From positions 124,001 through 188,000 of the forward strand of contig NZ_FZOB01000003.1 in assembly GCF_900188395.1 (NCBI RefSeq): a stretch of 64,000 bases of DNA, written 5' to 3'. Shown here in pieces: positions 1 through 64,000 of this stretch. This DNA comes from Desulfurobacterium atlanticum. GTDB taxonomy: Bacteria > Aquificota > Aquificia > Desulfurobacteriales > Desulfurobacteriaceae. Under the pieces are notes generated by a model. That model was not told where the DNA came from. It did no database searches and saw only the letters and a program-made list of their open reading frames with translations. The position numbers and the translations under genes are program-made. Each line of letters begins with the position of its first letter. Within the stretch, counting starts at the first letter, position 1.

Positions 1-43
1 CTTAAAAGTGTTTGAAAATTCTCATTTGTTTCTAAAAGGTATT

Positions 44-116
44 GAGATTCTTCGGCTGCAAAGCAGCCTCAGAATGACGAAGAGAGTCATCCTGAGGGCA
101 AAGCCCGAAGGATCTC
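44..116. repeat. Imperfect long inverted repeat
   Basis: The left arm (44-78) and right arm (86-116) are near-complementary and separated by 7 bases. Each arm also holds a small hairpin of its own (GGCTGCAAAGCAGCC and GGGCAAAGCCC). The element lies in non-coding DNA upstream of flgM. I recall intergenic repeats with this kind of core (rich in GAAG, CCTGAG and GTCAT) from unrelated bacterial genomes, but cannot check that here. No second copy was noticed in the window. It could be a mobile repeat or a bidirectional terminator for a gene to the left. No coding sequence is visible in 1-181. Confidence 0.75.
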
Positions 117-181
117 TTAAAGTTCATAGCCATTTTTCAAACAGCCTCGATAATATTTTTCATATTTGGAAATAAATAGGC

Positions 182-208
182 TAAAATTTTTGGTGAAGAT
201 TACGATAA
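182..208 (+). promoter_or_regulatory. Sigma-28 (FliA) promoter of flgM
   Basis: TAAAATTT, then 11 bases, then TACGATAA. The flagellar sigma-28 consensus is TAAAGTTT-N11-GCCGATAA, so 7 of 8 and 6 of 8 positions match with exactly the expected spacing. It lies 42 bases before the flgM start. flgM is a classical sigma-28 target, which supports the call. Confidence 0.75.
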
Positions 209-250
209 TAAATAGTGAATGGCTTAATCGAATTGGTAGGAGATGGGAAA

Positions 251-541
251 ATGAAAATAGAAAGATTTCAACAAAATTTTGTGGATATATCTGATGTTAA
301 GCAGAAGCAGCTGAGAAATAGAGAAAGGAATGGTAAGCTTAAGGGAAATACTGTTCAGGAAAGTGTTTCTCTTTCTTCTGAAGGGGTTAATGTAGAACTG
401 CAAATAAAAGAGCAGGTTGCTCTTAAAAAAGTTGATTCTGAAAAAGTTGACCAGATAAAGCAAGCTATTGCTTCTGGGGATTATAGTGTTGATGTTCATA
501 AGATTTCTGATTCTATAATTAAAGAAATTCTTGGTCTATAA
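251..541 (+). CDS. flgM: Anti-sigma-28 factor FlgM
   Basis: This is a 96-residue protein of the FlgM family, which holds the flagellar sigma factor FliA inactive until the hook-basal body is finished and FlgM is exported. The N-terminal half is polar and probably disordered. The C-terminal half (about residues 60-96) carries the FlgM signature of the type VDQIKQAIASGDYSVD followed by a helix ending in IIKEILGL. I chose the ATG at 251 because TAGGAGA lies about 7 bases before it; an in-frame ATG at 215 has no ribosome binding site. It sits alone behind a sigma-28 promoter and ahead of a hairpin terminator. The structural flagellar genes in this window (fliG, fliM, fliN) are about 50 kb away. 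Confidence 0.85.
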   Translation: MKIERFQQNFVDISDVKQKQLRNRERNGKLKGNTVQESVSLSSEGVNVELQIKEQVALKKVDSEKVDQIKQAIASGDYSVDVHKISDSIIKEILGL

Positions 542-716
542 TTTCAATTATGTGAAACGAAACAAGCGATGCCAGCTCAAGACATGTGTCTTGGGCTGGT
601 TTCTCTATTTTAATTAGAAACTTTTCAACTTCTTCTTTTAAAAACTCAATATCGCTATTTTTAAGCCCTTGATTAATTATGTTGTTTAATTCTTTAGTAT
701 AATCTTCTTTGTTCAT
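519..716 (-). CDS. Small hypothetical protein, convergent with flgM
   Basis: A 65-codon reading frame, predicted mostly helical and acidic/lysine-rich, with no family I recognise. A GGAG lies 7 bases before its ATG at 716. The frame overlaps the flgM 3' end by 23 bases and runs through the flgM terminator hairpin. Its start is only 22 bases from the start of the divergent GGDEF gene at 739, so any promoter would lie inside that gene. The amino-acid composition looks protein-like, but the position is awkward; it may be a real small flagellar-linked protein or a chance frame. A longer in-frame extension to 812 is hydrophobic but lies wholly within the opposing GGDEF gene and was rejected. Confidence 0.35.
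   Translation of the reverse strand: MNKEDYTKELNNIINQGLKNSDIEFLKEEVEKFLIKIEKPAQDTCLELASLVSFHIIEIIDQEFL
572..610 (+). terminator. Rho-independent terminator after flgM
   Basis: A 13-base stem (572-584 with 587-599, one G-U pair) is followed by TTTCTCTATTTT. It lies 31 bases after the flgM stop codon. Confidence 0.7.
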
Positions 717-738
717 TCTGTTTCTCCATGGAGGATTT

Positions 739-2079
739 ATGGTTAATATAAGGAGAAGACTTATAATCAGTATTGCTGCTATGTCTATTATTTCAGGTAT
801 AGCAGCTCCCATTACTATACACCATTTTTTTCTTGAAGGCTATCCTGTAACCCTTCCGGAATTTGTTATGTCTCTTACCTCTAACTTTTTACTTGGCTGG
901 TTCATATATTACGTTATAGTAAGCGGAAATCTTAAAGAATATTTTGACACTTTAACCAATATTTTTAAGAAGATAAGGCATATTCTTGAAGGTTCAAAAT
1001 CCCATTCCATAGAAGAAATTAAAGATCTTAAGATTGAAGCGGAAAAGGGTGATTTTATTTATAAAGTGTCAAAAGAGATTAATCACTTTATAGAAAAGCT
1101 ATACTATAATGAACTTCTTGACCGGTATCAGAGAGAAGTAGGAAAACTTTTTGTCACACTTTCAACTCCTCAAGTGCTTGCAGAGTCTTTTTATAAATTT
1201 CTTCTTGAAAAGTTTGGAATGGTTGGAATGGCTGTTTTTGTAAAAGAAAATGATGGGACTGTGTCAAATGTTGCCTGTTTTAATTTCAATCGTTGTGAGT
1301 TATCCGATTTTGTTAAAGCCTGCTTTGATTTTAAGGATTTAAAACTTCTCTCCACTTCAGGTATTGATTTGAAGTTGGTGGATAATGTAAAAGTAAAAGA
1401 AATTCTTGTTATTCCTTTTGTTAACATAGATTTTGCTGCTGTTCTTATTCTTGCAAAGCCTGATAAGTTTACAGGTTTTGAACTTAGGTTTTTGAGACGA
1501 ATAAGAGATTTGATGTCTCTTGGTTTGACCAATGCAAGGAATTACAGCAGGCTTCAGGAAGAATCGTATCTTGACCCTTTAACAAAGCTATATAATCGAA
1601 GATTTGGAATGAAAAGGTTTCAGGAGATACTATCTCTTGCATCAAGAGAGGAAAAACCTGTTGTTGTTGCAATGATGGATATAGATAACTTTAAAAGAAT
1701 AAATGATACCTATGGTCATTTAGCAGGAGATTATGTACTCAGAAATCTTGCGGCTATTGTTAAATCACATATAAGGGATGTTGATCTTGTTGTCAGATAT
1801 GGTGGTGAAGAGATATTACTGGTTCTTTTTAATACAGATGAAGATGCTGGTTATAAAGTTCTTGAAAGAATAAGGAAAAATATAGAAGAGTTCACTTTTG
1901 AATTTGAAGGACAGGAAATACCGGTTACAGTGAGTATCGGTTGTTATCCGATTTTACCTGATGAGCTTAAGTCTGGTAGTTTCTCCATAGAAACATTTAT
2001 AGAGAAAGCTGACGAGGCACTTTATAAAGCAAAGAAAACAGGAAAAAATAAGGTTGTTTGTTATTCTGATTCTTATTAA
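739..2079 (+). CDS. Membrane-anchored GGDEF diguanylate cyclase
   Basis: A 446-residue protein predicted to make cyclic di-GMP from two GTP. Two transmembrane helices lie near residues 7-26 and 34-60. A middle region of about residues 130-265 looks GAF-like. The GGDEF domain fills the C-terminal third, with DPLTKLYNRR at its start, a metal-binding DIDNFK segment and the active-site loop GGEEI at 355-359. The last position is I rather than the usual F. An inhibitory site RDVD lies at 346-349, five residues before the loop, so product inhibition is expected. The ATG at 739 is preceded by GGAGG at 730-734. It is the first gene of the co-directional block that runs to 12921. Confidence 0.85.
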   Translation: MVNIRRRLIISIAAMSIISGIAAPITIHHFFLEGYPVTLPEFVMSLTSNFLLGWFIYYVIVSGNLKEYFDTLTNIFKKIRHILEGSKSHSIEEIKDLKIEAEKGDFIYKVSKEINHFIEKLYYNELLDRYQREVGKLFVTLSTPQVLAESFYKFLLEKFGMVGMAVFVKENDGTVSNVACFNFNRCELSDFVKACFDFKDLKLLSTSGIDLKLVDNVKVKEILVIPFVNIDFAAVLILAKPDKFTGFELRFLRRIRDLMSLGLTNARNYSRLQEESYLDPLTKLYNRRFGMKRFQEILSLASREEKPVVVAMMDIDNFKRINDTYGHLAGDYVLRNLAAIVKSHIRDVDLVVRYGGEEILLVLFNTDEDAGYKVLERIRKNIEEFTFEFEGQEIPVTVSIGCYPILPDELKSGSFSIETFIEKADEALYKAKKTGKNKVVCYSDSY

Positions 2080-2083
2080 ATGA

Positions 2084-2113
2084 TTGCTTAATGAAATTGG
2101 ACTGTGGTATATT
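2084..2113 (+). promoter_or_regulatory. Candidate sigma-70 promoter for the cytochrome block
   Basis: TTGCTT and TATATT are separated by 18 bases and lie 35 bases before the ATG at 2148. The match is reasonable in an AT-rich region but not proof. The genes from 2148 to 12921 overlap or have short gaps, so this could drive them all. Confidence 0.4.
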
Positions 2114-2147
2114 TTATGGGGATTTATAAATAATCTTGGAGGCGGTA

Positions 2148-2777
2148 ATGAGGAAAATGGTCTTTATATTTGTTATTTTTACTTCTTTTATTTTTGGCTG
2201 TGCTTCCAACCAGGGTAGTATAAATTATTTTGTTAAACCTAAAAGTGCTTCAAAAATAACCAGAGTTGCAGTTCTTCCTTTTATGAATCTTACAACAGAC
2301 AAGTTTGCAGGAGAAAGGGCAAGAGATTTTGTTATAACCGCTCTACTTGAAAAGGGAATTGATGTTGTTCCGAAAGGTGCTGTTGATAGAGAGGTGAAAA
2401 GGCTTGGAGTTCCCTCAGGTTTCTTTTTTGACGTAAACGATTTAAGAGTGCTTGCCGATGTTCTTAAGGTGAATGGTTTTGTACAGGGGTCTGTTGATGA
2501 GTATAAAATAGAGAGAAGAGGAACATACGCATATCCGGTTGTTGCTGTAACTTTGAAAGTCCTTGATACAAATGGAAACGTTGTGTGGCAGGCATCAGGA
2601 GTAAAGAGCTACTACAGCACTGTTGGAAGGTTGTTTGGCCTTAAAAGTAAGGATCCTGTTGTAGCGCTTAAAGATTTTGTATATGAGTTACTTGAAACAT
2701 TTAATGTAAAGGCTGTTAAAAACAGAAAGATTCTAAGGAATCCAACTTTATCTAATGCTACTACTGTGGAAAAATGA
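2148..2777 (+). CDS. Outer-membrane lipoprotein with LpoB/TolB-like fold
   Basis: A 209-residue lipoprotein. The signal peptide ends in a lipobox-like IFGC, giving an N-terminal lipid-modified cysteine near residue 17. The mature part starts with a VAVLPFMNLT segment, typical of LpoB, CsgG and TolB N-terminal domains, and later has a VNGFVQGSVDEYK strand. That fold usually marks small periplasmic adaptor proteins at the outer membrane. GGAGG at 2138-2142 selects the ATG at 2148. The stop overlaps the next start (ATGA). A related lipoprotein is encoded at 4170-4775. The precise function is unknown; by position it probably helps assemble or anchor the cytochromes encoded downstream. Confidence 0.6.
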   Translation: MRKMVFIFVIFTSFIFGCASNQGSINYFVKPKSASKITRVAVLPFMNLTTDKFAGERARDFVITALLEKGIDVVPKGAVDREVKRLGVPSGFFFDVNDLRVLADVLKVNGFVQGSVDEYKIERRGTYAYPVVAVTLKVLDTNGNVVWQASGVKSYYSTVGRLFGLKSKDPVVALKDFVYELLETFNVKAVKNRKILRNPTLSNATTVEK

Positions 2778-4183
2778 GGGTTTTGAAAAGATTTTTAACA
2801 GTATTAACTGTATTAATGGTTTTCTGTGTGAAATCTACTTTTGCACAGATCGCAGTTTTTCCAATAAGGGATTTGACTGTTTATCCTCCCGGGATAGATC
2901 TTGATTTGACCGATAGGATAGTTAATGCCCTTAAAAAGAGGGGAGTTGATGTAGTTGATCAGAAAGATCTTTACAGGAAACTTTCGGAAAAAGGGTTGTT
3001 TGCAACGGGAGTTATGGATATTCCTAAAGTTGCTGCTGCTTATGAGCTGAAGGTAGCAACAATTTTGTGGGGAACAAAACTTGAAGTTGATAAGAAGAAA
3101 CACCTTTACGGTGTTGTTGTTTTTGCTACATCTGTTCCTGAAGGGAAAACGTTCTGGAGTCGGGTTTTTTATTATCAGCCGGAAGAACATCTTCTTGATA
3201 TAGGTAATAATCTTTCAGAAAATAGAATAAAGGAACTTATCGTAAATAGAATTGCGGCTGTTTTCCCTGAAAGAATGACAGCTTCAAAAAAAGCGTTTTC
3301 AAAGTTTCATATAGAGCATTTTTCTATTTCTCCAAGATATGTTAAAAGTGGAGAGCCGGTGTCTATTCTTCTAAAGTCCACCAAAGGTTTTAAAAAAGAT
3401 GAAATTGTTGTTCATATAGATGGAGATAGTGTAGTTTTAAGGAGAGTAGATGGGGATTATGAGGGTATATATGTACCCCGCTTAAGAGAGGGAAAATATC
3501 CTGTGTATATAAACGTAAACGGGAAGAAGCTTTTTCTTGATGAATTAACAATAGATAATACTCCACCGGGTGTTTATCTTGAATTAAAGGGATTAAAAAG
3601 ACTTGGAAAAATAGATTTTCTTCCCGGAAAACTTTTTATAACTGCAGGATTGAAGAGGCCGGATAGTGTATTACACTGGAATCTTGTTATTTTAAATGAG
3701 GATGGAGATGTTATTTTTAAAAAATTTGGCTATGGCGCACCTATAATTTCCTTTAATTGGGATCCTGTTAGAAATAACTTACCTGAAGGGATTTATGAGA
3801 TAAAGTTTACAGTTACAGATGCTGCTGGCAATAAGGCGGTACTTAAAAAAAGGTTTTATTTCTTTCATGAAATTCCTGTTCCAGAGGTAAAGGTTTACAG
3901 GGATAAAGATGGAAATATTGTTCTTTCCATAGGAAAAATAAATATTCCTACAGGTATAAAAAAGATAAAAGTTACTGTTTACTCTCCTAAAGGGTATCCT
4001 CTTGGCAAAGCAGAACTTGAGTCGTTACCTGCAGAGATAACTTTCAAGGCAAAGTATAACAGTTTGAAGGTGAGGCTTTATATAGAGGATAAACTCGGCA
4101 ATAAGCTTGAGAAGGATTTTAATCCTCAGATTAAATCTTATAAAGAGATAATGGAAGAAAGAGGTTGGGTTGAGGAGTTTTAA
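2774..4183 (+). CDS. Periplasmic protein, TolB-like N domain plus Ig-like C region
   Basis: A 469-residue exported protein with a signal peptide of about 24 residues ending FAQ. Residues 25-175 begin IAVFPIRDLTVYPPG and resemble the same TolB/LpoB-like fold as the two flanking lipoproteins. The rest is rich in beta strands. It includes a segment around DEITIDNTPPGVYLELKG and one ending FTVTDAAGNKA, which look like bacterial Ig-like or FlgD-Ig-like modules. I see no catalytic motif. It overlaps the genes on both sides by 4 and 14 bases, so it is translationally coupled in the cytochrome block. A scaffold or envelope-tethering role is inferred from position only. Confidence 0.5.
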   Translation: MRVLKRFLTVLTVLMVFCVKSTFAQIAVFPIRDLTVYPPGIDLDLTDRIVNALKKRGVDVVDQKDLYRKLSEKGLFATGVMDIPKVAAAYELKVATILWGTKLEVDKKKHLYGVVVFATSVPEGKTFWSRVFYYQPEEHLLDIGNNLSENRIKELIVNRIAAVFPERMTASKKAFSKFHIEHFSISPRYVKSGEPVSILLKSTKGFKKDEIVVHIDGDSVVLRRVDGDYEGIYVPRLREGKYPVYINVNGKKLFLDELTIDNTPPGVYLELKGLKRLGKIDFLPGKLFITAGLKRPDSVLHWNLVILNEDGDVIFKKFGYGAPIISFNWDPVRNNLPEGIYEIKFTVTDAAGNKAVLKKRFYFFHEIPVPEVKVYRDKDGNIVLSIGKINIPTGIKKIKVTVYSPKGYPLGKAELESLPAEITFKAKYNSLKVRLYIEDKLGNKLEKDFNPQIKSYKEIMEERGWVEEF

Positions 4184-4775
4184 GTTTTTGATATTGGTGT
4201 TTTTAGTCGTTTTTGTTTCCGGATGTGCTTCTTTAAACCGTAAAGAAGCACAAACTGGCTATGTGAAAGTTTTTACAAAAGAGCCGATTAGACCGTGCAA
4301 AGTTGCTATTTTACCGTTTAAAAATGAGATAGAAAATGATGAGAATGCCGGAGAGAAAGTTGCCACTATTCTCTACTCTGGGTTTGTTTCTACCGGCGTT
4401 GATGTTGTTCTTCCTGGAGAAGTTAGGAAGCTGATGATAGGAAGGCATTTCTTTACATATCAGAATATTCCAGATACACTTCTACTTTTCCTGCGTAATA
4501 ATATGAGTGTTGGACTTGTTGTTACAGGGAGAGTAATAGAATATAAACCTTATGGGGGAGGAAGCCGGTATCCTGAGATAAGGGTCTGGATAGAGGGAAT
4601 AAGTACAAAAACTGGAAGAAGAGTTTTTACAGCCTACATAACTCGTCGGGGGGATGATTACAGGAAAATACTTGAATTTGGAGTTGTTAAAAGTATTGCG
4701 GAGCTTACATTTAGAGGAACCGATGAACTTATTAAAAAACTTCAGGAGGCCGGCATTAAATGTATAAAAGAATAG
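4170..4775 (+). CDS. Lipoprotein, paralogue-like LpoB/CsgG-type
   Basis: A 201-residue lipoprotein. The hydrophobic signal ends VSGC, a good lipobox, and the mature protein contains VAILPFKNEI, the same strand motif as VAVLPFMNLT in the protein at 2148-2777. It starts with TTG at 4170, giving MRSFKFL with the positive charges a signal peptide needs; a GAGG lies just upstream inside the preceding gene. It overlaps the preceding gene by 14 bases and the following PPIase gene by 16. Three proteins with this N-terminal strand pattern stand in a row here, which suggests duplication and a shared complex. The biochemical role is not known. Confidence 0.55.
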   Translation: MRSFKFLILVFLVVFVSGCASLNRKEAQTGYVKVFTKEPIRPCKVAILPFKNEIENDENAGEKVATILYSGFVSTGVDVVLPGEVRKLMIGRHFFTYQNIPDTLLLFLRNNMSVGLVVTGRVIEYKPYGGGSRYPEIRVWIEGISTKTGRRVFTAYITRRGDDYRKILEFGVVKSIAELTFRGTDELIKKLQEAGIKCIKE

Positions 4776-6487
4776 TCGTGCTTATGACAGGAATTTTTAT
4801 TCTCTTTTCTTCTTTTTCTTACGGGAAGGTTTCTTCAAATGATTGGCTTGTAAAAATAGGAAATAAAACTTATACAGTTAAGGATTTTCAAAATTGGTGG
4901 GATAACTGGAAAGTTGATGGTTCAAAGTTTCCAGAAACTCCAACACCTTTTATAGATTGGATGCTTCTTTTTGAAAATGGAACAGAACTTGGTCTCTATA
5001 AGTATCCTTCTTACCAGCAGAAGATAAGACAATTTGTCAAGGTACGCTCATTGCTTCTACTTCAAGGTGATACTCTTTCAGAAGCAAAGAATGTAACAGA
5101 TAAAGAGGTGGAGGAATTTTACAAGAAAGAGTATTTGCCACTGGAGAAGTTTCACATTTTCTACTTTAACGATAGAAAGACCGCTGAAAAAGCAAAAAAG
5201 CTTATAGATCAGGGTGTTGCTGATGGAAAAGTTCTGGCAGAAAGGTTAGGTATCAAAAATACGGATAATTTTGAAAGATTTACTAAATATATGCGTCCAT
5301 TTGATATCAAGGATATGAAGCAAAGAGGGATGCTTTTCTCGGCAAATAAAGGGGATGTTGTGGGACCTTTAAAGGATAAAGATAAGTGGCTTATAGTTAT
5401 AGTGGTTGATAAGACTTTTAATGATAACCGTAAGAAAGATTTTCTCAAAGCTGCAAAGGAAAAACTTATAAAAATACGGGAAGCACAGGCAACACAGCAA
5501 CTTCTTGATGAGCTTAAGAAAAAATATAAGGTTAAAATATATAAGGATGTTCTGGATAAAATCACGTCAGAGAATGTCCCTGAAGATATTAAAAATAAAG
5601 TTGTGCTTGAAGTTGGAAATTATGCCCTGACAGCCGGAGGTTTTGGGAAGTTTTTGAAGAAAGAGGTTGAGTGGCAGAAACATTCAAGATTTGGTAAAGT
5701 TGATATTAATGTGGCAAAGAAAAGAGTTGTTGACTCAATAATAAATCAAACTCTTGTTGGGATTGAAGCTATAAACAGACATTATGAGAGAAGAGAACCT
5801 TTAAAGTCTATGTATGAGTTTTACTGTCAGAATAGAATTATAAGGGAACTTGAGGATAGAATTATTAAGCCTCAGGTGAAAGTAACCGATAAAGATATAA
5901 AAAGGTATTATGAGCTTAATAAGGAAAAATACAGATTGCCAGATAAGGTTAAATTCAGATTTTTGCAGACTTCAGATAAGAAACTTATTGAAAAACTTTA
6001 TGAGAAAGTTAAGAAAGGTGCAGATTTTAAGAAAATGACCATTGATATAATGGGTTATGATAACGTTGTTACTGTTCCTTATAACAAGTTGTTGCCGGAA
6101 ACAAAAAAGGTGGTTGACAATTTAGAGTCCGGGGAGGTTTCTGCCCCTATTAAAATAAAAGATACATATTTCCTTCTCCAACTTCTTGAGAAGCATAGAG
6201 GGGAGTATAAGCCTTTAGCAGAAGTGAGAGAATCCATTGAGAAAGTTGTATGGGAAGAGAAATTTAAAAGAGCTAAAGAAGATTACGTTAAGAAGCTTTA
6301 TATGAATCTTCTTATGAATGGAAAAGAGATTAAAGTTAACTGGGATGTGTGGAATGAGATAGTTAACAGATACAAAAATAGAACCGAGTTTAACGGAAAA
6401 TATGCATTTTATCTTTTTCTGATTTCTTTAATGGGCTTATTTATAATTGGATATATTAAAGGAAGGGAGAAACAGAATGAGAGTTAA
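4760..6487 (+). CDS. Periplasmic peptidyl-prolyl isomerase with two parvulin-like domains
   Basis: A 575-residue SurA/PpiC-type foldase. It has a signal peptide (about 1-22), helical chaperone-like parts, and two parvulin-like stretches at about residues 110-235 and 380-485. The second ends in the familiar strand pattern VSAPIKIKDTYFLLQLLEK; the first has the weaker VVGPLKDKDKWLIVIVVD. A single hydrophobic helix near 548-566 followed by basic residues would anchor the C-terminus in the membrane, which is unusual for this family. AGGAGG at 4744-4749 precedes the ATG. Lying just before four secreted proteins, including three multiheme cytochromes, it is likely a dedicated folding helper for them. 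Activity of the first domain is uncertain. Confidence 0.7.
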   Translation: MYKRIVVLMTGIFILFSSFSYGKVSSNDWLVKIGNKTYTVKDFQNWWDNWKVDGSKFPETPTPFIDWMLLFENGTELGLYKYPSYQQKIRQFVKVRSLLLLQGDTLSEAKNVTDKEVEEFYKKEYLPLEKFHIFYFNDRKTAEKAKKLIDQGVADGKVLAERLGIKNTDNFERFTKYMRPFDIKDMKQRGMLFSANKGDVVGPLKDKDKWLIVIVVDKTFNDNRKKDFLKAAKEKLIKIREAQATQQLLDELKKKYKVKIYKDVLDKITSENVPEDIKNKVVLEVGNYALTAGGFGKFLKKEVEWQKHSRFGKVDINVAKKRVVDSIINQTLVGIEAINRHYERREPLKSMYEFYCQNRIIRELEDRIIKPQVKVTDKDIKRYYELNKEKYRLPDKVKFRFLQTSDKKLIEKLYEKVKKGADFKKMTIDIMGYDNVVTVPYNKLLPETKKVVDNLESGEVSAPIKIKDTYFLLQLLEKHRGEYKPLAEVRESIEKVVWEEKFKRAKEDYVKKLYMNLLMNGKEIKVNWDVWNEIVNRYKNRTEFNGKYAFYLFLISLMGLFIIGYIKGREKQNES

Positions 6488-7079
6488 TTTTTTACTATCC
6501 ACTTCTTTGTTTTTACTCTTTACAGGGATCTCCTATGCTGTTCCAGGAGGCGGTTTTAAAAGAGTTGTTTCAAAGAATGCTACAGATACGTTTAATCCGC
6601 AGGAAATAAAAGAGGAATTAACTTTTGAGTATATCCATATTCATGCTTTCGGTGATGGAAAGAACTCCTGTTTGTACTGCCATAAAACAGATTCACCTTC
6701 AAAAAAAGATGTTAAAAGGGTTTCAGGTGAGCTTGTCTGTTATGAGTGTCACAGAGAAGTGTATGAAAGGATAGATTCTCACCTTTATCATCATAAAAAT
6801 ATTAGGAACTGTGTGATGTGTCATGATCCCCATCAGAGTGATAATATAGCTATGCTTAAAGGGGATGGTATTACTGTTTGTATGAGATGTCATGCTACAA
6901 ATAAAGCCGGCTACTGTGTACATCCGCAGGGTGAAAAACATCTTGACCCGAGGAATGGACAACCTGTTACCTGCATCTCCTGCCATTTCACTATGGGGAC
7001 AGATTACAAGTATCTTTTAAAGAAAAATGGGGAGTCAGCGCTGTGCTATCAGTGTCATTCTCCAAAAAGGTATAAGTGA
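6477..7079 (+). CDS. Periplasmic hexaheme c-type cytochrome
   Basis: A 200-residue exported cytochrome with a signal peptide ending SYA near residue 19. Six CxxCH motifs are visible (CLYCH, CYECH, CVMCH, CMRCH, CISCH, CYQCH), arranged as pairs as in the doubled-CXXCH family. All six canonical motifs lie within the last 135 residues. Extra histidines that could serve as distal ligands (HIHAFG, DSHLYHHKN) lie among them. The likely role is electron shuttling in the periplasm between the inner membrane and the outer cytochromes encoded next door. The start at 6477 has GGAAGGGAGA upstream and overlaps the PPIase gene by 11 bases. Confidence 0.85.
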   Translation: MRVNFLLSTSLFLLFTGISYAVPGGGFKRVVSKNATDTFNPQEIKEELTFEYIHIHAFGDGKNSCLYCHKTDSPSKKDVKRVSGELVCYECHREVYERIDSHLYHHKNIRNCVMCHDPHQSDNIAMLKGDGITVCMRCHATNKAGYCVHPQGEKHLDPRNGQPVTCISCHFTMGTDYKYLLKKNGESALCYQCHSPKRYK

Positions 7080-7093
7080 TGGAGGCATTGATT

Positions 7094-7981
7094 ATGAAGA
7101 GATTGTTAACTTTTATATTTGTTCTTTTTTTTGCTTTACCCGTGAGGGCTGAGAATTTTAACTTTAAGTGGTATATGAGTTTAAAGAAAGATAAAAGAGA
7201 AAACTTTATGCGACAACCTGTTTTTATCACATTTTCTAACGATGGGAAAAAAGCCTATGTTGTAGATGCGAAAGGGAAGCTCTTTTCTTATACGGCAGAT
7301 TATGGAACTCCTGGTGCTGCATTTTTTGCTGCTAATGTCCTTGATAAGCCGATCGCTCTGGCAAAGATAGCATCCTCAGAAATAGCAGTGATTAATAGAG
7401 GCAGGAAAGAGTTAACCACTATAAATCTTAAAACCCGAAAGATAAGGAGAGTGAAGCTTCCGTTTATTCCCGGAGTTTTTTACTTTAAGAATGGTAATTA
7501 CTATATTCTTGATATGACTGCAGGAGATATAGCGGTTTTTGATAAAGATTTTAATCCTGTAAGAACCTATTTTCACGGAAAAAGGGACGGTTTTATAGAT
7601 TTTAAGATAAAAAGGAATAAACTTTATGCTCTTTCTCCTATCTCAAAGGAAGTAGTTGTTTTTTCTGTTCCTTCAGGAGATGTTGAAAAAGTGATAAAAC
7701 TTGACAGCGGAATGGAAAAGTTGCTTTTGCCAGTTTCTCTTGATTTGGATAAAGATGGTTATATTTATGTATGTGATAAAGTGGCAGGTAATATTAAAGT
7801 TTTTTACAAAGAGGGTGGATTTAAAACTGCTATTTTGAGTAAAGGACAGAAGAAAGGAGAACTTTACTATCCAAACTACATAGCTTTTGATAAATATGGT
7901 AAATTATGGGTAGTAGAAGAGGGAAACGGTAGAGTTGAAGTGTTTGATAGGGAAAGTGAAGATGGTAAGAGCAAAAAATAA
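7094..7981 (+). CDS. Exported NHL-type beta-propeller protein
   Basis: A 295-residue protein with a signal peptide ending VRA (about residue 19). The mature part shows repeated blade-like strands such as ITFSNDGKKAYVVD, VSLDLDKDGYIYVCD and IAFDKYGKLWVVEEGNGRVEVFD, typical of six-bladed NHL propellers. There is no catalytic motif; these proteins usually bind partners. GGAGG at 7081-7085 selects the ATG at 7094 over nearby GTG and ATG codons. It lies between two cytochrome genes and overlaps the next one by 20 bases. From memory, NHL/propeller genes also accompany OmcS-type cytochromes in Geobacter, which fits a role in secretion or polymer assembly. Confidence 0.7.
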   Translation: MKRLLTFIFVLFFALPVRAENFNFKWYMSLKKDKRENFMRQPVFITFSNDGKKAYVVDAKGKLFSYTADYGTPGAAFFAANVLDKPIALAKIASSEIAVINRGRKELTTINLKTRKIRRVKLPFIPGVFYFKNGNYYILDMTAGDIAVFDKDFNPVRTYFHGKRDGFIDFKIKRNKLYALSPISKEVVVFSVPSGDVEKVIKLDSGMEKLLLPVSLDLDKDGYIYVCDKVAGNIKVFYKEGGFKTAILSKGQKKGELYYPNYIAFDKYGKLWVVEEGNGRVEVFDRESEDGKSKK

Positions 7982-9125
7982 GATTATTTTAGGTATAGGG
8001 TTGGTTTTTTCAGGAGTTTTAAATGCTTTTGCAGTTTCCGGTCCGTGTGTTAACTGTCATACCATGCACAATATGCAAAATGGTGTTCCTGTAAATGCTA
8101 ACGGAACTCATCCTTTTCTGCTGAATACAGATTGTATAGGTTGTCATACAGGCACAAATACAGGAACAAATCCAACGCCGTACGTATTTTCAACAACTCC
8201 GCCTGTTTATAATGAAACGGGAACAGAGCCTGACACAAACACACTGGCCGGTGGGAATTTTTACTGGGTTAAGTTCGGGACAACTGCTTCAAATACTGCA
8301 GCTGATGAGTGTGGACACAATGTTGAAGGATTGACAAATCCGGATACCATTCTTTTAACGCCGCCGGGTTTTGATGGAACATTTTCAAACGCTGCAGGGG
8401 AAACAGTTGGTGGAGGGAGCTGGCCTGCCGGTCAGCAGGTTACCTGTGCCGGGCTCTACGGTTGTCACGGACACCACAGAGCAGGAGATGACAACTATAA
8501 GGGAATATACGGTGCTCACCACGGTAATAAAGGGAATGACAGTACTACAGCTTTAACAACGGCAGATACCGTAGGAAACAGCTACCGTTTTCTTCTTGGA
8601 ATTTACGGAATAGAAGACAGCGACTGGGAATTCAGGCCTACCCAAACAGAGCATAATCAATACTACGGTCAGGTTAGAGATTCAACAACTTTACTTGAGC
8701 CTTCAACTGCCGATAAGCATACTATCTCATACCTTTGTGCCGAATGTCACGGTTTTTACCATTCAGGTTCTGGACAGGTTTCTTCCAGTAATTACGGTGT
8801 TTCTCCCTGGTTGAGGCATCCCACCGACTTTGATATGACAGATGCTGTTGGTTCTGAATATCAGTATTATAACGGTGCGACAGACCCCACGAACGCTCCT
8901 TACAGCGTAGTAGCTCCTCTTGCTTCAAACGATTTAACTAAAGGGGTTCTTTCAACCGTTGATGTTTCTCAGGGCGGTATTGCAGGAACAGCGATTGTAA
9001 CATGTATTTCCTGTCACAGAGCACACGGAACTCCTTACGCTGATATTTTAAGATGGGATTTTAAAAACTGGCCCGGAAATAGTAAAAAGAGCGGGTGTAA
9101 TGTGTGCCACACCCAGAAGGATTGA
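7962..9125 (+). CDS. OmcS-like multiheme cytochrome (candidate nanowire subunit)
   Basis: A 387-residue exported c-type cytochrome; the signal peptide ends AFA at residue 24. Five canonical motifs are CVNCH (29-33), CIGCH (58-62), CAECH, CISCH and CNVCH. A sixth, atypical CX5CH motif lies at 162-169. Landmarks follow Geobacter OmcS in order as I remember it: CHTMHN after heme 1, a GG-F-WV segment, a GHN histidine, heme 3 followed by a histidine-rich stretch, YRFLLG, an LRHP segment after heme 4, CHRAHG at heme 5 and a final heme near the C-terminus. OmcS polymerises into extracellular conductive filaments, so that is the inferred role. The start at 7962 lies inside the preceding gene with only a weak ribosome site; GTG at 7956 is an alternative. 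Confidence 0.75.
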   Translation: MVRAKNKIILGIGLVFSGVLNAFAVSGPCVNCHTMHNMQNGVPVNANGTHPFLLNTDCIGCHTGTNTGTNPTPYVFSTTPPVYNETGTEPDTNTLAGGNFYWVKFGTTASNTAADECGHNVEGLTNPDTILLTPPGFDGTFSNAAGETVGGGSWPAGQQVTCAGLYGCHGHHRAGDDNYKGIYGAHHGNKGNDSTTALTTADTVGNSYRFLLGIYGIEDSDWEFRPTQTEHNQYYGQVRDSTTLLEPSTADKHTISYLCAECHGFYHSGSGQVSSSNYGVSPWLRHPTDFDMTDAVGSEYQYYNGATDPTNAPYSVVAPLASNDLTKGVLSTVDVSQGGIAGTAIVTCISCHRAHGTPYADILRWDFKNWPGNSKKSGCNVCHTQKD

Positions 9126-9151
9126 TTGTCGGTTTTGTTTGGAGGACCTTT

Positions 9152-10504
9152 ATGAGACTTGAAATATTGTTTTTAATTTTAATCTTTTCAGGTACATCTT
9201 ATGCTGGTTCCTATTTACAATCTGCCCACGGCAACGCCACCTACGGAGTAAACAGAAACTCAATGTCAGGATACTCAACAGGAAACTGCGACCACTGCCA
9301 CGAAATGCATGCAAGCCAAAACGGAATAGAGCCAACACCCCAGAACGGCTCTCCATCCCCATTTGCCCTATTTGCACCAAACTTCAACACTGCAAAAACA
9401 GTTAATCCATACACTCTATCAGACAACTACTGCTTCTACTGCCACTCAACAACAACAGACGGTTCTGTTCAAGTAGGAGGAATAGACAACAAAAACTTCA
9501 GCGCCACATTTGGAGGTTACACCACCCCAAGTGCAACAAGCATATATCAAATGTTCAACCAGGCATCCTACCACAACCTTTACGACCTTCACCAGTTTGC
9601 CCTTGGAAATGCAGGAAGCACAACACTTCCATTTAACACATTTTACAAACAACAATCAAACCCCTGTGATACCTGCCACAACCCCCACATAGTAAGAGCA
9701 AACAAAAGAAATGTATCAGACCCGACATACACACCACTTTCAAAACCATCGGACCACAATAACCTCTGGGGAGACGATGCAAACGAAACCCTTGCAGCCC
9801 TTACAAATGCCTACCAGCCGCCTTACTACTACGGTTCAACCACAACATTTGAACCTGACGGAGCTGCCGATACCCCATCAAATCAGGCAGCAAAGATGCC
9901 CGACTACATAACCTACTGTACAGACTGCCACAACACGGTAAATAAGATTTACAGCACTACTCTTGGAAGGGAGCTTTATGAGATAGATTGGTTTTCAAAC
10001 AGTGGAGATAAGCACGGATTCAGGGTTGCGGACTCAGATGTAGGGGTAGGTGATACAAACACAGCTTCTTTAAAACCTCCTTACGATGGCAGTCCGATAG
10101 CCAATGCAAACGGAGCAGGATTTGTTTTATCCTGTATGGACTGTCATGAGGCTCACGGTTCTCAGAATCTTTATCTTATAAGAGAAGAGATAAACGGGAA
10201 AGAGCTTGGTGATGGTGTTCAGCTTTATGATGGGAATCCTGTAATAACCACTGACAATGAGATATACAAAGCCTGTGCTAACTGTCATTTACATGATTCT
10301 GGGGATGCTGCTTCGTGGCGAGATATTCATCATACTATGCCAGATGCACCGTATCAGGGAGACTGCTACTGGAGATGTAGCTGGTGTCACGGGACTATAG
10401 GATACGGTGATAACTGTTTCCTCTGCCATTTCCACGGAAGTGATGATAGTGCTATTTTAAATACAGGAAAACCTGAATGTTATACTGAAAGAAGGACTTT
10501 TTGA
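9152..10504 (+). CDS. Exported octaheme c-type cytochrome
   Basis: A 450-residue cytochrome with a signal peptide ending SYA (about residue 18). Eight CxxCH motifs are present: CDHCH, CFYCH, CDTCH, CTDCH, CMDCH, CANCH, CSWCH and CFLCH. The long asparagine/proline/tyrosine-rich linkers resemble outer-surface multiheme proteins. GGAGG at 9141-9145 precedes the ATG. The codon style changes inside the gene: hemes 1-4 are all written TGC CAC at their CH, while hemes 5-8 are mostly TGT CAT/CAC, with the shift near 9950. It is probably an electron-transfer partner, or a second filament-forming cytochrome, next to the OmcS-like protein. I cannot assign it to a named cytochrome. Confidence 0.8.
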   Translation: MRLEILFLILIFSGTSYAGSYLQSAHGNATYGVNRNSMSGYSTGNCDHCHEMHASQNGIEPTPQNGSPSPFALFAPNFNTAKTVNPYTLSDNYCFYCHSTTTDGSVQVGGIDNKNFSATFGGYTTPSATSIYQMFNQASYHNLYDLHQFALGNAGSTTLPFNTFYKQQSNPCDTCHNPHIVRANKRNVSDPTYTPLSKPSDHNNLWGDDANETLAALTNAYQPPYYYGSTTTFEPDGAADTPSNQAAKMPDYITYCTDCHNTVNKIYSTTLGRELYEIDWFSNSGDKHGFRVADSDVGVGDTNTASLKPPYDGSPIANANGAGFVLSCMDCHEAHGSQNLYLIREEINGKELGDGVQLYDGNPVITTDNEIYKACANCHLHDSGDAASWRDIHHTMPDAPYQGDCYWRCSWCHGTIGYGDNCFLCHFHGSDDSAILNTGKPECYTERRTF

Positions 10505-10516
10505 AAAGAGGGTGAG

Positions 10517-11743
10517 ATGATAAGATTTCATGTTTTAGTATTGTTTTTCTCTTTTTTTTATGTTTCCCAATCTTTTGCAGCTAAGGTGGTGTTTTACCTT
10601 AATTTTGAAGGGGAAACTCATCACCATCACGAGCACTCTCATAAAGGGAGCGGTTTTAAAGTTGAAACTGTCGGAATCGGGAATAAAACCATCTCTTTAA
10701 AAAGATCATTTGCACCAGAAGAGACAAAAAAGCAGTTTTTTATAGGTATAGTAGATGTTCCAGCTGGTGCTTATGGTAGTATCAGTTTAAACGGTAAATC
10801 TTATACTCTTTCGCCTTCTCTCTCTTTAAAAGATAACAGCGTAAAAGCCGTTTTTATTAAGATGAAAGATGAAAATGTTCAGGTTTTCCCTCAAAATATT
10901 CTCTCTGTTTCAAAAAAGCAGTTTTTTTCTATCCCTTCTCTTGATGCCCTTGGTGTTATAGATGAGGATAGCGGTTTTATCGTAGGGTTCATTGGATTTC
11001 CTCATTCTCCCTATGGCCTTACTGTTTTAGATGGAAAAATTTACACAGGGTTTGAAAATGGCCAGATAGCTGAAGTTAATACTGAAAATGGTTTTTGGTC
11101 AGGTGCTGTTTCTATAGCGGATGTTTCTTTAGAAAACAGGTTTTTATCTTCAGATAGAAAGATTTACATCCCTGAGAAAGGGCAAAATACCATTTGTTAT
11201 TTCTGTCCTGAGACTGGGGCAAGGTTTGTCGTTTCAACAGATGGAAGGATTAAAGATGCTTTTTACATAAAGAAAACTGGTTATCTTCTTGTTGCCACAG
11301 AGAATCCTTCAAGTGTATATCTTTTAAGTGGTGGAAGTGGAAAAATTATTTCTACGGTTTCTTTCCCGGGGGATATTGTTTCTGTAACAGGTGATGATAG
11401 GTTTGTTTATGCTGCAGATAAGGAAGGGAAAGCTATTTATAGATATAGCTTTAACCAGAAGAGTATTGAGAGTTTTCCAGTGTTTGAATCTCCGTTAATT
11501 GTAAGAAGTTTTGAAGATTTTCTCTTTCTTGCTTCAAAAAGTAATTTGGTTGTTTTGAACAAAGCAACCGTTTCACCTTATGTTGTTTTTAACATTAGAG
11601 ATGTTAAGGAGATGAGTTTATCTTCTGATGGTAGAAAAGTTTTTGTTTTCACAGGTAAAAACACTTATTACGTTATAAATCTTGATTCTCTGTATGTTGA
11701 AGCTTCAGGTGATACACCGGGTTTAGTTTTCCAGGCAGATTGA
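10517..11743 (+). CDS. Exported beta-propeller protein with His-rich N-terminus
   Basis: A 408-residue protein with a signal peptide ending SFA (about residue 21). Residues 35-42 read HHHHEHSH, a likely metal or heme-iron binding patch. The region to about residue 120 is beta-rich. From about 140 on it shows repeated propeller-like strands such as YGLTVLDGKIYTGFENGQIAEV, DRFVYAADKEGKAIYRYS and LSSDGRKVFVFTGKNTYYV (the first is split by a turn). A GAGGGTGAG directly precedes the ATG. It closes the cytochrome set and probably partners it on the periplasmic or outer face. There is no enzymatic signature. Confidence 0.6.
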   Translation: MIRFHVLVLFFSFFYVSQSFAAKVVFYLNFEGETHHHHEHSHKGSGFKVETVGIGNKTISLKRSFAPEETKKQFFIGIVDVPAGAYGSISLNGKSYTLSPSLSLKDNSVKAVFIKMKDENVQVFPQNILSVSKKQFFSIPSLDALGVIDEDSGFIVGFIGFPHSPYGLTVLDGKIYTGFENGQIAEVNTENGFWSGAVSIADVSLENRFLSSDRKIYIPEKGQNTICYFCPETGARFVVSTDGRIKDAFYIKKTGYLLVATENPSSVYLLSGGSGKIISTVSFPGDIVSVTGDDRFVYAADKEGKAIYRYSFNQKSIESFPVFESPLIVRSFEDFLFLASKSNLVVLNKATVSPYVVFNIRDVKEMSLSSDGRKVFVFTGKNTYYVINLDSLYVEASGDTPGLVFQAD

Positions 11744-11745
11744 TA

Positions 11746-12921
11746 ATGAAAGGGGATTTGAAAGTGAAAGAAAGAGTGTGTGAATTTCTTGATGGTTGTC
11801 TTTTTCCTATTTTTATTAATGATGATGAGGTGTGGGAAAAGATAGAAACAATGTTTTGTAAAAGTGATTACAAGAGATGTCGAAGATATGTAAGAAGGAA
11901 GCAGGGATATGTTGTGCCAGTTGATCTTTGGCCTATGGATAATGAAACGATTTCAGAGCTTGTATATCAATTAAAGTTCTCTTTAAAAAACGCTGTTGAC
12001 AAAAATAGAAAGACTTTTGCAGAGTTTAAAAATTCCTTCTATTATTTGAGTTTGCAGAATAAGATTGATGAGCTTATAAAAGCTGATGATATTGATGAGA
12101 AACATAAGAAATTTCTTGAAAGGTTTTTGTCTGAGTTTTACAGTTCTCTTTTTATTAAAGATTTTGATGAAGCTTTCTTTGTAAAGATGGCCCACTTTTA
12201 TGTTAAATCAGGTATAAGTTCTTCTATTTTTGATCCGGTTTATCTTGTTTTTTCTTCTGAGCTTTTTGAAAAATTTTATAAATGGTCGCTTGAAACTATA
12301 AACGATATTGATGAGAGAATATTTCTTCTTTCTGTTGTTGTTAAATATTCAAATTTTGCCTATTCTTTTCTGAAAAAGAATGCGACTATGATTCAAAATC
12401 TTGATCTATGTTTTGATGCATTTTTAAAGCTTAAAGAAAAGGAAAAACAAGCTTTTGTTGATGCTTTAACAGGGGTGTATAACAGAAATTATCTTGAGCT
12501 TTTAAGTTCAAAGCTCAGAAAAGATTACAACTATGTTATTTTCATAGATCTTGATGATTTTAAACTTGTAAACGATAATTTTGGACATGATGTAGGTGAT
12601 GAAGTGTTAAAAAAAGTCGGGGAAATTCTACAAAGCTGCTTGCGAAATGGTGATATAGCTGTTAGGTATGGTGGAGATGAGTTTCTTGTTGTTTTAAATG
12701 TCCCAGATGGAAGCATCGCTTTAAAAGTTGCAGAAAGGATAGAGAGAAAAATTAAAGATATAAGCATTTTAACGGAGAAAGGCAAAGTTAGTGTTTCTGC
12801 ATCTATAGGTGTATCAAAAGTTTGCTGTGCTGTGCCTTTTATTGAAAATATTAAAGAAGCCGATAAAGCGCTTTATAAAGCAAAAGAGCAGGGTAAAGGA
12901 AAGATTTTTATGGTTTGTTAG
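11746..12921 (+). CDS. GGDEF diguanylate cyclase with possible globin-like sensor
   Basis: A 391-residue soluble protein. The C-terminal GGDEF domain (about 240-391) is canonical: DALTGVYNRNYL, the DLDDFKLVND metal site, GGDEF at 309-313 and an inhibitory RNGD at 300-303. The helical N-terminal part (about 60-225) has the length and helix pattern of sensor globins. Around AHFYVKSGISSSIF it resembles the region that carries the proximal histidine in globin-coupled sensors, although the histidine appears two positions off. It lies 2 bases after the second propeller gene, so it is probably co-transcribed and may tie cytochrome expression or surface attachment to a redox or gas signal. The start could instead be GTG at 11764. 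Confidence 0.75.
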   Translation: MKGDLKVKERVCEFLDGCLFPIFINDDEVWEKIETMFCKSDYKRCRRYVRRKQGYVVPVDLWPMDNETISELVYQLKFSLKNAVDKNRKTFAEFKNSFYYLSLQNKIDELIKADDIDEKHKKFLERFLSEFYSSLFIKDFDEAFFVKMAHFYVKSGISSSIFDPVYLVFSSELFEKFYKWSLETINDIDERIFLLSVVVKYSNFAYSFLKKNATMIQNLDLCFDAFLKLKEKEKQAFVDALTGVYNRNYLELLSSKLRKDYNYVIFIDLDDFKLVNDNFGHDVGDEVLKKVGEILQSCLRNGDIAVRYGGDEFLVVLNVPDGSIALKVAERIERKIKDISILTEKGKVSVSASIGVSKVCCAVPFIENIKEADKALYKAKEQGKGKIFMVC

Positions 12922-12923
12922 TG

Positions 12924-13544
12924 TTATTTCAGAATAATTTTCCGTCCTTTTTTGTCTATTTTACCGCTTTTTCTAAGGCGGGATACTGCTCTTGATACTG
13001 TTTCAACAGTTAATCCCAGCTCCATTGCTACAAAACTTGTTTTAAATTCAACTTCTCCTTTAGAGTTGCTATTCTCTTTTATGTATTCGTAAACTTTTGA
13101 AACAGCATCTTTCAGCGTCAGTTTCTCCACAAGATTTACAAGGTAAAACAATCTTTCAGAAAGTATTCCAAGCATTTTTAGTGCTGTTTCTGGATTATGT
13201 TTTATGATATTAATCAGCGTTGTTTTTTCAAGCAGTAAAAGAGTAGAATTTTCAAGAGCTATAGCGTTTGCAGGATAATTTTCTCCTTTAAAAGTTCCAG
13301 CTTCTCCCAGCATTGATACTGGTGTAAAAATTCTAAGGGTTTGTTCCTTTCCACTTAAGGATTTATACAGCTTAACTTTCCCTTCTATTAAAATAAAAAC
13401 ACCCTTTGCTTTTTCGTAAGAGGAGAAAATAAGTTCACCTTTGCTGTAGTGTTTTTCTATCAATGAATATTCTATTTCCCTAATTGTTTTTTCTGGTAAA
13501 CTGGAAAAAAGAGGAATTGTCTTTAATATGTTATAAATAGACAA
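12924..13544 (-). CDS. Crp/Fnr-family transcription regulator
   Basis: A 206-residue regulator with an N-terminal cyclic-nucleotide-binding-type beta-barrel (about 10-125), a long dimer helix and a C-terminal winged helix (150-206). The recognition helix contains E181-T-V-S184-R185, the E-xx-SR pattern that in FNR and DNR reads TTGAT half-sites. There is no N-terminal cysteine cluster, so it is not a [4Fe-4S] FNR; the ligand is unknown, with heme (DNR or CooA style) or another small molecule possible. It starts with TTG, supported by AGAAGGAGG about 5 bases upstream. An FNR-like box lies in front of the CO dehydrogenase operon 2.7 kb away. It ends 2 bases from the convergent GGDEF gene. Confidence 0.85.
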   Translation of the reverse strand: MSIYNILKTIPLFSSLPEKTIREIEYSLIEKHYSKGELIFSSYEKAKGVFILIEGKVKLYKSLSGKEQTLRIFTPVSMLGEAGTFKGENYPANAIALENSTLLLLEKTTLINIIKHNPETALKMLGILSERLFYLVNLVEKLTLKDAVSKVYEYIKENSNSKGEVEFKTSFVAMELGLTVETVSRAVSRLRKSGKIDKKGRKIILK

Positions 13545-13594
13545 ACTTTCCTCCTTCTGTTTTCTACTTTAATTTATCAAGGAACATGGTTTTT

Positions 13595-13900
13595 TCAACT
13601 GTGTTTTATCTCTTCTATTTTATGTTTTAGCCACTCCAAAGGTGTGTAAAATATCATTCTTGGTCCGCTGTATTTCATTACCAGCCTTATTTTTTCTCTC
13701 ATTTCAGGTGAATAGCAATGGATGGGACATTTTTTACAGGAAGGTTTGTTGTCTTTAAAGGGACAAAGGTCAAGCCTTGTAAACGAATAGTTTAAAAGAG
13801 TTTTACACTCTTCACAAAGCTGATGGTAGGTTTTATGTTTTCCTTTACAGTATATTTCAATCATTTTTCTTATAACTTTCTTTTCCTTCTCTATACTCAT
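13595..13900 (-). CDS. ygbA: YgbA-family (nitrosative-stress-linked) protein
   Basis: A 101-residue protein of the 'nitrous oxide-stimulated promoter' (YgbA) family. The diagnostic C-terminal part CPIHCYSPEMREKIRLVMKY followed by SGPR is clear, and cysteines in pairs (CEEC, CKKCPIHC) could bind metal. In enterobacteria ygbA is induced by NO and needed under nitrosative stress; that is family knowledge. Here it sits directly upstream of the Crp/Fnr gene on the same strand (51-base gap), which suggests that the regulator answers to NO or reactive nitrogen. GGGAAGGA precedes the ATG. Confidence 0.8.
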   Translation of the reverse strand: MSIEKEKKVIRKMIEIYCKGKHKTYHQLCEECKTLLNYSFTRLDLCPFKDNKPSCKKCPIHCYSPEMREKIRLVMKYSGPRMIFYTPLEWLKHKIEEIKHS

Positions 13901-13918
13901 GGATCCTTCCCGCTCATA

Positions 13919-13946
13919 GATAAATAGAAGGCGGGGAATCCCCGCC
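13919..13946 (-). terminator. Terminator of the cooS operon
   Basis: A 7-base GC stem GGCGGGG/CCCCGCC with a 3-base loop (13930-13946) is followed on the minus strand by TTCTATTTAT. It lies between cooS and ygbA. Confidence 0.65.
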
Positions 13947-13983
13947 TGAAGGAATATGGAAGAGGAGGAGTTAACTCCCGGTA

Positions 13984-15900
13984 TTATATACCGAGAGCTT
14001 CTCTTTTCTTTAGAATGTGGGCTTCTATTCCATCTGCCACGGCTACAGGGTCATCTCCTATTGCTATTTTTCCACCTGTAAGTGCTTCAACATCTTCAAG
14101 GAGAAGTTTCACAACCTTATCAGAGCCTGTTACTGGTGGAGTTGGGGAAACATGAGTGTAAAGACCCATAGCAACGGCAGAGAATCCATCTATTACAGCC
14201 TTCTGTTCCATATATTCTGGTGCTGTAACAGCTACAGGAAGGTCTGCTGTATCTACTCCGAGAGCGTTTGCTATGGCAACAACAGTCATTACGATTCTTC
14301 CTGTATCTGTACATGTTCCAAACGATAGTACTGGTGGAATACCGAGTGCTTTACATACGCCTTTTAGCTTTTCTCCTGCATACTTTTCGGCTGCTTCAAG
14401 GGTCTCAAGACCGGCCATCTGTAATCCTCCATTTCCACAACCGGCACCTATCACAAGAATGTCCCTTTTTATAAGTTCTTTTGCAAGTTCAACGGTGAGC
14501 TTGTCCTGTGGGCCGTTTCCAAGGCTTGAACAGTTAACAAGGGCAACAACACCCTTTATATCTCCTGACTTTATGACCTCAAGTAGCGGAGTAAGACTTC
14601 CGCCTAAAGCGTTTATTATTGCTTCTGCTGAGAATCCTACGATCGCTTTTTGTCTGTAGGAAGTAAGGTTTTCTGGCTTAACAGAAGCTTTTCTCTCTTT
14701 AAAGTTTTCAATGGCAAGTTTGATAATTTTTTCTGCTACTTCCTTTTCATTTCCTGGTTTATACTCTATTCTTTCTGAGCCTGGAACACCTATTATGTTT
14801 GTTACAGCTACAAGTTTAAATTTATATTTGTCTGCATATTCTTTAAGGTTTGCAAGGGAACAGTTCATATCCATAGCAAATACATCAACCGCTCCAGAAG
14901 AGAGAAAATATTCAATTCCTATCCAGTTTGATGTTAGGCCTGCAAATGTTTCTGATAGATTGTTTCTTGCAAGAAGTTCCTGTCCTGTTTCAATAGAACC
15001 TACAACTCTTATTCCTTTGGCTCCAGCTTCTTTTGCCATCTGCTGAAACTTTTCATCTTTTGCAAGTTCTATAAGTGCCTGTCCCACGAAAGGCTCGTGG
15101 CCGTTTGGAAGTATGTTTACGTAGTCCGGGTCAAGAACGCCAAGATCAACTTCACCTTCATGAGGTGATGGAGTGCCGTATAGAGCATCCTGCATGAGTT
15201 CAAGGGGAACAAGAGAACCAAATACTGATGCCACTCCGTTTCTTAATGCTGCAAGGGCAAGAGTAATGTAGTCTCCGTCAATGTTTGTCATTCCTCTTGT
15301 TACAGAGTCAACGAGCTCCTGATAAGGTCCTTTTGGGAAGATGCCAAGTTTTCTGAAAACCTCTTTTCTTGATTCAGGTGCAAGTTTTTCAACAAGTGTT
15401 GATTCTCTGTTTTCAGCAAGTAGCTGGAGATATTTTTCAGCTACCGCTTTTGCTTTTTCGTTTAGTTCAAGAGATTGATCAATATCAAGGATATCTGCTA
15501 AAAGGTCTATTTTTGATGGGTCTTTGATTGTGTAGATTGTTTTGCCTTCTGCGGTTGCTTTCAATGTTTCAGCAACCTCTCTTGCATGGTATGTATATGC
15601 TGCAAGTCCCATGTTTGTTTTGTGAAGGAGGTTTCTCATAACGATACCGTGGGCGTCAATTCCACATACTCCCCTTGGGGTTTGAGGAGTGATACGGCAC
15701 GGTCCCATGGAACACAGCTGACAGGAAATACCCTCTTTACAGAATTTACACCTTATTTTTTCCATCGCTTCGTATCTGTCAGCAACGTTTGACATCTGGG
15801 CTTTTTTAACTTTTTCGTACATGTAGTTAATGCTTTCATGGTAGCTTATAATTTTTCCGTTTTTTTCCTCTGTGTTTGACCCAAAGAATTTTTTAAGCAT
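13984..15900 (-). CDS. cooS: Anaerobic Ni-carbon monoxide dehydrogenase
   Basis: A 638-residue CODH catalytic subunit that interconverts CO and CO2 at a Ni-4Fe-4S C-cluster. Cysteines 51 and 54 (CKFC) fit the short CX2C type of D-cluster shared between subunits. C60, C63, C68 and C79 fit the B-cluster. The C-cluster ligands are visible as the histidine in NGHEPF and cysteines in DMNCSL, VNCSSLG, GAGCGNGG and FGTCTDTG. No cooC, cooF or acetyl-CoA synthase gene is adjacent, so whether it serves CO oxidation or carbon fixation is open. GGAGGG inside the end of the upstream cupin gene serves as ribosome site, and the two genes overlap by 8 bases. Confidence 0.95.
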   Translation of the reverse strand: MLKKFFGSNTEEKNGKIISYHESINYMYEKVKKAQMSNVADRYEAMEKIRCKFCKEGISCQLCSMGPCRITPQTPRGVCGIDAHGIVMRNLLHKTNMGLAAYTYHAREVAETLKATAEGKTIYTIKDPSKIDLLADILDIDQSLELNEKAKAVAEKYLQLLAENRESTLVEKLAPESRKEVFRKLGIFPKGPYQELVDSVTRGMTNIDGDYITLALAALRNGVASVFGSLVPLELMQDALYGTPSPHEGEVDLGVLDPDYVNILPNGHEPFVGQALIELAKDEKFQQMAKEAGAKGIRVVGSIETGQELLARNNLSETFAGLTSNWIGIEYFLSSGAVDVFAMDMNCSLANLKEYADKYKFKLVAVTNIIGVPGSERIEYKPGNEKEVAEKIIKLAIENFKERKASVKPENLTSYRQKAIVGFSAEAIINALGGSLTPLLEVIKSGDIKGVVALVNCSSLGNGPQDKLTVELAKELIKRDILVIGAGCGNGGLQMAGLETLEAAEKYAGEKLKGVCKALGIPPVLSFGTCTDTGRIVMTVVAIANALGVDTADLPVAVTAPEYMEQKAVIDGFSAVAMGLYTHVSPTPPVTGSDKVVKLLLEDVEALTGGKIAIGDDPVAVADGIEAHILKKREALGI

Positions 15901-16225
15901 CTTTCCCTCCTGCTGTTTTTAGTTTTAAAACGAGAAATTTAAAAGTTTTATCTCCTGTATTTTCAAGCCGGTGGGGAATGTTGGCAGGGCTTTCAATAAG
16001 GTCGCCTTCTTTCACCTTCTCTTTTTCTTCCCCTATCTCAACTATTCCTTCACCAGATAGAATGAAAAAGAGAACATCTACCGGGGTTTTGTGAAGTTTT
16101 AACCCTTCCCCTTTCTCAAGGGTTATAAGGTTTACAGAGATGTCATCTCTTTCAAGGAGTTTTTGAGCTTTTACTTTGTGTGGATTATCAAATGGGGATA
16201 CAGATTCGCTTTTAATTATCTTCAT
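15893..16225 (-). CDS. Small cupin-domain protein
   Basis: A single-domain cupin of 110 residues. The first histidine is in LKLHKTPVDVLFFILSG, followed by a GEGIVEIG turn and a second histidine in IPHRLEN. The usual HxH pair is incomplete, so metal binding is uncertain. The ATG at 16225 is preferred over 16228 because GGAGG lies 4 bases before it. It overlaps cooS by 8 bases and is first in that operon, so it may help CODH maturation, hold nickel or act as a sensor. None of this is proven. Confidence 0.7.
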   Translation of the reverse strand: MKIIKSESVSPFDNPHKVKAQKLLERDDISVNLITLEKGEGLKLHKTPVDVLFFILSGEGIVEIGEEKEKVKEGDLIESPANIPHRLENTGDKTFKFLVLKLKTAGGKDA

Positions 16226-16278
16226 CATACCTCCAGAACTGTTTTTATTTAATCTGTTAGAATTTGATTAGAATTACT

Positions 16279-16292
16279 TTGATTCAGGTCAA
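16279..16292. promoter_or_regulatory. FNR-like box upstream of cupin-cooS
   Basis: TTGATTCAGGTCAA matches TTGAT-N4-ATCAA at 9 of 10 defined bases. Its centre is about 60 bases from the cupin ATG (minus strand), which allows activation from position about -41. It is about 51 bases from the plus-strand glycosylase start. The Crp/Fnr protein at 12924-13544 has the matching E-xx-SR recognition residues. Confidence 0.55.
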
Positions 16293-16336
16293 ATTTAATG
16301 ATAATAATTACTGTTTCTATTAATCAGGAGAGAGCA

Positions 16337-16993
16337 ATGAAATATGAAAAGGTGAAGAATTTTGTTAAAAGTTTTTCCAAGGATGAAATTATCAGAATTG
16401 AAAAGAATGATCCACAGTATAAGGCCCTTGAGGAGTTGTATAACTCTATGGAGGATAGGCTTTTGTTTATTAGATTAGCTGTTATTAATGCTCTTTTATC
16501 GTACCAGCTTAACATGAAAGGGGAGGAGTACTGGAAACGTTTTTCAGAGTTTTTCTCCAGTAAAAGAGGTGTTGAGTATTTTCCTGAATTTTTGAAAAGG
16601 TATAACTACAGAATTTTAAGTGGAAAACTGAAAAGGTATGAAAAAGTTAGAGATGTTGTGTTTTGTCTTTTAAAAACAGAGGAAGATCTTCTTTATTTTT
16701 CTCAAAATCTTAATGAATTTCTTGAAAAACTTTCAAAACTGCTTAATCAGAAAAGGGATGCAAAGACGGTGGTTTTTGCTGTTAAAATGTTTATTTATGC
16801 TTTCAGAATAGCTTTTGGTAAGGATATTTTTGCTCCCTGTGGAATAATGATTCCACTTGATAGCAGGATTTCAAAAATTTCTAAAGATAAAGATTTCTGG
16901 AAGAGACTTGAGAAAGAGACGGGTATTCCTTTAATTCATGTAGATGCTGTCTTGTGGCTTTCAGATAATTACAGGTTGCTTTTAAAGGAATGA
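16337..16993 (+). CDS. AGOG-type 8-oxoguanine DNA glycosylase/lyase
   Basis: A 218-residue helical DNA repair enzyme of the archaeal GO glycosylase type, which removes 8-oxoguanine and then nicks the strand. The helix-hairpin region has the probable catalytic lysine in TVVFAVKMFIYAFR. It is followed by IAFG, then MIPLDSRISKIS and a C-terminal segment with conserved aspartate. This family is found mainly in archaea and some thermophilic bacteria. AGGAGAG at 16326-16332 selects the ATG at 16337; the upstream ATG at 16298 is in frame but has no ribosome site. It is divergent from the cooS operon. Confidence 0.75.
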   Translation: MKYEKVKNFVKSFSKDEIIRIEKNDPQYKALEELYNSMEDRLLFIRLAVINALLSYQLNMKGEEYWKRFSEFFSSKRGVEYFPEFLKRYNYRILSGKLKRYEKVRDVVFCLLKTEEDLLYFSQNLNEFLEKLSKLLNQKRDAKTVVFAVKMFIYAFRIAFGKDIFAPCGIMIPLDSRISKISKDKDFWKRLEKETGIPLIHVDAVLWLSDNYRLLLKE

Positions 16994-17043
16994 GGAATTA
17001 AGTTAGTAAATGCTAACACTGTTAGATTGGAGGTGAAGTAAGT

Positions 17044-17418
17044 ATGGTTGTAGGGATACCTGTAATTGAAAAGGAGATAGATGGGAAGAGAATTGTAAGC
17101 CCTTACTTTGGAAGAGCTCCAATGTTTCTTATCTACAATGATATTACAGGAAAAACAGTTCTTGTTTCAAATCCAAAGATGAAATCCGGTTGCGGTGGTG
17201 GAGCTGGAAGGTTTATCTTTGATACGTTTATGAGAAACGGAGTTGATGTTGTTCTTGTTAAAGGAATCGGAGAGGGAGCTTTTTACAATCTTGAGAGAGC
17301 AGGAATGAGGGCCTATCTTGTTCCTTCAGATGTAAAGTTTGTTGATGAGGCGATAAAACTGTTTAAAGATGGAAAGCTAAAAATTCTGGATAGACCTTTT
17401 GAATCTCACAATCATTGA
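17044..17418 (+). CDS. NifX/NifB-C-type cofactor-binding protein
   Basis: A 124-residue protein of the dinitrogenase iron-molybdenum cofactor family. Typical features are the opening VVGIPV, SPYFGRAPMFLIYN, a GCGGGAGR loop and DVVLVKGIGEGAF. Stand-alone members occur widely in anaerobes and are thought to carry metal or Fe-S clusters; nitrogenase is not implied. GGAGGTGA lies upstream. It is followed 12 bases later by a cysteine-rich DUF1847-like gene, so the two probably act together in metal handling, perhaps for nearby metalloenzymes. Confidence 0.75.
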   Translation: MVVGIPVIEKEIDGKRIVSPYFGRAPMFLIYNDITGKTVLVSNPKMKSGCGGGAGRFIFDTFMRNGVDVVLVKGIGEGAFYNLERAGMRAYLVPSDVKFVDEAIKLFKDGKLKILDRPFESHNH

Positions 17419-17430
17419 AAGAGGTTTACG

Positions 17431-18003
17431 GTGAAATGTCATCTATGTGAAGATAGAGGATGTTATAGAGAGGGGAAGGTTTGTGTTGAGTCTTCCAATA
17501 ATCTCCTCTTACCTGAAGAGGAGATGAAGATTTTAAAAACAGCATCTTTGATAGAAAAAGAGTTCTACTGTAAGATGACGCGGATTGAGGAGATTGTAGA
17601 GTTTTCAAAAAGGATGGGTTATAAAAGGATCGGTATTGCTTTCTGTATCGGGCTTTTTGATGAAGCAAAAATTGTTGCGGATATTTTCTCAAAAAAGGGA
17701 TTTGAAGTGTTCTCTGCTGTTTGTAAGTTAGGCAGTGTGGATAAAGATATTTTCAATCTGCCGAAGTTACAGGATGGTAAAGAGGCGATTTGTAATCCTG
17801 TAAAGCAGGCAGAGGTTTTAAATAAAAAGAAGACCGATTTAAACATTATTATCGGGCTTTGTGTTGGTCACGATATTTTATTTCAGAAATATTCTGAAGC
17901 ACCTTCAACAGTTCTTATTGTTAAAGATAGGGTTTTAGCACACAATCCTGTAGGGGCACTACACACACCGTATCATTTAAGAAGAATTTTAGAAGATAAA
18001 TAA
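17431..18003 (+). CDS. DUF1847-like metal-binding protein
   Basis: A 190-residue cysteine-rich protein that I place in the DUF1847 family. It opens CHLCEDRGC and has further conserved cysteines in AFCIGLFDEA, AICNPVKQAE and GLCVGHDILF, plus HNPVGALHTPY near the end. It probably binds a metal or Fe-S centre, but the reaction is unknown. It starts with GTG at 17431, with AGAGGT upstream. It shares a transcript with the NifX-like gene and ends just before a terminator hairpin shared with glnA. Confidence 0.7.
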   Translation: MKCHLCEDRGCYREGKVCVESSNNLLLPEEEMKILKTASLIEKEFYCKMTRIEEIVEFSKRMGYKRIGIAFCIGLFDEAKIVADIFSKKGFEVFSAVCKLGSVDKDIFNLPKLQDGKEAICNPVKQAEVLNKKKTDLNIIIGLCVGHDILFQKYSEAPSTVLIVKDRVLAHNPVGALHTPYHLRRILEDK

Positions 18004-18026
18004 AAAGGGCGGCTTTTAAGCCGCCC
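17999..18026 (-). terminator. Terminator of glnA
   Basis: A perfect 7-base stem GGGCGGC/GCCGCCC (18007-18026) is followed on the minus strand by TTTTTA. The hairpin may also stop transcription from the plus side, although no T-run follows it there. Confidence 0.75.
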
Positions 18027-18048
18027 TCCAGAAATGAAAGAGCTTTGA

Positions 18049-19467
18049 TTAAACATCAAAGTAAAGAAGATATTCCATAGGTGTTGGTCTGAGTCTAACA
18101 GGGTCAATTTCCTCACTTCTCTTATACTCAATGTAATCCTCAAGGAATTTTTCTGTCATTACGCCGCCTTTTGTAAGAAATTCATAGTCTTTCTCAAGGG
18201 CGTCAATGGCTTCTGCGAGGGAACCTGGAACTGTAGGAATGTCTTTAAGCTCTTCTGGTGGAAGGTCGTAAAGGTTTTTATCAACAGGTTCACCTGGATG
18301 GATTTTATTTTCAATTCCATCAAGTCCAGCCATAAGAAGAGCTGTAAATGCAAGGTATGGAGCACCTGAATTGTCAGGGAATCTGACCTCAATTCTTTTT
18401 GCTTTAGGGCTTGTAACAACAGGAACTCTAATAGAAGCTGACCTGTTTCTTGCAGAGTAGCAGAGGTTAACAGGAGCTTCAAATCCAGGAACAAGTCTCT
18501 TATAAGAGTTTACTGTTGGGTTTGTGAATGCGCACACAGCTTTAGCGTGCTTGATAATTCCACCTATAAAGTAAAGAGCTGTTTCAGAAAGTCCAGCGTA
18601 GCTGTCACCGTCAAAGAGGTTTTCGCCATCTTTCCAGATGGACATGTGTGTATGCATGCCTGTTCCGTTGTCGCCAAAGAGAGGTTTCGGCATAAATGTA
18701 GCTGTTTTTCCAAACATTTTGGCTACATTTTTAACGATATATTTTGCCCATAAAATGTTGTCAGCAGCGGTGATAAGATCGCCGAATCTAAAGTCTATTT
18801 CACACTGTCCACCTGTTGCAACTTCGTGGTGGAGACATTCAACGACAAGTCCAGCCTCCTCCATTTTAAGAGCCATAACTTTTCTTATGTGGTCAAGAGT
18901 ATCGTTTGGAGGCACAGGGAAGTAACCACCTTTTGGCTTGATTTTGTGTCCAAGGTTTGGTCCCTCTTCTTCTCCTGTTCTCCACCATCCTTCTTCAGAA
19001 TCAACAAAAGCAAAGCTGTAGTTTGTTCCTGCGTCAAATCTTACATCATCAAAAACGAAAAACTCAGGCTCTGGTCCGCAGTAAACTGTATCACCAATTC
19101 CTGTTGATTTTAGGTATTCAAGAGCTTTCTTTGCTATGTTTCTTGGGTCTTTTTCATAAGGTTCTTTTGTAACAGGGTCAACAATGTCAGCTATAACAAC
19201 AAGTGTTGGGATTTCAGAGAGCGGGTCAAGCACTGCAGTTGTTGGGTCAAGCTTAAACATCATATCACTTGCGTTGATTGGCTGCCACTGACGAATTGAA
19301 GAGCCGTCAAAGAAAAGTCCCTGTTCAAAAGACTCTTCAGAGATTTCATGAGCTGGAAATGTTATGTGGTGCCATGTTCCGAACATATCTGAGAATCTGA
19401 GGTCAACAAACTTAACCCCTTCCCTTTGAATCATCTCTACAACTTCTTTTGCGTTACTTGGTCTCAT
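18049..19467 (-). CDS. glnA: Glutamine synthetase type I
   Basis: A 472-residue GSI that makes glutamine from glutamate, ammonia and ATP in a dodecamer. Visible signatures are FDGSSIRQW near the N-terminus, the ATP/metal region GTGMHTHMS and KRLVPGFEAPVN. The stretch NLYDLPPEELKDIP contains the tyrosine that is adenylylated in GSI-beta enzymes, so covalent control is likely. It lies 55 bases downstream of glnB (PII) in the same direction. A TATAAT in that gap (19498-19503, minus) could give it its own promoter. Confidence 0.97.
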   Translation of the reverse strand: MRPSNAKEVVEMIQREGVKFVDLRFSDMFGTWHHITFPAHEISEESFEQGLFFDGSSIRQWQPINASDMMFKLDPTTAVLDPLSEIPTLVVIADIVDPVTKEPYEKDPRNIAKKALEYLKSTGIGDTVYCGPEPEFFVFDDVRFDAGTNYSFAFVDSEEGWWRTGEEEGPNLGHKIKPKGGYFPVPPNDTLDHIRKVMALKMEEAGLVVECLHHEVATGGQCEIDFRFGDLITAADNILWAKYIVKNVAKMFGKTATFMPKPLFGDNGTGMHTHMSIWKDGENLFDGDSYAGLSETALYFIGGIIKHAKAVCAFTNPTVNSYKRLVPGFEAPVNLCYSARNRSASIRVPVVTSPKAKRIEVRFPDNSGAPYLAFTALLMAGLDGIENKIHPGEPVDKNLYDLPPEELKDIPTVPGSLAEAIDALEKDYEFLTKGGVMTEKFLEDYIEYKRSEEIDPVRLRPTPMEYLLYFDV

Positions 19468-19522
19468 TCTTACCTCCTGATTATTTCTTTTTTATCCATT
19501 ATAATACACGATTTTTAAAAAA

Positions 19523-19900
<378 letters not shown>

Positions 19901-19903
19901 TTA

Positions 19904-19920
19904 AACAAATTTCTTGCCAA
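19904..19920 (-). promoter_or_regulatory. Candidate sigma-54 promoter of glnB
   Basis: On the minus strand TTGGCAAGAAATTTGTT matches the consensus YTGGCACGRNNNTTGCW with two differences (C to A, and C to T in the -12 element). The weakened -12 GC is a real drawback. It lies about 43 bases before the glnB start, a workable distance. Confidence 0.35.
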
Positions 19921-20047
19921 ATTGAAAGATAGATTTATTCAGTTTTGAGCTCTTTGGTTTTATTGGTTAAATTCAAAATAGCAGACGAGGTGTGCACATT
20001 AAAAGTGCAAAATTCGGAACATGATGATTATAATAAGTGCAAAAAAA

Positions 20048-20142
20048 TGGCGGAGGCAGATAGGAATCGAACCTACCGTCCTGCCTGACGCAGGACCACC
20101 GGATTTGAAGTCCGGGGGAGACACCAGCCTCCATCTGCCTCC
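20048..20142 (-). tRNA. selC: tRNA-Sec (anticodon TCA)
   Basis: A 95-base tRNA with an 8-base acceptor stem (GGAGGCAG with CTGCCTCC), a long variable arm (GGTCCTGCG paired with CGCAGGACG-like bases), anticodon loop CTTCAAA giving UCA, a T arm with GGTTCGATTCC, discriminator G and encoded CCA. These are the marks of selenocysteine tRNA, so the genome should encode selenoproteins. None is evident in this window. Confidence 0.95.
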
Positions 20143-20335
20143 ATATTGGATTTCTAAATATAGGAATTAGAGTTGGAGTTTTAAAGGTATTTAACCAAGC
20201 TAAATTGAGATTGTTTTAAAGATTCCTGTGATAGTTTACAAAGAGTATTGATTTTGACTGTAAAGTAATCTCAGGATAATTTTTTGTTGTTCTAAGGGTA
20301 AAGTTAAGGGCTTCTTTGATAGTCTATGATACTTA

Positions 20336-20363
20336 TTGTTTTAAAATTAAGTTGGTTTATAAT
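20336..20363 (+). promoter_or_regulatory. Promoter of the potassium channel gene
   Basis: TTGTTT and TATAAT are separated by 16 bases, 44 bases before the TTG start. Just downstream, two tandem copies of TTATTGCG lie at 20367-20382, near the expected start of transcription. The rest of 20143-20335 shows no gene. Confidence 0.5.
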
Positions 20364-20406
20364 ATTTTATTGCGTTATTGCGTAGTTTTAACTTCAGGGA
20401 GGGTTT

Positions 20407-21552
20407 TTGAAGAAGGTAGAAAAATATATTCCGAAAGAGTATAGTCAGGATAAAGTCCTTGATATTCTTATGAAATTCCGCCCCCCTCTTATAATTGCTC
20501 TTGTTGCCATTATGGTTTCTACGATAGGTTATATGCTAATCTCTAAAGTTGATCTTTTAAAAGCGTTTTATATGACGATTCTTACTGTTACCACTATAGG
20601 TTATGGTGAAATGTGGGATATGGGGGTTAAAGATAGGCTTTTTAATATTGCTGTAATGACGCTTGGTGTTGGGACTGTTATGGGTTATTCAATAGCTGTT
20701 TTAATAAATATTGTTACATCGGGAGAAGTAAAAGAGATAGTGAGGTTCAGGAAGATGGTATCGGATATTTCTGCTTTGAAAAAACACTATATCATTTTAG
20801 GAATGACCGATTATGTAAAGTTTCTTGTTAAGGAATTTGAGAGAAAGGGTATTCCATTTGTTATTGTTTCAGATGGGGAAAGCTTTGATGCGTTTGTAAA
20901 GGAATTGGATGTAAAGTATTTTTTGAAGCTTGATCCATCCTGTGAAAATTCAATCCTTCTTGCAAATCCTGAGAGTGCTGTAGGAGCTATAGTTGCGTGT
21001 GACGATGATTATAAAAATCTGGCTGTTACTTTGACCGTTAAGAAGGTTGCAAGTAAGTTGAACATTAAAAACTTTTTTATCTTTTCGGTGGTTAACTCTA
21101 TTTCCTTTAAAGATAAGTTGTTTGATGTTGGTGCTGATTATGTTGAAGCTGTTCCTGAAATCACATCAAAAAGGCTTGCTTTTCTTGCCGAAAATCCACC
21201 TGTATTTGGATGTAAATCTATATTTGAAGAGATTCTTTTTGGTGAGAGAGATTTTATAGGTATAGAGGAGTTTGTGGTTCAGCCTGGTTCTAAGGTTGCG
21301 GGAAAAACTTTAAAGGAGCTTAATTTAAAAGAGAAATTCAGGGCTTCAGTTATAGCCATTAGACGGACTGATGGAGAGATTATTTATCTTCCTGATGAGG
21401 ATGAGAAATTGATGGAAGGTGATTTGATTGCGGTTGTGGTTTCTAAAAAGCTTGTAGAAAAAATAAGAAAGGCTTTTTTAACTGTTGGTATTTTTTCAAG
21501 AAGAGATGTTTTAAAGAAACTGCTGAAGGAGAGAGAGAATGGATTGGGGTAA
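20407..21552 (+). CDS. Two-helix potassium channel with RCK/TrkA domains
   Basis: A 381-residue Kch/MthK-type channel subunit. Transmembrane helices lie near 29-47 and 78-100, flanking a pore loop with filter TTIGYGE (E where D is usual). A RCK/TrkA-N domain (about 125-250) follows, but its nucleotide-binding glycines are replaced (GMTDYV instead of GxGxxG), so NAD binding is doubtful. A TrkA-C domain (about 265-355) has VQPGSKVAGKTLKELNL. Start is TTG, preceded by AGGGAGGG. It overlaps the next membrane gene by 14 bases, so the two are co-translated. Confidence 0.85.
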   Translation: MKKVEKYIPKEYSQDKVLDILMKFRPPLIIALVAIMVSTIGYMLISKVDLLKAFYMTILTVTTIGYGEMWDMGVKDRLFNIAVMTLGVGTVMGYSIAVLINIVTSGEVKEIVRFRKMVSDISALKKHYIILGMTDYVKFLVKEFERKGIPFVIVSDGESFDAFVKELDVKYFLKLDPSCENSILLANPESAVGAIVACDDDYKNLAVTLTVKKVASKLNIKNFFIFSVVNSISFKDKLFDVGADYVEAVPEITSKRLAFLAENPPVFGCKSIFEEILFGERDFIGIEEFVVQPGSKVAGKTLKELNLKEKFRASVIAIRRTDGEIIYLPDEDEKLMEGDLIAVVVSKKLVEKIRKAFLTVGIFSRRDVLKKLLKERENGLG

Positions 21553-21886
21553 GGTTGGGACCTTTTTCTGTGTGATGATGTCTTTAACCACTATTGTTGG
21601 TTTTGTTTACGATGGAGACCCTTACACTTTGATGGCTGCAGTTACTTTTAACATGATAGCCACTCTTTTAAAACTTGGCAGTAAGAGGACTCTAAGTGCT
21701 GAACTTCTTGCTACAAGTTTTGTTGCAGATCTTCATCTTATACCAGCAGTGATTTTTTATGAGATGGGAATGAGAATATCTCTTGTTAAAGCTATGGCCT
21801 GGGGTGCTGTAGTTGCAAATGTTGTTTCCATTGTTCTCTTGATAGTAGAGACTGTTCTTGAGACGGGAGATGAATCCTGGTTGTAA
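21539..21886 (+). CDS. Small membrane protein (possibly DUF6394), channel partner
   Basis: A 115-residue protein with about four hydrophobic helices (near 7-22, 27-45, 55-75 and 83-105) and a well-formed start MDWGKVGTFF. I believe it matches the conserved family DUF6394, but cannot check. It overlaps the potassium channel gene by 14 bases and has no catalytic motif. It may be an auxiliary subunit of the channel. Confidence 0.55.
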   Translation: MDWGKVGTFFCVMMSLTTIVGFVYDGDPYTLMAAVTFNMIATLLKLGSKRTLSAELLATSFVADLHLIPAVIFYEMGMRISLVKAMAWGAVVANVVSIVLLIVETVLETGDESWL

Positions 21887-21937
21887 AAAATTTGTTAAAA
21901 TAAATATTAGCTGATTTTTATATAAGAGAGGCTTGGT

Positions 21938-23014
21938 TTGAAATTTAATCCTTCGTTACCTTATACTGTAGGTCTTGAGCTTGAGGTGCAGCTTGTTGAT
22001 TCTTTTACTTTTGAACTAACGGAGAAATCTGATTCTGTTTTTCAGAATGCTTCAAAAAGTCTTTTAAAAGTGCTACATAAAGAGTTTCTCCAATCTATGG
22101 TTGAGATTGTTTCTCCACCGTCAAAAAATTCATTTGAAGCTGTTAAATTTTTAAAGGATGCTTACTTTGAGATAAAGGAGATAGGAAGCAAGGAAGGGTT
22201 TTATCCTTTGCTTCTTGGCACACATCCTTTTACAAATCCTTTAGAGATAAGGATAACAAGGGACAAAAGATATGAGAAACTTTTAAATGAATTTCAGATA
22301 GTACTTAAAAATTTTCTGATTTTTGGACTTCATATCCATATTGGTGTTGAAACGGAAAAGGAACTGTGGCAGACCTATAATTTAGCGTTGAAGTATCTTC
22401 CGCTTTTCGTTGCTATATCTTCTTCCTCTCCATTTTATAAGGGAAAGTTTACAGGTTTGCACAGCTACAGGTTAAAGGTGTTTGAGCAGCTTCCAAGGGC
22501 TGGTGTTCCAGAGCAGTTTTTTTCAACAGACGAGTTTGAGAAGATGTTTCTCACATTAAAGTATGCTGGCTTTGTTGAAGCCTTAAAAGATATATGGTGG
22601 GATGTAAGGCCAAGGCCTGACCTTGGAACTGTTGAGCTTAGAGTGTGTGATGCTATTCCCGACTTTGACAGAATAGAAGCAGTTGCAGATTTTTTCAGAC
22701 TTCTTGCTGCATGGTCAAAGGATAAAAAGATGGAGCGCTTTTATCATCAAGTTGTAAAGCAGAACCGCTGGAATGCTGTTAGACACGGTCTTGATGGAGT
22801 ATTTATTGATGGAGATGGAATTGAGAATATAAACAGTAAAATCCACTCTTTGCTGGAAGAGTTTGACAGGAGCGGTCTTATTGAAAAACTTGGTATCAGA
22901 GCAGATAATCTATACAATATACTCAGTCAATTTCCTGTATCTTACAAAATGATAGATGAATACAGGAAAGGGAATTCAGTTAGAGATGTTGTCAGGTATG
23001 GAATAGTTGAATGA
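21938..23014 (+). CDS. GCS2-family carboxylate-amine ligase
   Basis: A 358-residue member of the glutamate-cysteine ligase 2 (YbdK-like) family, ATP-dependent enzymes that join a glutamate-like carboxylate to an amine. Signatures are TVGLELEVQLVD at the N-terminus, the central GLHIHIGVE histidines, and WWDVRPRPDLGTVELRVCD. Start is TTG with AGAGAGG upstream. It overlaps the next gene, gamma-glutamyltransferase, by 4 bases, so the pair may make and turn over a gamma-glutamyl compound. The true amine substrate is unknown. Confidence 0.85.
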   Translation: MKFNPSLPYTVGLELEVQLVDSFTFELTEKSDSVFQNASKSLLKVLHKEFLQSMVEIVSPPSKNSFEAVKFLKDAYFEIKEIGSKEGFYPLLLGTHPFTNPLEIRITRDKRYEKLLNEFQIVLKNFLIFGLHIHIGVETEKELWQTYNLALKYLPLFVAISSSSPFYKGKFTGLHSYRLKVFEQLPRAGVPEQFFSTDEFEKMFLTLKYAGFVEALKDIWWDVRPRPDLGTVELRVCDAIPDFDRIEAVADFFRLLAAWSKDKKMERFYHQVVKQNRWNAVRHGLDGVFIDGDGIENINSKIHSLLEEFDRSGLIEKLGIRADNLYNILSQFPVSYKMIDEYRKGNSVRDVVRYGIVE

Positions 23015-24513
23015 AGGGAATAGTTGCTGCTGGAGACAGGTTAACAGCTGAGGCTGCTGAAAAAGTTCTGAAAGAAGGTGGAAACGCTTTTGATGCTGTT
23101 GTTGCTGCAGTTTTTGCTTCCTACATGTGTGAGCCTGCGTTAACAAGTCCTGCAGGTGGAGGTTTTCTCCTTGCTTTTGAACAGGGTTACAGTCCAGTTC
23201 TTTACGATTTTTTTGTTGATGTTCCACCACTGAGAGTCGAAAGTCCAGATTTTTTCAAGATAACCGTTGATTTTGGAGATGCTCTTCAGGATTTTCATAT
23301 CGGTTGTGCTTCTATAGCTGTTCCAGGGACGGTGGCAGGACTTTTAAGGGTGCATGAAGAAAGGGGAAAGCTACCTTTAGCTGATGTGCTTTATCCTGCT
23401 ATGGAGTATGCTAAAAAAGGAGTTGTCCTTTCTTCTGTTCAGGCTTCTTTCGTTAAGCTTCTTGAGCCGATATTTACCGCTACTGATGAGTCCCGTAAAG
23501 TTTTTATGGCTAATGGGAAGCTTATTGATGAAACTTCAGTTTTTAAGAATCATTCTTATTATGAATTTCTATCACTTCTTTCAAGAAAGGGACAGTGGGT
23601 TTTTTATGAAGGTGAGATAGCAGATAGGATAGATAACCTGTGTAGAAATTGTGGAGGACATTTAAGAAAAGAGGACCTTGAAAAATACAAGGTTGAGGAA
23701 AGGGAGCCTTTGAAATTTAGTTTTAAAGGATATGATATTTTAACCAACAATCTTCCGTTTCCCGGTGGTATTTTGATAGCTTTTACTTTGAAATTGCTTG
23801 AAGATTTTTCTCTTGGTGAGTTTGGTTCAAAACAGCATCTTGTAAAACTTTTAAACGCTATGAAAGAAACGAATAGATTCCGCAGGGAGTTTGTTGACGA
23901 TGGAAAGGTAAGTAATTATCAGGATTATCTTAATAGTGCTTTTATGGAATCTTATAAAAGGGAAGTTAATCGTTTTGGAAATACCACTCATATAAGTGTT
24001 ATTGATGGATATGGGAATGCCGCTTCAATAACAACAACAAACGGTGAAGGTTCAGGCTACATCATTCCAGATACAGGTGTTATGCTTAACAATATGCTGG
24101 GAGAGGAGGATTTAAATCCCAAAGGATTTTTTAAATGGCCTCCTTATGTAAGACTGCCTTCCATGATGTCTCCTACCGTGGTTGTGAAAGATGGAGAGCC
24201 GATTCTTGTTCTTGGCAGTGCAGGAAGTAATAGAATAAGAAGTGCAATAGTAAATGTAATTCTTAATTATCTTGCTTTTGATATGAATGTTAAAGATGCT
24301 GTGGATGCTCCGAGGGTTCACTATGAAAACGGAACTGTTTTTGTTGAACCAGGATTTGAAGAAGATGTTTTAAAGGGTATTGAAAACCTGTTTTCAGAAG
24401 TTGTTAGATTTTCTTCAAAAAATATGTTTTTCGGTGGAGTTCAGGCTGTTACAGGTAGTTTTTGTGGGGCAGGAGATCCAAGAAGGGGAGGATTTGTCCT
24501 GAAAGTAGATTAG
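23011..24513 (+). CDS. ggt: Gamma-glutamyltransferase family protein
   Basis: A 500-residue Ntn-hydrolase of the gamma-glutamyltransferase family. It contains the opening GNAFDAVVAA, PAGGGFLL, and the self-cleavage and nucleophile site NTTHISVID, whose threonine becomes the N-terminus of the small subunit. The glycine loop is seen in PSMMSPTVV and LGSAGSNRIRSA. No signal peptide is visible, so it seems cytoplasmic, unlike the periplasmic E. coli enzyme. Coupled by an ATGA overlap to the GCS2-type ligase. Its 3' end overlaps convergent yacG by 4 bases. Confidence 0.9.
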   Translation: MKGIVAAGDRLTAEAAEKVLKEGGNAFDAVVAAVFASYMCEPALTSPAGGGFLLAFEQGYSPVLYDFFVDVPPLRVESPDFFKITVDFGDALQDFHIGCASIAVPGTVAGLLRVHEERGKLPLADVLYPAMEYAKKGVVLSSVQASFVKLLEPIFTATDESRKVFMANGKLIDETSVFKNHSYYEFLSLLSRKGQWVFYEGEIADRIDNLCRNCGGHLRKEDLEKYKVEEREPLKFSFKGYDILTNNLPFPGGILIAFTLKLLEDFSLGEFGSKQHLVKLLNAMKETNRFRREFVDDGKVSNYQDYLNSAFMESYKREVNRFGNTTHISVIDGYGNAASITTTNGEGSGYIIPDTGVMLNNMLGEEDLNPKGFFKWPPYVRLPSMMSPTVVVKDGEPILVLGSAGSNRIRSAIVNVILNYLAFDMNVKDAVDAPRVHYENGTVFVEPGFEEDVLKGIENLFSEVVRFSSKNMFFGGVQAVTGSFCGAGDPRRGGFVLKVD

Positions 24514-24689
24514 TTTTTTTCTTCCTGATTAGTTGCAATGGCACTGTTTTCTTGTATTGAATACTCTTCATTCAGCCATTTGTGAAGGTCGGCAAGTTTA
24601 CATTTCTCACTGCAGAACGGTCTATAAGGGTTGTTTTCCCAATTTGTTTCTTTTTTACACACAGGACATTTAATTCTTTTCTCTGCCAT
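24510..24689 (-). CDS. yacG: YacG-like zinc protein (DNA gyrase inhibitor family)
   Basis: A 59-residue protein with a four-cysteine zinc site (CPVC ... FCSEKC) and the family pattern PYRPFCSEKCKLADLHKWLNE (shown across two motifs). E. coli YacG binds GyrB and inhibits gyrase; whether this one does is unknown. The ATG at 24689 has GGAG about 7 bases upstream; the in-frame ATG at 24701 has none. It overlaps mqnA by 20 bases. Confidence 0.85.
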   Translation of the reverse strand: MAEKRIKCPVCKKETNWENNPYRPFCSEKCKLADLHKWLNEEYSIQENSAIATNQEEKN

Positions 24690-25506
24690 TCTTTTCTCCA
24701 AAAGGAAGTAAAAAGTCTTCTATTTCTATGTTGTAGTTTAGAAGTTGAGCAAACTGTTTTAGTGATTTTTTATGAAGCGATGTAAGGCTGTAATTAAGGT
24801 AGTTGTAGTAGTCAAGACACTCTTTTTCAGATAGAGAAACTTTTTTTGAGTAGATTTTCGCTATTTTTTGAAGATTTGAAAGGCCGTATTTTCTTGATTT
24901 TTTAAAACTTTCATATATTTCCTTAATATCTTCTGGGTGATTTATAAAACTTTCTCTTCTGACAGCCCATACTGCAAAGACAAACGGCAGTTTATACATA
25001 TTATACCATTCCTGACCGAGGTCATAAATAAATCTGTAATTCTTGTTTTTTAAAAGTTTAAAAGCGTCATCTCCTATGGAAAGGATTGCAGTTGCAGTTT
25101 TTGGCAGGTTTCCCTCTTTCATGCTGTAAAAGTAGTAGTTCGGTTCAACACCGAACTTTTCTTTTAGAATATACTCTATTAAAGCTCTTGAAGTCATTGA
25201 GCTTTTTGTAAGCCATACATCTTTTTTGTGAAGCTGATGAATAGGAACTCTGGAAAGAAATAGAACGCTTTTTACCTGTCCATAGGAAGAGATAGAAAAA
25301 TCTGGGAACAGAAAATATTTCTCACTATTTGTTATGAATTCATACGATGAAATAGGACTTATGTCTATTTTTCCTTCTCTGAGCATTACATTTAATTCAG
25401 ATGGAACTTCTTCAACAAACTCATATTTAAACGGCACAGCTTTGTCTATAAAGCCAAAATAGACAGGAAGAACATTTATATATTCAATTTTCCCTACTTT
25501 TAGCAT
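24670..25506 (-). CDS. mqnA: Chorismate dehydratase of the futalosine pathway
   Basis: A 278-residue MqnA that converts chorismate to 3-[(1-carboxyvinyl)oxy]benzoate, the first step of futalosine-type menaquinone synthesis. The family start KVGKIEYINVLPVYFGF, the substrate pocket region DISPISSYEF, and SIGDDAF with YDLGQEWYNM are clear. The fold is a periplasmic-binding-protein type used as an enzyme. It overlaps ttuA and yacG on either side by 23 and 20 bases. Menaquinone is expected in an anaerobic respirer with multiheme cytochromes. Confidence 0.93.
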   Translation of the reverse strand: MLKVGKIEYINVLPVYFGFIDKAVPFKYEFVEEVPSELNVMLREGKIDISPISSYEFITNSEKYFLFPDFSISSYGQVKSVLFLSRVPIHQLHKKDVWLTKSSMTSRALIEYILKEKFGVEPNYYFYSMKEGNLPKTATAILSIGDDAFKLLKNKNYRFIYDLGQEWYNMYKLPFVFAVWAVRRESFINHPEDIKEIYESFKKSRKYGLSNLQKIAKIYSKKVSLSEKECLDYYNYLNYSLTSLHKKSLKQFAQLLNYNIEIEDFLLPFGEKNGREKN

Positions 25507-26425
25507 TTTTCACCTTTTCAAGTATTCTACACACAGAGCATACATCTGCAGTTGTTGGTGTTCCACATTTTTCGCAGGGAACAAGTTTGATTTCTTCTTT
25601 ATTAACAGCTTCAAATATGGGGCGGGCTTTTTTTATGAACTCTTTATAAAATCTTAGCTTTGTTCCGGGCATCTTGTGTTCAAGAAGTGCAAGTGCCTGT
25701 TTGTAAACCGGGGAAGTTGCTTTTTCAGAGTTAGGGCATCCTGTTTCCATAAACTCTATTTCGTTTAATATTGCGTAGCTTACTATCTCCTTTTCTGTAA
25801 AAAAGCAGAAAGGTTTAACTTTTCTTGCAAATCCTCCCTTTTCAAGAAGAACAGGATACTGTCTTCCTAAGTAGCCTGTATCCCATCTTAATGTGTTTGA
25901 AAGAAGTACAGCTGACTCATCGTCAAGGTTGTGTCCCGTTGCTATCGCTTCAAGATTCTCTTTTAAAGCCAATTTGTTCATTATGTATCTTTTGAATGTT
26001 CCACATACAGAACAAACGCTGTCTCTTCCAGAAAGCTGAGCAATTTTTTCTATCGGATAACCAAATTCGTCAGGGAGATTAAATGTTATAAGTGGACGGT
26101 TTATCCTTTCTGCCATCTGCTTGCAAAGTTCCAAAGATTTTTCTGAATAGTCATTTGCCTTTATTCCAAGAGATATGTGAATTCCAACTGTTTCATATCC
26201 TGCTTTTGTTAGAAGATACCACAGGGACAGACTGTCTTTTCCACCTGATACTGCTATACCGATTTTTCCATTTTTTGAAAACATTTTAAACTTTTCAATC
26301 GTTTTAAGTGTATGCTTTTCAAACCACTCAATAAAATGTTCTTTGCATAGTGCAAGTTTATGGTGCCTTAAGTTTATTACTGCTTTTTCTCTTTTTCCTT
26401 TCGTTTTACAGATTTTACACAGCAT
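25484..26425 (-). CDS. ttuA: TtuA-type tRNA 2-thiolation enzyme
   Basis: A 313-residue PP-loop ATPase. The N-terminal zinc finger CKICKTKG, the ATP loop SGGKDS, cysteines for an Fe-S cluster in DSVCSVCGTF and METGCPNS, and a C-terminal finger CEKCG ... CSVC are all present. In Thermus, TtuA makes 2-thio-ribothymidine at tRNA position 54, a thermostability modification, using the ubiquitin-like sulphur carrier TtuB. A ubiquitin-like gene lies 3 bases upstream, supporting this reading over TtcA, which modifies position 32. Confidence 0.85.
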   Translation of the reverse strand: MLCKICKTKGKREKAVINLRHHKLALCKEHFIEWFEKHTLKTIEKFKMFSKNGKIGIAVSGGKDSLSLWYLLTKAGYETVGIHISLGIKANDYSEKSLELCKQMAERINRPLITFNLPDEFGYPIEKIAQLSGRDSVCSVCGTFKRYIMNKLALKENLEAIATGHNLDDESAVLLSNTLRWDTGYLGRQYPVLLEKGGFARKVKPFCFFTEKEIVSYAILNEIEFMETGCPNSEKATSPVYKQALALLEHKMPGTKLRFYKEFIKKARPIFEAVNKEEIKLVPCEKCGTPTTADVCSVCRILEKVKNAKSREN

Positions 26426-26428
26426 TTT

Positions 26429-26635
26429 TTACCCTTTTGACGTAGCTATCACTATTTTTATTTTTTCTCCAGAGTGAACTCTGTCGTCATCGCATAAAAG
26501 CGTTTTATCTTTAACAACAACAGCAGTTTCCGGGTATATCTCAAGGGATTTGAGAAGGGAATCAACTCTTATGGAGTTTTTTTTTATCTCTATGGATCTT
26601 TCTTTACCGTTTATTTCAACTGTAATCTCACCCAT
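26429..26635 (-). CDS. Ubiquitin-like sulphur carrier (TtuB/ThiS type)
   Basis: A 68-residue beta-grasp protein in the MoaD/ThiS/TtuB group, with strands VEINGKERSIE and the DDRVHSGEKIKIVIA tail. The C-terminus is Ser-Lys-Gly, not the Gly-Gly these carriers normally have. AAGGAG about 9 bases before the ATG at 26635 selects this start. It is directly upstream of ttuA, so it most likely donates sulphur to that enzyme. ThiS or MoaD function is the alternative. Confidence 0.7.
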   Translation of the reverse strand: MGEITVEINGKERSIEIKKNSIRVDSLLKSLEIYPETAVVVKDKTLLCDDDRVHSGEKIKIVIATSKG

Positions 26636-27827
26636 CTTTAAGAATCTCCTTCGGTTCAAAAGATGTGGCTCTTATTGCGGGATAGACTCCTGCAATGAGC
26701 CCTATTATTATAGATAAACCGATGGAGATTGCAATACCGTTTAACGGTAGGTATGGTGGCCATTTCGCAAGTTTTGCTATGATGTTTACAAGAATCGTTG
26801 CAAACAGTGCTCCTGATAGAGAGCCTGTAAGAGAAAGAATGGTGGATTCAAGTAAGAACTGTTTGAAAATATCTTTTCTCGTGGCACCAAAAGCCCTTCT
26901 TATACCTATTTCAACGAGTCTTTCATAAACAGATAGGGTCATAACAGCAAGAATGCCAAGAGCTCCAACGCTAAAAGCTATTGTAGCGACAGTTATACTT
27001 AAAACGGAAAATATCTCCATAGCTTCCTTTCTCGTGTTTACAAGGTCCTCATATCTGCTTATTGAAAAGTCTTTTTTTCCGTGCCGTTTTTTGAGAAGAG
27101 AAGCTACCTCTTTCATCGCTTCTTTTGTTACTTTTTGAGATACCGGCAGAACATAAATGGAATCTATGTAATCAACATTTTCAAGCCTTCTTACAGCGCA
27201 GCTTATTGGAACCAACACTCTGTTATCAAGGTCTTCCCCTGAGATATCAACTCCTTTTTCAGGAAGGATGCCTATAACTTTATAGGGTGCGTTGTATAAA
27301 TAGATGGTTTTTCCCACAGGGTATTTTTCATTGAAAAGGTTTTTTGCAACTTCAACTCCTATTACAGCTACCTGGGCGAAGTTTTCAACATCATCCCTTG
27401 TTATAAATCTTCCTTTTGTTGGTTCTGATGATGTTATGAGAGCATAATTTTCATCCACACCGAACACCTTTGGATTAACGTATGTTCCGTTTACATGGAT
27501 GGGAGGAAAAACTTCCTTTACAGGTGATACCTCTTTTACAAGTGCGCAGCGCATCTTTATAGCTTTTGCGTCATTTATTGTAAGTGTGGGGAAAAAGCTG
27601 ATTTGTAATTTTCTGCCGCCTAAGGTTTTTACCTCTCCGGGAATAACAACAAAAACCTGCTCTCCAAGCTCACCAAGATACTGACCAACTTTATTTTTCA
27701 TGGCTCCTGTGATGCCCATCATAAGAACAAGGGAGAATACTCCTATGGCTACACCTATAACTGATAATACTGTCCTTCTCTTGTTACTTCCAAAATATTG
27801 CAGTATAGTTTCTATTTCCAGATTCAT
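26628..27827 (-). CDS. MacB/FtsX-type ABC transporter permease
   Basis: A 399-residue permease: one helix near 20-40, a large periplasmic domain (about 45-270), then three helices in the FtsX domain (270-395). The coupling region VEIGIRRAFGATRKDI and the C-terminal AGVYPAIRATSFEPKEIL are characteristic. The nucleotide-binding domain is a separate protein (29023-29712). The second of two permeases in a MacAB-TolC-like export operon. It overlaps the ubiquitin-like gene start by 8 bases. Confidence 0.88.
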   Translation of the reverse strand: MNLEIETILQYFGSNKRRTVLSVIGVAIGVFSLVLMMGITGAMKNKVGQYLGELGEQVFVVIPGEVKTLGGRKLQISFFPTLTINDAKAIKMRCALVKEVSPVKEVFPPIHVNGTYVNPKVFGVDENYALITSSEPTKGRFITRDDVENFAQVAVIGVEVAKNLFNEKYPVGKTIYLYNAPYKVIGILPEKGVDISGEDLDNRVLVPISCAVRRLENVDYIDSIYVLPVSQKVTKEAMKEVASLLKKRHGKKDFSISRYEDLVNTRKEAMEIFSVLSITVATIAFSVGALGILAVMTLSVYERLVEIGIRRAFGATRKDIFKQFLLESTILSLTGSLSGALFATILVNIIAKLAKWPPYLPLNGIAISIGLSIIIGLIAGVYPAIRATSFEPKEILKDG

Positions 27828-27829
27828 CT

Positions 27830-29026
27830 TTAAACCTTTGACCTTAAGGATTCTACCGGTTCAAACTCTGCAGCTCTTTTAGCCGGTGTGTAGGATGCTA
27901 TCAAACATACGATAAGGGAAAATATAACGGCAATAATAAACGCTTCCACAGGGTAAACAACAGGTATCGAGAGTAAAGGTAAAACAAACTTTACGCTTAA
28001 AAGTCCTATTACCGTTCCTATTACTGCTCCTATAAGAGCTATAACAACGCTTTCAGCCATTATTCTTATAAGAATGTCTTTTTTTGTTGCTCCCATTGCC
28101 CTTCTAAGTCCTATTTCCCATTTCCTCACATAGATGTTGATGTAAAAGATGCTTGAAAGAACAAATCCTCCCACTACAAGGGCTGTAATTGATGCAAGAC
28201 CTAAAAACATTGAGAGACTTGCACTTATCATTGAAAGAACCTTTTTAACAAGAGATGGTGTTATGATGGTAAGCTCTTTATTAATATCGTGTCTTTTAGA
28301 CAGTATATCCTTTACTTCTTGAAGAATAAGATTGTATTCATCCATATTTAGAACCCTGAGTCTTATAAGGGAAATGTTGTCTTCTTTTAGGGGCATTACG
28401 ACCTTTTTATATATCGGATAGGGGATAAATATTCTGTTGTCAATGTTCCTCCCCTGCGGTGTTTTACCCCTTCTTTTAAAAACAGCTATAACCTTAAAGG
28501 GTGTTTTTTCAACAAGAATAGTTTTTCCGATAGGATCCTCACCGGGAAATAGAAAATCAGCAACATCCCATCCTATTATGCAGACTTTTTTAAAGTTTCT
28601 ATAATCATCAGGAGTAAAATCTCGCCCAATGTCAAGTTTGTAGTTCCATGAGGTTATCCAGTTTGGTCCTACACCAAAGCTTGTGGTGTTTTTAGAGAAT
28701 TTTCCTGCTGAAACCCTTATAGGTTTAACAAGACCGTAAGTAAGTGCAAATATTCCCTCAAGTCTTCCTATCTCTCTTACATCTTTCATTGAAAGAACCA
28801 TTGTTCTCATTCTTGGTCCCGCTCCCATTCTTCCTGAAACGATAAAGATGGAATCCGGTCCAAGAGCTTCAATCACTTTTCTTGCCCTTAAAGTGCTACC
28901 CTGAATTGCTGCAACAATCAGCACAAGAGATGCAACTCCCATCACTATACCAAGAAGTGCAAAGAAAGTTCTTACCTTATTATGATAAAGGGAGTTTATA
29001 AGGTCTTTTATATAAAGCCCGTTCAC
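27830..29026 (-). CDS. Second MacB/FtsX-type ABC permease
   Basis: A 398-residue permease with the same plan as its downstream neighbour: N-terminal helix in RTFFALLGIVMGVASLVLIV, periplasmic domain, and three C-terminal helices with WEIGLRRAMGATKKDI and SYTPAKRAAEFEPVESL. The two are similar enough to be paralogues, so the transporter could be a heterodimer like LolC/LolE rather than a MacB homodimer. Overlaps the ATPase gene by 4 bases. Confidence 0.88.
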   Translation of the reverse strand: MNGLYIKDLINSLYHNKVRTFFALLGIVMGVASLVLIVAAIQGSTLRARKVIEALGPDSIFIVSGRMGAGPRMRTMVLSMKDVREIGRLEGIFALTYGLVKPIRVSAGKFSKNTTSFGVGPNWITSWNYKLDIGRDFTPDDYRNFKKVCIIGWDVADFLFPGEDPIGKTILVEKTPFKVIAVFKRRGKTPQGRNIDNRIFIPYPIYKKVVMPLKEDNISLIRLRVLNMDEYNLILQEVKDILSKRHDINKELTIITPSLVKKVLSMISASLSMFLGLASITALVVGGFVLSSIFYINIYVRKWEIGLRRAMGATKKDILIRIMAESVVIALIGAVIGTVIGLLSVKFVLPLLSIPVVYPVEAFIIAVIFSLIVCLIASYTPAKRAAEFEPVESLRSKV

Positions 29027-29712
29027 CCTTCTATCACTCCATCTTTAATTCTTATGATTCTTTTTGCGTAACGGGCGATTTCAGGGTCGTGGGTGACTAT
29101 CAGGATAGTTCTTCCCTCTTCGTTAAGCTCTTTAAAAATATTCATAACGGCTTTTCCAGAAGCCTGATCAAGAGCTCCTGTTGGCTCATCGGCTATTATG
29201 AGAGAGGGAGAATTTATCAAAGCCCTTGCTATTGCAACTCTCTGTTTCTGACCACCGGATAGCTGGTCGGGACGGAAATTAATTCTTTCCTTTAATCCGA
29301 GCCGTGTGAGCAAATTTATCGCTCTGTCTTCCGGATTTATATTTTTGAAAACTTCTTTTCTGTCCTCTCCTTTTAAATAGATGGTTGGCAGAAGAACATT
29401 GTCTTTTACTGTTAAGTAGGGAACAAGATAGAAGGATTGGAAAACAAAACCTATATGCCTTCCTCTTAACTTTGATATTGTGTCATCGTCAAAGGAAGAG
29501 ACATCCTTTCCTTTAAAATAGTATTTTCCGGACGTTGGTTTATCAAGAAATCCGATAATATACATAAGGGTGGATTTACCAGAACCGGAAGGTCCCATTA
29601 TCGCTACAAAATCACCTTCATTAATTGAGAGATTTATCCCTTTTAAAACTTTAGTTTCAAGGTCTCCCTGTTTGAAGGTTTTTGTTATGTTTTCAAGGCG
29701 AATAAGTTCCAT
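29023..29712 (-). CDS. ABC transporter ATPase (LolD/MacB-like)
   Basis: A 229-residue ATPase with Walker A GPSGSGKST, a Q-loop FQSFYLVPYLT, signature LSGGQKQRVAIARAL, Walker B LIIADEPTGALD and an H-loop VTHDPEIA. It drives the two permeases encoded next to it. Overlaps the upstream adaptor by one base and the next permease by four. Confidence 0.93.
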   Translation of the reverse strand: MELIRLENITKTFKQGDLETKVLKGINLSINEGDFVAIMGPSGSGKSTLMYIIGFLDKPTSGKYYFKGKDVSSFDDDTISKLRGRHIGFVFQSFYLVPYLTVKDNVLLPTIYLKGEDRKEVFKNINPEDRAINLLTRLGLKERINFRPDQLSGGQKQRVAIARALINSPSLIIADEPTGALDQASGKAVMNIFKELNEEGRTILIVTHDPEIARYAKRIIRIKDGVIEG

Positions 29713-30953
29713 TATTTCACCTTTACCTTGATGGCTATCTTGTCTCCTTCTTTCAGTCCACTTAAAATCTCCATATATTTATCGTCAGACCATCCAACCT
29801 TTACTGGAACTTCTTTTACTTTTCCACCTACAACTTTGTAAACTACATATTTTCCTTTTTTCCACTTAACAGCTTCGTTTGGAACAACCAGAACATTTTT
29901 CTTAATACCTATTATGATTTTATTGTGGGTTGTCATGTTGAGTTTAAGTTTTGAAACATCGTTGAAACCTCTTGCAACAACTATGTAGTAAACAACGTTG
30001 TTGAGAACTGTCGGTTCTGGATATATTTCCACCACACTTCCTTTAAACTTCTTATCCCTGTATGTATCAACTGTAAAAACAACCTTCTGTCCTTTTTTGA
30101 TTTTTCCAATTTCTGTTTCATCAACATATATCCAGTTTTCAAGCTTTTCCGGGTCAAGAATCGTTACAAATTCAGGTGCATTCATTCCCGCGACAACTGT
30201 TTCTCCTTCCTGTGTGGATACATAGGATATAATTCCAGATTTTGGTGCGTAGATGTATGAGTAAGAAAATCTTATTTTTGCCTGTTTGTACTGAGCTTCT
30301 GCCTGGGTTAACTTTGCCTTATATTCGGTTTCAAGCTGTTTTAACGCTTTTTTCTCCTTTTCAACAGCAAGTTTTGCCTGCTTTACTGCTTCTTCAGCTA
30401 CTTTAAGATTGTTCTTTGCTGTCTCAAGGGCAGTTTTTGCCTTTTTAAAATCTGCTTCTGTTGTGAATCCCTCTTTTAAAAGCTTCTGCTGTCTTTCAAA
30501 CTCCCATTTTTTAAGTTCAAAGTTGTGCTTCTCTGTTTCAAGTTTTGCCTGTGCTGTTTTTAAGCTTGCCTCTGCAGTTTCTATGGCAAGTTTTTGAGTT
30601 TCTATCTTTTTTGGATAGATTTTTTTAATCTCCTCTAAATTTGCTCTGGCTACTTTTAGATTTTCTCCAAGTTCCCTGTTGTCTATTACAGCGATTAAAT
30701 CACCCTTTTTAACGTAATCACCAACTTTAACGTTTTCTTTAATTACCGTTCCTGATATTCTTGCTCCCACTTTAACCTTTGCTCCTACCTGCGGCTTCAT
30801 CATTCCAGAGGCTTCAACAATATTTTTAACTTCTCCTCGTTTTACTTTAACGGTTTTAACAGGAATAAGTTCTTTTGTTTTTTTCTTCTTCATATAGAAA
30901 AAACCACCGCCTATTAGAGCAAGAATTAGAAATATTACACCTAATTTTTTCAC
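29712..30953 (-). CDS. MacA/HlyD-type periplasmic adaptor
   Basis: A 413-residue membrane fusion protein that bridges the inner-membrane permease and TolC. An N-terminal helix (about 5-22), a lipoyl/barrel part with VKVGARISGTVIKENVKVGD, and a long coiled-coil hairpin (about 100-220, rich in K, E, A and Q) are visible. A beta-barrel region follows with EGETVVAGM. It is the second gene of the operon and overlaps tolC by 4 bases. Confidence 0.9.
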   Translation of the reverse strand: MKKLGVIFLILALIGGGFFYMKKKKTKELIPVKTVKVKRGEVKNIVEASGMMKPQVGAKVKVGARISGTVIKENVKVGDYVKKGDLIAVIDNRELGENLKVARANLEEIKKIYPKKIETQKLAIETAEASLKTAQAKLETEKHNFELKKWEFERQQKLLKEGFTTEADFKKAKTALETAKNNLKVAEEAVKQAKLAVEKEKKALKQLETEYKAKLTQAEAQYKQAKIRFSYSYIYAPKSGIISYVSTQEGETVVAGMNAPEFVTILDPEKLENWIYVDETEIGKIKKGQKVVFTVDTYRDKKFKGSVVEIYPEPTVLNNVVYYIVVARGFNDVSKLKLNMTTHNKIIIGIKKNVLVVPNEAVKWKKGKYVVYKVVGGKVKEVPVKVGWSDDKYMEILSGLKEGDKIAIKVKVK

Positions 30954-32179
30954 TTTAAGCCTCCAGTGCTTTTAAGTAGCTTATAGTAGGAAATATTGTA
31001 GTTTACCTTCGTTGTTAAAAGCTGTTCCTGTGCGTTTATAAATTCTGTATGGGCGCTTATTAAAGAAACGATATTTGATACTCCAAGTTCATATTCTTTC
31101 AGTACTCTTTCATAGGTTTTTTTGGCGAATTTAAAGTAAGTTTTAGCGCTTTTCAGAGATTCTCTGGCAGTTTCGTAATCACTATAGGCGTCGGAAATCT
31201 CTTTTATTATTGAATTTTTTATATTTTTAAGTTCAAGCTGTGCTATTTCTACTTCTTTTTCAGAGGATAGATACTCATATTTTGTTTTAAAAGAGTCAAA
31301 AATTCTCCAGTTTAAGGTTATGGCAGCATTTATATCTTCATTTTCAAAGGATAAATCGTCACTCTGCCTGGCATAGGATGCAGATACATTTACCGTTGGC
31401 CTATTTTTGCTTTTTACAAGCTCTGCAGAAAGTTTTGCAGTTTCAATTTTTATTTTCTGGATTTTTATTTCTGCTCTGTTTTTTAATCCTTCCTTTATAA
31501 GTGCTTTTAAAGGTTTAACGTTTAAATCGTCTTTTAATTCAACTTCTGGTGTAATCTCGTCCTGAGTATTCAGCAGGTATTTAATACTGTTTTCAAGTTT
31601 TCTGTAATCGTTTTGTGCTGAAATCAGGTCTGTTTTTGCCTTTTCAAGATTTGCTCTTGCTTTTAAAACATCGGTTATAAGAACAAGTCCGTTTTTATAT
31701 TTTTCCTGTGCAACTTCTAAAATTTTTTCTGCATTTGAAACATTTTCTTTCTTGAGATTAATTTTTTCTTTTGCTCCTTTAAGCTGAAAAAGGAGAGATG
31801 TTGCTTCAAAATAAAGTTCATTTAAGAGTTTTTTATAGTTTAGTCTTTCGGTTTCTATATTTTTATCTGTTATTTTAGTATCGATTTTTGTCTGAAAGTT
31901 TAAAAGAGTTGCGGCAGCTGTTATCCCGGCAGAAAAGTTCTTTTCCCAGTTATCCCCTCCAGGAATATCTGGATAGAAAGTGCTGGCAGAAGCGGAGAAT
32001 GTAATTTCAGGGTAGTAAAGTGTTTTTTCGTCAAATTTCTTTTTTAACAGAAAAGATTCTATCTTTTTCTTTTCCTGCTGGAGCTGTATGTTTTTATCTA
32101 TTACCGTTTTAAGCTGATTCAGGGTAAGGGCATTGGCAGGTAGAACCAATCCCAGTGCTATTAAAAAGGCTTTCCTCAT
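30950..32179 (-). CDS. TolC-family outer membrane efflux protein
   Basis: A 409-residue outer-membrane channel with a signal peptide ending NALT (about residue 19) and two TolC-type halves. Each half shows long coiled-coil stretches (for example EKILEVAQEKYKNGLVLIT and ELKNIKNSIIKEISDAYSDY). I chose the ATG at 32179, preceded by AGGATGGA, because it gives a proper signal peptide; the 45-base extension to 32224 does not. First gene of the export operon. Confidence 0.88.
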   Translation of the reverse strand: MRKAFLIALGLVLPANALTLNQLKTVIDKNIQLQQEKKKIESFLLKKKFDEKTLYYPEITFSASASTFYPDIPGGDNWEKNFSAGITAAATLLNFQTKIDTKITDKNIETERLNYKKLLNELYFEATSLLFQLKGAKEKINLKKENVSNAEKILEVAQEKYKNGLVLITDVLKARANLEKAKTDLISAQNDYRKLENSIKYLLNTQDEITPEVELKDDLNVKPLKALIKEGLKNRAEIKIQKIKIETAKLSAELVKSKNRPTVNVSASYARQSDDLSFENEDINAAITLNWRIFDSFKTKYEYLSSEKEVEIAQLELKNIKNSIIKEISDAYSDYETARESLKSAKTYFKFAKKTYERVLKEYELGVSNIVSLISAHTEFINAQEQLLTTKVNYNISYYKLLKSTGGLK

Positions 32180-32265
32180 TTTTCCATCCTGAGTGAATTT
32201 GTATTCATCAGAAAGTTTATGCATTTACTCTTTTACAGTCAAGTGAGAATGAGTTGCATTTTATG

Positions 32266-32535
32266 TTAAAAGTTGTCAGAGATAAGGTTTGTGAGCTTTC
32301 TTTTTTCAAGAAATTTCTGTGTGTAGCTGCACAGAGGATATATTTTAAGATTTTCTGCTATTGCAATTTCAACAAGTTTCTCATTTAAAATTTTGGCTAT
32401 TCCTTTCCCGCGCATAGGTTCTGGAACAAATGTTGTTGAAACAATTATGGTTTGTTTTTCTATCTTAAATTTTAGAAAAGCCTCCTGACCGTTTTCAATA
32501 ATGAAAATTTTTTCGCCATCAATTTTTATTTCCAT
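32266..32535 (-). CDS. Small GNAT-type acetyltransferase (COG2388-like)
   Basis: An 89-residue minimal GNAT protein. The acetyl-CoA loop RGKGIAKIL and the conserved tail LKIYPLCSYTQKFLEKR place it in the YjdJ/COG2388 group. The substrate is unknown. It overlaps rsmG by 17 bases. Confidence 0.8.
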   Translation of the reverse strand: MEIKIDGEKIFIIENGQEAFLKFKIEKQTIIVSTTFVPEPMRGKGIAKILNEKLVEIAIAENLKIYPLCSYTQKFLEKRKLTNLISDNF

Positions 32536-33154
32536 ATCTATCTCCTTTTGTGATAAAGAGAAAATGTCTTGAAAAGTTTACTCCTTTTAGCTCAAGATTG
32601 ATATTTCTGATATTTAATCCTTTAAGATTCTCTTTGAAAGGTTCCTTTCCTCTATAGATACAGAGTACTGCTCCTTCATCAAGGAATCTCTTTGTTATTT
32701 TTGCAGCATCTTCAGGGTCTTCAACGGCTCTCATTGTTAGTATATCAAACTTCTTATTGCTTATCTCTTCAACTCTTTTTCCTACTATTTCAACATTTGA
32801 AAGGTTTAAAGCTCTTTTAACCTGTTCAAGAAATACAACCCTTTTGTGTCGCGGTTCAATAAGAGTAAATCGGGATTCTGGGACCATTATTGCGAGGGGA
32901 ATACCCGGGAAGCCACCACCAGAACCTACATCTGCTATCTCTTTTCCTTTTAATTCTATTCCTGCTTTTTTAAAGGCTTTTATTCCGACAATAGAATCAA
33001 AAAAGTGTTTTGTTTCTATTCCTTCATCATCAAGGATAGATGTAATGTTTATTCTTTTTCCCCATTTTTTAAGAAGTTCTTTGTAAGTATTGAACTTTTT
33101 AATCTGCTCTTTTGTTAGCCTGATGTTGTTAAGTTCACACAGTTTTTCAAGCAC
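32519..33154 (-). CDS. rsmG: 16S rRNA (G527-N7) methyltransferase
   Basis: A 211-residue SAM-dependent methyltransferase that methylates G527 of 16S rRNA. The SAM motif ADVGSGGGFPGIPLA and the conserved RHKRVVFLEQ segment are clear. I chose GTG at 33154 because AGAGGA lies about 6 bases upstream; a longer frame from TTG at 33199 runs into mnmG. It overlaps mnmG by 8 bases, the common gidA-gidB arrangement. Confidence 0.92.
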   Translation of the reverse strand: MLEKLCELNNIRLTKEQIKKFNTYKELLKKWGKRINITSILDDEGIETKHFFDSIVGIKAFKKAGIELKGKEIADVGSGGGFPGIPLAIMVPESRFTLIEPRHKRVVFLEQVKRALNLSNVEIVGKRVEEISNKKFDILTMRAVEDPEDAAKITKRFLDEGAVLCIYRGKEPFKENLKGLNIRNINLELKGVNFSRHFLFITKGDRYGNKN

Positions 33155-35051
33155 TTTTGTCCTCTTTTGAGGCTTTATGTTTATTGATGTATATTGCAAG
33201 GACAGAGATGGAGGATGGTCTTATGCCTTCAAGCCTTGATGCCTGTCCTAAAGTTAAAGGTTTTGCTTCTTTTAACTTCTGTTTTTCTTCTGTTGAAATT
33301 GGTACACTGTCGTAATCAAAATCTTCAGGTATTTTTATGTTCTCTATTTTTCTAAACTTTTTTACATCTTCAAGCTGTCTGTTGATATAGCCTTCATACT
33401 TTATTTCAATTTCGGCTTCTTCAAGGGCCTCTTTTATAAGTTTTTCATCATCTTCACCGACGTCAAATTCAATCAGTTTTAGAATCTCTTCAAGCTTCAC
33501 CTCCGGTCTTTTAAGTATCTGGTAGCATAATATAGATTCTTTTAAAGGTGTTGATCCCTCCTTCTCAAGAACGGGGTTGATAACTTCAGGTTTGAGTTTT
33601 ATCTCTTTTAGCTTGCTGATGAAAACCTTAACAAGTGAGTATTTTTTCTCCACTCTTTCATACTGCTCTTTTGTTAAAAGACCGAATTTGTATCCGTATT
33701 TTGCAAGGCGAAGATCTGCGTTATCATATCTTAAAAGAAGTCTGTATTCTGCTCTTGAAGTGAAAAGCCTGTAAGGTTCTCTTACTCCTTTATTAACAAG
33801 GTCATCTATCATTACGCCGATGTATGCTTCATCCCTTCCAGGCACAAATCTTTCATCACTTCCTTTTGCGTAAAGGGCTGCATTTATTCCTGCAACTATA
33901 CCCTGACCGGCTGCTTCTTCATATCCAGTTGTTCCGTTTATCTGCCCTGCGTTAAAAAGGCCTTTTATCTGCTTTGTTTCAAGAGTTGGATAAAGATGGG
34001 TCGGGTCTATAAAGTCATACTCTATACCGTAAGCTGGTCTTATAATTTTTGCGTTTTCAAGCCCGGGAATTGAATGGATAATCTCAACCTGCACATCGTA
34101 GGGAAGGCTTGTGGATGTTCCGTTCGGGTAAAATTCAATTGTGTTTCTCCCTTCTGGCTCTACAAATACATGGTGTCTTTCTCTATCAGGAAACTTAACA
34201 ATTTTATCTTCTATAGAAGGGCAGTATCTTACTCCTGCTCCTGTTATAAGTTTCTTTTCTCCATACATCGGAGAGCGGTGAAGATTTCTTCTTATTATTT
34301 CATGAGTTTCAGGTGTGGTGTAAGTTATGTAACATGGAATCTGCTCAATTTTTCGCGGTCTGGTCCAGAAAGAGAAGAATGGAGGTGGCTCATCTCCCGG
34401 CTGCTCTTCCATCTTTGAAAAGTCAATGGTTCTGCCATCTATTCTTGTGGGGGTTCCTGTTTTTAATCTTCCAACTCTAAATCCGTGTTTTCTGTAAAAA
34501 TCTGAAAGTTTATTGGCGGAAGGCTCCCACATTCTTCCGCCTTCAAACTCATCAAAACCTATTATTATTTTTCCTTTGAGGAAAGTTCCGGCGGTTACTA
34601 TAACAGCTTTTGCTCTGTATCTTGCACCTATGTGTGTTATCACTCCTTTAACCTTACCGTTTTCAACGATAATATCATCAACTGTCTGCTGGATCACATA
34701 CAGATTATCGGTGTGTTCAATAATCTGACGCATTCTATTTCTGTATGCTTCTTTGTCAGCTTGTGCTCTGGGGGCTCTTACCGCAGGGCCTTTTCTTCTA
34801 TTTAAAAGTCGGAACTGGATGCCGGTTTCATCTATGTTTTTTGCCATCTCTCCACCAAGGGCATCTATCTCTCTTACGACAGTTCCCTTGGCTACTCCAC
34901 CGATTGAAGGATTGCAGGACATTTCCGCTATTTTGTCAACATTAATTGTGAAAAGAGCTGTTTTACATCCCATACGGGCACTTGCAAGAGAAGCTTCACA
35001 TCCTGCATGCCCTGCTCCTACAACAATCACATCAAAAACATCATCCCACAT
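33147..35051 (-). CDS. mnmG: tRNA uridine-34 carboxymethylaminomethyl enzyme, FAD subunit
   Basis: A 634-residue MnmG (GidA) that with MnmE modifies U34 of several tRNAs. The FAD site VIVVGAGHAGCEA, CNPSIGGVAKGT, and the middle block YCPSIEDKIVKFPDR are diagnostic. The C-terminal helical region that contacts MnmE ends in a RLEGIRPSSISVL segment. Length is usual for the family. It follows the SAM hydrolase gene with no gap and overlaps rsmG. Confidence 0.96.
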   Translation of the reverse strand: MWDDVFDVIVVGAGHAGCEASLASARMGCKTALFTINVDKIAEMSCNPSIGGVAKGTVVREIDALGGEMAKNIDETGIQFRLLNRRKGPAVRAPRAQADKEAYRNRMRQIIEHTDNLYVIQQTVDDIIVENGKVKGVITHIGARYRAKAVIVTAGTFLKGKIIIGFDEFEGGRMWEPSANKLSDFYRKHGFRVGRLKTGTPTRIDGRTIDFSKMEEQPGDEPPPFFSFWTRPRKIEQIPCYITYTTPETHEIIRRNLHRSPMYGEKKLITGAGVRYCPSIEDKIVKFPDRERHHVFVEPEGRNTIEFYPNGTSTSLPYDVQVEIIHSIPGLENAKIIRPAYGIEYDFIDPTHLYPTLETKQIKGLFNAGQINGTTGYEEAAGQGIVAGINAALYAKGSDERFVPGRDEAYIGVMIDDLVNKGVREPYRLFTSRAEYRLLLRYDNADLRLAKYGYKFGLLTKEQYERVEKKYSLVKVFISKLKEIKLKPEVINPVLEKEGSTPLKESILCYQILKRPEVKLEEILKLIEFDVGEDDEKLIKEALEEAEIEIKYEGYINRQLEDVKKFRKIENIKIPEDFDYDSVPISTEEKQKLKEAKPLTLGQASRLEGIRPSSISVLAIYINKHKASKEDKSA

Positions 35052-35819
35052 TTAAAACTCCAGTATCACTTTTGTTCCTCTGTTTGCTTTTAAAAGTTTT
35101 GAGGCTGCACTCATATACGCAACTATCTGGTAGTGCCCTTCGGGGTTTATAGAGATGAAGCAAGTTCCTTTTTTATAGTTTTTAAAGTGTTCTGAAGCGG
35201 TTATTATTTCAACTCCGTTTATTATTGCTTTTTTAGGTAGTTTTCCTGTATTTTCCATATTAAGAATTAAGTTTCCAAAACTGTCCACATCTAAAACAAG
35301 ACACTCAAACTTTCCCGGAGCAATCTCTTTAGGAGATGGAATTCTGAACCGCTTTATTATTGACAGTTCTCTTTCATCTCCAAGGTAAAATGGAGATTGA
35401 AATTTGGCAAGTTGAGCAGCTATTGGTGCTAACTGGTTTCTGCCTCTAAAGTGTCCTTTTCCCTGAATAAAGTAGTGGTCTGCAACGATTTCATAAACAG
35501 AGTCTGCAGGTTCTTCTTCAAGCATCAGGCTTGGAATTCCGTTATTTGGAGTAACAATATAATATTTCTCAGTTGAAATTATTATAAGTTCGGCTGAAGG
35601 GTCAGGATCAACAGCAATTAGAAATACCGTTCCTGACGGAAAGTATTTATATGACCATTTAAGTTTTAAAGCTGCATCAACAAGGTCAAAAGGTCTTACA
35701 GAATGTGTAATGTCAACGACTTTCGCTTCATTGTTATTGTTATATAAAGTAGCTTTTAAAGTTCCAACATAGTGGTCTTTGGTTCCAAAATCTGTTATTA
35801 CTGCTATAAGATTTTCCAT
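35052..35819 (-). CDS. SAM hydrolase (DUF62 family)
   Basis: A 255-residue S-adenosyl-L-methionine hydroxide adenosyltransferase, which splits SAM with water to adenosine and methionine. The N-terminal ITDFGTKDHYVG, the central VVDITHSVRPFD, and TPNNGIPS with GRNQLAPIAA are family marks. Related to chlorinases and fluorinases, but hydrolase activity is the usual function. CCGGAGAG precedes the ATG. Its stop abuts the mnmG start. Confidence 0.9.
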   Translation of the reverse strand: MENLIAVITDFGTKDHYVGTLKATLYNNNNEAKVVDITHSVRPFDLVDAALKLKWSYKYFPSGTVFLIAVDPDPSAELIIISTEKYYIVTPNNGIPSLMLEEEPADSVYEIVADHYFIQGKGHFRGRNQLAPIAAQLAKFQSPFYLGDERELSIIKRFRIPSPKEIAPGKFECLVLDVDSFGNLILNMENTGKLPKKAIINGVEIITASEHFKNYKKGTCFISINPEGHYQIVAYMSAASKLLKANRGTKVILEF

Positions 35820-35864
35820 TTCTAACTCTCCGGAATGTTCAGTTCTATGTAAAGTAATTTTACT

Positions 35865-36632
35865 CTATTTCACTTCAAATTTTACTTTCAAAGTAAGGCT
35901 ATTTAAATTTCTTAACTCTTCTGGAAATGGAGGGAAAGGAGCCGAGCTGTAGATTGCATTTATTGCTGAGTCGTTAAACAGACTATCTTCTGATAGTTTT
36001 TCTATATTAAACGATGTGAGCTTTCCGTTTTTATCAAGAGTGAAGGAGAGTTCAACCAGTAGCTTTTTGTTGCTGTTAGTGTAGGGATTTTGCCAGTTTT
36101 CCATAATTTTTCTTTTTATCTGTAAAGCATACTCTGCTATCGGTGAACCTTTTACTTTCAGGTCGGAAAAAGAACTCTTTTCTTTCTCACCTGCGCTGTC
36201 TGAAATTGAGAAAGTGTATCTTGCATTTCCTGTGGCTCTGTTATTAACCCTTTTTGAGCTTATAGCATCTTTTCTTCCTGTCTTTGGTGCAGGTATTGCT
36301 TTTGAGAGTCCCTTCCTTTTTACAGGAAAAGTTATGCTTTTTTTTGTTTCTCCTTTTCCGGATCGCTTTATTTTCATTCCCCGGGGAATTTCTACTTTAT
36401 AGTTTTCTCCAGATGTTGTGGTTGATTTTCCCGGGTTGCTTTTAAGGGCTATAAGATTTGATTCAACTTCTGTGTCAAGACTAAAAGCGTTAAAATCTAC
36501 CACTTCAAATTCTGATGTTTTAAAAACGGTGTTTTTGATTTGAAAGAAAGTTAAAATGAAAATGTGAATTACAAGCGAAACTGTAAATGCAAAGATATCA
36601 AGTTTTCTGTAGTTTTTTTCAAAACTTTCCAA
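35865..36632 (-). CDS. TonB-like energy transducer
   Basis: A 255-residue protein with a single N-terminal helix (about 14-31), a long basic, low-complexity spacer, and a C-terminal TonB/TolA-type domain (about 165-255). The domain starts IAEYALQIKRKIMENWQNP and ends in alternating strands. It probably couples inner-membrane proton motive force to outer-membrane receptors; exbB and exbD are not nearby. Start is TTG with TTAGGAAAG upstream. Confidence 0.8.
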   Translation of the reverse strand: MESFEKNYRKLDIFAFTVSLVIHIFILTFFQIKNTVFKTSEFEVVDFNAFSLDTEVESNLIALKSNPGKSTTTSGENYKVEIPRGMKIKRSGKGETKKSITFPVKRKGLSKAIPAPKTGRKDAISSKRVNNRATGNARYTFSISDSAGEKEKSSFSDLKVKGSPIAEYALQIKRKIMENWQNPYTNSNKKLLVELSFTLDKNGKLTSFNIEKLSEDSLFNDSAINAIYSSAPFPPFPEELRNLNSLTLKVKFEVK

Positions 36633-36665
36633 AGTTTTCTTTCCTAAGGTAAATATTTATTTTTC

Positions 36666-36741
36666 TGGAGCGGGCGACGGGACTTGAACCCGCGACCCTC
36701 AGCTTGGGAAGCTGATGCTCTACCACCTGAGCTACGCCCGC
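36666..36741 (-). tRNA. tRNA-Gly (anticodon CCC)
   Basis: A 76-base tRNA: acceptor GCGGGCG with CGCCCGC, D arm GCTCAGGTGGTAGAGC, anticodon stem-loop CAGCTTCCCAAGCTG giving CCC, T arm CGGGTTCAAGTCCCG, discriminator T and encoded CCA. Confidence 0.97.
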
Positions 36742-36841
36742 TTTAAAGCTTTTTACTATTAAAAATGATAGGATATACCCTCCTATAATTCAAGTTTGTT
36801 CTGGTATATTTTGTTGAAAATATTTTGGTGATGGAGGAAAC

Positions 36842-38017
36842 GTGGCTTTAAAATTTTATACTGCAGGCGAATCTCACGGTAAAGGAATCTTTGCCTTTCT
36901 TGATGGAATTCCGGCAAACTTTCCTGTGGATGTTGACTTTATAAACGAAGAACTTCGCAGAAGGCAGGGAGGATACGGCCGCGGTGGCAGGATGAAGATA
37001 GAGAAGGATAGGGTGGAATTTCTTTCAGGTGTAAGACTTGGGAAAACACTCGGTTCTCCGGTTTTAATGGCTGTCTGGAACAGGGATTATGAAAACTGGG
37101 AAGATATAATGAAACCGGAAGAGGGAATACTTCCAGATGACAGGAAAGTTAAAAGACCAAGGCCTGGGCATGCTGATTTAACAGGCTATCTAAAATACAG
37201 TTTTGATGATGTTAGAAATGTTCTTGAACGTTCTTCTGCAAGGGAAACTGCCGGGAGGGTTGCGGCGGGAGCTTTGTGTAAGGATGTATTAAGGCATCTT
37301 GGTATTGAGATTGGAAGTTATGTGACTGCTATAGGTGAGTTTACTGTTTCAAAAGAGTTGTATGGGAATATAGAGTTGTTGGAGCGGTTTAAAAATGCTG
37401 AAAGTTCTGAAGTTAGGATTCCTGTTAAGGATGCGGCTCTTGAGGAGGAGATTAAATCTTACATAGATAGAATGAGGGAGAAAGGGGAAAGTTTAGGTGG
37501 TGTATTTGAGGTTTTTGCTCTTAATGTTCCTGTTGGTCTTGGTTCTCATGTTCAGTGGGACAGAAGGCTTGATGGGAAAATAGCTAAGGCTATGATGAGT
37601 ATTCAGGCAATTAAAGGTGTTGAGATAGGAATGGGATTTGAAAGTGCAGTTACTCCGGGTTCAAAGGTTCATGATGAGATTTTCTATGATAAGGAAAAAG
37701 GTTTTTACAGGGAAACAAATCGTGCCGGCGGTCTTGAAGGTGGAATGACAAACGGAGAGCCGGTGATTGTTAGATGTGCTATGAAGCCTATACCTACACT
37801 TTATAAACCTTTAAGAAGTGTTGACCTTGAAACTTTAAAACCTTTTGAAGCTTCTATTGAACGTTCAGATATATGTGCTGTGCCTGCCGCAAGTGTTGTG
37901 GCTGAAGCGATGCTTGCTATCACGCTTCTTGGAGAGATACTGGAAACGTTTCCAGCAGATGATTTTACTTTCTTAAAACAGATTCTGGATTTTTATAGAG
38001 AACGTCTTAGGAGATAA
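36842..38017 (+). CDS. aroC: Chorismate synthase
   Basis: A 391-residue enzyme that forms chorismate from EPSP, the last shikimate step, using reduced FMN. The family motifs TAGESHGKG, RRQGGYGRGGRM, RPGHADLTGYLKY and ERSSARETAGRVAAG are all present. Start is GTG with GGAGGAAA just before it. Product feeds aromatic amino acids and, through mqnA elsewhere in the window, menaquinone. Confidence 0.97.
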   Translation: MALKFYTAGESHGKGIFAFLDGIPANFPVDVDFINEELRRRQGGYGRGGRMKIEKDRVEFLSGVRLGKTLGSPVLMAVWNRDYENWEDIMKPEEGILPDDRKVKRPRPGHADLTGYLKYSFDDVRNVLERSSARETAGRVAAGALCKDVLRHLGIEIGSYVTAIGEFTVSKELYGNIELLERFKNAESSEVRIPVKDAALEEEIKSYIDRMREKGESLGGVFEVFALNVPVGLGSHVQWDRRLDGKIAKAMMSIQAIKGVEIGMGFESAVTPGSKVHDEIFYDKEKGFYRETNRAGGLEGGMTNGEPVIVRCAMKPIPTLYKPLRSVDLETLKPFEASIERSDICAVPAASVVAEAMLAITLLGEILETFPADDFTFLKQILDFYRERLRR

Positions 38018-38036
38018 AACGCACTGTTTTAGTGTG

Positions 38037-38066
38037 TTGATAAAATGTAAAAATTTTGTAAAATTT
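38037..38066 (+). promoter_or_regulatory. Promoter with paired TGTAAAA elements, nfnAB
   Basis: TTGATA and TAAAAT are separated by 16 bases. Two TGTAAAA copies start at 38046 and 38057, exactly 11 bases apart, and overlap the -10 element. The same 11-base pairing occurs before icd and, less exactly, before aclB. Confidence 0.45.
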
Positions 38067-38097
38067 CCCTACAAATTTCTGGAAACGGGGTGATGAT

Positions 38098-38943
38098 ATG
38101 TACAGGATAGTAAAAAAGCGGGAACTTGCAGAGAATGTGGATGAGTTTGTTATTGAGGCTCCAGAGATTGCTCAAAAAGCAAAACCGGGTCAGTTCGTTA
38201 TTATCAGAATATCAAAAAAAGGGGAGAGAATACCTCTTACAATTGCCGAAAAAGACCCTGAATTTGGAACTATTACTTTGATGGTGCAAAGAGTTGGGAA
38301 GACAACCTTTCACCTTTCCTGTTTTGAAGAGGAACATATTATTCCTGATGTTGTTGGTCCTCTTGGTAAGCCAACCCATATAGAAAAGTGGGGACATGTT
38401 GTTTGTATCGGTGGAGGTCTTGGTCTTGCTCCGATTCACCATATAGCTCAGGGTGTTAAGGAAGCAGGAAACGAAATCACTACAATTATGGGCTTTAGAA
38501 GAAAAGACCTTGTTTTCTGGGAAGATAAGATGAAGCTGCTTTCAGATAAAGTTATAGTGACTACAAATGATGGTTCTTACGGAATGAAAGGGCTTGTTAC
38601 TGATGCTCTTCAAAAGCTGATAGATGATGGTGTTAAGATAGATATGGTTATTACAGCAGGTCCTGTTCCTATGATGAAGGCTGTGGCAGAACTTACTAAA
38701 AAGTATGAAATTCCAACAGTTGCTTCTCTTAATCCTATAATGGTTGACGGAACTGGAATGTGTGGTGCGTGCAGGGTAACAGTTGACGGTGAGGTTAAGT
38801 TTGCCTGCGTTGATGGTCCTGAGTTTGATGCTCATAAGGTTGACTTTGACGAACTTATAAACAGGCTTAATATGTTTAAAACTCTTGAAGCTGAAGCTTT
38901 AAAAATGTTCCAGAAAAAACATTGTGGCTGTGGAAAGGAGTAA
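38098..38943 (+). CDS. nfnA: NfnA-type FAD/NAD-binding subunit
   Basis: A 281-residue ferredoxin-NADP reductase-like subunit. Residues 1-95 form the FAD barrel, followed by an NAD(P) domain with CIGGGLGLAPIHHIA. A C-terminal [2Fe-2S] site lies around MCGACRVTVDGEVKFACVDG (cysteines spaced C-x2-C ... C). A final CGCG-type tail is present. With NfnB it forms NADH-dependent reduced ferredoxin:NADP oxidoreductase, which makes NADPH by electron bifurcation. Sulfide dehydrogenase (SudB) is the alternative name for close relatives. Confidence 0.88.
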   Translation: MYRIVKKRELAENVDEFVIEAPEIAQKAKPGQFVIIRISKKGERIPLTIAEKDPEFGTITLMVQRVGKTTFHLSCFEEEHIIPDVVGPLGKPTHIEKWGHVVCIGGGLGLAPIHHIAQGVKEAGNEITTIMGFRRKDLVFWEDKMKLLSDKVIVTTNDGSYGMKGLVTDALQKLIDDGVKIDMVITAGPVPMMKAVAELTKKYEIPTVASLNPIMVDGTGMCGACRVTVDGEVKFACVDGPEFDAHKVDFDELINRLNMFKTLEAEALKMFQKKHCGCGKE

Positions 38944-40341
<1,398 letters not shown>

Positions 40342-40347
40342 TTGTTT

Positions 40348-40377
40348 AAGGGGGAAAGGTTCCCCCTTATTTTTTAA
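40348..40377 (+). terminator. Terminator after nfnB
   Basis: A perfect 9-base stem AAGGGGGAA/TTCCCCCTT with a 3-base loop is followed by ATTTTTTAA. It overlaps the 3' end of the convergent gene at 40367. Confidence 0.85.
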
Positions 40378-40681
40378 CTTCTTTTCCAATTTTTTCTTCA
40401 ACCGATTTTATCTTTTGGATTAAGCGGTTGCTTCTCCCCTTTCTAATGTCAAACTTTACTGTGGAGTAAACTCTGTTACAATCTGGTTCAAGTTGCTGGT
40501 ATGCCTTTTTCAGGATTTCAAGAGCCTCATCCATCGTTTCTGTTTCAAACACTGTTCCCATCGGAGTTAATTTGTATTCTACTCCTGACTCGTCTATCAT
40601 CTTTATAATTCTGCTTACGTATTTACTTACACTTTCTCCCTTATCGGTAGGGAACATGGCAAATTCCACAAGTACTGACAT
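40367..40681 (-). CDS. MTH1187-family thiamine-binding-type protein
   Basis: A 104-residue protein of the MTH1187/YkoF-like (DUF77) group. It opens SVLVEFAMFPTDKGESVSKYV and contains YKLTPMGTVFETETMDEAL, both typical. Relatives bind thiamine or related small molecules; the cellular role is unclear. The ATG at 40681 has GAGGAGGTG upstream. Divergent from icd. Confidence 0.85.
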   Translation of the reverse strand: MSVLVEFAMFPTDKGESVSKYVSRIIKMIDESGVEYKLTPMGTVFETETMDEALEILKKAYQQLEPDCNRVYSTVKFDIRKGRSNRLIQKIKSVEEKIGKEVKK

Positions 40682-40700
40682 TTTACACCTCCTCAATATT

Positions 40701-40764
40701 TGTAAAAAAAATGTAAAAATTTTTTTACTTCTGACTTGTAAAATTTTTGTAAAAATTATATAAT
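40701..40764 (+). promoter_or_regulatory. icd promoter with two TGTAAAA pairs
   Basis: TTGTAA (40736-40741) and TATAAT (40759-40764) are separated by 17 bases. TGTAAAA copies start at 40701, 40712, 40737 and 40748, so two pairs each have 11-base spacing. The second pair overlaps the promoter, which is where a repressor or activator could act. Confidence 0.55.
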
Positions 40765-40857
40765 CTCACAGTAGTAGCAAAGGATATTGCTATTTAACAG
40801 TTTAATTTAAAAATAGAATTTTTGAAATAAAAAAACCACTTTAAAGGAGGAAGGAGA

Positions 40858-43074
40858 ATGGCAAAAAGGCCAACGATTATCTGGACAAAAGTTGATGAGG
40901 CACCTGCGCTGGCAACCTATTCTTTACTGCCAATTGTAAAGGCTTTTACAAAACCAGCAGGTGTAGATGTAGAGCTTAGAGATATTTCTCTTGCTGGTAG
41001 AGTTCTTGCACAGTTTGGAATTGTTCCTGATGACCTTGCTTACCTTGGTGAGCTTGTGTGGAAACCAGAGGCTAATATAGTTAAACTTCCAAATATTTCT
41101 GCTTCTCTTCCACAGCTTCTTGATACAATAAAGGAGCTTCAATCTCAAGGTTACGATATTCCAGATTATCCTGAGAATCCTCAGACAGAAGAGGAGAAAG
41201 AGATAAAAGCCAAGTATGACAGATGTATAGGTAGTGTTGTTAACCCAGTTTTAAGGCAGGGTAACTCTGACAGACGTATAGCTCCACCTGTTAAAGAGTA
41301 TGCAAGGAAACATCCTCACAGAATGGGAGAGGTTTCTCCAAAATCTGAAAGCTATGTTGCTCACATGAAAAGTGGAGATTTTTATGAGCATGAAAAATCT
41401 GTAACGCTCCGTAAAGATACAAAATTAAGGTATGAGTTTGTTGATAAAGATGGCAATGTTACCGTTCTTAAAGAGATTGATGCCGGAATGGGTGATGTTA
41501 TTGACGCTACATATATGAGCAGAAAGAGACTGAGAGAATTTTTTGATGAAGTTATAAACGATGCAAAAGAGAAGGACATTCTTTTCTCTCTTCACGTTAA
41601 AGCTACAATGATGAGGGTTTCTGACCCTGTAATTTTTGGTGATGCTATAAGAGTTTACTATAAAGAACTTTTTGAAAAGTTTGGGAAAGAGCTTGAAGAG
41701 ATCGGTTTTGACCCTAACAGGGGATTATCAGACCTTGAAAAAAGACTTTCAAAGCTTCCACCTGAAAAGCAGGAGGAGATCAAAAAGACAATAGAAGAGA
41801 TTTATAAAAAGCAACCAAGACTCTATATGGTAGATTCAGATCAAGGTATTACAAACCTTCACAGGCCAAACGATGTGATTATTGATGCTTCTGTTCCTGC
41901 TGTTATTAAAAACGGCCTTAAAGGATGGGGTCCATCAGGAGAAACTGATGATTGTGTTATAACTATTCCAGACCGTTCCTACGCGACAATGTACAGTGAG
42001 ATTGTTGAAGATATAAAGGTTCGCGGTCAGTTTGATCCTACAAAGGTTGGAACTGTTCAAAATGTCGGTCTTATGGCTATGAAAGCTGAGGAGTACGGTT
42101 CTCACGATAAAACTTTCTTCCCATCATCTGACGGCGTAATAAGAGTTGTTGATGAAGATGGAAATGTTCTTCTTGAGCATGAAGTTGAGCAGGGAGATAT
42201 TTATAGAAGCTGCCATACAAAAGATATTGCAATTCGTGACTGGGTTAAACTTGCTGTTAATAGGGCAAAAGAATCAGGATATCCAATAGTATTCTGGCTT
42301 GACTCTTTAAGAGCTCACGACAGAGAGCTTATTGAAAAAGTTAAAGAAGAACTTCAAAAGTATGACCTTTCCGATGTTGAGTGGTACATAAAAGCTCCAA
42401 GAGAAGCTATGAAATTTACACTTGAAAGATTTAGAAAAGGTGAAGGGACAATTGCTGTTACTGGAAACGTTCTAAGAGACTACCTTACAGACCTTTTCCC
42501 AATTATTGAGGTTGGAACAAGTGCAAGGGCTCTCTCTATTGTTCCTGAGATTGCCGGTGGCGGTCTTTTTGAAACTGGTGCTGGTGGTTCTGCTCCTAAG
42601 CATGTTCAGCAGTTTGTTAAGGAAGGACATCTTAGATGGGATTCACTTGGAGAGTTTCTTGCTCTTGTAGAATCTTTAAAGCTTGCATACAAACAGGCTG
42701 GCGGAGATAACAAGAAAATTCTTGTTGTTGCAGAGGCTCTTTCAAAAGCTGCAAGTAAATATCTTGATAACGATAAGACTCCTAAAAGAAAGGTTGGGCA
42801 GCTTGATACAAGAGGTAGCCACTACTGGCTTGCTCGTTACTGGGCTGAGGAGCTTGCTGCTCAAACAGAAGATGCAGAACTTGCAAAAATCTTTGAACCT
42901 GTAGCTGCTGCTCTTGTTGAGAATGAAGAGAAAATTCTTGGTGAGATTGATGCTACTCAAGGTAAGCCTCAGGATATCGGCGGATACTATAATCCTGACG
43001 ATGCAAAGGCTGAAGCTGCAATGAGGCCAAGCAAAACTCTTAATGAAATTATTGACTCTCTTCTAAATGGATAA
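40858..43074 (+). CDS. icd: Monomeric NADP-dependent isocitrate dehydrogenase
   Basis: A 738-residue enzyme of the monomeric IDH class (about twice the size of the common dimeric subunit). Typical blocks are TIIWTKVDEAPALATYSLLP at the start, then GNSDRRIAPPVK, MGEVSPKSESYVAHM and GSAPKHVQQFVKEGHLRWD (substrate and NADP region). In an rTCA organism it would carboxylate 2-oxoglutarate to isocitrate. AAAGGAGGAAGGAG lies just before the ATG. It is followed by aclB and aclA. Confidence 0.96.
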   Translation: MAKRPTIIWTKVDEAPALATYSLLPIVKAFTKPAGVDVELRDISLAGRVLAQFGIVPDDLAYLGELVWKPEANIVKLPNISASLPQLLDTIKELQSQGYDIPDYPENPQTEEEKEIKAKYDRCIGSVVNPVLRQGNSDRRIAPPVKEYARKHPHRMGEVSPKSESYVAHMKSGDFYEHEKSVTLRKDTKLRYEFVDKDGNVTVLKEIDAGMGDVIDATYMSRKRLREFFDEVINDAKEKDILFSLHVKATMMRVSDPVIFGDAIRVYYKELFEKFGKELEEIGFDPNRGLSDLEKRLSKLPPEKQEEIKKTIEEIYKKQPRLYMVDSDQGITNLHRPNDVIIDASVPAVIKNGLKGWGPSGETDDCVITIPDRSYATMYSEIVEDIKVRGQFDPTKVGTVQNVGLMAMKAEEYGSHDKTFFPSSDGVIRVVDEDGNVLLEHEVEQGDIYRSCHTKDIAIRDWVKLAVNRAKESGYPIVFWLDSLRAHDRELIEKVKEELQKYDLSDVEWYIKAPREAMKFTLERFRKGEGTIAVTGNVLRDYLTDLFPIIEVGTSARALSIVPEIAGGGLFETGAGGSAPKHVQQFVKEGHLRWDSLGEFLALVESLKLAYKQAGGDNKKILVVAEALSKAASKYLDNDKTPKRKVGQLDTRGSHYWLARYWAEELAAQTEDAELAKIFEPVAAALVENEEKILGEIDATQGKPQDIGGYYNPDDAKAEAAMRPSKTLNEIIDSLLNG

Positions 43075-43092
43075 GTTTGTGGAGAGAAAAGA

Positions 43093-43110
43093 TGTTAAAA
43101 ATTTGATAAT
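43093..43110 (+). promoter_or_regulatory. Degenerate TGTAAAA-type pair upstream of aclB
   Basis: TGTTAAAAATTTGATAAT has two related half-elements 11 bases apart, like the pairs before nfnA and icd. It lies in the icd-aclB gap, 65 bases before the aclB start. The match is looser than at the other sites. Confidence 0.3.
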
Positions 43111-43117
43111 ATACGGG

Positions 43118-43151
43118 GGTGCGCTTTTAGGGCGCACCTCTTTGATTTTAA
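43118..43151 (+). terminator. Terminator after icd
   Basis: A 7-base stem GGTGCGC/GCGCACC with a 7-base loop is followed by TCTTTGATTTT. It may only partly stop transcription before aclB. Confidence 0.65.
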
Positions 43152-43174
43152 AGAACTTCTAAGGAGGAAACAGT

Positions 43175-44470
43175 ATGGCTCAGAGGGCGATTAGAGAGTA
43201 TGATGCCAAAAGAATGCTTTTTAACCACTGGTCTGAATACTTTGATGGAGATTTTAAGTATGACTTTAAATCTGTTTTAATTACTCCAGAGACAGACCTT
43301 GATAAACTTCCAGAACACCATCCGTGGCTTTTACACATGCCTCTTGTTGCAAAACCTGACATGCTTTTTGGTAAAAGGGGTAAGCTTGGTCTTGTTCTTT
43401 ATAAAAAGGAGAAACCGGGAGATGTTACATGGGAAGATGTAAAGAAATGGATAAAGGAAAAAATGTCTGAACCGGTAACAATTAAAGGACAGACAGGTTA
43501 TCTTACCCATTTTATTGTTGAACCTTTTATTCCTCACGATGAAGAGTATTACATAGCTATGACTATGGAAAGGGAAGGAGACAAGATATTTATGTCTGCC
43601 CATGGTGGTATAGATGTTGAAGAAAACTGGGATAAAGTTGTTGAAGTCTTCATTCCCGCTCTTGCGACAGATGATGAAATTAAAAAGCTTATAAGAGAGA
43701 ATGTACCTGCTGATATAAAAGATAAAGATAAATATGCAAACTTTGTTGAAAAACTTTACAACTTCTTTAGAGACCTACACTTCACATATCTTGAAATCAA
43801 CCCCCTTGCAATGACGGGAACTCAGGTATATCCGCTTGATTTTGTTGCAAGACTTGATGACACAGCTCAATTTGTTGCAGGAAGAAAGTGGGGAGATATT
43901 GAGTTTCCGGCAGGATTTGGTGGAGAGCTCAGCCCTGAAGAAAAGTATATTAAAGAGATGGATGAGAAATCCGGTGCATCTTTAAAACTTACAATTTTAA
44001 ATCCTGAAGGAAGAATCTGGACCCTTGTTGCTGGTGGTGGAGCGTCTGTTGTTTATGCTGATACCATTGCTGACCTTGGATATGTTAATGAGCTCGCAAA
44101 CTACGGTGAGTATTCTGGTAACCCTTCAAGAACAGAAACAAGGGAATATGTTAAGACCGTATTTGACCTTATGACAAGAAACAAGCATCCAGAAGGAAAG
44201 CCGAAGATTCTTATTATCGGTGGTGCTATTGCTAACTTTACAGATGTTGCTAAAACATTTGCCGGGATAATTGATGCTATGCAGGAGTATGCGGATAAGC
44301 TAAGAGATGTTGGTGTTAGAATCTATGTAAGACGCGGTGGTCCAAACTATGAGCTTGGACTAAAGCAGATTAAAGAAGCTGCTGAGAAATTAGGCCTTCC
44401 GATAGAGGTTTATGGACCAGAAACTCATATCACAGCCATTGTTAGTAAAGCATTAACAGACAATAAGTAA
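43175..44470 (+). CDS. aclB: ATP-citrate lyase, ATP-grasp (beta) subunit
   Basis: A 431-residue subunit matching the N-terminal part of animal ATP-citrate lyase. It contains the ATP-grasp region YDAKRMLFNHW, THFIVEPFIPHDEEYYIA and the metal-binding LEINPLAM. The C-terminal part has the citrate/phosphate region ASVVYADTI and GEYSGNPSRTET. With AclA it cleaves citrate to acetyl-CoA and oxaloacetate, the key step of the reductive TCA cycle. GGAGGAAAC precedes the ATG; aclA follows 19 bases later. Confidence 0.96.
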   Translation: MAQRAIREYDAKRMLFNHWSEYFDGDFKYDFKSVLITPETDLDKLPEHHPWLLHMPLVAKPDMLFGKRGKLGLVLYKKEKPGDVTWEDVKKWIKEKMSEPVTIKGQTGYLTHFIVEPFIPHDEEYYIAMTMEREGDKIFMSAHGGIDVEENWDKVVEVFIPALATDDEIKKLIRENVPADIKDKDKYANFVEKLYNFFRDLHFTYLEINPLAMTGTQVYPLDFVARLDDTAQFVAGRKWGDIEFPAGFGGELSPEEKYIKEMDEKSGASLKLTILNPEGRIWTLVAGGGASVVYADTIADLGYVNELANYGEYSGNPSRTETREYVKTVFDLMTRNKHPEGKPKILIIGGAIANFTDVAKTFAGIIDAMQEYADKLRDVGVRIYVRRGGPNYELGLKQIKEAAEKLGLPIEVYGPETHITAIVSKALTDNK

Positions 44471-44489
44471 CTTTAAAGGAGGGAATAGA

Positions 44490-46340
44490 ATGGCAAAGCC
44501 TGATTACATTCTTTTTGATAGAGACACAAAAGCTATTTTCTGGAACTTAAACAGAAATGCGATTCAGAGGATGCTTGATTACGATTTTCTTGTTGGTAGG
44601 AGTCCAAGTATCACAGCTATAGTAGCTCCAACACAGAACAGGAAATTTGAAAAGTTTTTCCACGGCACAAAAGAGATTATGATTCCTATTTATAAATCAA
44701 CAACAGAAGCTGCTCAGGCTCATCCGGAAGCTGATGTTCTTGTAAACTTTGCTTCATTTAGAACAGCCTACAATGTGACAATAGAAGCCATCAATATTCC
44801 TACAATAAGAACAATAGCCATCACTGCAGAGGGTATTCCTGAAAGATTTGCAAGGGATATGGCTCTCAAGGCAAGAAAGGCAGGTAAAGTTATTATAGGA
44901 CCTGCTACTGTTGGTGGTATAGCAGCTGGAGCATTTAGAATAGGTAATGCAGGTGGAACTATCGAAAATATTGTTAAATCAAAGCTTCACAGACCTGGTT
45001 CTGTTGGTCTTGTAACCCGTTCAGGCGGTCTTTTCAATGAGCTTTCAAATGTTATAGCAAGGAATGCTGACGGTATAGTTGAAGGAATTGCAATCGGTGG
45101 AGATAGATTCCCGGGCTCTGACTTCCTTGATCATCTTATAAGATTCCAGAAAAACCCACAGGTTAAGTTTATGATTATGCTTGGTGAGCTTGGTGGTGAT
45201 CTTGAGTACAGGGTTGTTGAAGCATTAAAAGATGGAATTATCACAAAACCTCTTATTGCATGGTGTATAGGTACAATATCAAAGCACTTTGCCGGAGAAG
45301 TTCAGTTTGGTCATGCTGGTGCTAAAGCCGGTGCTGATATGGAAACAGCTGATGCTAAAAATGCTGCTCTTCGTGCTGCTGGTGCACTTGTTCCAAACTC
45401 TTTTGATGAGTTTCCAGAGCTTATTAAAGGAGTTTATGAAGATCTTAAAGCTAAAGGTCTTATCGGGGAAATTGAAGAGCCTGAGATTCCTGAAATTCCT
45501 GAAGATTATGCGAAACTTGTTAAAGCTGGAAAGGTTAGAAAGCCGACAAACTTTATCTGTACAATTTCAGATGATAGAGGCGAGGAAGCTACATACTGTG
45601 GTGTACCTATAAGTGAAGTTGTAGAAAGAGATTTCTCCATTGCTGATGTTATAGGTCTTCTTTGGTTTAAGAAGAAGTTTCCGCAGTGGGCTTCCAAATT
45701 TATAGATATGGTTATTAAAGTTGTTGCTGATCATGGTCCCTGTGTTTCCGGTGCTCACAACGCTAAAGTAACTGCAAGGGCTGGTAAGGATTTAATGTCA
45801 GCACTTGCTACAGGTATTTTGACAATAGGACCAAGGTTTGGTGGTGCTATTGATGGTGCTGCTAAATACTTTAAGTTTGCAAAAGAGCAGGGAATGGATC
45901 CGTTTGAGTTTGTTGATTACATGAAAAATGTTGAAAAGATACCTATTCCAGGTATCGGACACAGAATTAAATCAACAAAGAACCCTGATAAAAGGGTAGA
46001 GCTCCTTAAAAACTTTGCAAAAGAGAATTTCCCATCAACTGAACTTCTTGATTATGCTCTTGAGGTTGAGAAGGTTACCACATCTAAAAAAGAGAATCTC
46101 ATTCTTAACGTTGATGGAACAATAGGTGTTCTTCTTGTTGATATGTTCAGGAATCTTGGATATTCAGATTCTGAAATAGATGAGCTTATTAATGCTGGTG
46201 CTTTCAACGCTTTCTTCGTTCTTGGAAGGTCTATCGGGTTTATAGGTCATATTCTTGATGAGAAAAGGCTTGCAATGCCTCTTTACAGACATCCTATGGA
46301 TGATGTTCTTTACGATGTTAAAAGACCTGAAGGATTATAA
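44490..46340 (+). CDS. aclA: ATP-citrate lyase, catalytic (alpha) subunit
   Basis: A 616-residue subunit with a CoA-binding/succinyl-CoA synthetase-like part. It includes IGPATVGGIAAGAFRIGN, SGGLFNELSN, the phosphohistidine site FGHAGA at His275, and a C-terminal citrate-synthase-like domain (about 380-616) with GPCVSGAHNAKVTARAGKD and GIGHRIKS. Length agrees with the Chlorobium-type large subunit. A strong terminator follows. Presence of aclBA marks the organism as an rTCA autotroph. Confidence 0.96.
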   Translation: MAKPDYILFDRDTKAIFWNLNRNAIQRMLDYDFLVGRSPSITAIVAPTQNRKFEKFFHGTKEIMIPIYKSTTEAAQAHPEADVLVNFASFRTAYNVTIEAINIPTIRTIAITAEGIPERFARDMALKARKAGKVIIGPATVGGIAAGAFRIGNAGGTIENIVKSKLHRPGSVGLVTRSGGLFNELSNVIARNADGIVEGIAIGGDRFPGSDFLDHLIRFQKNPQVKFMIMLGELGGDLEYRVVEALKDGIITKPLIAWCIGTISKHFAGEVQFGHAGAKAGADMETADAKNAALRAAGALVPNSFDEFPELIKGVYEDLKAKGLIGEIEEPEIPEIPEDYAKLVKAGKVRKPTNFICTISDDRGEEATYCGVPISEVVERDFSIADVIGLLWFKKKFPQWASKFIDMVIKVVADHGPCVSGAHNAKVTARAGKDLMSALATGILTIGPRFGGAIDGAAKYFKFAKEQGMDPFEFVDYMKNVEKIPIPGIGHRIKSTKNPDKRVELLKNFAKENFPSTELLDYALEVEKVTTSKKENLILNVDGTIGVLLVDMFRNLGYSDSEIDELINAGAFNAFFVLGRSIGFIGHILDEKRLAMPLYRHPMDDVLYDVKRPEGL

Positions 46341-46370
46341 AATTTGTTCTTTGTTGACTTTAGAAGATGA

Positions 46371-46397
46371 AAGGGGGCTGTAAAGCCCCCTTTTTTT
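46371..46397 (+). terminator. Terminator after aclA
   Basis: A perfect 9-base stem AAGGGGGCT/AGCCCCCTT with a 4-base loop is followed by a run of T residues. Confidence 0.92.
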
Positions 46398-46496
46398 ATT
46401 TATCAAAAATTTAAAGAAAAAGTTAATGGAAATTTTTGTTTATTTTGCCCCTTGGCACTTTACTAATCAAAAACTTACATTTTAATTGAAAATTAC

Positions 46497-46524
46497 TTGC
46501 AATTACCTCATATTGATATATATT
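46497..46524 (+). promoter_or_regulatory. Promoter of the peroxiredoxin gene
   Basis: TTGCAA and TATATT are separated by 16 bases, about 42 bases before the ATG. The 46398-46496 stretch holds no gene. Confidence 0.45.
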
Positions 46525-46565
46525 TATATACGACGAAAAAAAATAACAACCGAAAGGAGGTTGAA

Positions 46566-47228
46566 ATGGAAGAAAGAAAGGGAATGCCACTTCTTGGTGA
46601 TAAGTTTCCTGAGCTTGAAGTTGTTACAACACATGGTCCTATGAAGTTGCCAGAAGCTTTTAAAGGTAAGTGGTTTGTACTTTTTAGCCATCCAGCTGAC
46701 TTTACACCAGTTTGTACAACTGAGTTTGTGGCTTTTCAAAAGAAAATGGATGAGTTTAAAAAGCTTAACTGTGAACTTATAGGTCTTAGTATTGACCAGG
46801 TTTTCTCTCACATCAAGTGGGAAGAGTGGATTGAAGAAAAGCTTGGAGTTAAGATTGAATTTCCAATAATTGCTGATAATGTGGGAAATGTGTCAAAAGA
46901 GCTCGGGCTTATCCATCCGGGTAAAGGTTCAACAACTGTAAGGGCTGTGTTTATCGTTGATCCAGAGGGTGTTATAAGACTTATTATCTACTATCCACAG
47001 GAGTTTGGAAGAAATATAGATGAGATCGTAAGGGCTGTTAAGGGACTTCAGGTTTCTGATGCAAATGGTGTTGCTCTTCCGGCAAACTGGCCAAATAACG
47101 ATCTTATCGGCGATAAAGTTATAGTTCCACCAGCAACTGATGTTAAGACTGCAAAAGAGAGACTTGAGCAGGCAGAAAAGGGTGAAATTGAGTGCTTTGA
47201 CTGGTGGCTATGTTGCAAAAAGTTATAA
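46566..47228 (+). CDS. Peroxiredoxin, archaeal-type Prx6 group
   Basis: A 220-residue thiol peroxidase that reduces hydrogen peroxide and organic peroxides. The peroxidatic cysteine is C50 in [13 protein letters not shown], followed by the family regions [13 protein letters not shown] and [13 protein letters not shown]. Extra C-terminal cysteines at 210, 216 and 217 ([12 protein letters not shown]) match the arrangement in archaeal decameric enzymes. AAAGGAGGT selects the ATG at 46566. Likely protects oxygen-sensitive enzymes such as CODH. Confidence 0.93.
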
Positions 47229-47241
47229 ATAAAAATTGATA

Positions 47242-47261
47242 AGGGGGATTAATCTCCCCCT
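47242..47261. terminator. Bidirectional hairpin between peroxiredoxin and rfaE1
   Basis: A 7-base stem AGGGGGA/TCCCCCT lies between two converging genes and overlaps the last codons of rfaE1. On the minus strand it is followed by TTATCAATTTTTATTT. Confidence 0.6.
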
Positions 47262-48208
47262 ATTTCGTTTAACAGTTCTTCAGGTGTAACAACGGCTGTT
47301 CCAAGTTTCCCTACAACAATTCCCCCTGCGATGTTTGCAATCTCTGTTGCTTCTTTAACCGTTGCTCCGGCAGTTAGTGAAAGAGTAAATACACTTATAA
47401 CTGTATCTCCTGCTCCTGTAACGTCAAATACCTGCTTTGCTTTTGCAGGTACGTGGTATTTAACATCTTTTCCTATAAGGCTCATTCCTTTTTCACTGCG
47501 GGTTATAAGTGCGTAATTGCATTTAAATTTTTCTATTATGAGTTTGCCGGCTTCTTCACTGTCTTTATCTGTTTCTGGATATATACCGACTGCCTGACAG
47601 GTTTCTTTTTTATTTGGTGTCATTGCTGTGATATTTCTGTATATTGGAAAGTTTCTCTCTTTAGGGTCAAGAGTTATTGGTATATCCTGTTTTTTCACTT
47701 TTTCTGTATATTTAAAAAGTTCTTCTGTTATAACACCTTTACCGTAATCTGAGATTATTATTCCGTCAAAGTTTTCAAAATTATCTAAAAAAGTTTCTAT
47801 CACCTTTTTTAATGTGCTGCCTGTAAGGTACTCTTTTGATTCCCAGTCAACCCTTAAAAGTTGTTGTGCTCCAGCTATTATTCTCGTTTTAACCGTTGTA
47901 GGTCTATTAAAATCTTCTATTATGAACGAAGTATCTACTTTGTTACTTTTAAGAAGATTTTTTAAAATAGAACCTCTATCATCATCACCAACCACTCCAA
48001 GCATTGCTACTTCTGCACCAAGAGAAACTAAGTTGGCTGCTACGTTTGCCGCTCCCCCCGGTTTTATGTCTGTTTTTGCTGCTTCTACAACGGGGACAGG
48101 TGCTTCGGGAGATATTCTTTCAACTTTTCCAAAAATATATTCATCTATCATAAGGTCGCCGATAACAAGAATTTTTTTATTTTGAAAATTTTTTATTATT
48201 TTTTTCAT
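47249..48208 (-). CDS. rfaE1: Heptose-7-phosphate kinase
   Basis: A 319-residue PfkB-family sugar kinase matching the first domain of HldE. It phosphorylates D-glycero-D-manno-heptose-7-phosphate for lipopolysaccharide core synthesis. Signatures are IGDLMIDEYIFGKVERISPE, KPGGAANVAANL and the C-terminal DVTGAGDTVISVF with catalytic aspartate. The adenylyltransferase domain is missing, so it is the monofunctional form. The ATG at 48208 follows GGAGG; a longer frame through the tRNA-Leu region was rejected. Confidence 0.9.
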   Translation of the reverse strand: MKKIIKNFQNKKILVIGDLMIDEYIFGKVERISPEAPVPVVEAAKTDIKPGGAANVAANLVSLGAEVAMLGVVGDDDRGSILKNLLKSNKVDTSFIIEDFNRPTTVKTRIIAGAQQLLRVDWESKEYLTGSTLKKVIETFLDNFENFDGIIISDYGKGVITEELFKYTEKVKKQDIPITLDPKERNFPIYRNITAMTPNKKETCQAVGIYPETDKDSEEAGKLIIEKFKCNYALITRSEKGMSLIGKDVKYHVPAKAKQVFDVTGAGDTVISVFTLSLTAGATVKEATEIANIAGGIVVGKLGTAVVTPEELLNEIGGD

Positions 48209-48277
48209 TGAACCTCCGCAAAGAAGTGATAGGAGAATGATACCAGATAGATGACTGATTTGCGGAGAGAAATCTGA

Positions 48278-48364
48278 TGGTGCGGGAGGCGGGATTTGAA
48301 CCCGCACGCCCGTAAGGGCACTGCCCCCTCAAGACAGCGCGTCTGCCGATTCCGCCACTCCCGC
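48278..48364 (-). tRNA. tRNA-Leu (anticodon GAG)
   Basis: An 87-base class II tRNA: acceptor GCGGGAG with CTCCCGC, anticodon loop CTTGAGG giving GAG, a long variable arm (TGCCCTTACGGGCG), T arm CGGGTTCAAATCCCG, discriminator A and encoded CCA. Confidence 0.96.
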
Positions 48365-48407
48365 AGAACCTGCGTAGCAACTAATATAGGCTTACGATTC
48401 TCCTGTG

Positions 48408-49550
48408 TCAAGGAGTATCTATCAAATTTTCAACAATAATTCTTATATCTTTTTCTGCAGGTATTCTTGGAAGGTTTCCCATAAGGAATCTTTTTGCCAT
48501 GGCAAGGGAAACAAAGTTTCCTATATCACTCTCTGAAACGCCGAAAGAGCGTAAACTTTCAGGTTTTCCAAGGAATTTCAAAAAGCTTTCGATTTCTGAT
48601 AAAACAGTTTCAAAATTTTCTGTTTTAAAACCGAAAGCTTTACCGATTTCAACAATCTCTCTTTCGGCTGCCAGTCCGTAAAATTTTAAGACAGGAACAA
48701 GAAACATGGCGATTGCAAGTCCGTGAGGAACATCGTACATAACTCCTAAAATGTGTGCAAGGGTGTGAACGAGTCCTGCACCAGCATCAGTTATCGCCAT
48801 TCCACCAAAGAGACTGCCAAGCATTACCTTCTCTCTTGCTTCTATATCTTTTGGATTTCCGTATGCACGGGGAAGATACTGACCGATAAGTTTTATTCCT
48901 TCAAGTGAATAAAGTTTTGATATGGGTGTTGCTCTTTTTGAAACGAACGCTTCTATACAGTGGCTTAAAGCGTCTATTCCGGTGTTTGCTGTAACGTGTT
49001 GTGGCATTGTTACTGTTAGTTCAGGGTCATCGATGGAAAGAACAGGAAATATGTAACTGCTTATTATAGGTGCTTTTTTCCACTCTTTTTTGTTTGTTAA
49101 AACTGCGTAAGGAGTAACTTCTGAACCTGAGCCTGATGTTGTTGGAACTGCAACGATTGGTACGGTGGGGTTTTTGAAGCATTCAGGTACCCCTATAAAC
49201 TCTTCTATCTCTCCTTCATTTTTCAGTGCTCCTGCTACGACTTTTGCAAGGTCAAGGACGCTTCCTCCTCCTATTGCAATAATGGCGGTAGGATTGAACT
49301 GTTGAAGTTTGCTTTTAAACTCTTTGGCTGTTTCTACAGAAGGGTCCTGCGGTACACCGCTGAAAACCTCTACAGTTTCAAACTGCTTTTTTAAGTAGTC
49401 AATGTACCCGTTCTTTATGGCGGATTTTCCGCAAATGATGGCAATTTTATCTGTATCAATTTTTAGCTGTTCTATCTCCTCTTTAATTTTTAAAAACGTT
49501 TTTCTTCCGAAAACGGTTTTTGTAGGCATAAAATGTTTAAATACTTTCAT
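48408..49550 (-). CDS. Iron-containing alcohol dehydrogenase
   Basis: A 380-residue type III (Fe) alcohol dehydrogenase. The nucleotide region IAIGGGSVLDLAK and PTTSGSGSEVTPYAV are followed by metal-binding histidines in TGIDALSHCIEAF, LVHTLAHILG and DVPHGLA. NAD(P)-dependent alcohol/aldehyde conversion is expected; the substrate is not predictable. AAGGGGAG precedes the ATG. Confidence 0.92.
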   Translation of the reverse strand: MKVFKHFMPTKTVFGRKTFLKIKEEIEQLKIDTDKIAIICGKSAIKNGYIDYLKKQFETVEVFSGVPQDPSVETAKEFKSKLQQFNPTAIIAIGGGSVLDLAKVVAGALKNEGEIEEFIGVPECFKNPTVPIVAVPTTSGSGSEVTPYAVLTNKKEWKKAPIISSYIFPVLSIDDPELTVTMPQHVTANTGIDALSHCIEAFVSKRATPISKLYSLEGIKLIGQYLPRAYGNPKDIEAREKVMLGSLFGGMAITDAGAGLVHTLAHILGVMYDVPHGLAIAMFLVPVLKFYGLAAEREIVEIGKAFGFKTENFETVLSEIESFLKFLGKPESLRSFGVSESDIGNFVSLAMAKRFLMGNLPRIPAEKDIRIIVENLIDTP

Positions 49551-49562
49551 TTTTCTCCCCTT

Positions 49563-50168
49563 TTATCCTTTTAACAGTTCGTATGTTCCAAGAAAAATCA
49601 GGACAAAATTTGCAATTACGGTTATCTCTTTTTCAAAGCTCTGAAGCTTTGGTAATACCCTTTTGTTTCCAAATATAAGTGCTACAACGTTCCACATGAC
49701 AAAACTTGTTATTACTATTTCAAAGCCGAATAAAAATTTTACTGGAATAGATGTTTCTGGAGGTATAAGCTGGGTAAAAACTCCAAGTAAAATCAAGGGA
49801 AGTTTAGGGTTTAAAATGTTGCAGAAAAATCCCTCTTTTATGCTGTTAAACTGCTTTTCTGTTTTTTCTATTTTTATCCCTGAAGCTTTTTTTATACTTA
49901 AAAGTCCTGAAATGCCTATATAGATGATGTATAGTGCTCCTATAGTTTTTACGATTTTAAAAAGCAGCGGGTTTTGTGAAAGTATGGCTATCCCAAGGAT
50001 GGCTGTGGTTGTGTGGATGGTAAGTCCTGCAGTTATTCCAAGGTTTGTAGAAAATCCCTCTTTAAAGCCTCCGTTTATGGTGTTTCTTAAAACGAGGACA
50101 AAATCTGGCCCCGGTGTAAGAAGAAGAAGAGTCCAGATTACGAACAAAGATATGGCCGTTTCTATCAT
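49563..50168 (-). CDS. LysE/RhtB-type amino acid exporter
   Basis: A 201-residue inner-membrane protein with about six helices and the family start LTPGPDFVLVLRNTINGG, with INPKLPLI-like ILNPKLPL further on. Exports amino acids or related compounds; the substrate is unknown. It overlaps the upstream HAD gene by 4 bases (ATGA). Confidence 0.9.
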   Translation of the reverse strand: MIETAISLFVIWTLLLLTPGPDFVLVLRNTINGGFKEGFSTNLGITAGLTIHTTTAILGIAILSQNPLLFKIVKTIGALYIIYIGISGLLSIKKASGIKIEKTEKQFNSIKEGFFCNILNPKLPLILLGVFTQLIPPETSIPVKFLFGFEIVITSFVMWNVVALIFGNKRVLPKLQSFEKEITVIANFVLIFLGTYELLKG

Positions 50169-50968
50169 TCGTTTGCCTCTATGAGCTTTTCACACTCGCC
50201 TATATTGTTGAATATAAAGTCAGGTCTTAAATGCGGTTCTATTGTTTCAAGAATATCGGGACTTTTGTACTTTCCTGAAAGAACAAAAACTGTTTTAAAT
50301 CCAACTGCTTTTTTCCCTCCTGCAAGGTCTGAGAAGGGGTCATCGCTTACCATAAACACATTTTCCGGATTTTTAATCCCGAGCATTTCAAATGCTTTAT
50401 CAAAGTATAGCTTTGACGGTTTTCCAAAAGATGTGATATTACAGTTTCCTGCATAAGAAAGACAGGTGGCTATTGCACCGACACTGGGGCTTACAAGACC
50501 GTCTTTATCAAGGATTATTCTGTTCATGTGGTATGAGAAAAGTTTTGCTTTGTTTATTACAAGTGCTGATGTTGCTGTTTTTAACTTTTTAAAATCTACT
50601 GCTTTATCCCTGCCAACAACTACTGCATCAACCTTGTAGTCATCTTCAACAGCTATTCCGTTTTCTATGAAGAATTCTTTTATTTTTTCTGTTCCAAGAA
50701 AATAGATAGACTTTATATTTTCCTTTTTCAGAATTTCTACCGCCATAAATGAAGGAGACAGTAGTTTTCCCTCGTTCACATTAAATCCTTTATTTTTAAG
50801 TATATTTATAAGTTCATAAGGTTTTTCTGTTGAATTGTTTGTAGCAACTATCCACGGAATCCCAAGTTTGTCAAGTTTTTCCGTAAAATCAAGAGCTTCG
50901 GGAAAAGGAGTATAGGATTTATCTTTAACAAGTGTGCCTTCAAGGTCAAGGAGAAAACCGATTTGCAT
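50165..50968 (-). CDS. HAD-superfamily phosphatase, NagD-like (class IIA)
   Basis: A 267-residue HAD-IIA phosphatase. Motif I is DLEGTL, with Glu where the second Asp of DxD usually stands. It has the squiggle region VATNNST, cap domain, motif III lysine in FGKPSKLYFDKA, and motif IV VSDDPFSDLAGGKKAVG. The substrate could be a sugar phosphate or nucleotide. GGAGGAG precedes the ATG. Confidence 0.85.
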   Translation of the reverse strand: MQIGFLLDLEGTLVKDKSYTPFPEALDFTEKLDKLGIPWIVATNNSTEKPYELINILKNKGFNVNEGKLLSPSFMAVEILKKENIKSIYFLGTEKIKEFFIENGIAVEDDYKVDAVVVGRDKAVDFKKLKTATSALVINKAKLFSYHMNRIILDKDGLVSPSVGAIATCLSYAGNCNITSFGKPSKLYFDKAFEMLGIKNPENVFMVSDDPFSDLAGGKKAVGFKTVFVLSGKYKSPDILETIEPHLRPDFIFNNIGECEKLIEANE

Positions 50969-50982
50969 AAACTCCTCCGTTG

Positions 50983-51477
50983 TTAATAGTCCTCTATTAA
51001 CTTTATTCTTTCTTCGGGGGTTATAATCTGTGTTATTTTTATTCCATACTGGTCTTCAACTATATAAAGCTCTCCTTTAGCAATAAGTTTTCCGTTTACT
51101 TTTATGTCAACAGGTTCACTTATATATCTGTCAAGTTCAACGATACTGTTAGGGTGAAGGTTAAGAATCTCTTCTAGTTTCATCTCTGTGCTGCCTATTT
51201 CAACCGATATTTCTACAGGGATGTCTGCAAGCAGTTCCATCTTTTCAAGTTCAGGACAGGCTACTGCCTGACTGCTTTTTTCCTCTTCAAACGCTTTTGA
51301 CCAATCATCCATAATGTCAGCAGGAGTTTCTTCTTCATTTCCTTTTTCTTCAGGTTTATTCTCTTCCTGCTGGTTTAAAGCCTGCTCCCATTCTTTTGCA
51401 AGTTCTTCTTGTGAAGGTTCACTGCTGTTTATCTCTTGATTTTCCTGATTCTGTTGGTTTTGATCTTTCTCTGCCAT
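50983..51477 (-). CDS. fliN: Flagellar motor switch protein FliN
   Basis: A 164-residue FliN. The C-terminal SpoA domain (about 85-160) has LADIPVEISVEIGSTEMKLEEIL and VDIKVNGKLIAKGELYIVED (each across sub-motifs). A long acidic and glutamine-rich N-terminal extension (1-80) is unlike the short E. coli form. The ATG at 51477 follows GAGGGAC. It overlaps the fliM 3' end by 59 bases, which is long. Confidence 0.92.
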   Translation of the reverse strand: MAEKDQNQQNQENQEINSSEPSQEELAKEWEQALNQQEENKPEEKGNEEETPADIMDDWSKAFEEEKSSQAVACPELEKMELLADIPVEISVEIGSTEMKLEEILNLHPNSIVELDRYISEPVDIKVNGKLIAKGELYIVEDQYGIKITQIITPEERIKLIEDY

Positions 51478-52435
51478 TATCGTCCCTCTCAAAAGCTATC
51501 TCTTTTATAAGAGCTGCATATTTATCTCTCATTTTACCCATTTTTGCTTTAAATTTTGGTTTGTCTTCAACATAAACAAGTAGCAGGTCGTCCTTTCTTG
51601 TTGAAAGCTGTATCTCATCACCAACTTTCCAGTTTATAAGGTCTTTGACTTTTATTCTTTTTCTTTCAAGTTCAAGGTGTATTGAAAGATTTAGATGTTC
51701 AATTTTTTTGATAAGTTCTTTGTCCCATATAGGGTCTTTTTTTGTAAATCCTGTTTCTGAAAATATCATCTCTTTTATAGGAAGGAATAGATCTTGAGGA
51801 AAGCAGAAGAAAAATGGAGCTTCATATCCTTCAATATCCATATTACATTGAACAACTATAACTTTATCGTTTGGTGAAACTATTCGTGCAAGAGTGGGAT
51901 TTAATTCTATAGATTTCAATTTTACTTCTACAGGGTAAAAGCCTTTCCATATATCTTCAAATGAAGATAGGGCGATTTCAACAAAGTCGCTTATGATTCT
52001 TGTTTCAAGCCTTGTAAAATCCCTCCCTTCCACTTTAAACGGTTTTGCTGGGCCGCCAAACATAACACTTATAATTACAAAAACAAGTCTTGAGTCAAGA
52101 ACGAAAAGGAAGTTTTCTTTTAATGGTTTCATGGAGACAATGCTGTAACTTGATGGAAGTGGGATTTTGGACATGAAATTTTCAAATTTGGTTATATAAA
52201 TACTGTCTTTATTTACCATTGAAATTCTTGGCACCAACCCTCTTATTCTTTCACTAAACACCTTTATCCATCTTTCAAAAATTATTTCAAGACCGGGAAT
52301 GTCTCCCTTTTTTATATGTTCCAGCTCAGAAAAATCAAAAGGCCTTATCTTTTCTTCCTGCGTCTTAGTTTCTGTACTTTTGTCTTCTCCAAGTAAAGCA
52401 TCTATTTCATCTTGAGAAAGAAAATCTTCTGCCAC
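51419..52435 (-). CDS. fliM: Flagellar motor switch protein FliM
   Basis: A 338-residue FliM. The N-terminal LSQDEIDALLG is the CheY-P binding peptide. The middle domain (about 50-230) and C-terminal SpoA domain (about 245-320, VKDLINWKVGDEIQL) are complete. The last 20 residues are polar and basic and are encoded in the stretch shared with fliN. It lies 16 bases after fliG. Confidence 0.94.
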   Translation of the reverse strand: MAEDFLSQDEIDALLGEDKSTETKTQEEKIRPFDFSELEHIKKGDIPGLEIIFERWIKVFSERIRGLVPRISMVNKDSIYITKFENFMSKIPLPSSYSIVSMKPLKENFLFVLDSRLVFVIISVMFGGPAKPFKVEGRDFTRLETRIISDFVEIALSSFEDIWKGFYPVEVKLKSIELNPTLARIVSPNDKVIVVQCNMDIEGYEAPFFFCFPQDLFLPIKEMIFSETGFTKKDPIWDKELIKKIEHLNLSIHLELERKRIKVKDLINWKVGDEIQLSTRKDDLLLVYVEDKPKFKAKMGKMRDKYAALIKEIAFERDDNGRERSKPTESGKSRDKQQ

Positions 52436-52451
52436 ATTTCCTCCGTTCTAC

Positions 52452-53501
52452 CTATAACATCTCTTCACTACCACCTATATCTATTTTACCCTCTGCTGCA
52501 AGCTGTTTTATGACCATAATAATTTTCTTCCGTGCTTTTTCAACATCAGATTTTCTAACAGGTCCAAGGGCTTCCATATCTTCCATAAGCATCTGAGCGG
52601 CACGTTTTGACATGTTTGAAAGGAATTTATTAACAATTTCTTCCGGTGCTCCTTTTAATGCAAGTATAAGATCATTTTTGTCAACAGCTTTGAGAATTTC
52701 AATAATGGCTCTATTATCAAGTTTAAGTATATCTTCAAACTTAAACATTCTTTCTTCTATTGAATCTGCAAGACTTTCGTTTTCTTTTCGTATGTCTTCA
52801 AGTATTTCAGTCGCAAGCTCTTTAGGGAGAGCGTTTACTATTTCAGCTGCTATATCTACTCCACTCAAGGTTTGTTCTTTTCCAGCTCCCACAGTTACTA
52901 ACTCCTCTTCAAGAGCTTCAGTTACAAGTTTTAAAGTGTTTGTTGATATCTTTTCAAGAGTTGCAAGACGCTTGATAACTTCATCTCTAACGTTGGTTAC
53001 TCCAAGTCTTTTTGGAAGATATTGAATTACCTCTGCTGCTTTTTGAGGTTTAAGTTGTGAAAGGACGATGGCTATAATTTGAGGGTGTTCTTTTTCTATT
53101 AACTTTGCTATGAATTTTGCGTCAAGCTTTTCAAGTTCCTTGAACACCATTTTCTTATTTTCTGCAAACATTGTACTTTCAAGAAGCTCTTTGTATTTTT
53201 CTGGAGGAAGTGCCTTTTCAAGAAGTTTTCGTAAGTTATCCGGGGCAACCTTAAGAGGAGCAAGTTGAGTTAATTTTCCATAAGCTTCTTCAAGTACGAG
53301 CTTAACCATTTCTTTGTTTACTGTGCCAAGTGAAAACATTGCTTTTACAAGCTTTTCTATTTCATGTTCTTTTAATTTTTTTAAAACATTTGCCGCTTCT
53401 TCTTCAGGTAATGTTAAAATAAGGATAGCTGCTTTTTGGGTTCCTGTAATTCTACCTGTTGATTTAACTTCTTCAGGTTTAGTTTGGGTGTTTTCAGCCA
53501 T
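52452..53501 (-). CDS. fliG: Flagellar motor switch protein FliG
   Basis: A 349-residue FliG. The N-terminal domain opens TGTQKAAILILTLPEEEAANVLKKL (two motifs). The middle domain has the EHPQ motif in LIEKEHPQIIAIVLSQL. The C-terminal domain contains the charged torque helix region DDLILALKGAPEEIVNKF-like NDLILALKGAPEE. First gene of the minus-strand fliG-fliM-fliN group. A TATAAT-type promoter lies upstream. Confidence 0.96.
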   Translation of the reverse strand: MAENTQTKPEEVKSTGRITGTQKAAILILTLPEEEAANVLKKLKEHEIEKLVKAMFSLGTVNKEMVKLVLEEAYGKLTQLAPLKVAPDNLRKLLEKALPPEKYKELLESTMFAENKKMVFKELEKLDAKFIAKLIEKEHPQIIAIVLSQLKPQKAAEVIQYLPKRLGVTNVRDEVIKRLATLEKISTNTLKLVTEALEEELVTVGAGKEQTLSGVDIAAEIVNALPKELATEILEDIRKENESLADSIEERMFKFEDILKLDNRAIIEILKAVDKNDLILALKGAPEEIVNKFLSNMSKRAAQMLMEDMEALGPVRKSDVEKARKKIIMVIKQLAAEGKIDIGGSEEML

Positions 53502-53534
53502 AATTCACCTGTTTTTCTGCTTTTGATTTCGAAC

Positions 53535-53565
53535 ATTATACCAGTTTTTGCGTATTGGATGTAAA
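53535..53565 (-). promoter_or_regulatory. Candidate promoter of fliG-fliM-fliN
   Basis: On the minus strand, TTTACA and a perfect TATAAT are separated by 19 bases (longer than ideal), about 34 bases before the fliG start. Confidence 0.4.
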
Positions 53566-53575
53566 AGAGTATTAT
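53548..53575 (+). promoter_or_regulatory. Candidate promoter of the helicase-reverse gyrase operon
   Basis: TTGCGT and TATTAT are separated by 16 bases, 38 bases before the ATG at 53614. It overlaps the opposing fliG promoter, so the two may interfere. Confidence 0.4.
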
Positions 53576-53613
53576 AGTTTAGCACTTTATTTTTTGTTAG
53601 GAGAGAGGTAACT

Positions 53614-55782
53614 ATGCCTATACTGATATCAGGAGTTGTTTCAGAAAAGAGATTATTACGGGAACTTAAAAAGCTTGGTTTAACAAAGCATGATGTAAGA
53701 AAGTTTTATTTTGCCAATACAAGTGCTCTTGTTTATTTGAAAGATGAATCCATGTGTAAAGTATATGAGGATCTTGTGCCGGATGAAAAAACGGAAGAGG
53801 AGATAAAAGCTGTTCACCAGTATGTTGAAAAATTTAAATATTTGATTGATGTTGAACGTTTGGCTGAGATGGAGTTTCAAGAGGAAGAGATCCGAAGACT
53901 TTCAGGAAGAGAGAGAGAGCTTCTTGGAAGGGCGATACTTGACCTTAAAGGTTCAAAAGCTGGTATGAAGTTTCATCTTCATCTTGTTAGATTCTGGAGA
54001 GAAAAACCTATTGAAACAGAGATAGGTACAGGAGATATTGTACTTGTTAGCAGGGGAAATCCTCTTAAAAGTGATCTTCTTGCAACTGTTTTAAGAGTAA
54101 CAGAAAAAACTGTTCTTGTCGCTTTTGATAATAAACCTCCTCAGTGGGTTTTTAAAAAAGGTGTTCGTATAGACCTTTATGTGAACGATATAACATTTAA
54201 AAGAATGGAAGAGAACCTTGAAGAGGTTAGACACGCTTCTGGAAGGAAAAGAGAATTAAGAAATATTATATTAGATCTTCTTTCTCCTTCTCCTGCAGGG
54301 AAGGAAAGTTTTACTCCCATTGATAGAAGATTGAATGAATCTCAAAAAACTGCCGTTTCAAGGAGCCTTGCCTCTCCCGATTTTTATCTTATTCATGGAC
54401 CGCCGGGAACGGGAAAAACAAGTACGGTTACAGAACTTATAGTTCAGCTTGTTAAAAGGGGAAATAAAGTCCTTGCGACGGCGGATTCAAATATTGCAGC
54501 GGATAATCTGCTTTTTAATTTATCAAAGCATAAAGGTTTGAAACTTGTGAGAATTGGACATCCTGCAAGAGTGCTTGAGGAGCTTGAGAAGTTTTCAATA
54601 TTTGCACTTTTTGAAGAGCATGAGAAAAGCAAAATTATCAGGGAAGGCTGGGAGAAGGTAAGAGAGCTTATAGAAAAAAGGGAGCAGTATCTTAAACCTG
54701 TGCCGTCTCTCAGAAGAGGGATGAGTGATGAGGAGATAATTCATCTTGGCAAGAAAGGAAAATCTTTTAGGGGAGTGCCTGCAAAGAAAATTAAATCAAT
54801 GGCTAACTGGCTTCTTGCAAATTATGAGATAGATATACGAATCAATGCCCTTAAGGAGATGGAAAAGCATCTATTTAATGAAATAATTGCAGATGCAGAT
54901 GTTGTTGTTTCAACCAACTCAATGGTAAAGTCAGAACTTCTTGAAGGTTTTGAATTTGATGTTGCAGTAATTGATGAAGGTAGCCAGCAGGTGGAACCTT
55001 CAACACTTATTCCTATAATGAGAGCTAAAAGGTTTTTTATTGCAGGAGATCATAAGCAGCTTCCTCCAACAGTTACAAGTGAAGAGGCGAAAGAGCTTGA
55101 AAGAACGCTTTTTGAGAGGTTGATTCAGTCTCATAAAAATCTATCCTCTATGTTAACTGTTCAGTATAGAATGAATGAAAAGATTATGAGGTTTCCTTCT
55201 GAAGAGTTTTATGACGGAAAACTTGTGGCTGATGAAAGTGTGAAAAATCACACTCTTGCTGATTTTGAGCTTGATTCCCCTCCTGGAAGTTATAAAGATA
55301 TTCTTGATGTTGCTCAACCTGTTGTATTTGCTGATACATCAAATATAAACGCTTTTGAATTTAAACCTTCTGGAAGTACTTCTTATGAGAACTATGAAGA
55401 AGCGATTATCTGCGTAAAACTTGTTTCAGCGCTGCTTAATATGGGACTTGATAGAAAAGATATAGGAGTAATTACACCTTATGCTAATCAGGTTAAATTG
55501 ATAAAGGAACTTCTAACAGAGAGAGAAATTAAGGTTGAGGTTAATTCTGTTGATGGATTTCAAGGAAGAGAAAAGGAAGTGATAATCATCTCTTTCGTTA
55601 GGTCAAATGAGGAAGGAGAGATAGGCTTTTTAAAGGATGTGAGAAGGCTTAATGTTGCTATTACACGGCCAAAAAGAAAACTTATAGCTATAGGTAACAG
55701 TAAAACGCTTTCAACATTTCCTGTTTACAGGCGATTTTTAGACTACGTTAAAAAAGAAGGTAATTTTGTTGTTCTTGATTAA
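53614..55782 (+). CDS. Superfamily 1 DNA/RNA helicase (SMUBP-2/Dna2-like)
   Basis: A 722-residue SF1B helicase of the IGHMBP2/UPF1-like group common in archaea and thermophiles. Motif I is HGPPGTGKTSTV, motif II VIDEGSQ, motif III AGDHKQLPPTV, motif IV QYRMNEKIMRFPS, motif V VDGFQGREKEVIIIS and motif VI NVAITRPKRK. An N-terminal barrel region (about 90-220) precedes the helicase core. AGGAGAGAGG precedes the ATG. It ends 11 bases before the reverse gyrase start, so both may act in genome maintenance. Confidence 0.9.
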   Translation: MPILISGVVSEKRLLRELKKLGLTKHDVRKFYFANTSALVYLKDESMCKVYEDLVPDEKTEEEIKAVHQYVEKFKYLIDVERLAEMEFQEEEIRRLSGRERELLGRAILDLKGSKAGMKFHLHLVRFWREKPIETEIGTGDIVLVSRGNPLKSDLLATVLRVTEKTVLVAFDNKPPQWVFKKGVRIDLYVNDITFKRMEENLEEVRHASGRKRELRNIILDLLSPSPAGKESFTPIDRRLNESQKTAVSRSLASPDFYLIHGPPGTGKTSTVTELIVQLVKRGNKVLATADSNIAADNLLFNLSKHKGLKLVRIGHPARVLEELEKFSIFALFEEHEKSKIIREGWEKVRELIEKREQYLKPVPSLRRGMSDEEIIHLGKKGKSFRGVPAKKIKSMANWLLANYEIDIRINALKEMEKHLFNEIIADADVVVSTNSMVKSELLEGFEFDVAVIDEGSQQVEPSTLIPIMRAKRFFIAGDHKQLPPTVTSEEAKELERTLFERLIQSHKNLSSMLTVQYRMNEKIMRFPSEEFYDGKLVADESVKNHTLADFELDSPPGSYKDILDVAQPVVFADTSNINAFEFKPSGSTSYENYEEAIICVKLVSALLNMGLDRKDIGVITPYANQVKLIKELLTEREIKVEVNSVDGFQGREKEVIIISFVRSNEEGEIGFLKDVRRLNVAITRPKRKLIAIGNSKTLSTFPVYRRFLDYVKKEGNFVVLD

Positions 55783-55793
55783 TGGAGGGAAGT

Positions 55794-58700
55794 GTGAAGA
55801 TAGCGTATTTTAGAAGGATGTGTCCTAACTGTGGAGGCATTATTGGAGATGATAGATTGTCTCTTGGCCTTGTATGTGAGAAGTGTCTTCCAGATGCAGA
55901 GAAAGAGATTACTATTAGGGAACTTTGCTCCATCTTAAAAAAGAAATCTAATGAAATCAAAAAACTTTGTGATGTGGAAAGCTTTGTTAATGAATTTCAA
56001 GAATTTTTTAAAGAGAAAACTGGCTTTTCTCCATGGTCTCTACAGATTGTATGGGCTAAAAGAGTTGCCCTTGGCCGCTCTTTTTCCCTGATAGCTCCAA
56101 CAGGAATAGGTAAAACCACATGGGGTATAGTAGCATCTGCATTTCTTGAAGGTAGATCTTATATAGTTGTCCCGACTAAAATTCTTGTAGAGCAGATATT
56201 TGAAAGAGTTTCTGCTATTACTGACAAAAATGTTCTTGCATATACAGGGAAAAAGAGAGAAAAAGAGAAAATTTTTCAAGGAGAGTTTGATGTTTTAATA
56301 ACTACTACAAATTTTCTCTATAGAAATTATGAAAAGATTCCTTCCAATTTCAAATTCATTTTTATTGACGATGTTGATTCTGTTTTAAAAAGTGGAAAGA
56401 ATATAGATAAAATTTTAAAAGTTGCAGGATTTTCAGATGATGCTATTTCTACTGCTCTTGAAGTTATAACTCTTAAAAGTAAACTGGCATCTGTTAAAGA
56501 TGAAAAGATAAGGGAAAGACTTTTAAAAAAAATAGCTTTCCTTGAAAAGAAGCTTGATTCTTTAAAAAAAAGAGTTGATACTGTTCTTGTCGTTTCTTCC
56601 GCAACATCTTCTCCAAAATCAAAACGAGTAAAGCTTTTCCGTGAACTTCTTGATTTTGAAGTTGGAAAAGTTTCAACAACTCTCAGGAATGTTGAAGATG
56701 TAGTTGTTTTGCCAGAAAAAGATATTTTAGAAGAAGGAATTAATTTTATTAAAAAATATGGAAAAGGAGTTTTTGTCTTTATAACTGAAGTGTGGGGGAA
56801 AGAGTTTGTTAATAATGTTGTTGATCTTTTAAATAGTAATGGCATTAGGGCTGTTTCTTATGAAAATTTTTCTGTTGAAAACTATGATGATTTCAGGAAA
56901 GGTAAAATAGAAGCTGTAGTTGGTATTGCCAGTTATAAGAATCCTCTTGCTCGTGGAATAGATATTCCAGATGCTGTAAGATATGCTGTTTTTCTTGGTG
57001 TTCCAGGGATGAAATTTTTGGTGGATTTCTCTCTCGCACCACAAAAGCTTTTTTCCATTATTCTTGCCTGTCGTGAATTCCTTGATGCTGAGAAAGTGGT
57101 TTTTTATTTAAATTACTTAAGAAAGTATAGATTTATGAAGGAAGAGGAGGTGGAAAAATATCCTGCATTAAAGAGCAAGCTGGAAGAGATATCCACTTAT
57201 CTAAAAGAGAAGTTTGCAGATTCTGAATTTATTAAGAAACTTAAAGAGAGTGATTCTGTTTTTCTTACACAGGAAGATGGAAATTTGTATCTGATAGTGG
57301 GAGATGCTGTTGGTTATATTCAGGCTTCTGGCAGGACTTCAAGAATGTTTGCAGGAGGATTAACTAAAGGTGTATCCTTCCTTTTGGTTGATGATTTGAA
57401 AGCTTTTAATTCTTTAAGGAAAAGAGTTTCTATCCTTTATAAGGATATGGAATTTAAAGTATTTGCCAACAAGAAAGGGATAGATTTTGCCAATAGGAAA
57501 GGGTTGTCTTTAATAGATGAAGAAAGTCTTAAAAAGATTTTTGCTGAAGTTGATAAAGATAGGGAAAGAGTGAAAAGGATTTTGAAAGGTGAACTTGCCT
57601 GTGAGAGTCGCGAGCTTGTTAAAGCAACGCTTGTTGTTGTGGAGTCTCCGCATAAAGCCAGAACTATAGCTTCCTTTTTTGGTACACCTATGAGAAGAAG
57701 AATTGGAGATATAGATGTTTATGAAGTAAGTAGCGGAGATAGACTTTTTGCCATTACAGCTTCAAAGGGACATCTTTTTGATTTATCGGTGAAAGATGGA
57801 AGGTGGGGAGTTGTTGAGGAGAACAGTAGGTTTTTAACCGTTTACGATACCATTAAAAGGTGTTCTGTCTGTGGATATCAAACTGTAGAAGGATTCTGTC
57901 CGAAATGTAAAAAGAATGCTGATATTGACAGAAAAGAGACAGTAGAAGCTTTGAGAGATACTGCTATAGAGATTGATGAGATATTTGTTGCTTCAGACCC
58001 TGATACTGAAGGAGAGAAAATAGCGTGGGATGTTGGGATAAACTTAAAACCTCTGCATAGAAATGTGAAAAGAGCGGAATTTCATGAAATAACTCCGAAA
58101 GCGTTTATAACTGCTGTTAATAATCCGAGAAATGTTGATATAAATCTTGTTAAAGCTCAGCTTGTAAGGAGAGTTGCTGATAGATGGGTAGGTTTTTCTT
58201 TAAGTCAAAATTTACAGAAATTTTTTGGAAAAAAATGGCTTTCGGCAGGGAGAGTTCAAACTCCAGTTCTTGGATGGGTTATAGAAAGAGCTGATAAAAG
58301 TAAGGAAAAGAAGAAGAAGATTCTGTTAGTTCATACAGATATTCTTTCAATTACTTTTGAGAAAGTAAAGGAGATTTTTGACGGCGAGCATTATTTAAAG
58401 TTTAAACTTATTGAGAGAGGAATTGAAGAAAAGAATCCATTTCCTCCGTTTAACACAGGAGAACTGATAAAGGCAGCTTCCTATGAACTTAATTTTTCTG
58501 CTGATGAAACTATGAATCTTGCTCAGGAACTTTTTGAGCTTGGTTTTATTACTTACCATCGGACCGATTCTATAAGGGTGTCCTCTGCCGGAATATCTGT
58601 GGCGAAAGAATATATATGTAGTAAGTTTGGTGAAGAGTTTTTTAAACCGAGAGTTTGGGGTGAAGGTGGAGCTCATGAGTGTATCAGGCCGGTTAGACCT

Positions 58701-59351
58701 TTATCTGTTGATGAGATAAGGACATCTCTTATTTTTTCTTCTGTTTCCCTTTCTATAAAACATTTAAAGCTGTATGACCTTATCTTCAGAAGGTTTATGG
58801 CATCTCAGATGAGAGCTTTTGAAGTGAAATATTTTGATTATAAGTTTATCCTTGAGCCTGAGAATCTTGAAAAAGAGGAGAGATTTTATGGAGAAATTGT
58901 GAAAAATGGATGGAATTTGATTCTTCCTGTTATTCTTCCTCAAATTCCCAAAAATTTATTTGAGGAAGGAAAGATAAAAATACAGTTTCTTGAGGTGAAA
59001 GAGATACCAGTTGTTTATCCATTTACTCAAGGGGAACTTGTTGAGGAGATGAGAGAAAGAGGAATAGGAAGGCCTTCCACCTATGCCAAGATAGTTCAAA
59101 CTCTTCTTGATAGAAAGTATGTTGTTGAGAGAGGTAAATTTTTGTATCCAACTTCCCTTGGAAGAAAAGTTTTTCAATATCTTTCTACAAATTTTCCTGA
59201 TTATGTAAGTGAGGAGTTTACAAGAGAGCTTGAGAATCTTATGGACAGAGTGGAGAGAGGGGAAGTTGATTATCAAAAAGTAATAAAGGAGCTTAAAGCT
59301 GTTCTCAAGTTTGCTGAGATTATAGCTATGGAGGAAACAGTTGACAGGTAA
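55794..59351 (+). CDS. rgy: Reverse gyrase
   Basis: A 1185-residue fusion of an SF2 helicase and a type IA topoisomerase that introduces positive supercoils; found only in thermophiles and hyperthermophiles. An N-terminal zinc finger (CPNC ... CEKC), Walker A APTGIGKTTWG and a DEAD-like DDVD lie in the helicase half. The topoisomerase half has ASKGHLFDL, a second finger CSVCGYQ ... CPKCKK, Toprim SDPDTEGEKIAWD, SAGRVQTPVL and catalytic Tyr921 in FITYHRTDS. I chose GTG at 55794, since GGAGGG sits just before it; ATG at 55782 has no ribosome site. Confidence 0.97.
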   Translation: MKIAYFRRMCPNCGGIIGDDRLSLGLVCEKCLPDAEKEITIRELCSILKKKSNEIKKLCDVESFVNEFQEFFKEKTGFSPWSLQIVWAKRVALGRSFSLIAPTGIGKTTWGIVASAFLEGRSYIVVPTKILVEQIFERVSAITDKNVLAYTGKKREKEKIFQGEFDVLITTTNFLYRNYEKIPSNFKFIFIDDVDSVLKSGKNIDKILKVAGFSDDAISTALEVITLKSKLASVKDEKIRERLLKKIAFLEKKLDSLKKRVDTVLVVSSATSSPKSKRVKLFRELLDFEVGKVSTTLRNVEDVVVLPEKDILEEGINFIKKYGKGVFVFITEVWGKEFVNNVVDLLNSNGIRAVSYENFSVENYDDFRKGKIEAVVGIASYKNPLARGIDIPDAVRYAVFLGVPGMKFLVDFSLAPQKLFSIILACREFLDAEKVVFYLNYLRKYRFMKEEEVEKYPALKSKLEEISTYLKEKFADSEFIKKLKESDSVFLTQEDGNLYLIVGDAVGYIQASGRTSRMFAGGLTKGVSFLLVDDLKAFNSLRKRVSILYKDMEFKVFANKKGIDFANRKGLSLIDEESLKKIFAEVDKDRERVKRILKGELACESRELVKATLVVVESPHKARTIASFFGTPMRRRIGDIDVYEVSSGDRLFAITASKGHLFDLSVKDGRWGVVEENSRFLTVYDTIKRCSVCGYQTVEGFCPKCKKNADIDRKETVEALRDTAIEIDEIFVASDPDTEGEKIAWDVGINLKPLHRNVKRAEFHEITPKAFITAVNNPRNVDINLVKAQLVRRVADRWVGFSLSQNLQKFFGKKWLSAGRVQTPVLGWVIERADKSKEKKKKILLVHTDILSITFEKVKEIFDGEHYLKFKLIERGIEEKNPFPPFNTGELIKAASYELNFSADETMNLAQELFELGFITYHRTDSIRVSSAGISVAKEYICSKFGEEFFKPRVWGEGGAHECIRPVRPLSVDEIRTSLIFSSVSLSIKHLKLYDLIFRRFMASQMRAFEVKYFDYKFILEPENLEKEERFYGEIVKNGWNLILPVILPQIPKNLFEEGKIKIQFLEVKEIPVVYPFTQGELVEEMRERGIGRPSTYAKIVQTLLDRKYVVERGKFLYPTSLGRKVFQYLSTNFPDYVSEEFTRELENLMDRVERGEVDYQKVIKELKAVLKFAEIIAMEETVDR

Positions 59352-60378
59352 AGATGTTCTTGTTGGTTTTAGTGGAGGTGTTGATAGCTTTTATACCTGC
59401 CATCTTTTAAAGGAGAAGGGTTATAAAGTTTATCCTGTTCTTTTCAGGTTTTCAGGAAAGGAGAATCTTGAAAAGGCAAAGTATTATGCTGAGAAACTGG
59501 GACTTAAGTTAAGCATTATAGATTACAGAGAGTTGTTTTATGAGAAAGTAATAAAGCCTTTTATAGAATACTATAGAAACGGCTTAACACCAAATCCTTG
59601 CGTCGTTTGTAATAGGGATATGAAGATAAAAATGCTCTACAATCTTTCAGAAGAACTTGGGATAAAAAATATTGCCACGGGACATTACGCAAGGACTGAA
59701 TTTTCAGAAGATTTTCAAAAAAAACTTATTTTCAGGGGAGTTGAAAAAGGAAAAGAACAATCTTATTTCCTGGCAACAATTTTGCCGGAATTTATAGAAA
59801 AGTTAATTTTTCCACTTGGAGAGTTTACAAAGAAAGAGGTAATTGAGAAGGCAAAAGCTCTCGGATATCAATTTTTGTCAGAGAGTCAGGATATTTGTTT
59901 TCTTGAAGATGATATTGAAACCTTTTTAAGCCGCTACATCAAGCCGAAGAAAGGAAAGTTCGTTTTAACTTCAGGAGAAGAGGTAGGCTCGTTTTCAGCA
60001 ATTTTTAAATACACTGTTGGCCAAAGGAGAGGTCTTGGAATTTCCTATAAATATCCTCTCTATGTTCTTTCTATTCTTCCTGAAAAAAATGTGATAGTGG
60101 TAGGTTCTAAAGATGAACTTCAAAAAAACTCTCTTTATATAAAGGATATTGTGCTTCATGTTCCATATGGGGAAATAGATTGGAACTGTGTTGATATCCA
60201 GATTAGATACAGGGGCAAAATAGCAAGGATTGAGAGAATAGAAGTGTTGAAAAATGGTATATTTTTTGTAAAATTACACGCGAGTTTAGATGCACCTACT
60301 CCAGGGCAGGTGTGTGCCTTTTATTTTAAAGACACACTCCTTGGAGGAGGAGAGATAACTACACTTGAGAGGGGTTAG
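59341..60378 (+). CDS. mnmA: tRNA 2-thiouridylase
   Basis: A 345-residue MnmA that puts sulphur on C2 of wobble U34 in tRNA Lys, Glu and Gln. The ATP loop FSGGVDS, the first catalytic cysteine in TPNPCVVCN, and the second in SESQDICFLED are present, with the YTVGQRRGLGI tRNA-binding region. It starts with TTG, 6 bases after GGAGG, and overlaps reverse gyrase by 11 bases. With mnmG it completes xm5s2U34 modification. Confidence 0.95.
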   Translation: MTGKDVLVGFSGGVDSFYTCHLLKEKGYKVYPVLFRFSGKENLEKAKYYAEKLGLKLSIIDYRELFYEKVIKPFIEYYRNGLTPNPCVVCNRDMKIKMLYNLSEELGIKNIATGHYARTEFSEDFQKKLIFRGVEKGKEQSYFLATILPEFIEKLIFPLGEFTKKEVIEKAKALGYQFLSESQDICFLEDDIETFLSRYIKPKKGKFVLTSGEEVGSFSAIFKYTVGQRRGLGISYKYPLYVLSILPEKNVIVVGSKDELQKNSLYIKDIVLHVPYGEIDWNCVDIQIRYRGKIARIERIEVLKNGIFFVKLHASLDAPTPGQVCAFYFKDTLLGGGEITTLERG

Positions 60379-60381
60379 GCT

Positions 60382-60819
60382 ATGGAAGGAAATATTGTAA
60401 GTCTTAACGGAACCGTCATTATTCAGATGGTTAACTTCCTTGTTTTTATGGTGGTTATGGATAAGGTGCTGTTTAAGCCTATGATCACCCATCTTGCGAA
60501 AAGAGAAGAGGAGTTGAAGCTTTTGAGCATTGAAGCTGAGGAGCTTCGTAAAGCTGCTGAGAAATTTCTCCAGGAGTATGAGGCTATCATTGCCGAAGCA
60601 AAAAGGAAGGCGAAAGAGCTTCTTGATGCCGCTTTAAGAGAAGCTAAAGAGGAGAAGGATAAAATCATTGCTCAGGCTCAAGAAGAGATGCAGCAGAGAA
60701 TTGAGAAAGCCAGAGCGGAAATCTGGGCTTCTTTTGAAGAAGAAAAAGCAAAGCTTGAAGAAAGAGTTGATGAGATTGCAAACGAAATTGTTGAAAAACT
60801 GCTTAAGAAAGCTGCATAA
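60382..60819 (+). CDS. atpF': ATP synthase F0 subunit b-prime
   Basis: A 145-residue b-type subunit: one membrane helix (about 10-28, VIIQMVNFLVFMVVMDKVLF) followed by a long charged coiled coil. It is the first of two b-like genes in tandem, so the peripheral stalk is a b/b' heterodimer as in many autotrophs. It starts 4 bases after mnmA. Which of the two is b and which b' is by gene order only. Confidence 0.85.
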   Translation: MEGNIVSLNGTVIIQMVNFLVFMVVMDKVLFKPMITHLAKREEELKLLSIEAEELRKAAEKFLQEYEAIIAEAKRKAKELLDAALREAKEEKDKIIAQAQEEMQQRIEKARAEIWASFEEEKAKLEERVDEIANEIVEKLLKKAA

Positions 60820-60830
60820 GGGGGTTTTTA

Positions 60831-61313
60831 ATGGCATCAGAACTTCTCTGGAAAACGATAAACACCATAATTCTTGTAGCGATCTTTTACAAGCTTCTTA
60901 AAAAACCTATATCCAATATGTTGACAAACGGAGTTAACTCTGTAGCTAACCGCTACGAAGGTGCTCAACGGGAGAAGGAAGAAGCTCTTGAGCTTTTAAA
61001 GGAAGCGGAGAAAAAGGCTAAAGAAGCAAAGCAGGAAGCAGAGGATATTGTGAAGCACGCAGAAGAGGTAGCTCAAAGACAGAAGGAACAGATAATAAAA
61101 GAAGCTCAGGAGATAGCTAACAGGATTAGGGCAGAGGCTGATGAAGCAATACAAAGGGAAGTTATAAAAGCAAGAAAAGAGCTTCAAAAGTATGCTGCTG
61201 AGAAGGCTATTGAACTTGCGCAGGAAAAGTTAAAAGGAAAAGTTGATGAGGAATTTAACAAAAAGATTATCAAGACAAGCCTTTCCCAAATCGCTAAGGA
61301 GGGAGTGCTTTGA
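60831..61313 (+). CDS. atpF: ATP synthase F0 subunit b
   Basis: A 160-residue b subunit with an N-terminal hydrophobic helix (about 6-22) including the family-like FYKLLKKPI, then a coiled coil rich in E, A and K. The C-terminal part ends [17 protein letters not shown], near the delta-contact region. AAGGGGG precedes the ATG. It overlaps atpH by 4 bases. Confidence 0.9.
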   Translation: MASELLWKTINTIILVAIFYKLLKKPISNMLTNGVNSVANRYEGAQREKEEALELLKEAEKKAKEAKQEAEDIVKHAEEVAQRQKEQIIKEAQEIANRIRAEADEAIQREVIKARKELQKYAAEKAIELAQEKLKGKVDEEFNKKIIKTSLSQIAKEGVL

Positions 61314-61843
61314 GAGTGGATGTTAGGAAAGCAAAAAAATATGCTAAGGAACTTGTGAATAAACTTGCAAAAGAAGAGCTTGAAGAAGTTCATGAGGAGC
61401 TTTACGAAGTAGTATCTCTTTTTGATGAGAAAGCTATAAAGTATCTTTCAAGTCCAGCGGTTGATAAGAAAGAAAAATTTGATTTTGTTAAAAAGATTCT
61501 TGATAAGCTTGATATCACTATTGAACTTAAAGAAGTTCTCCTTGAAATGGCAGAAAAAGGAGATTTCCATCTTATAAAGGTTGTTGAGCAAGAGTTTAAA
61601 AAGTATGTTGACTTTATTTTGGGAAGAGTTCAGGCGGAGCTTATAAGCACAACAAATCTTGATAAAGAAACATTGAAGTTTGTTAAAGAACAGGTGGAAA
61701 AAATCTCAGGTAAAAAAGTTGGTCTTAATGTTACTATTGATCCTTCTATTATAGGTGGATTTATAGTTAAAGTTGGGGATAGAGTAATAGACGCTTCCAT
61801 TAAAACACAGCTTGAAACTATTAAAAGAGAACTTGCAGAATAA
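61310..61843 (+). CDS. atpH: ATP synthase F1 subunit delta
   Basis: A 177-residue OSCP/delta subunit that joins the peripheral stalk to F1. It opens [14 protein letters not shown] and has the conserved C-terminal pattern [21 protein letters not shown] (two adjacent motifs). Start is TTG at 61310, 6 bases after AGGAGGG; GTG at 61316 is an alternative. Confidence 0.92.
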
Positions 61844-61860
61844 TAGAGAGAGGTGAAGGG

Positions 61861-63369
61861 ATGCAGGTGAGGTCTGAAGAAGTTTTAGAACTGATTAAGA
61901 AACAGATAGAAGAGTTTGAATACTCAATAAAATTTGAAGAGACAGGAATAGTAATAAAAGTTGGTGATGGTGTAGCAAGAGTTTATGGACTTGAAGATGT
62001 TGAGTATGGTGAAGTTGTTGAATTTGAGGATGGAACTGAAGGGGTTGCATTCAACCTTGAAGAGGACAACGTCGGTATAGTTCTTCTTGGAGAAGGAAAA
62101 GGTATTGTAGAAGGCGGAAAAGTTAAAAGAACGGGAAGAATTCTTGATGTTCCTGTTGGTGATGCACTTATAGGTAGAGTTGTTGATGCTCTTGGTAATC
62201 CTATAGATGGAAAAGGGCCAATTGATTATGCAGAAAGAAGAGCTGTTGAGAGGATTGCTCCTGGAATTGTTACAAGGAAGCCTGTTCATGAACCGCTACA
62301 GACAGGTATTAAAGCTATTGATGCTCTCATTCCTATCGGTAGAGGTCAGAGGGAACTTATTATCGGTGATAGGCAGACAGGTAAAACTACAGTTGCTATA
62401 GATACTATTCTTAATCAGAAAAGGGAAAACGTTATCTGTGTTTATTGTGCTGTAGGGCAGAAAAGGTCCACGGTTGCTCAGACTATAGAGCTTTTAAGAA
62501 GGCTTGGAGCTTTAGATTATACTATTGTTGTATCTGCTACTGCTTCTGAACCAGCAGCACTTCAGTATATTGCTCCTTTTGCTGCTGTTACAATTGCTGA
62601 ATACTTTAGAGATACAGGAAGAGCAGCTCTTATCATTTATGATGACCTTTCAAAACAGGCTGTGGCTTACAGGGAGATGTCACTTCTCTTGAGACGTCCT
62701 CCTGGACGTGAAGCTTATCCTGGCGATGTTTTCTATCTTCATTCAAGGCTTCTTGAAAGGGCTGCAAAACTTAATGATAAGCTTGGTGCAGGTTCTCTTA
62801 CAGCTCTTCCGATTGTTGAAACAAAAGCAGGTGATATTTCTGCTTACATTCCAACAAATGTAATTTCTATTACAGATGGACAGATTTTCCTTGAAACAAA
62901 CCTTTTCTATAAAGGGCAAAGACCTGCTATTAACGTTGGTCTTTCTGTATCAAGGGTTGGTGGTGCAGCTCAGATAAAGGCTATGAAACAGGTTGCTGGA
63001 AAGCTTCGTCTTGAGCTTGCAAGGTATAGAGAGCTTGAAGCTTTCTCTCAGTTTGCATCTGACCTTGACCCTGCTACAAGGGCTCAACTTGAACGTGGTA
63101 GAAGAATGATGGAACTTTTAAAGCAGCCACCATACAATCCTATTCCGGTTGAAAAGCAGATAGTTGCTTTCTTTGCTGCAATTAATGGTTACATTGATGA
63201 TATCCCAGTTGAAAGTATTACTAAGTTTGAAAGAGAACTTTACGCGTTTATGGATGCTGAGTGTCCGGAGATCCTGAATGAGATTCTTGAGAAGAAGAAG
63301 ATAGACGAGGAGCTTGAGAAGAAACTCCATGAAGCTATAAAGAGGTTTAAAGAGACTTTTGAAGTCTAA
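61861..63369 (+). CDS. atpA: ATP synthase F1 subunit alpha
   Basis: A 502-residue alpha subunit. Walker A is GDRQTGKTT, with the Arg-finger region in [13 protein letters not shown] and the conserved [20 protein letters not shown]. The C-terminal helical domain is complete. GAGGTGAAGGG directly precedes the ATG. Binds non-catalytic nucleotides and forms F1 with beta and gamma; beta is beyond the window. Confidence 0.97.
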
Positions 63370-63384
63370 TGAGAGGGTATAACA

Positions 63385-64000
63385 ATGCCAGGTATGAGAG
63401 ATATTAAGAATAAAATTAAAAGTCTTAAAGGCACCAAGCGGATAACGTCTGCTATGAAGGCGGTATCCGCTGCCAAGCTTCGTAAAGCTCAATCAGAGCT
63501 TTATAGAATAAGACCTTACGCAGATGTTATGTCTGATATGATTAAAAATTTGTGTTATAGAGCCAATCCTGATGAGCATCCGATTCTTGCTAAACGTCCT
63601 GTTTTTAGAATAGAGCTTCTTCTTATAGGTTCTGATAAAGGACTTTGTGGTGCTTTTAACTCAAACATTATCAGAGCTGTTAAAAAGTTTGCAAAAGAAA
63701 AGAAAAGAGAGGGAATAGCTATAAGTTTAACAACAGTGGGAAATAAACTTTCTCAGTTTTTCACTAAACACTCTAACTTGAAGGTGCGTAAAGAGTATAG
63801 GGATGTTTTTAGAAGAATTGGTATTCCACTTGCTGAAGAGATAGCAGAAGAGCTTTACAGAGGTTACGTTACAGAATATTGTGATGAGATTTATGTTGTT
63901 TACAACAGATTTGTAAATCCGCTTGTTCAGGAAGTTACTTTTGAAAAGCTCATGCCTCTTGAACCTGAAGAAACCACTTTTAAATCTGAAGGTGAATACT
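63385..64000 (+). CDS. atpG: ATP synthase F1 subunit gamma (partial, 3' end cut)
   Basis: The first 205 codons of the gamma subunit, the central rotor shaft. It opens MPGMRDIKNKIKSLKGTKRI, followed by TSAMKAVSAAKLRKAQ, the standard N-terminal coiled coil, and has SDKGLCGAFNSNI in the middle. AGAGGGT lies upstream of the ATG. The reading frame is open to the window edge, so about the last third is missing. Confidence 0.95.
   Translation, partial: MPGMRDIKNKIKSLKGTKRITSAMKAVSAAKLRKAQSELYRIRPYADVMSDMIKNLCYRANPDEHPILAKRPVFRIELLLIGSDKGLCGAFNSNIIRAVKKFAKEKKREGIAISLTTVGNKLSQFFTKHSNLKVRKEYRDVFRRIGIPLAEEIAEELYRGYVTEYCDEIYVVYNRFVNPLVQEVTFEKLMPLEPEETTFKSEGEY

Follow-up and report, generated by a model that had tools for sequence, protein, structure and literature searches.

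Does a cytochrome of Desulfurobacterium atlanticum, in which the third of six heme motifs reads CX5CH in place of CxxCH, carry a heme at that site, and if so, what attaches it? We investigated the gene and its surroundings in a window of 64,000 nucleotides (the whole stretch of DNA that was analysed, positions 124,001 to 188,000 of contig NZ_FZOB01000003.1). On balance the site probably holds a real sixth heme c, with more residues than usual between its two cysteines, and the organism's ordinary System II synthase probably attaches it.

The motif, its protein and its gene neighbourhood

The reading frame starts with an ATG at 7962, stops at 9125 on the forward strand and encodes 387 amino acids with a signal peptide. 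The motif C162-AGLYG-C168-H169 is encoded at 8445-8468 (+) by TGT GCC GGG CTC TAC GGT TGT CAC, exactly as the initial annotation had read it, and the five other heme motifs of the protein are canonical (CVNCH, CIGCH, CAECH, CISCH and CNVCH; Table 1). Pfam and NCBIfam returned weak, general multiheme matches only, and an AlphaFold model calculated from six alignment rows reached a pLDDT of 31 and was not used.

Table 1. Features of the cytochrome gene and of its conserved neighbours, in window positions.
Feature	Position	Strand	Basis
Parvulin-type peptidyl-prolyl isomerase (PPIase), conserved neighbour	4760..6487	+	Pfam Rotamase_2 6e-21; synteny
Six-heme doubled-CXXCH cytochrome, conserved neighbour	6447..7079	+	Pfam Paired_CXXCH_1 8e-23; synteny
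NHL-type beta-propeller protein, conserved neighbour	7076..7981	+	Pfam NHL 7e-7; synteny
OmcS-like, putatively six-heme, secreted c-type cytochrome with CX5CH, 387 aa	7962..9125	+	Sixth heme c predicted from sequence
Heme 1 motif C29VNCH33	8046..8060	+	Invariant
His36 of CHTMH, candidate axial ligand to neighbouring subunit	8067..8069	+	Family-invariant; analogy with OmcS
Heme 2 motif C58IGCH62	8133..8147	+	Translation and family alignment
His119 (GHN), candidate distal heme ligand	8316..8318	+	101/102 family, 14/14 OmcS-like
CX5CH C162AGLYGC168H169, OmcS heme 3 position	8445..8468	+	Translation, alignments, survey
His186-His187 (GAHH), candidate distal heme ligands	8517..8522	+	102/102 family vs 0/14 OmcS-like
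Heme 4 motif C259AECH263	8736..8750	+	Translation and family alignment
Heme 5 motif C348ISCH352	9003..9017	+	Translation and family alignment
Heme 6 motif C379NVCH383	9096..9110	+	Translation and family alignment
Eight-heme cytochrome, conserved neighbour	9104..10504	+	Synteny; fused to CX5CH cytochrome in L007 and L066

A single-sequence phmmer search of the PDB with the cytochrome gave no match. A profile built from six relatives matched OmcS, the six-heme nanowire cytochrome of Geobacter sulfurreducens (PDB 6EF8/6NEF), at E=3.6e-19, the next chain following at 0.003. The alignment of this profile with 6EF8 spans positions 38-361 of 379, brings hemes 1, 2, 4 and 5 together in order, and sets CX5CH opposite 'HCSSCHDPHGKYRR', the third CxxCH (heme 3) of OmcS, so that the heme 3 placement proposed in the initial annotation proved right; heme 6 is aligned in a wider MAFFT alignment. 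The six Cys...CH sites, five of them canonical and one CX5CH, thus stand in the order of OmcS.

The initial annotation had further described the difference from OmcS as a change of three whole codons, after which all following hemes align. The following hemes do align, but the change itself may be read in two ways. At heme 3, OmcS has CxxCH followed by DPHG where the window cytochrome has CX5CH, and alignment programs place H169 on the histidine of the OmcS-type DPH. Since the first cysteine lies equally far from the H-G in OmcS (C-SSCHDP-HG) and in the window cytochrome (C-AGLYGC-HG), the CH may have shifted three residues downstream, without an insertion of three codons. OmcS-type proteins and the CX5CH family have the histidines of CHTMH, GHN, RHP and RAH in common, whereas the GAHH pair is present in the CX5CH family and absent from OmcS-type proteins. 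Judged by its sequence, the cytochrome is a remote homologue of OmcS that belongs to a sister clade and is not OmcS proper, as its third site is not CxxCH. In OmcS one axial histidine comes from the neighbouring molecule (PMC6584659); by analogy, His36 of CHTMH, invariant in the family, is predicted to be free for coordination in the next subunit, and we infer that the window cytochrome may form filaments.

The gene order Ig-like, lipoprotein-like, PPIase, multiheme, NHL, OmcS-like and eight-heme cytochrome recurs, whole or in part, in many of the Desulfuromonadia loci that we fetched. Operons with a beta-propeller protein, two large cytochromes and a PPIase were described by Skennerton 2017 (PMC5539420), and an oet cluster with an OmcS-like gene by Murali 2023 (PMC10553843). 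Both belong to bacteria that partner ANME and are extracellular-electron-transfer operons. Like the window, they group a PPIase, a beta-propeller protein and multiheme cytochromes with an OmcS-like gene, although they contain 16- and 26-heme cytochromes where the window has a 6-heme homologue. By gene content the window operon resembles these clusters. The CX5CH cytochrome and its eight-heme neighbour are also found fused in proteins of 703 or 728 residues (L007:489-2597 and the 728 aa ORF of L066, respectively). The eight-heme neighbour itself (9104-10504; also L110, L111, L112, L121, L123 and L132) has a C-terminal tail conserved among distant bacteria, mostly [RQ][RK]TF at the last residue, which is possibly a sorting or export signal.

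Distribution and origin of CX5CH

All surveyed genomes of the host genus encode CAG[LV]YGCH, once as CAGLYGCH (in G003 as a fragment) and again in a second paralogue with CAGVYGCH. In D. atlanticum this second copy (L004; G000:C12:50027-51346) is 52% identical to the first and adjoins an NHL-like gene. None of the 57 genomes surveyed outside the host genus contained a match. More distant relatives come from a Desulfuromonadales MAG, where the motif is CAGTYGCH, and from a Desulfobacteria MAG whose two copies read CAGENGCH and, as a CX12CH, CSGGGGTGGGSRGCH. In profile surveys, matches at E<=1e-8 turned up in 70 of the 244 genomes examined from the class of L006 (Desulfuromonadia), a tally that includes OmcS-type proteins. 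The class of L008 gave matches in 17 of 192 genomes, and the phylum of L008 in 34 of 395 at E<=1e-30; all 27 new best matches of the phylum sample were CX5CH. Taxa were assigned from the titles of L005, L006 and L008 and from the classes searched around them. One further sequence, L007, was recovered from a Methanosarcinales MAG, on a contig of 3.3 kb that may have been misbinned, and no other genome among 295 of that phylum matched; we do not claim the family for archaea.

CX5CH, with the consensus C[AST]GxxGCHG, is found in 101 of the 139 non-redundant ORFs of the family, CX12CH in one, and another arrangement in 37. The motif had been called rare in the initial annotation, which is true of c-type motifs in general but not of this family, where it is the majority form. 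Its recurrence across these sequences is far beyond chance. The orthologues, whose comparison had been proposed, kept CX5CH, and CxxCH at the site was not found in them. An aligned set of 116 sequences contains 74 with a single CX5CH site and 23 two-site sister paralogues, whose first site ranges from CX1CH to CX6CH and whose second is CxxCH. Paralogues with seven motifs (L117, L118, L078, L079, L082 and L139-L141) have a hypervariable first site, CX1CH-CX6CH, followed by CxxCH, and at many loci they stand in tandem with a CX5CH paralogue.

When the alignment columns between H119 and H186, which include the site, were left out of the tree, a single branch (SH-aLRT 95) set the CX5CH and CX12CH sequences apart from all others, and the OmcS-type proteins formed a clade of their own. 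Under the history we propose, the motif would have arisen once, in the ancestor of a clade that now occurs in Desulfurobacteriaceae, Desulfuromonadia and Desulfobacteria.

Probable heme binding and attachment at the third site

In the proposed mechanism C162 and C168 would bind the third heme covalently and H169 would be its proximal ligand, a fixed A-G-x-x-G loop between the cysteines replacing the usual two residues. C168 and H169 are present in all 75 sequences of the CX5CH clade, at a median pairwise identity of 0.38, and so is the first cysteine, in one case by way of CX12CH. Constancy of this order, with no more than one exception, is seen in only 42 of the clade's 315 well-filled columns, the heme ligands among them. 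G164, G167 and G170 are invariant, and the loop therefore has a defined form. OmcS-type relatives carry CxxCH at the corresponding place, and the sister paralogues carry CX1CH to CX6CH there with a second site, CxxCH, after it: the spacing varies and the Cys...CH arrangement stays. Outside the heme motifs, H36, H119, H186, H187, H231, H286 and H355 are essentially invariant, which, on the alignment, is enough candidate distal ligands for six hemes. This pattern of conservation fits a working heme site and not decay after the loss of a heme.

An alternative explanation is that the heme hangs on a single thioether through C168, with C162 free or in some other role. The C168-H169 pair is indeed the fixed half of the site, kept in 102 of 102 family sequences, while the first cysteine lies between 1 and 12 residues away across the family. 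However, a first cysteine is found in every sequence checked at the site. If it were dispensable, the fixed A-G-x-x-G loop of the CX5CH clade would go unexplained, and a single thioether is therefore unlikely.

The heme may, alternatively, be attached covalently by a cytochrome c synthase dedicated to CX5CH, much as CcsA1 serves CX15CH in Wolinella. In the System II organisms that have been characterised, CX15CH and CXXCK each have a synthase of their own, NrfI in the case of CXXCK (PMC12285233), SirEFG serves CX12NKGCH (PMC6976685), and an altered spacing of the cysteines leads System I to a faulty product (PMC3601427); tolerance of CX5CH by a synthase is therefore not a given. In addition, two congeners have an extra CcsA-like gene (a third PF01578 gene), which in one of them is located about 9 kb from the cytochrome. 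However, this extra gene is absent from the genome of D. atlanticum, in which a single CcsB (ResB) gene stands beside a single CcsA gene, and a single HemX gene neighbours hemA and hemC; the extra gene also occurs in relatives that lack the cytochrome. Among 20 Desulfuromonadia genomes checked, five with CX5CH (G204, G186, G200, G123 and G121) have one ResB locus each and those without CX5CH have one or more, and a ResB-like gene stands near the cytochrome only once among the neighbourhoods checked. With a single CcsB-CcsA pair, ResB loci that are not more numerous alongside CX5CH, and an additional CcsA-like gene that is not confined to genomes with the cytochrome, the special lyase that the initial annotation thought might be needed is not indicated, and we regard a dedicated synthase as improbable. 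One congener also carries a pair of small ResB-like and CcsA-like genes (L137:1924-3301) that is absent from the genome of the window.

A third possibility, also raised in the initial annotation, is that the site has lost its heme, leaving a five-heme protein in which the remaining cysteines and histidine are structural. The motif does not match CxxCH, standard searches count five hemes only, and invariant cysteines and histidines could in principle serve another role. Nevertheless, C162, C168 and H169 are kept over 75 divergent sequences, heme motifs, canonical or with another spacing, stand at the homologous sites, and the invariant distal histidines would suffice for six hemes. Loss of the heme is thus not supported, and we consider it very unlikely. 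A sequencing or assembly error, finally, is practically inconceivable as the cause of CX5CH and is refuted by orthologues with the same motif in independent genomes and by the second paralogue.

We therefore retain, as the most likely reading, a sixth heme c on an expanded loop, attached by the ordinary CcsB-CcsA synthase of System II. With the C-terminal 'CH' half of the motif unchanged, the synthase would tolerate the wider gap.

Precedents and significance

An expanded loop between heme cysteines is known from another nanowire cytochrome, OmcZ, whose heme 1 is bound via a loop of 14 residues (PMC9473688). OmcZ is, however, an unrelated protein; its loop is longer, belongs to a different heme position and lies at the subunit interface. 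No paper with 'CX5CH' or 'CXXXXXCH' was found in the open-access literature searched. A recent study (PMC12545173, Nature 2025) counts motifs as CX2-5CH and describes a sister clade of OmcS that includes DA_402 of Desulfurivibrio alkaliphilus and is extracellular and predicted to polymerise. DA_402 has seven predicted motifs there, as do the two-site paralogues of the CX5CH family, and the sister clade, matched by its description, is probably the wider family studied here. Both the family and a permissive count, CX2-5CH, were thus already known; in the parts of that paper available to us we found neither a discussion nor a description of a conserved CX5CH signature.

We lean somewhat towards the broader view that CX5CH represents a true heme c attachment signature not described before, [LVFI]-T-C-[AST]-G-x-x-G-C-H-G, which has become fixed in a single large clade of OmcS-like cytochromes, and that one general System II synthase would handle all the spacings that the family shows at this position, CX1CH to CX12CH, by recognising the CH half and tolerating a first cysteine that moves. 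If the ordinary CcsB-CcsA does attach the heme, then the family, with its spacings from CX1 to CX12 at a single position, offers a natural series in which to test which features a cytochrome c synthase recognises. Cytochrome surveys commonly count hemes by CxxCH, and several of those consulted here say so: Murali 2023 (PMC10553843) found cytochromes by a CxxCH word search, and PMC12545173 recognised outer-membrane multiheme cytochromes by CXXCH. Such counts would miss one heme in each member of the CX5CH clade. With CX5CH as a sequence signature, OmcS-like extracellular cytochromes can also be traced beyond Geobacter, in this case into the Desulfurobacteriaceae.
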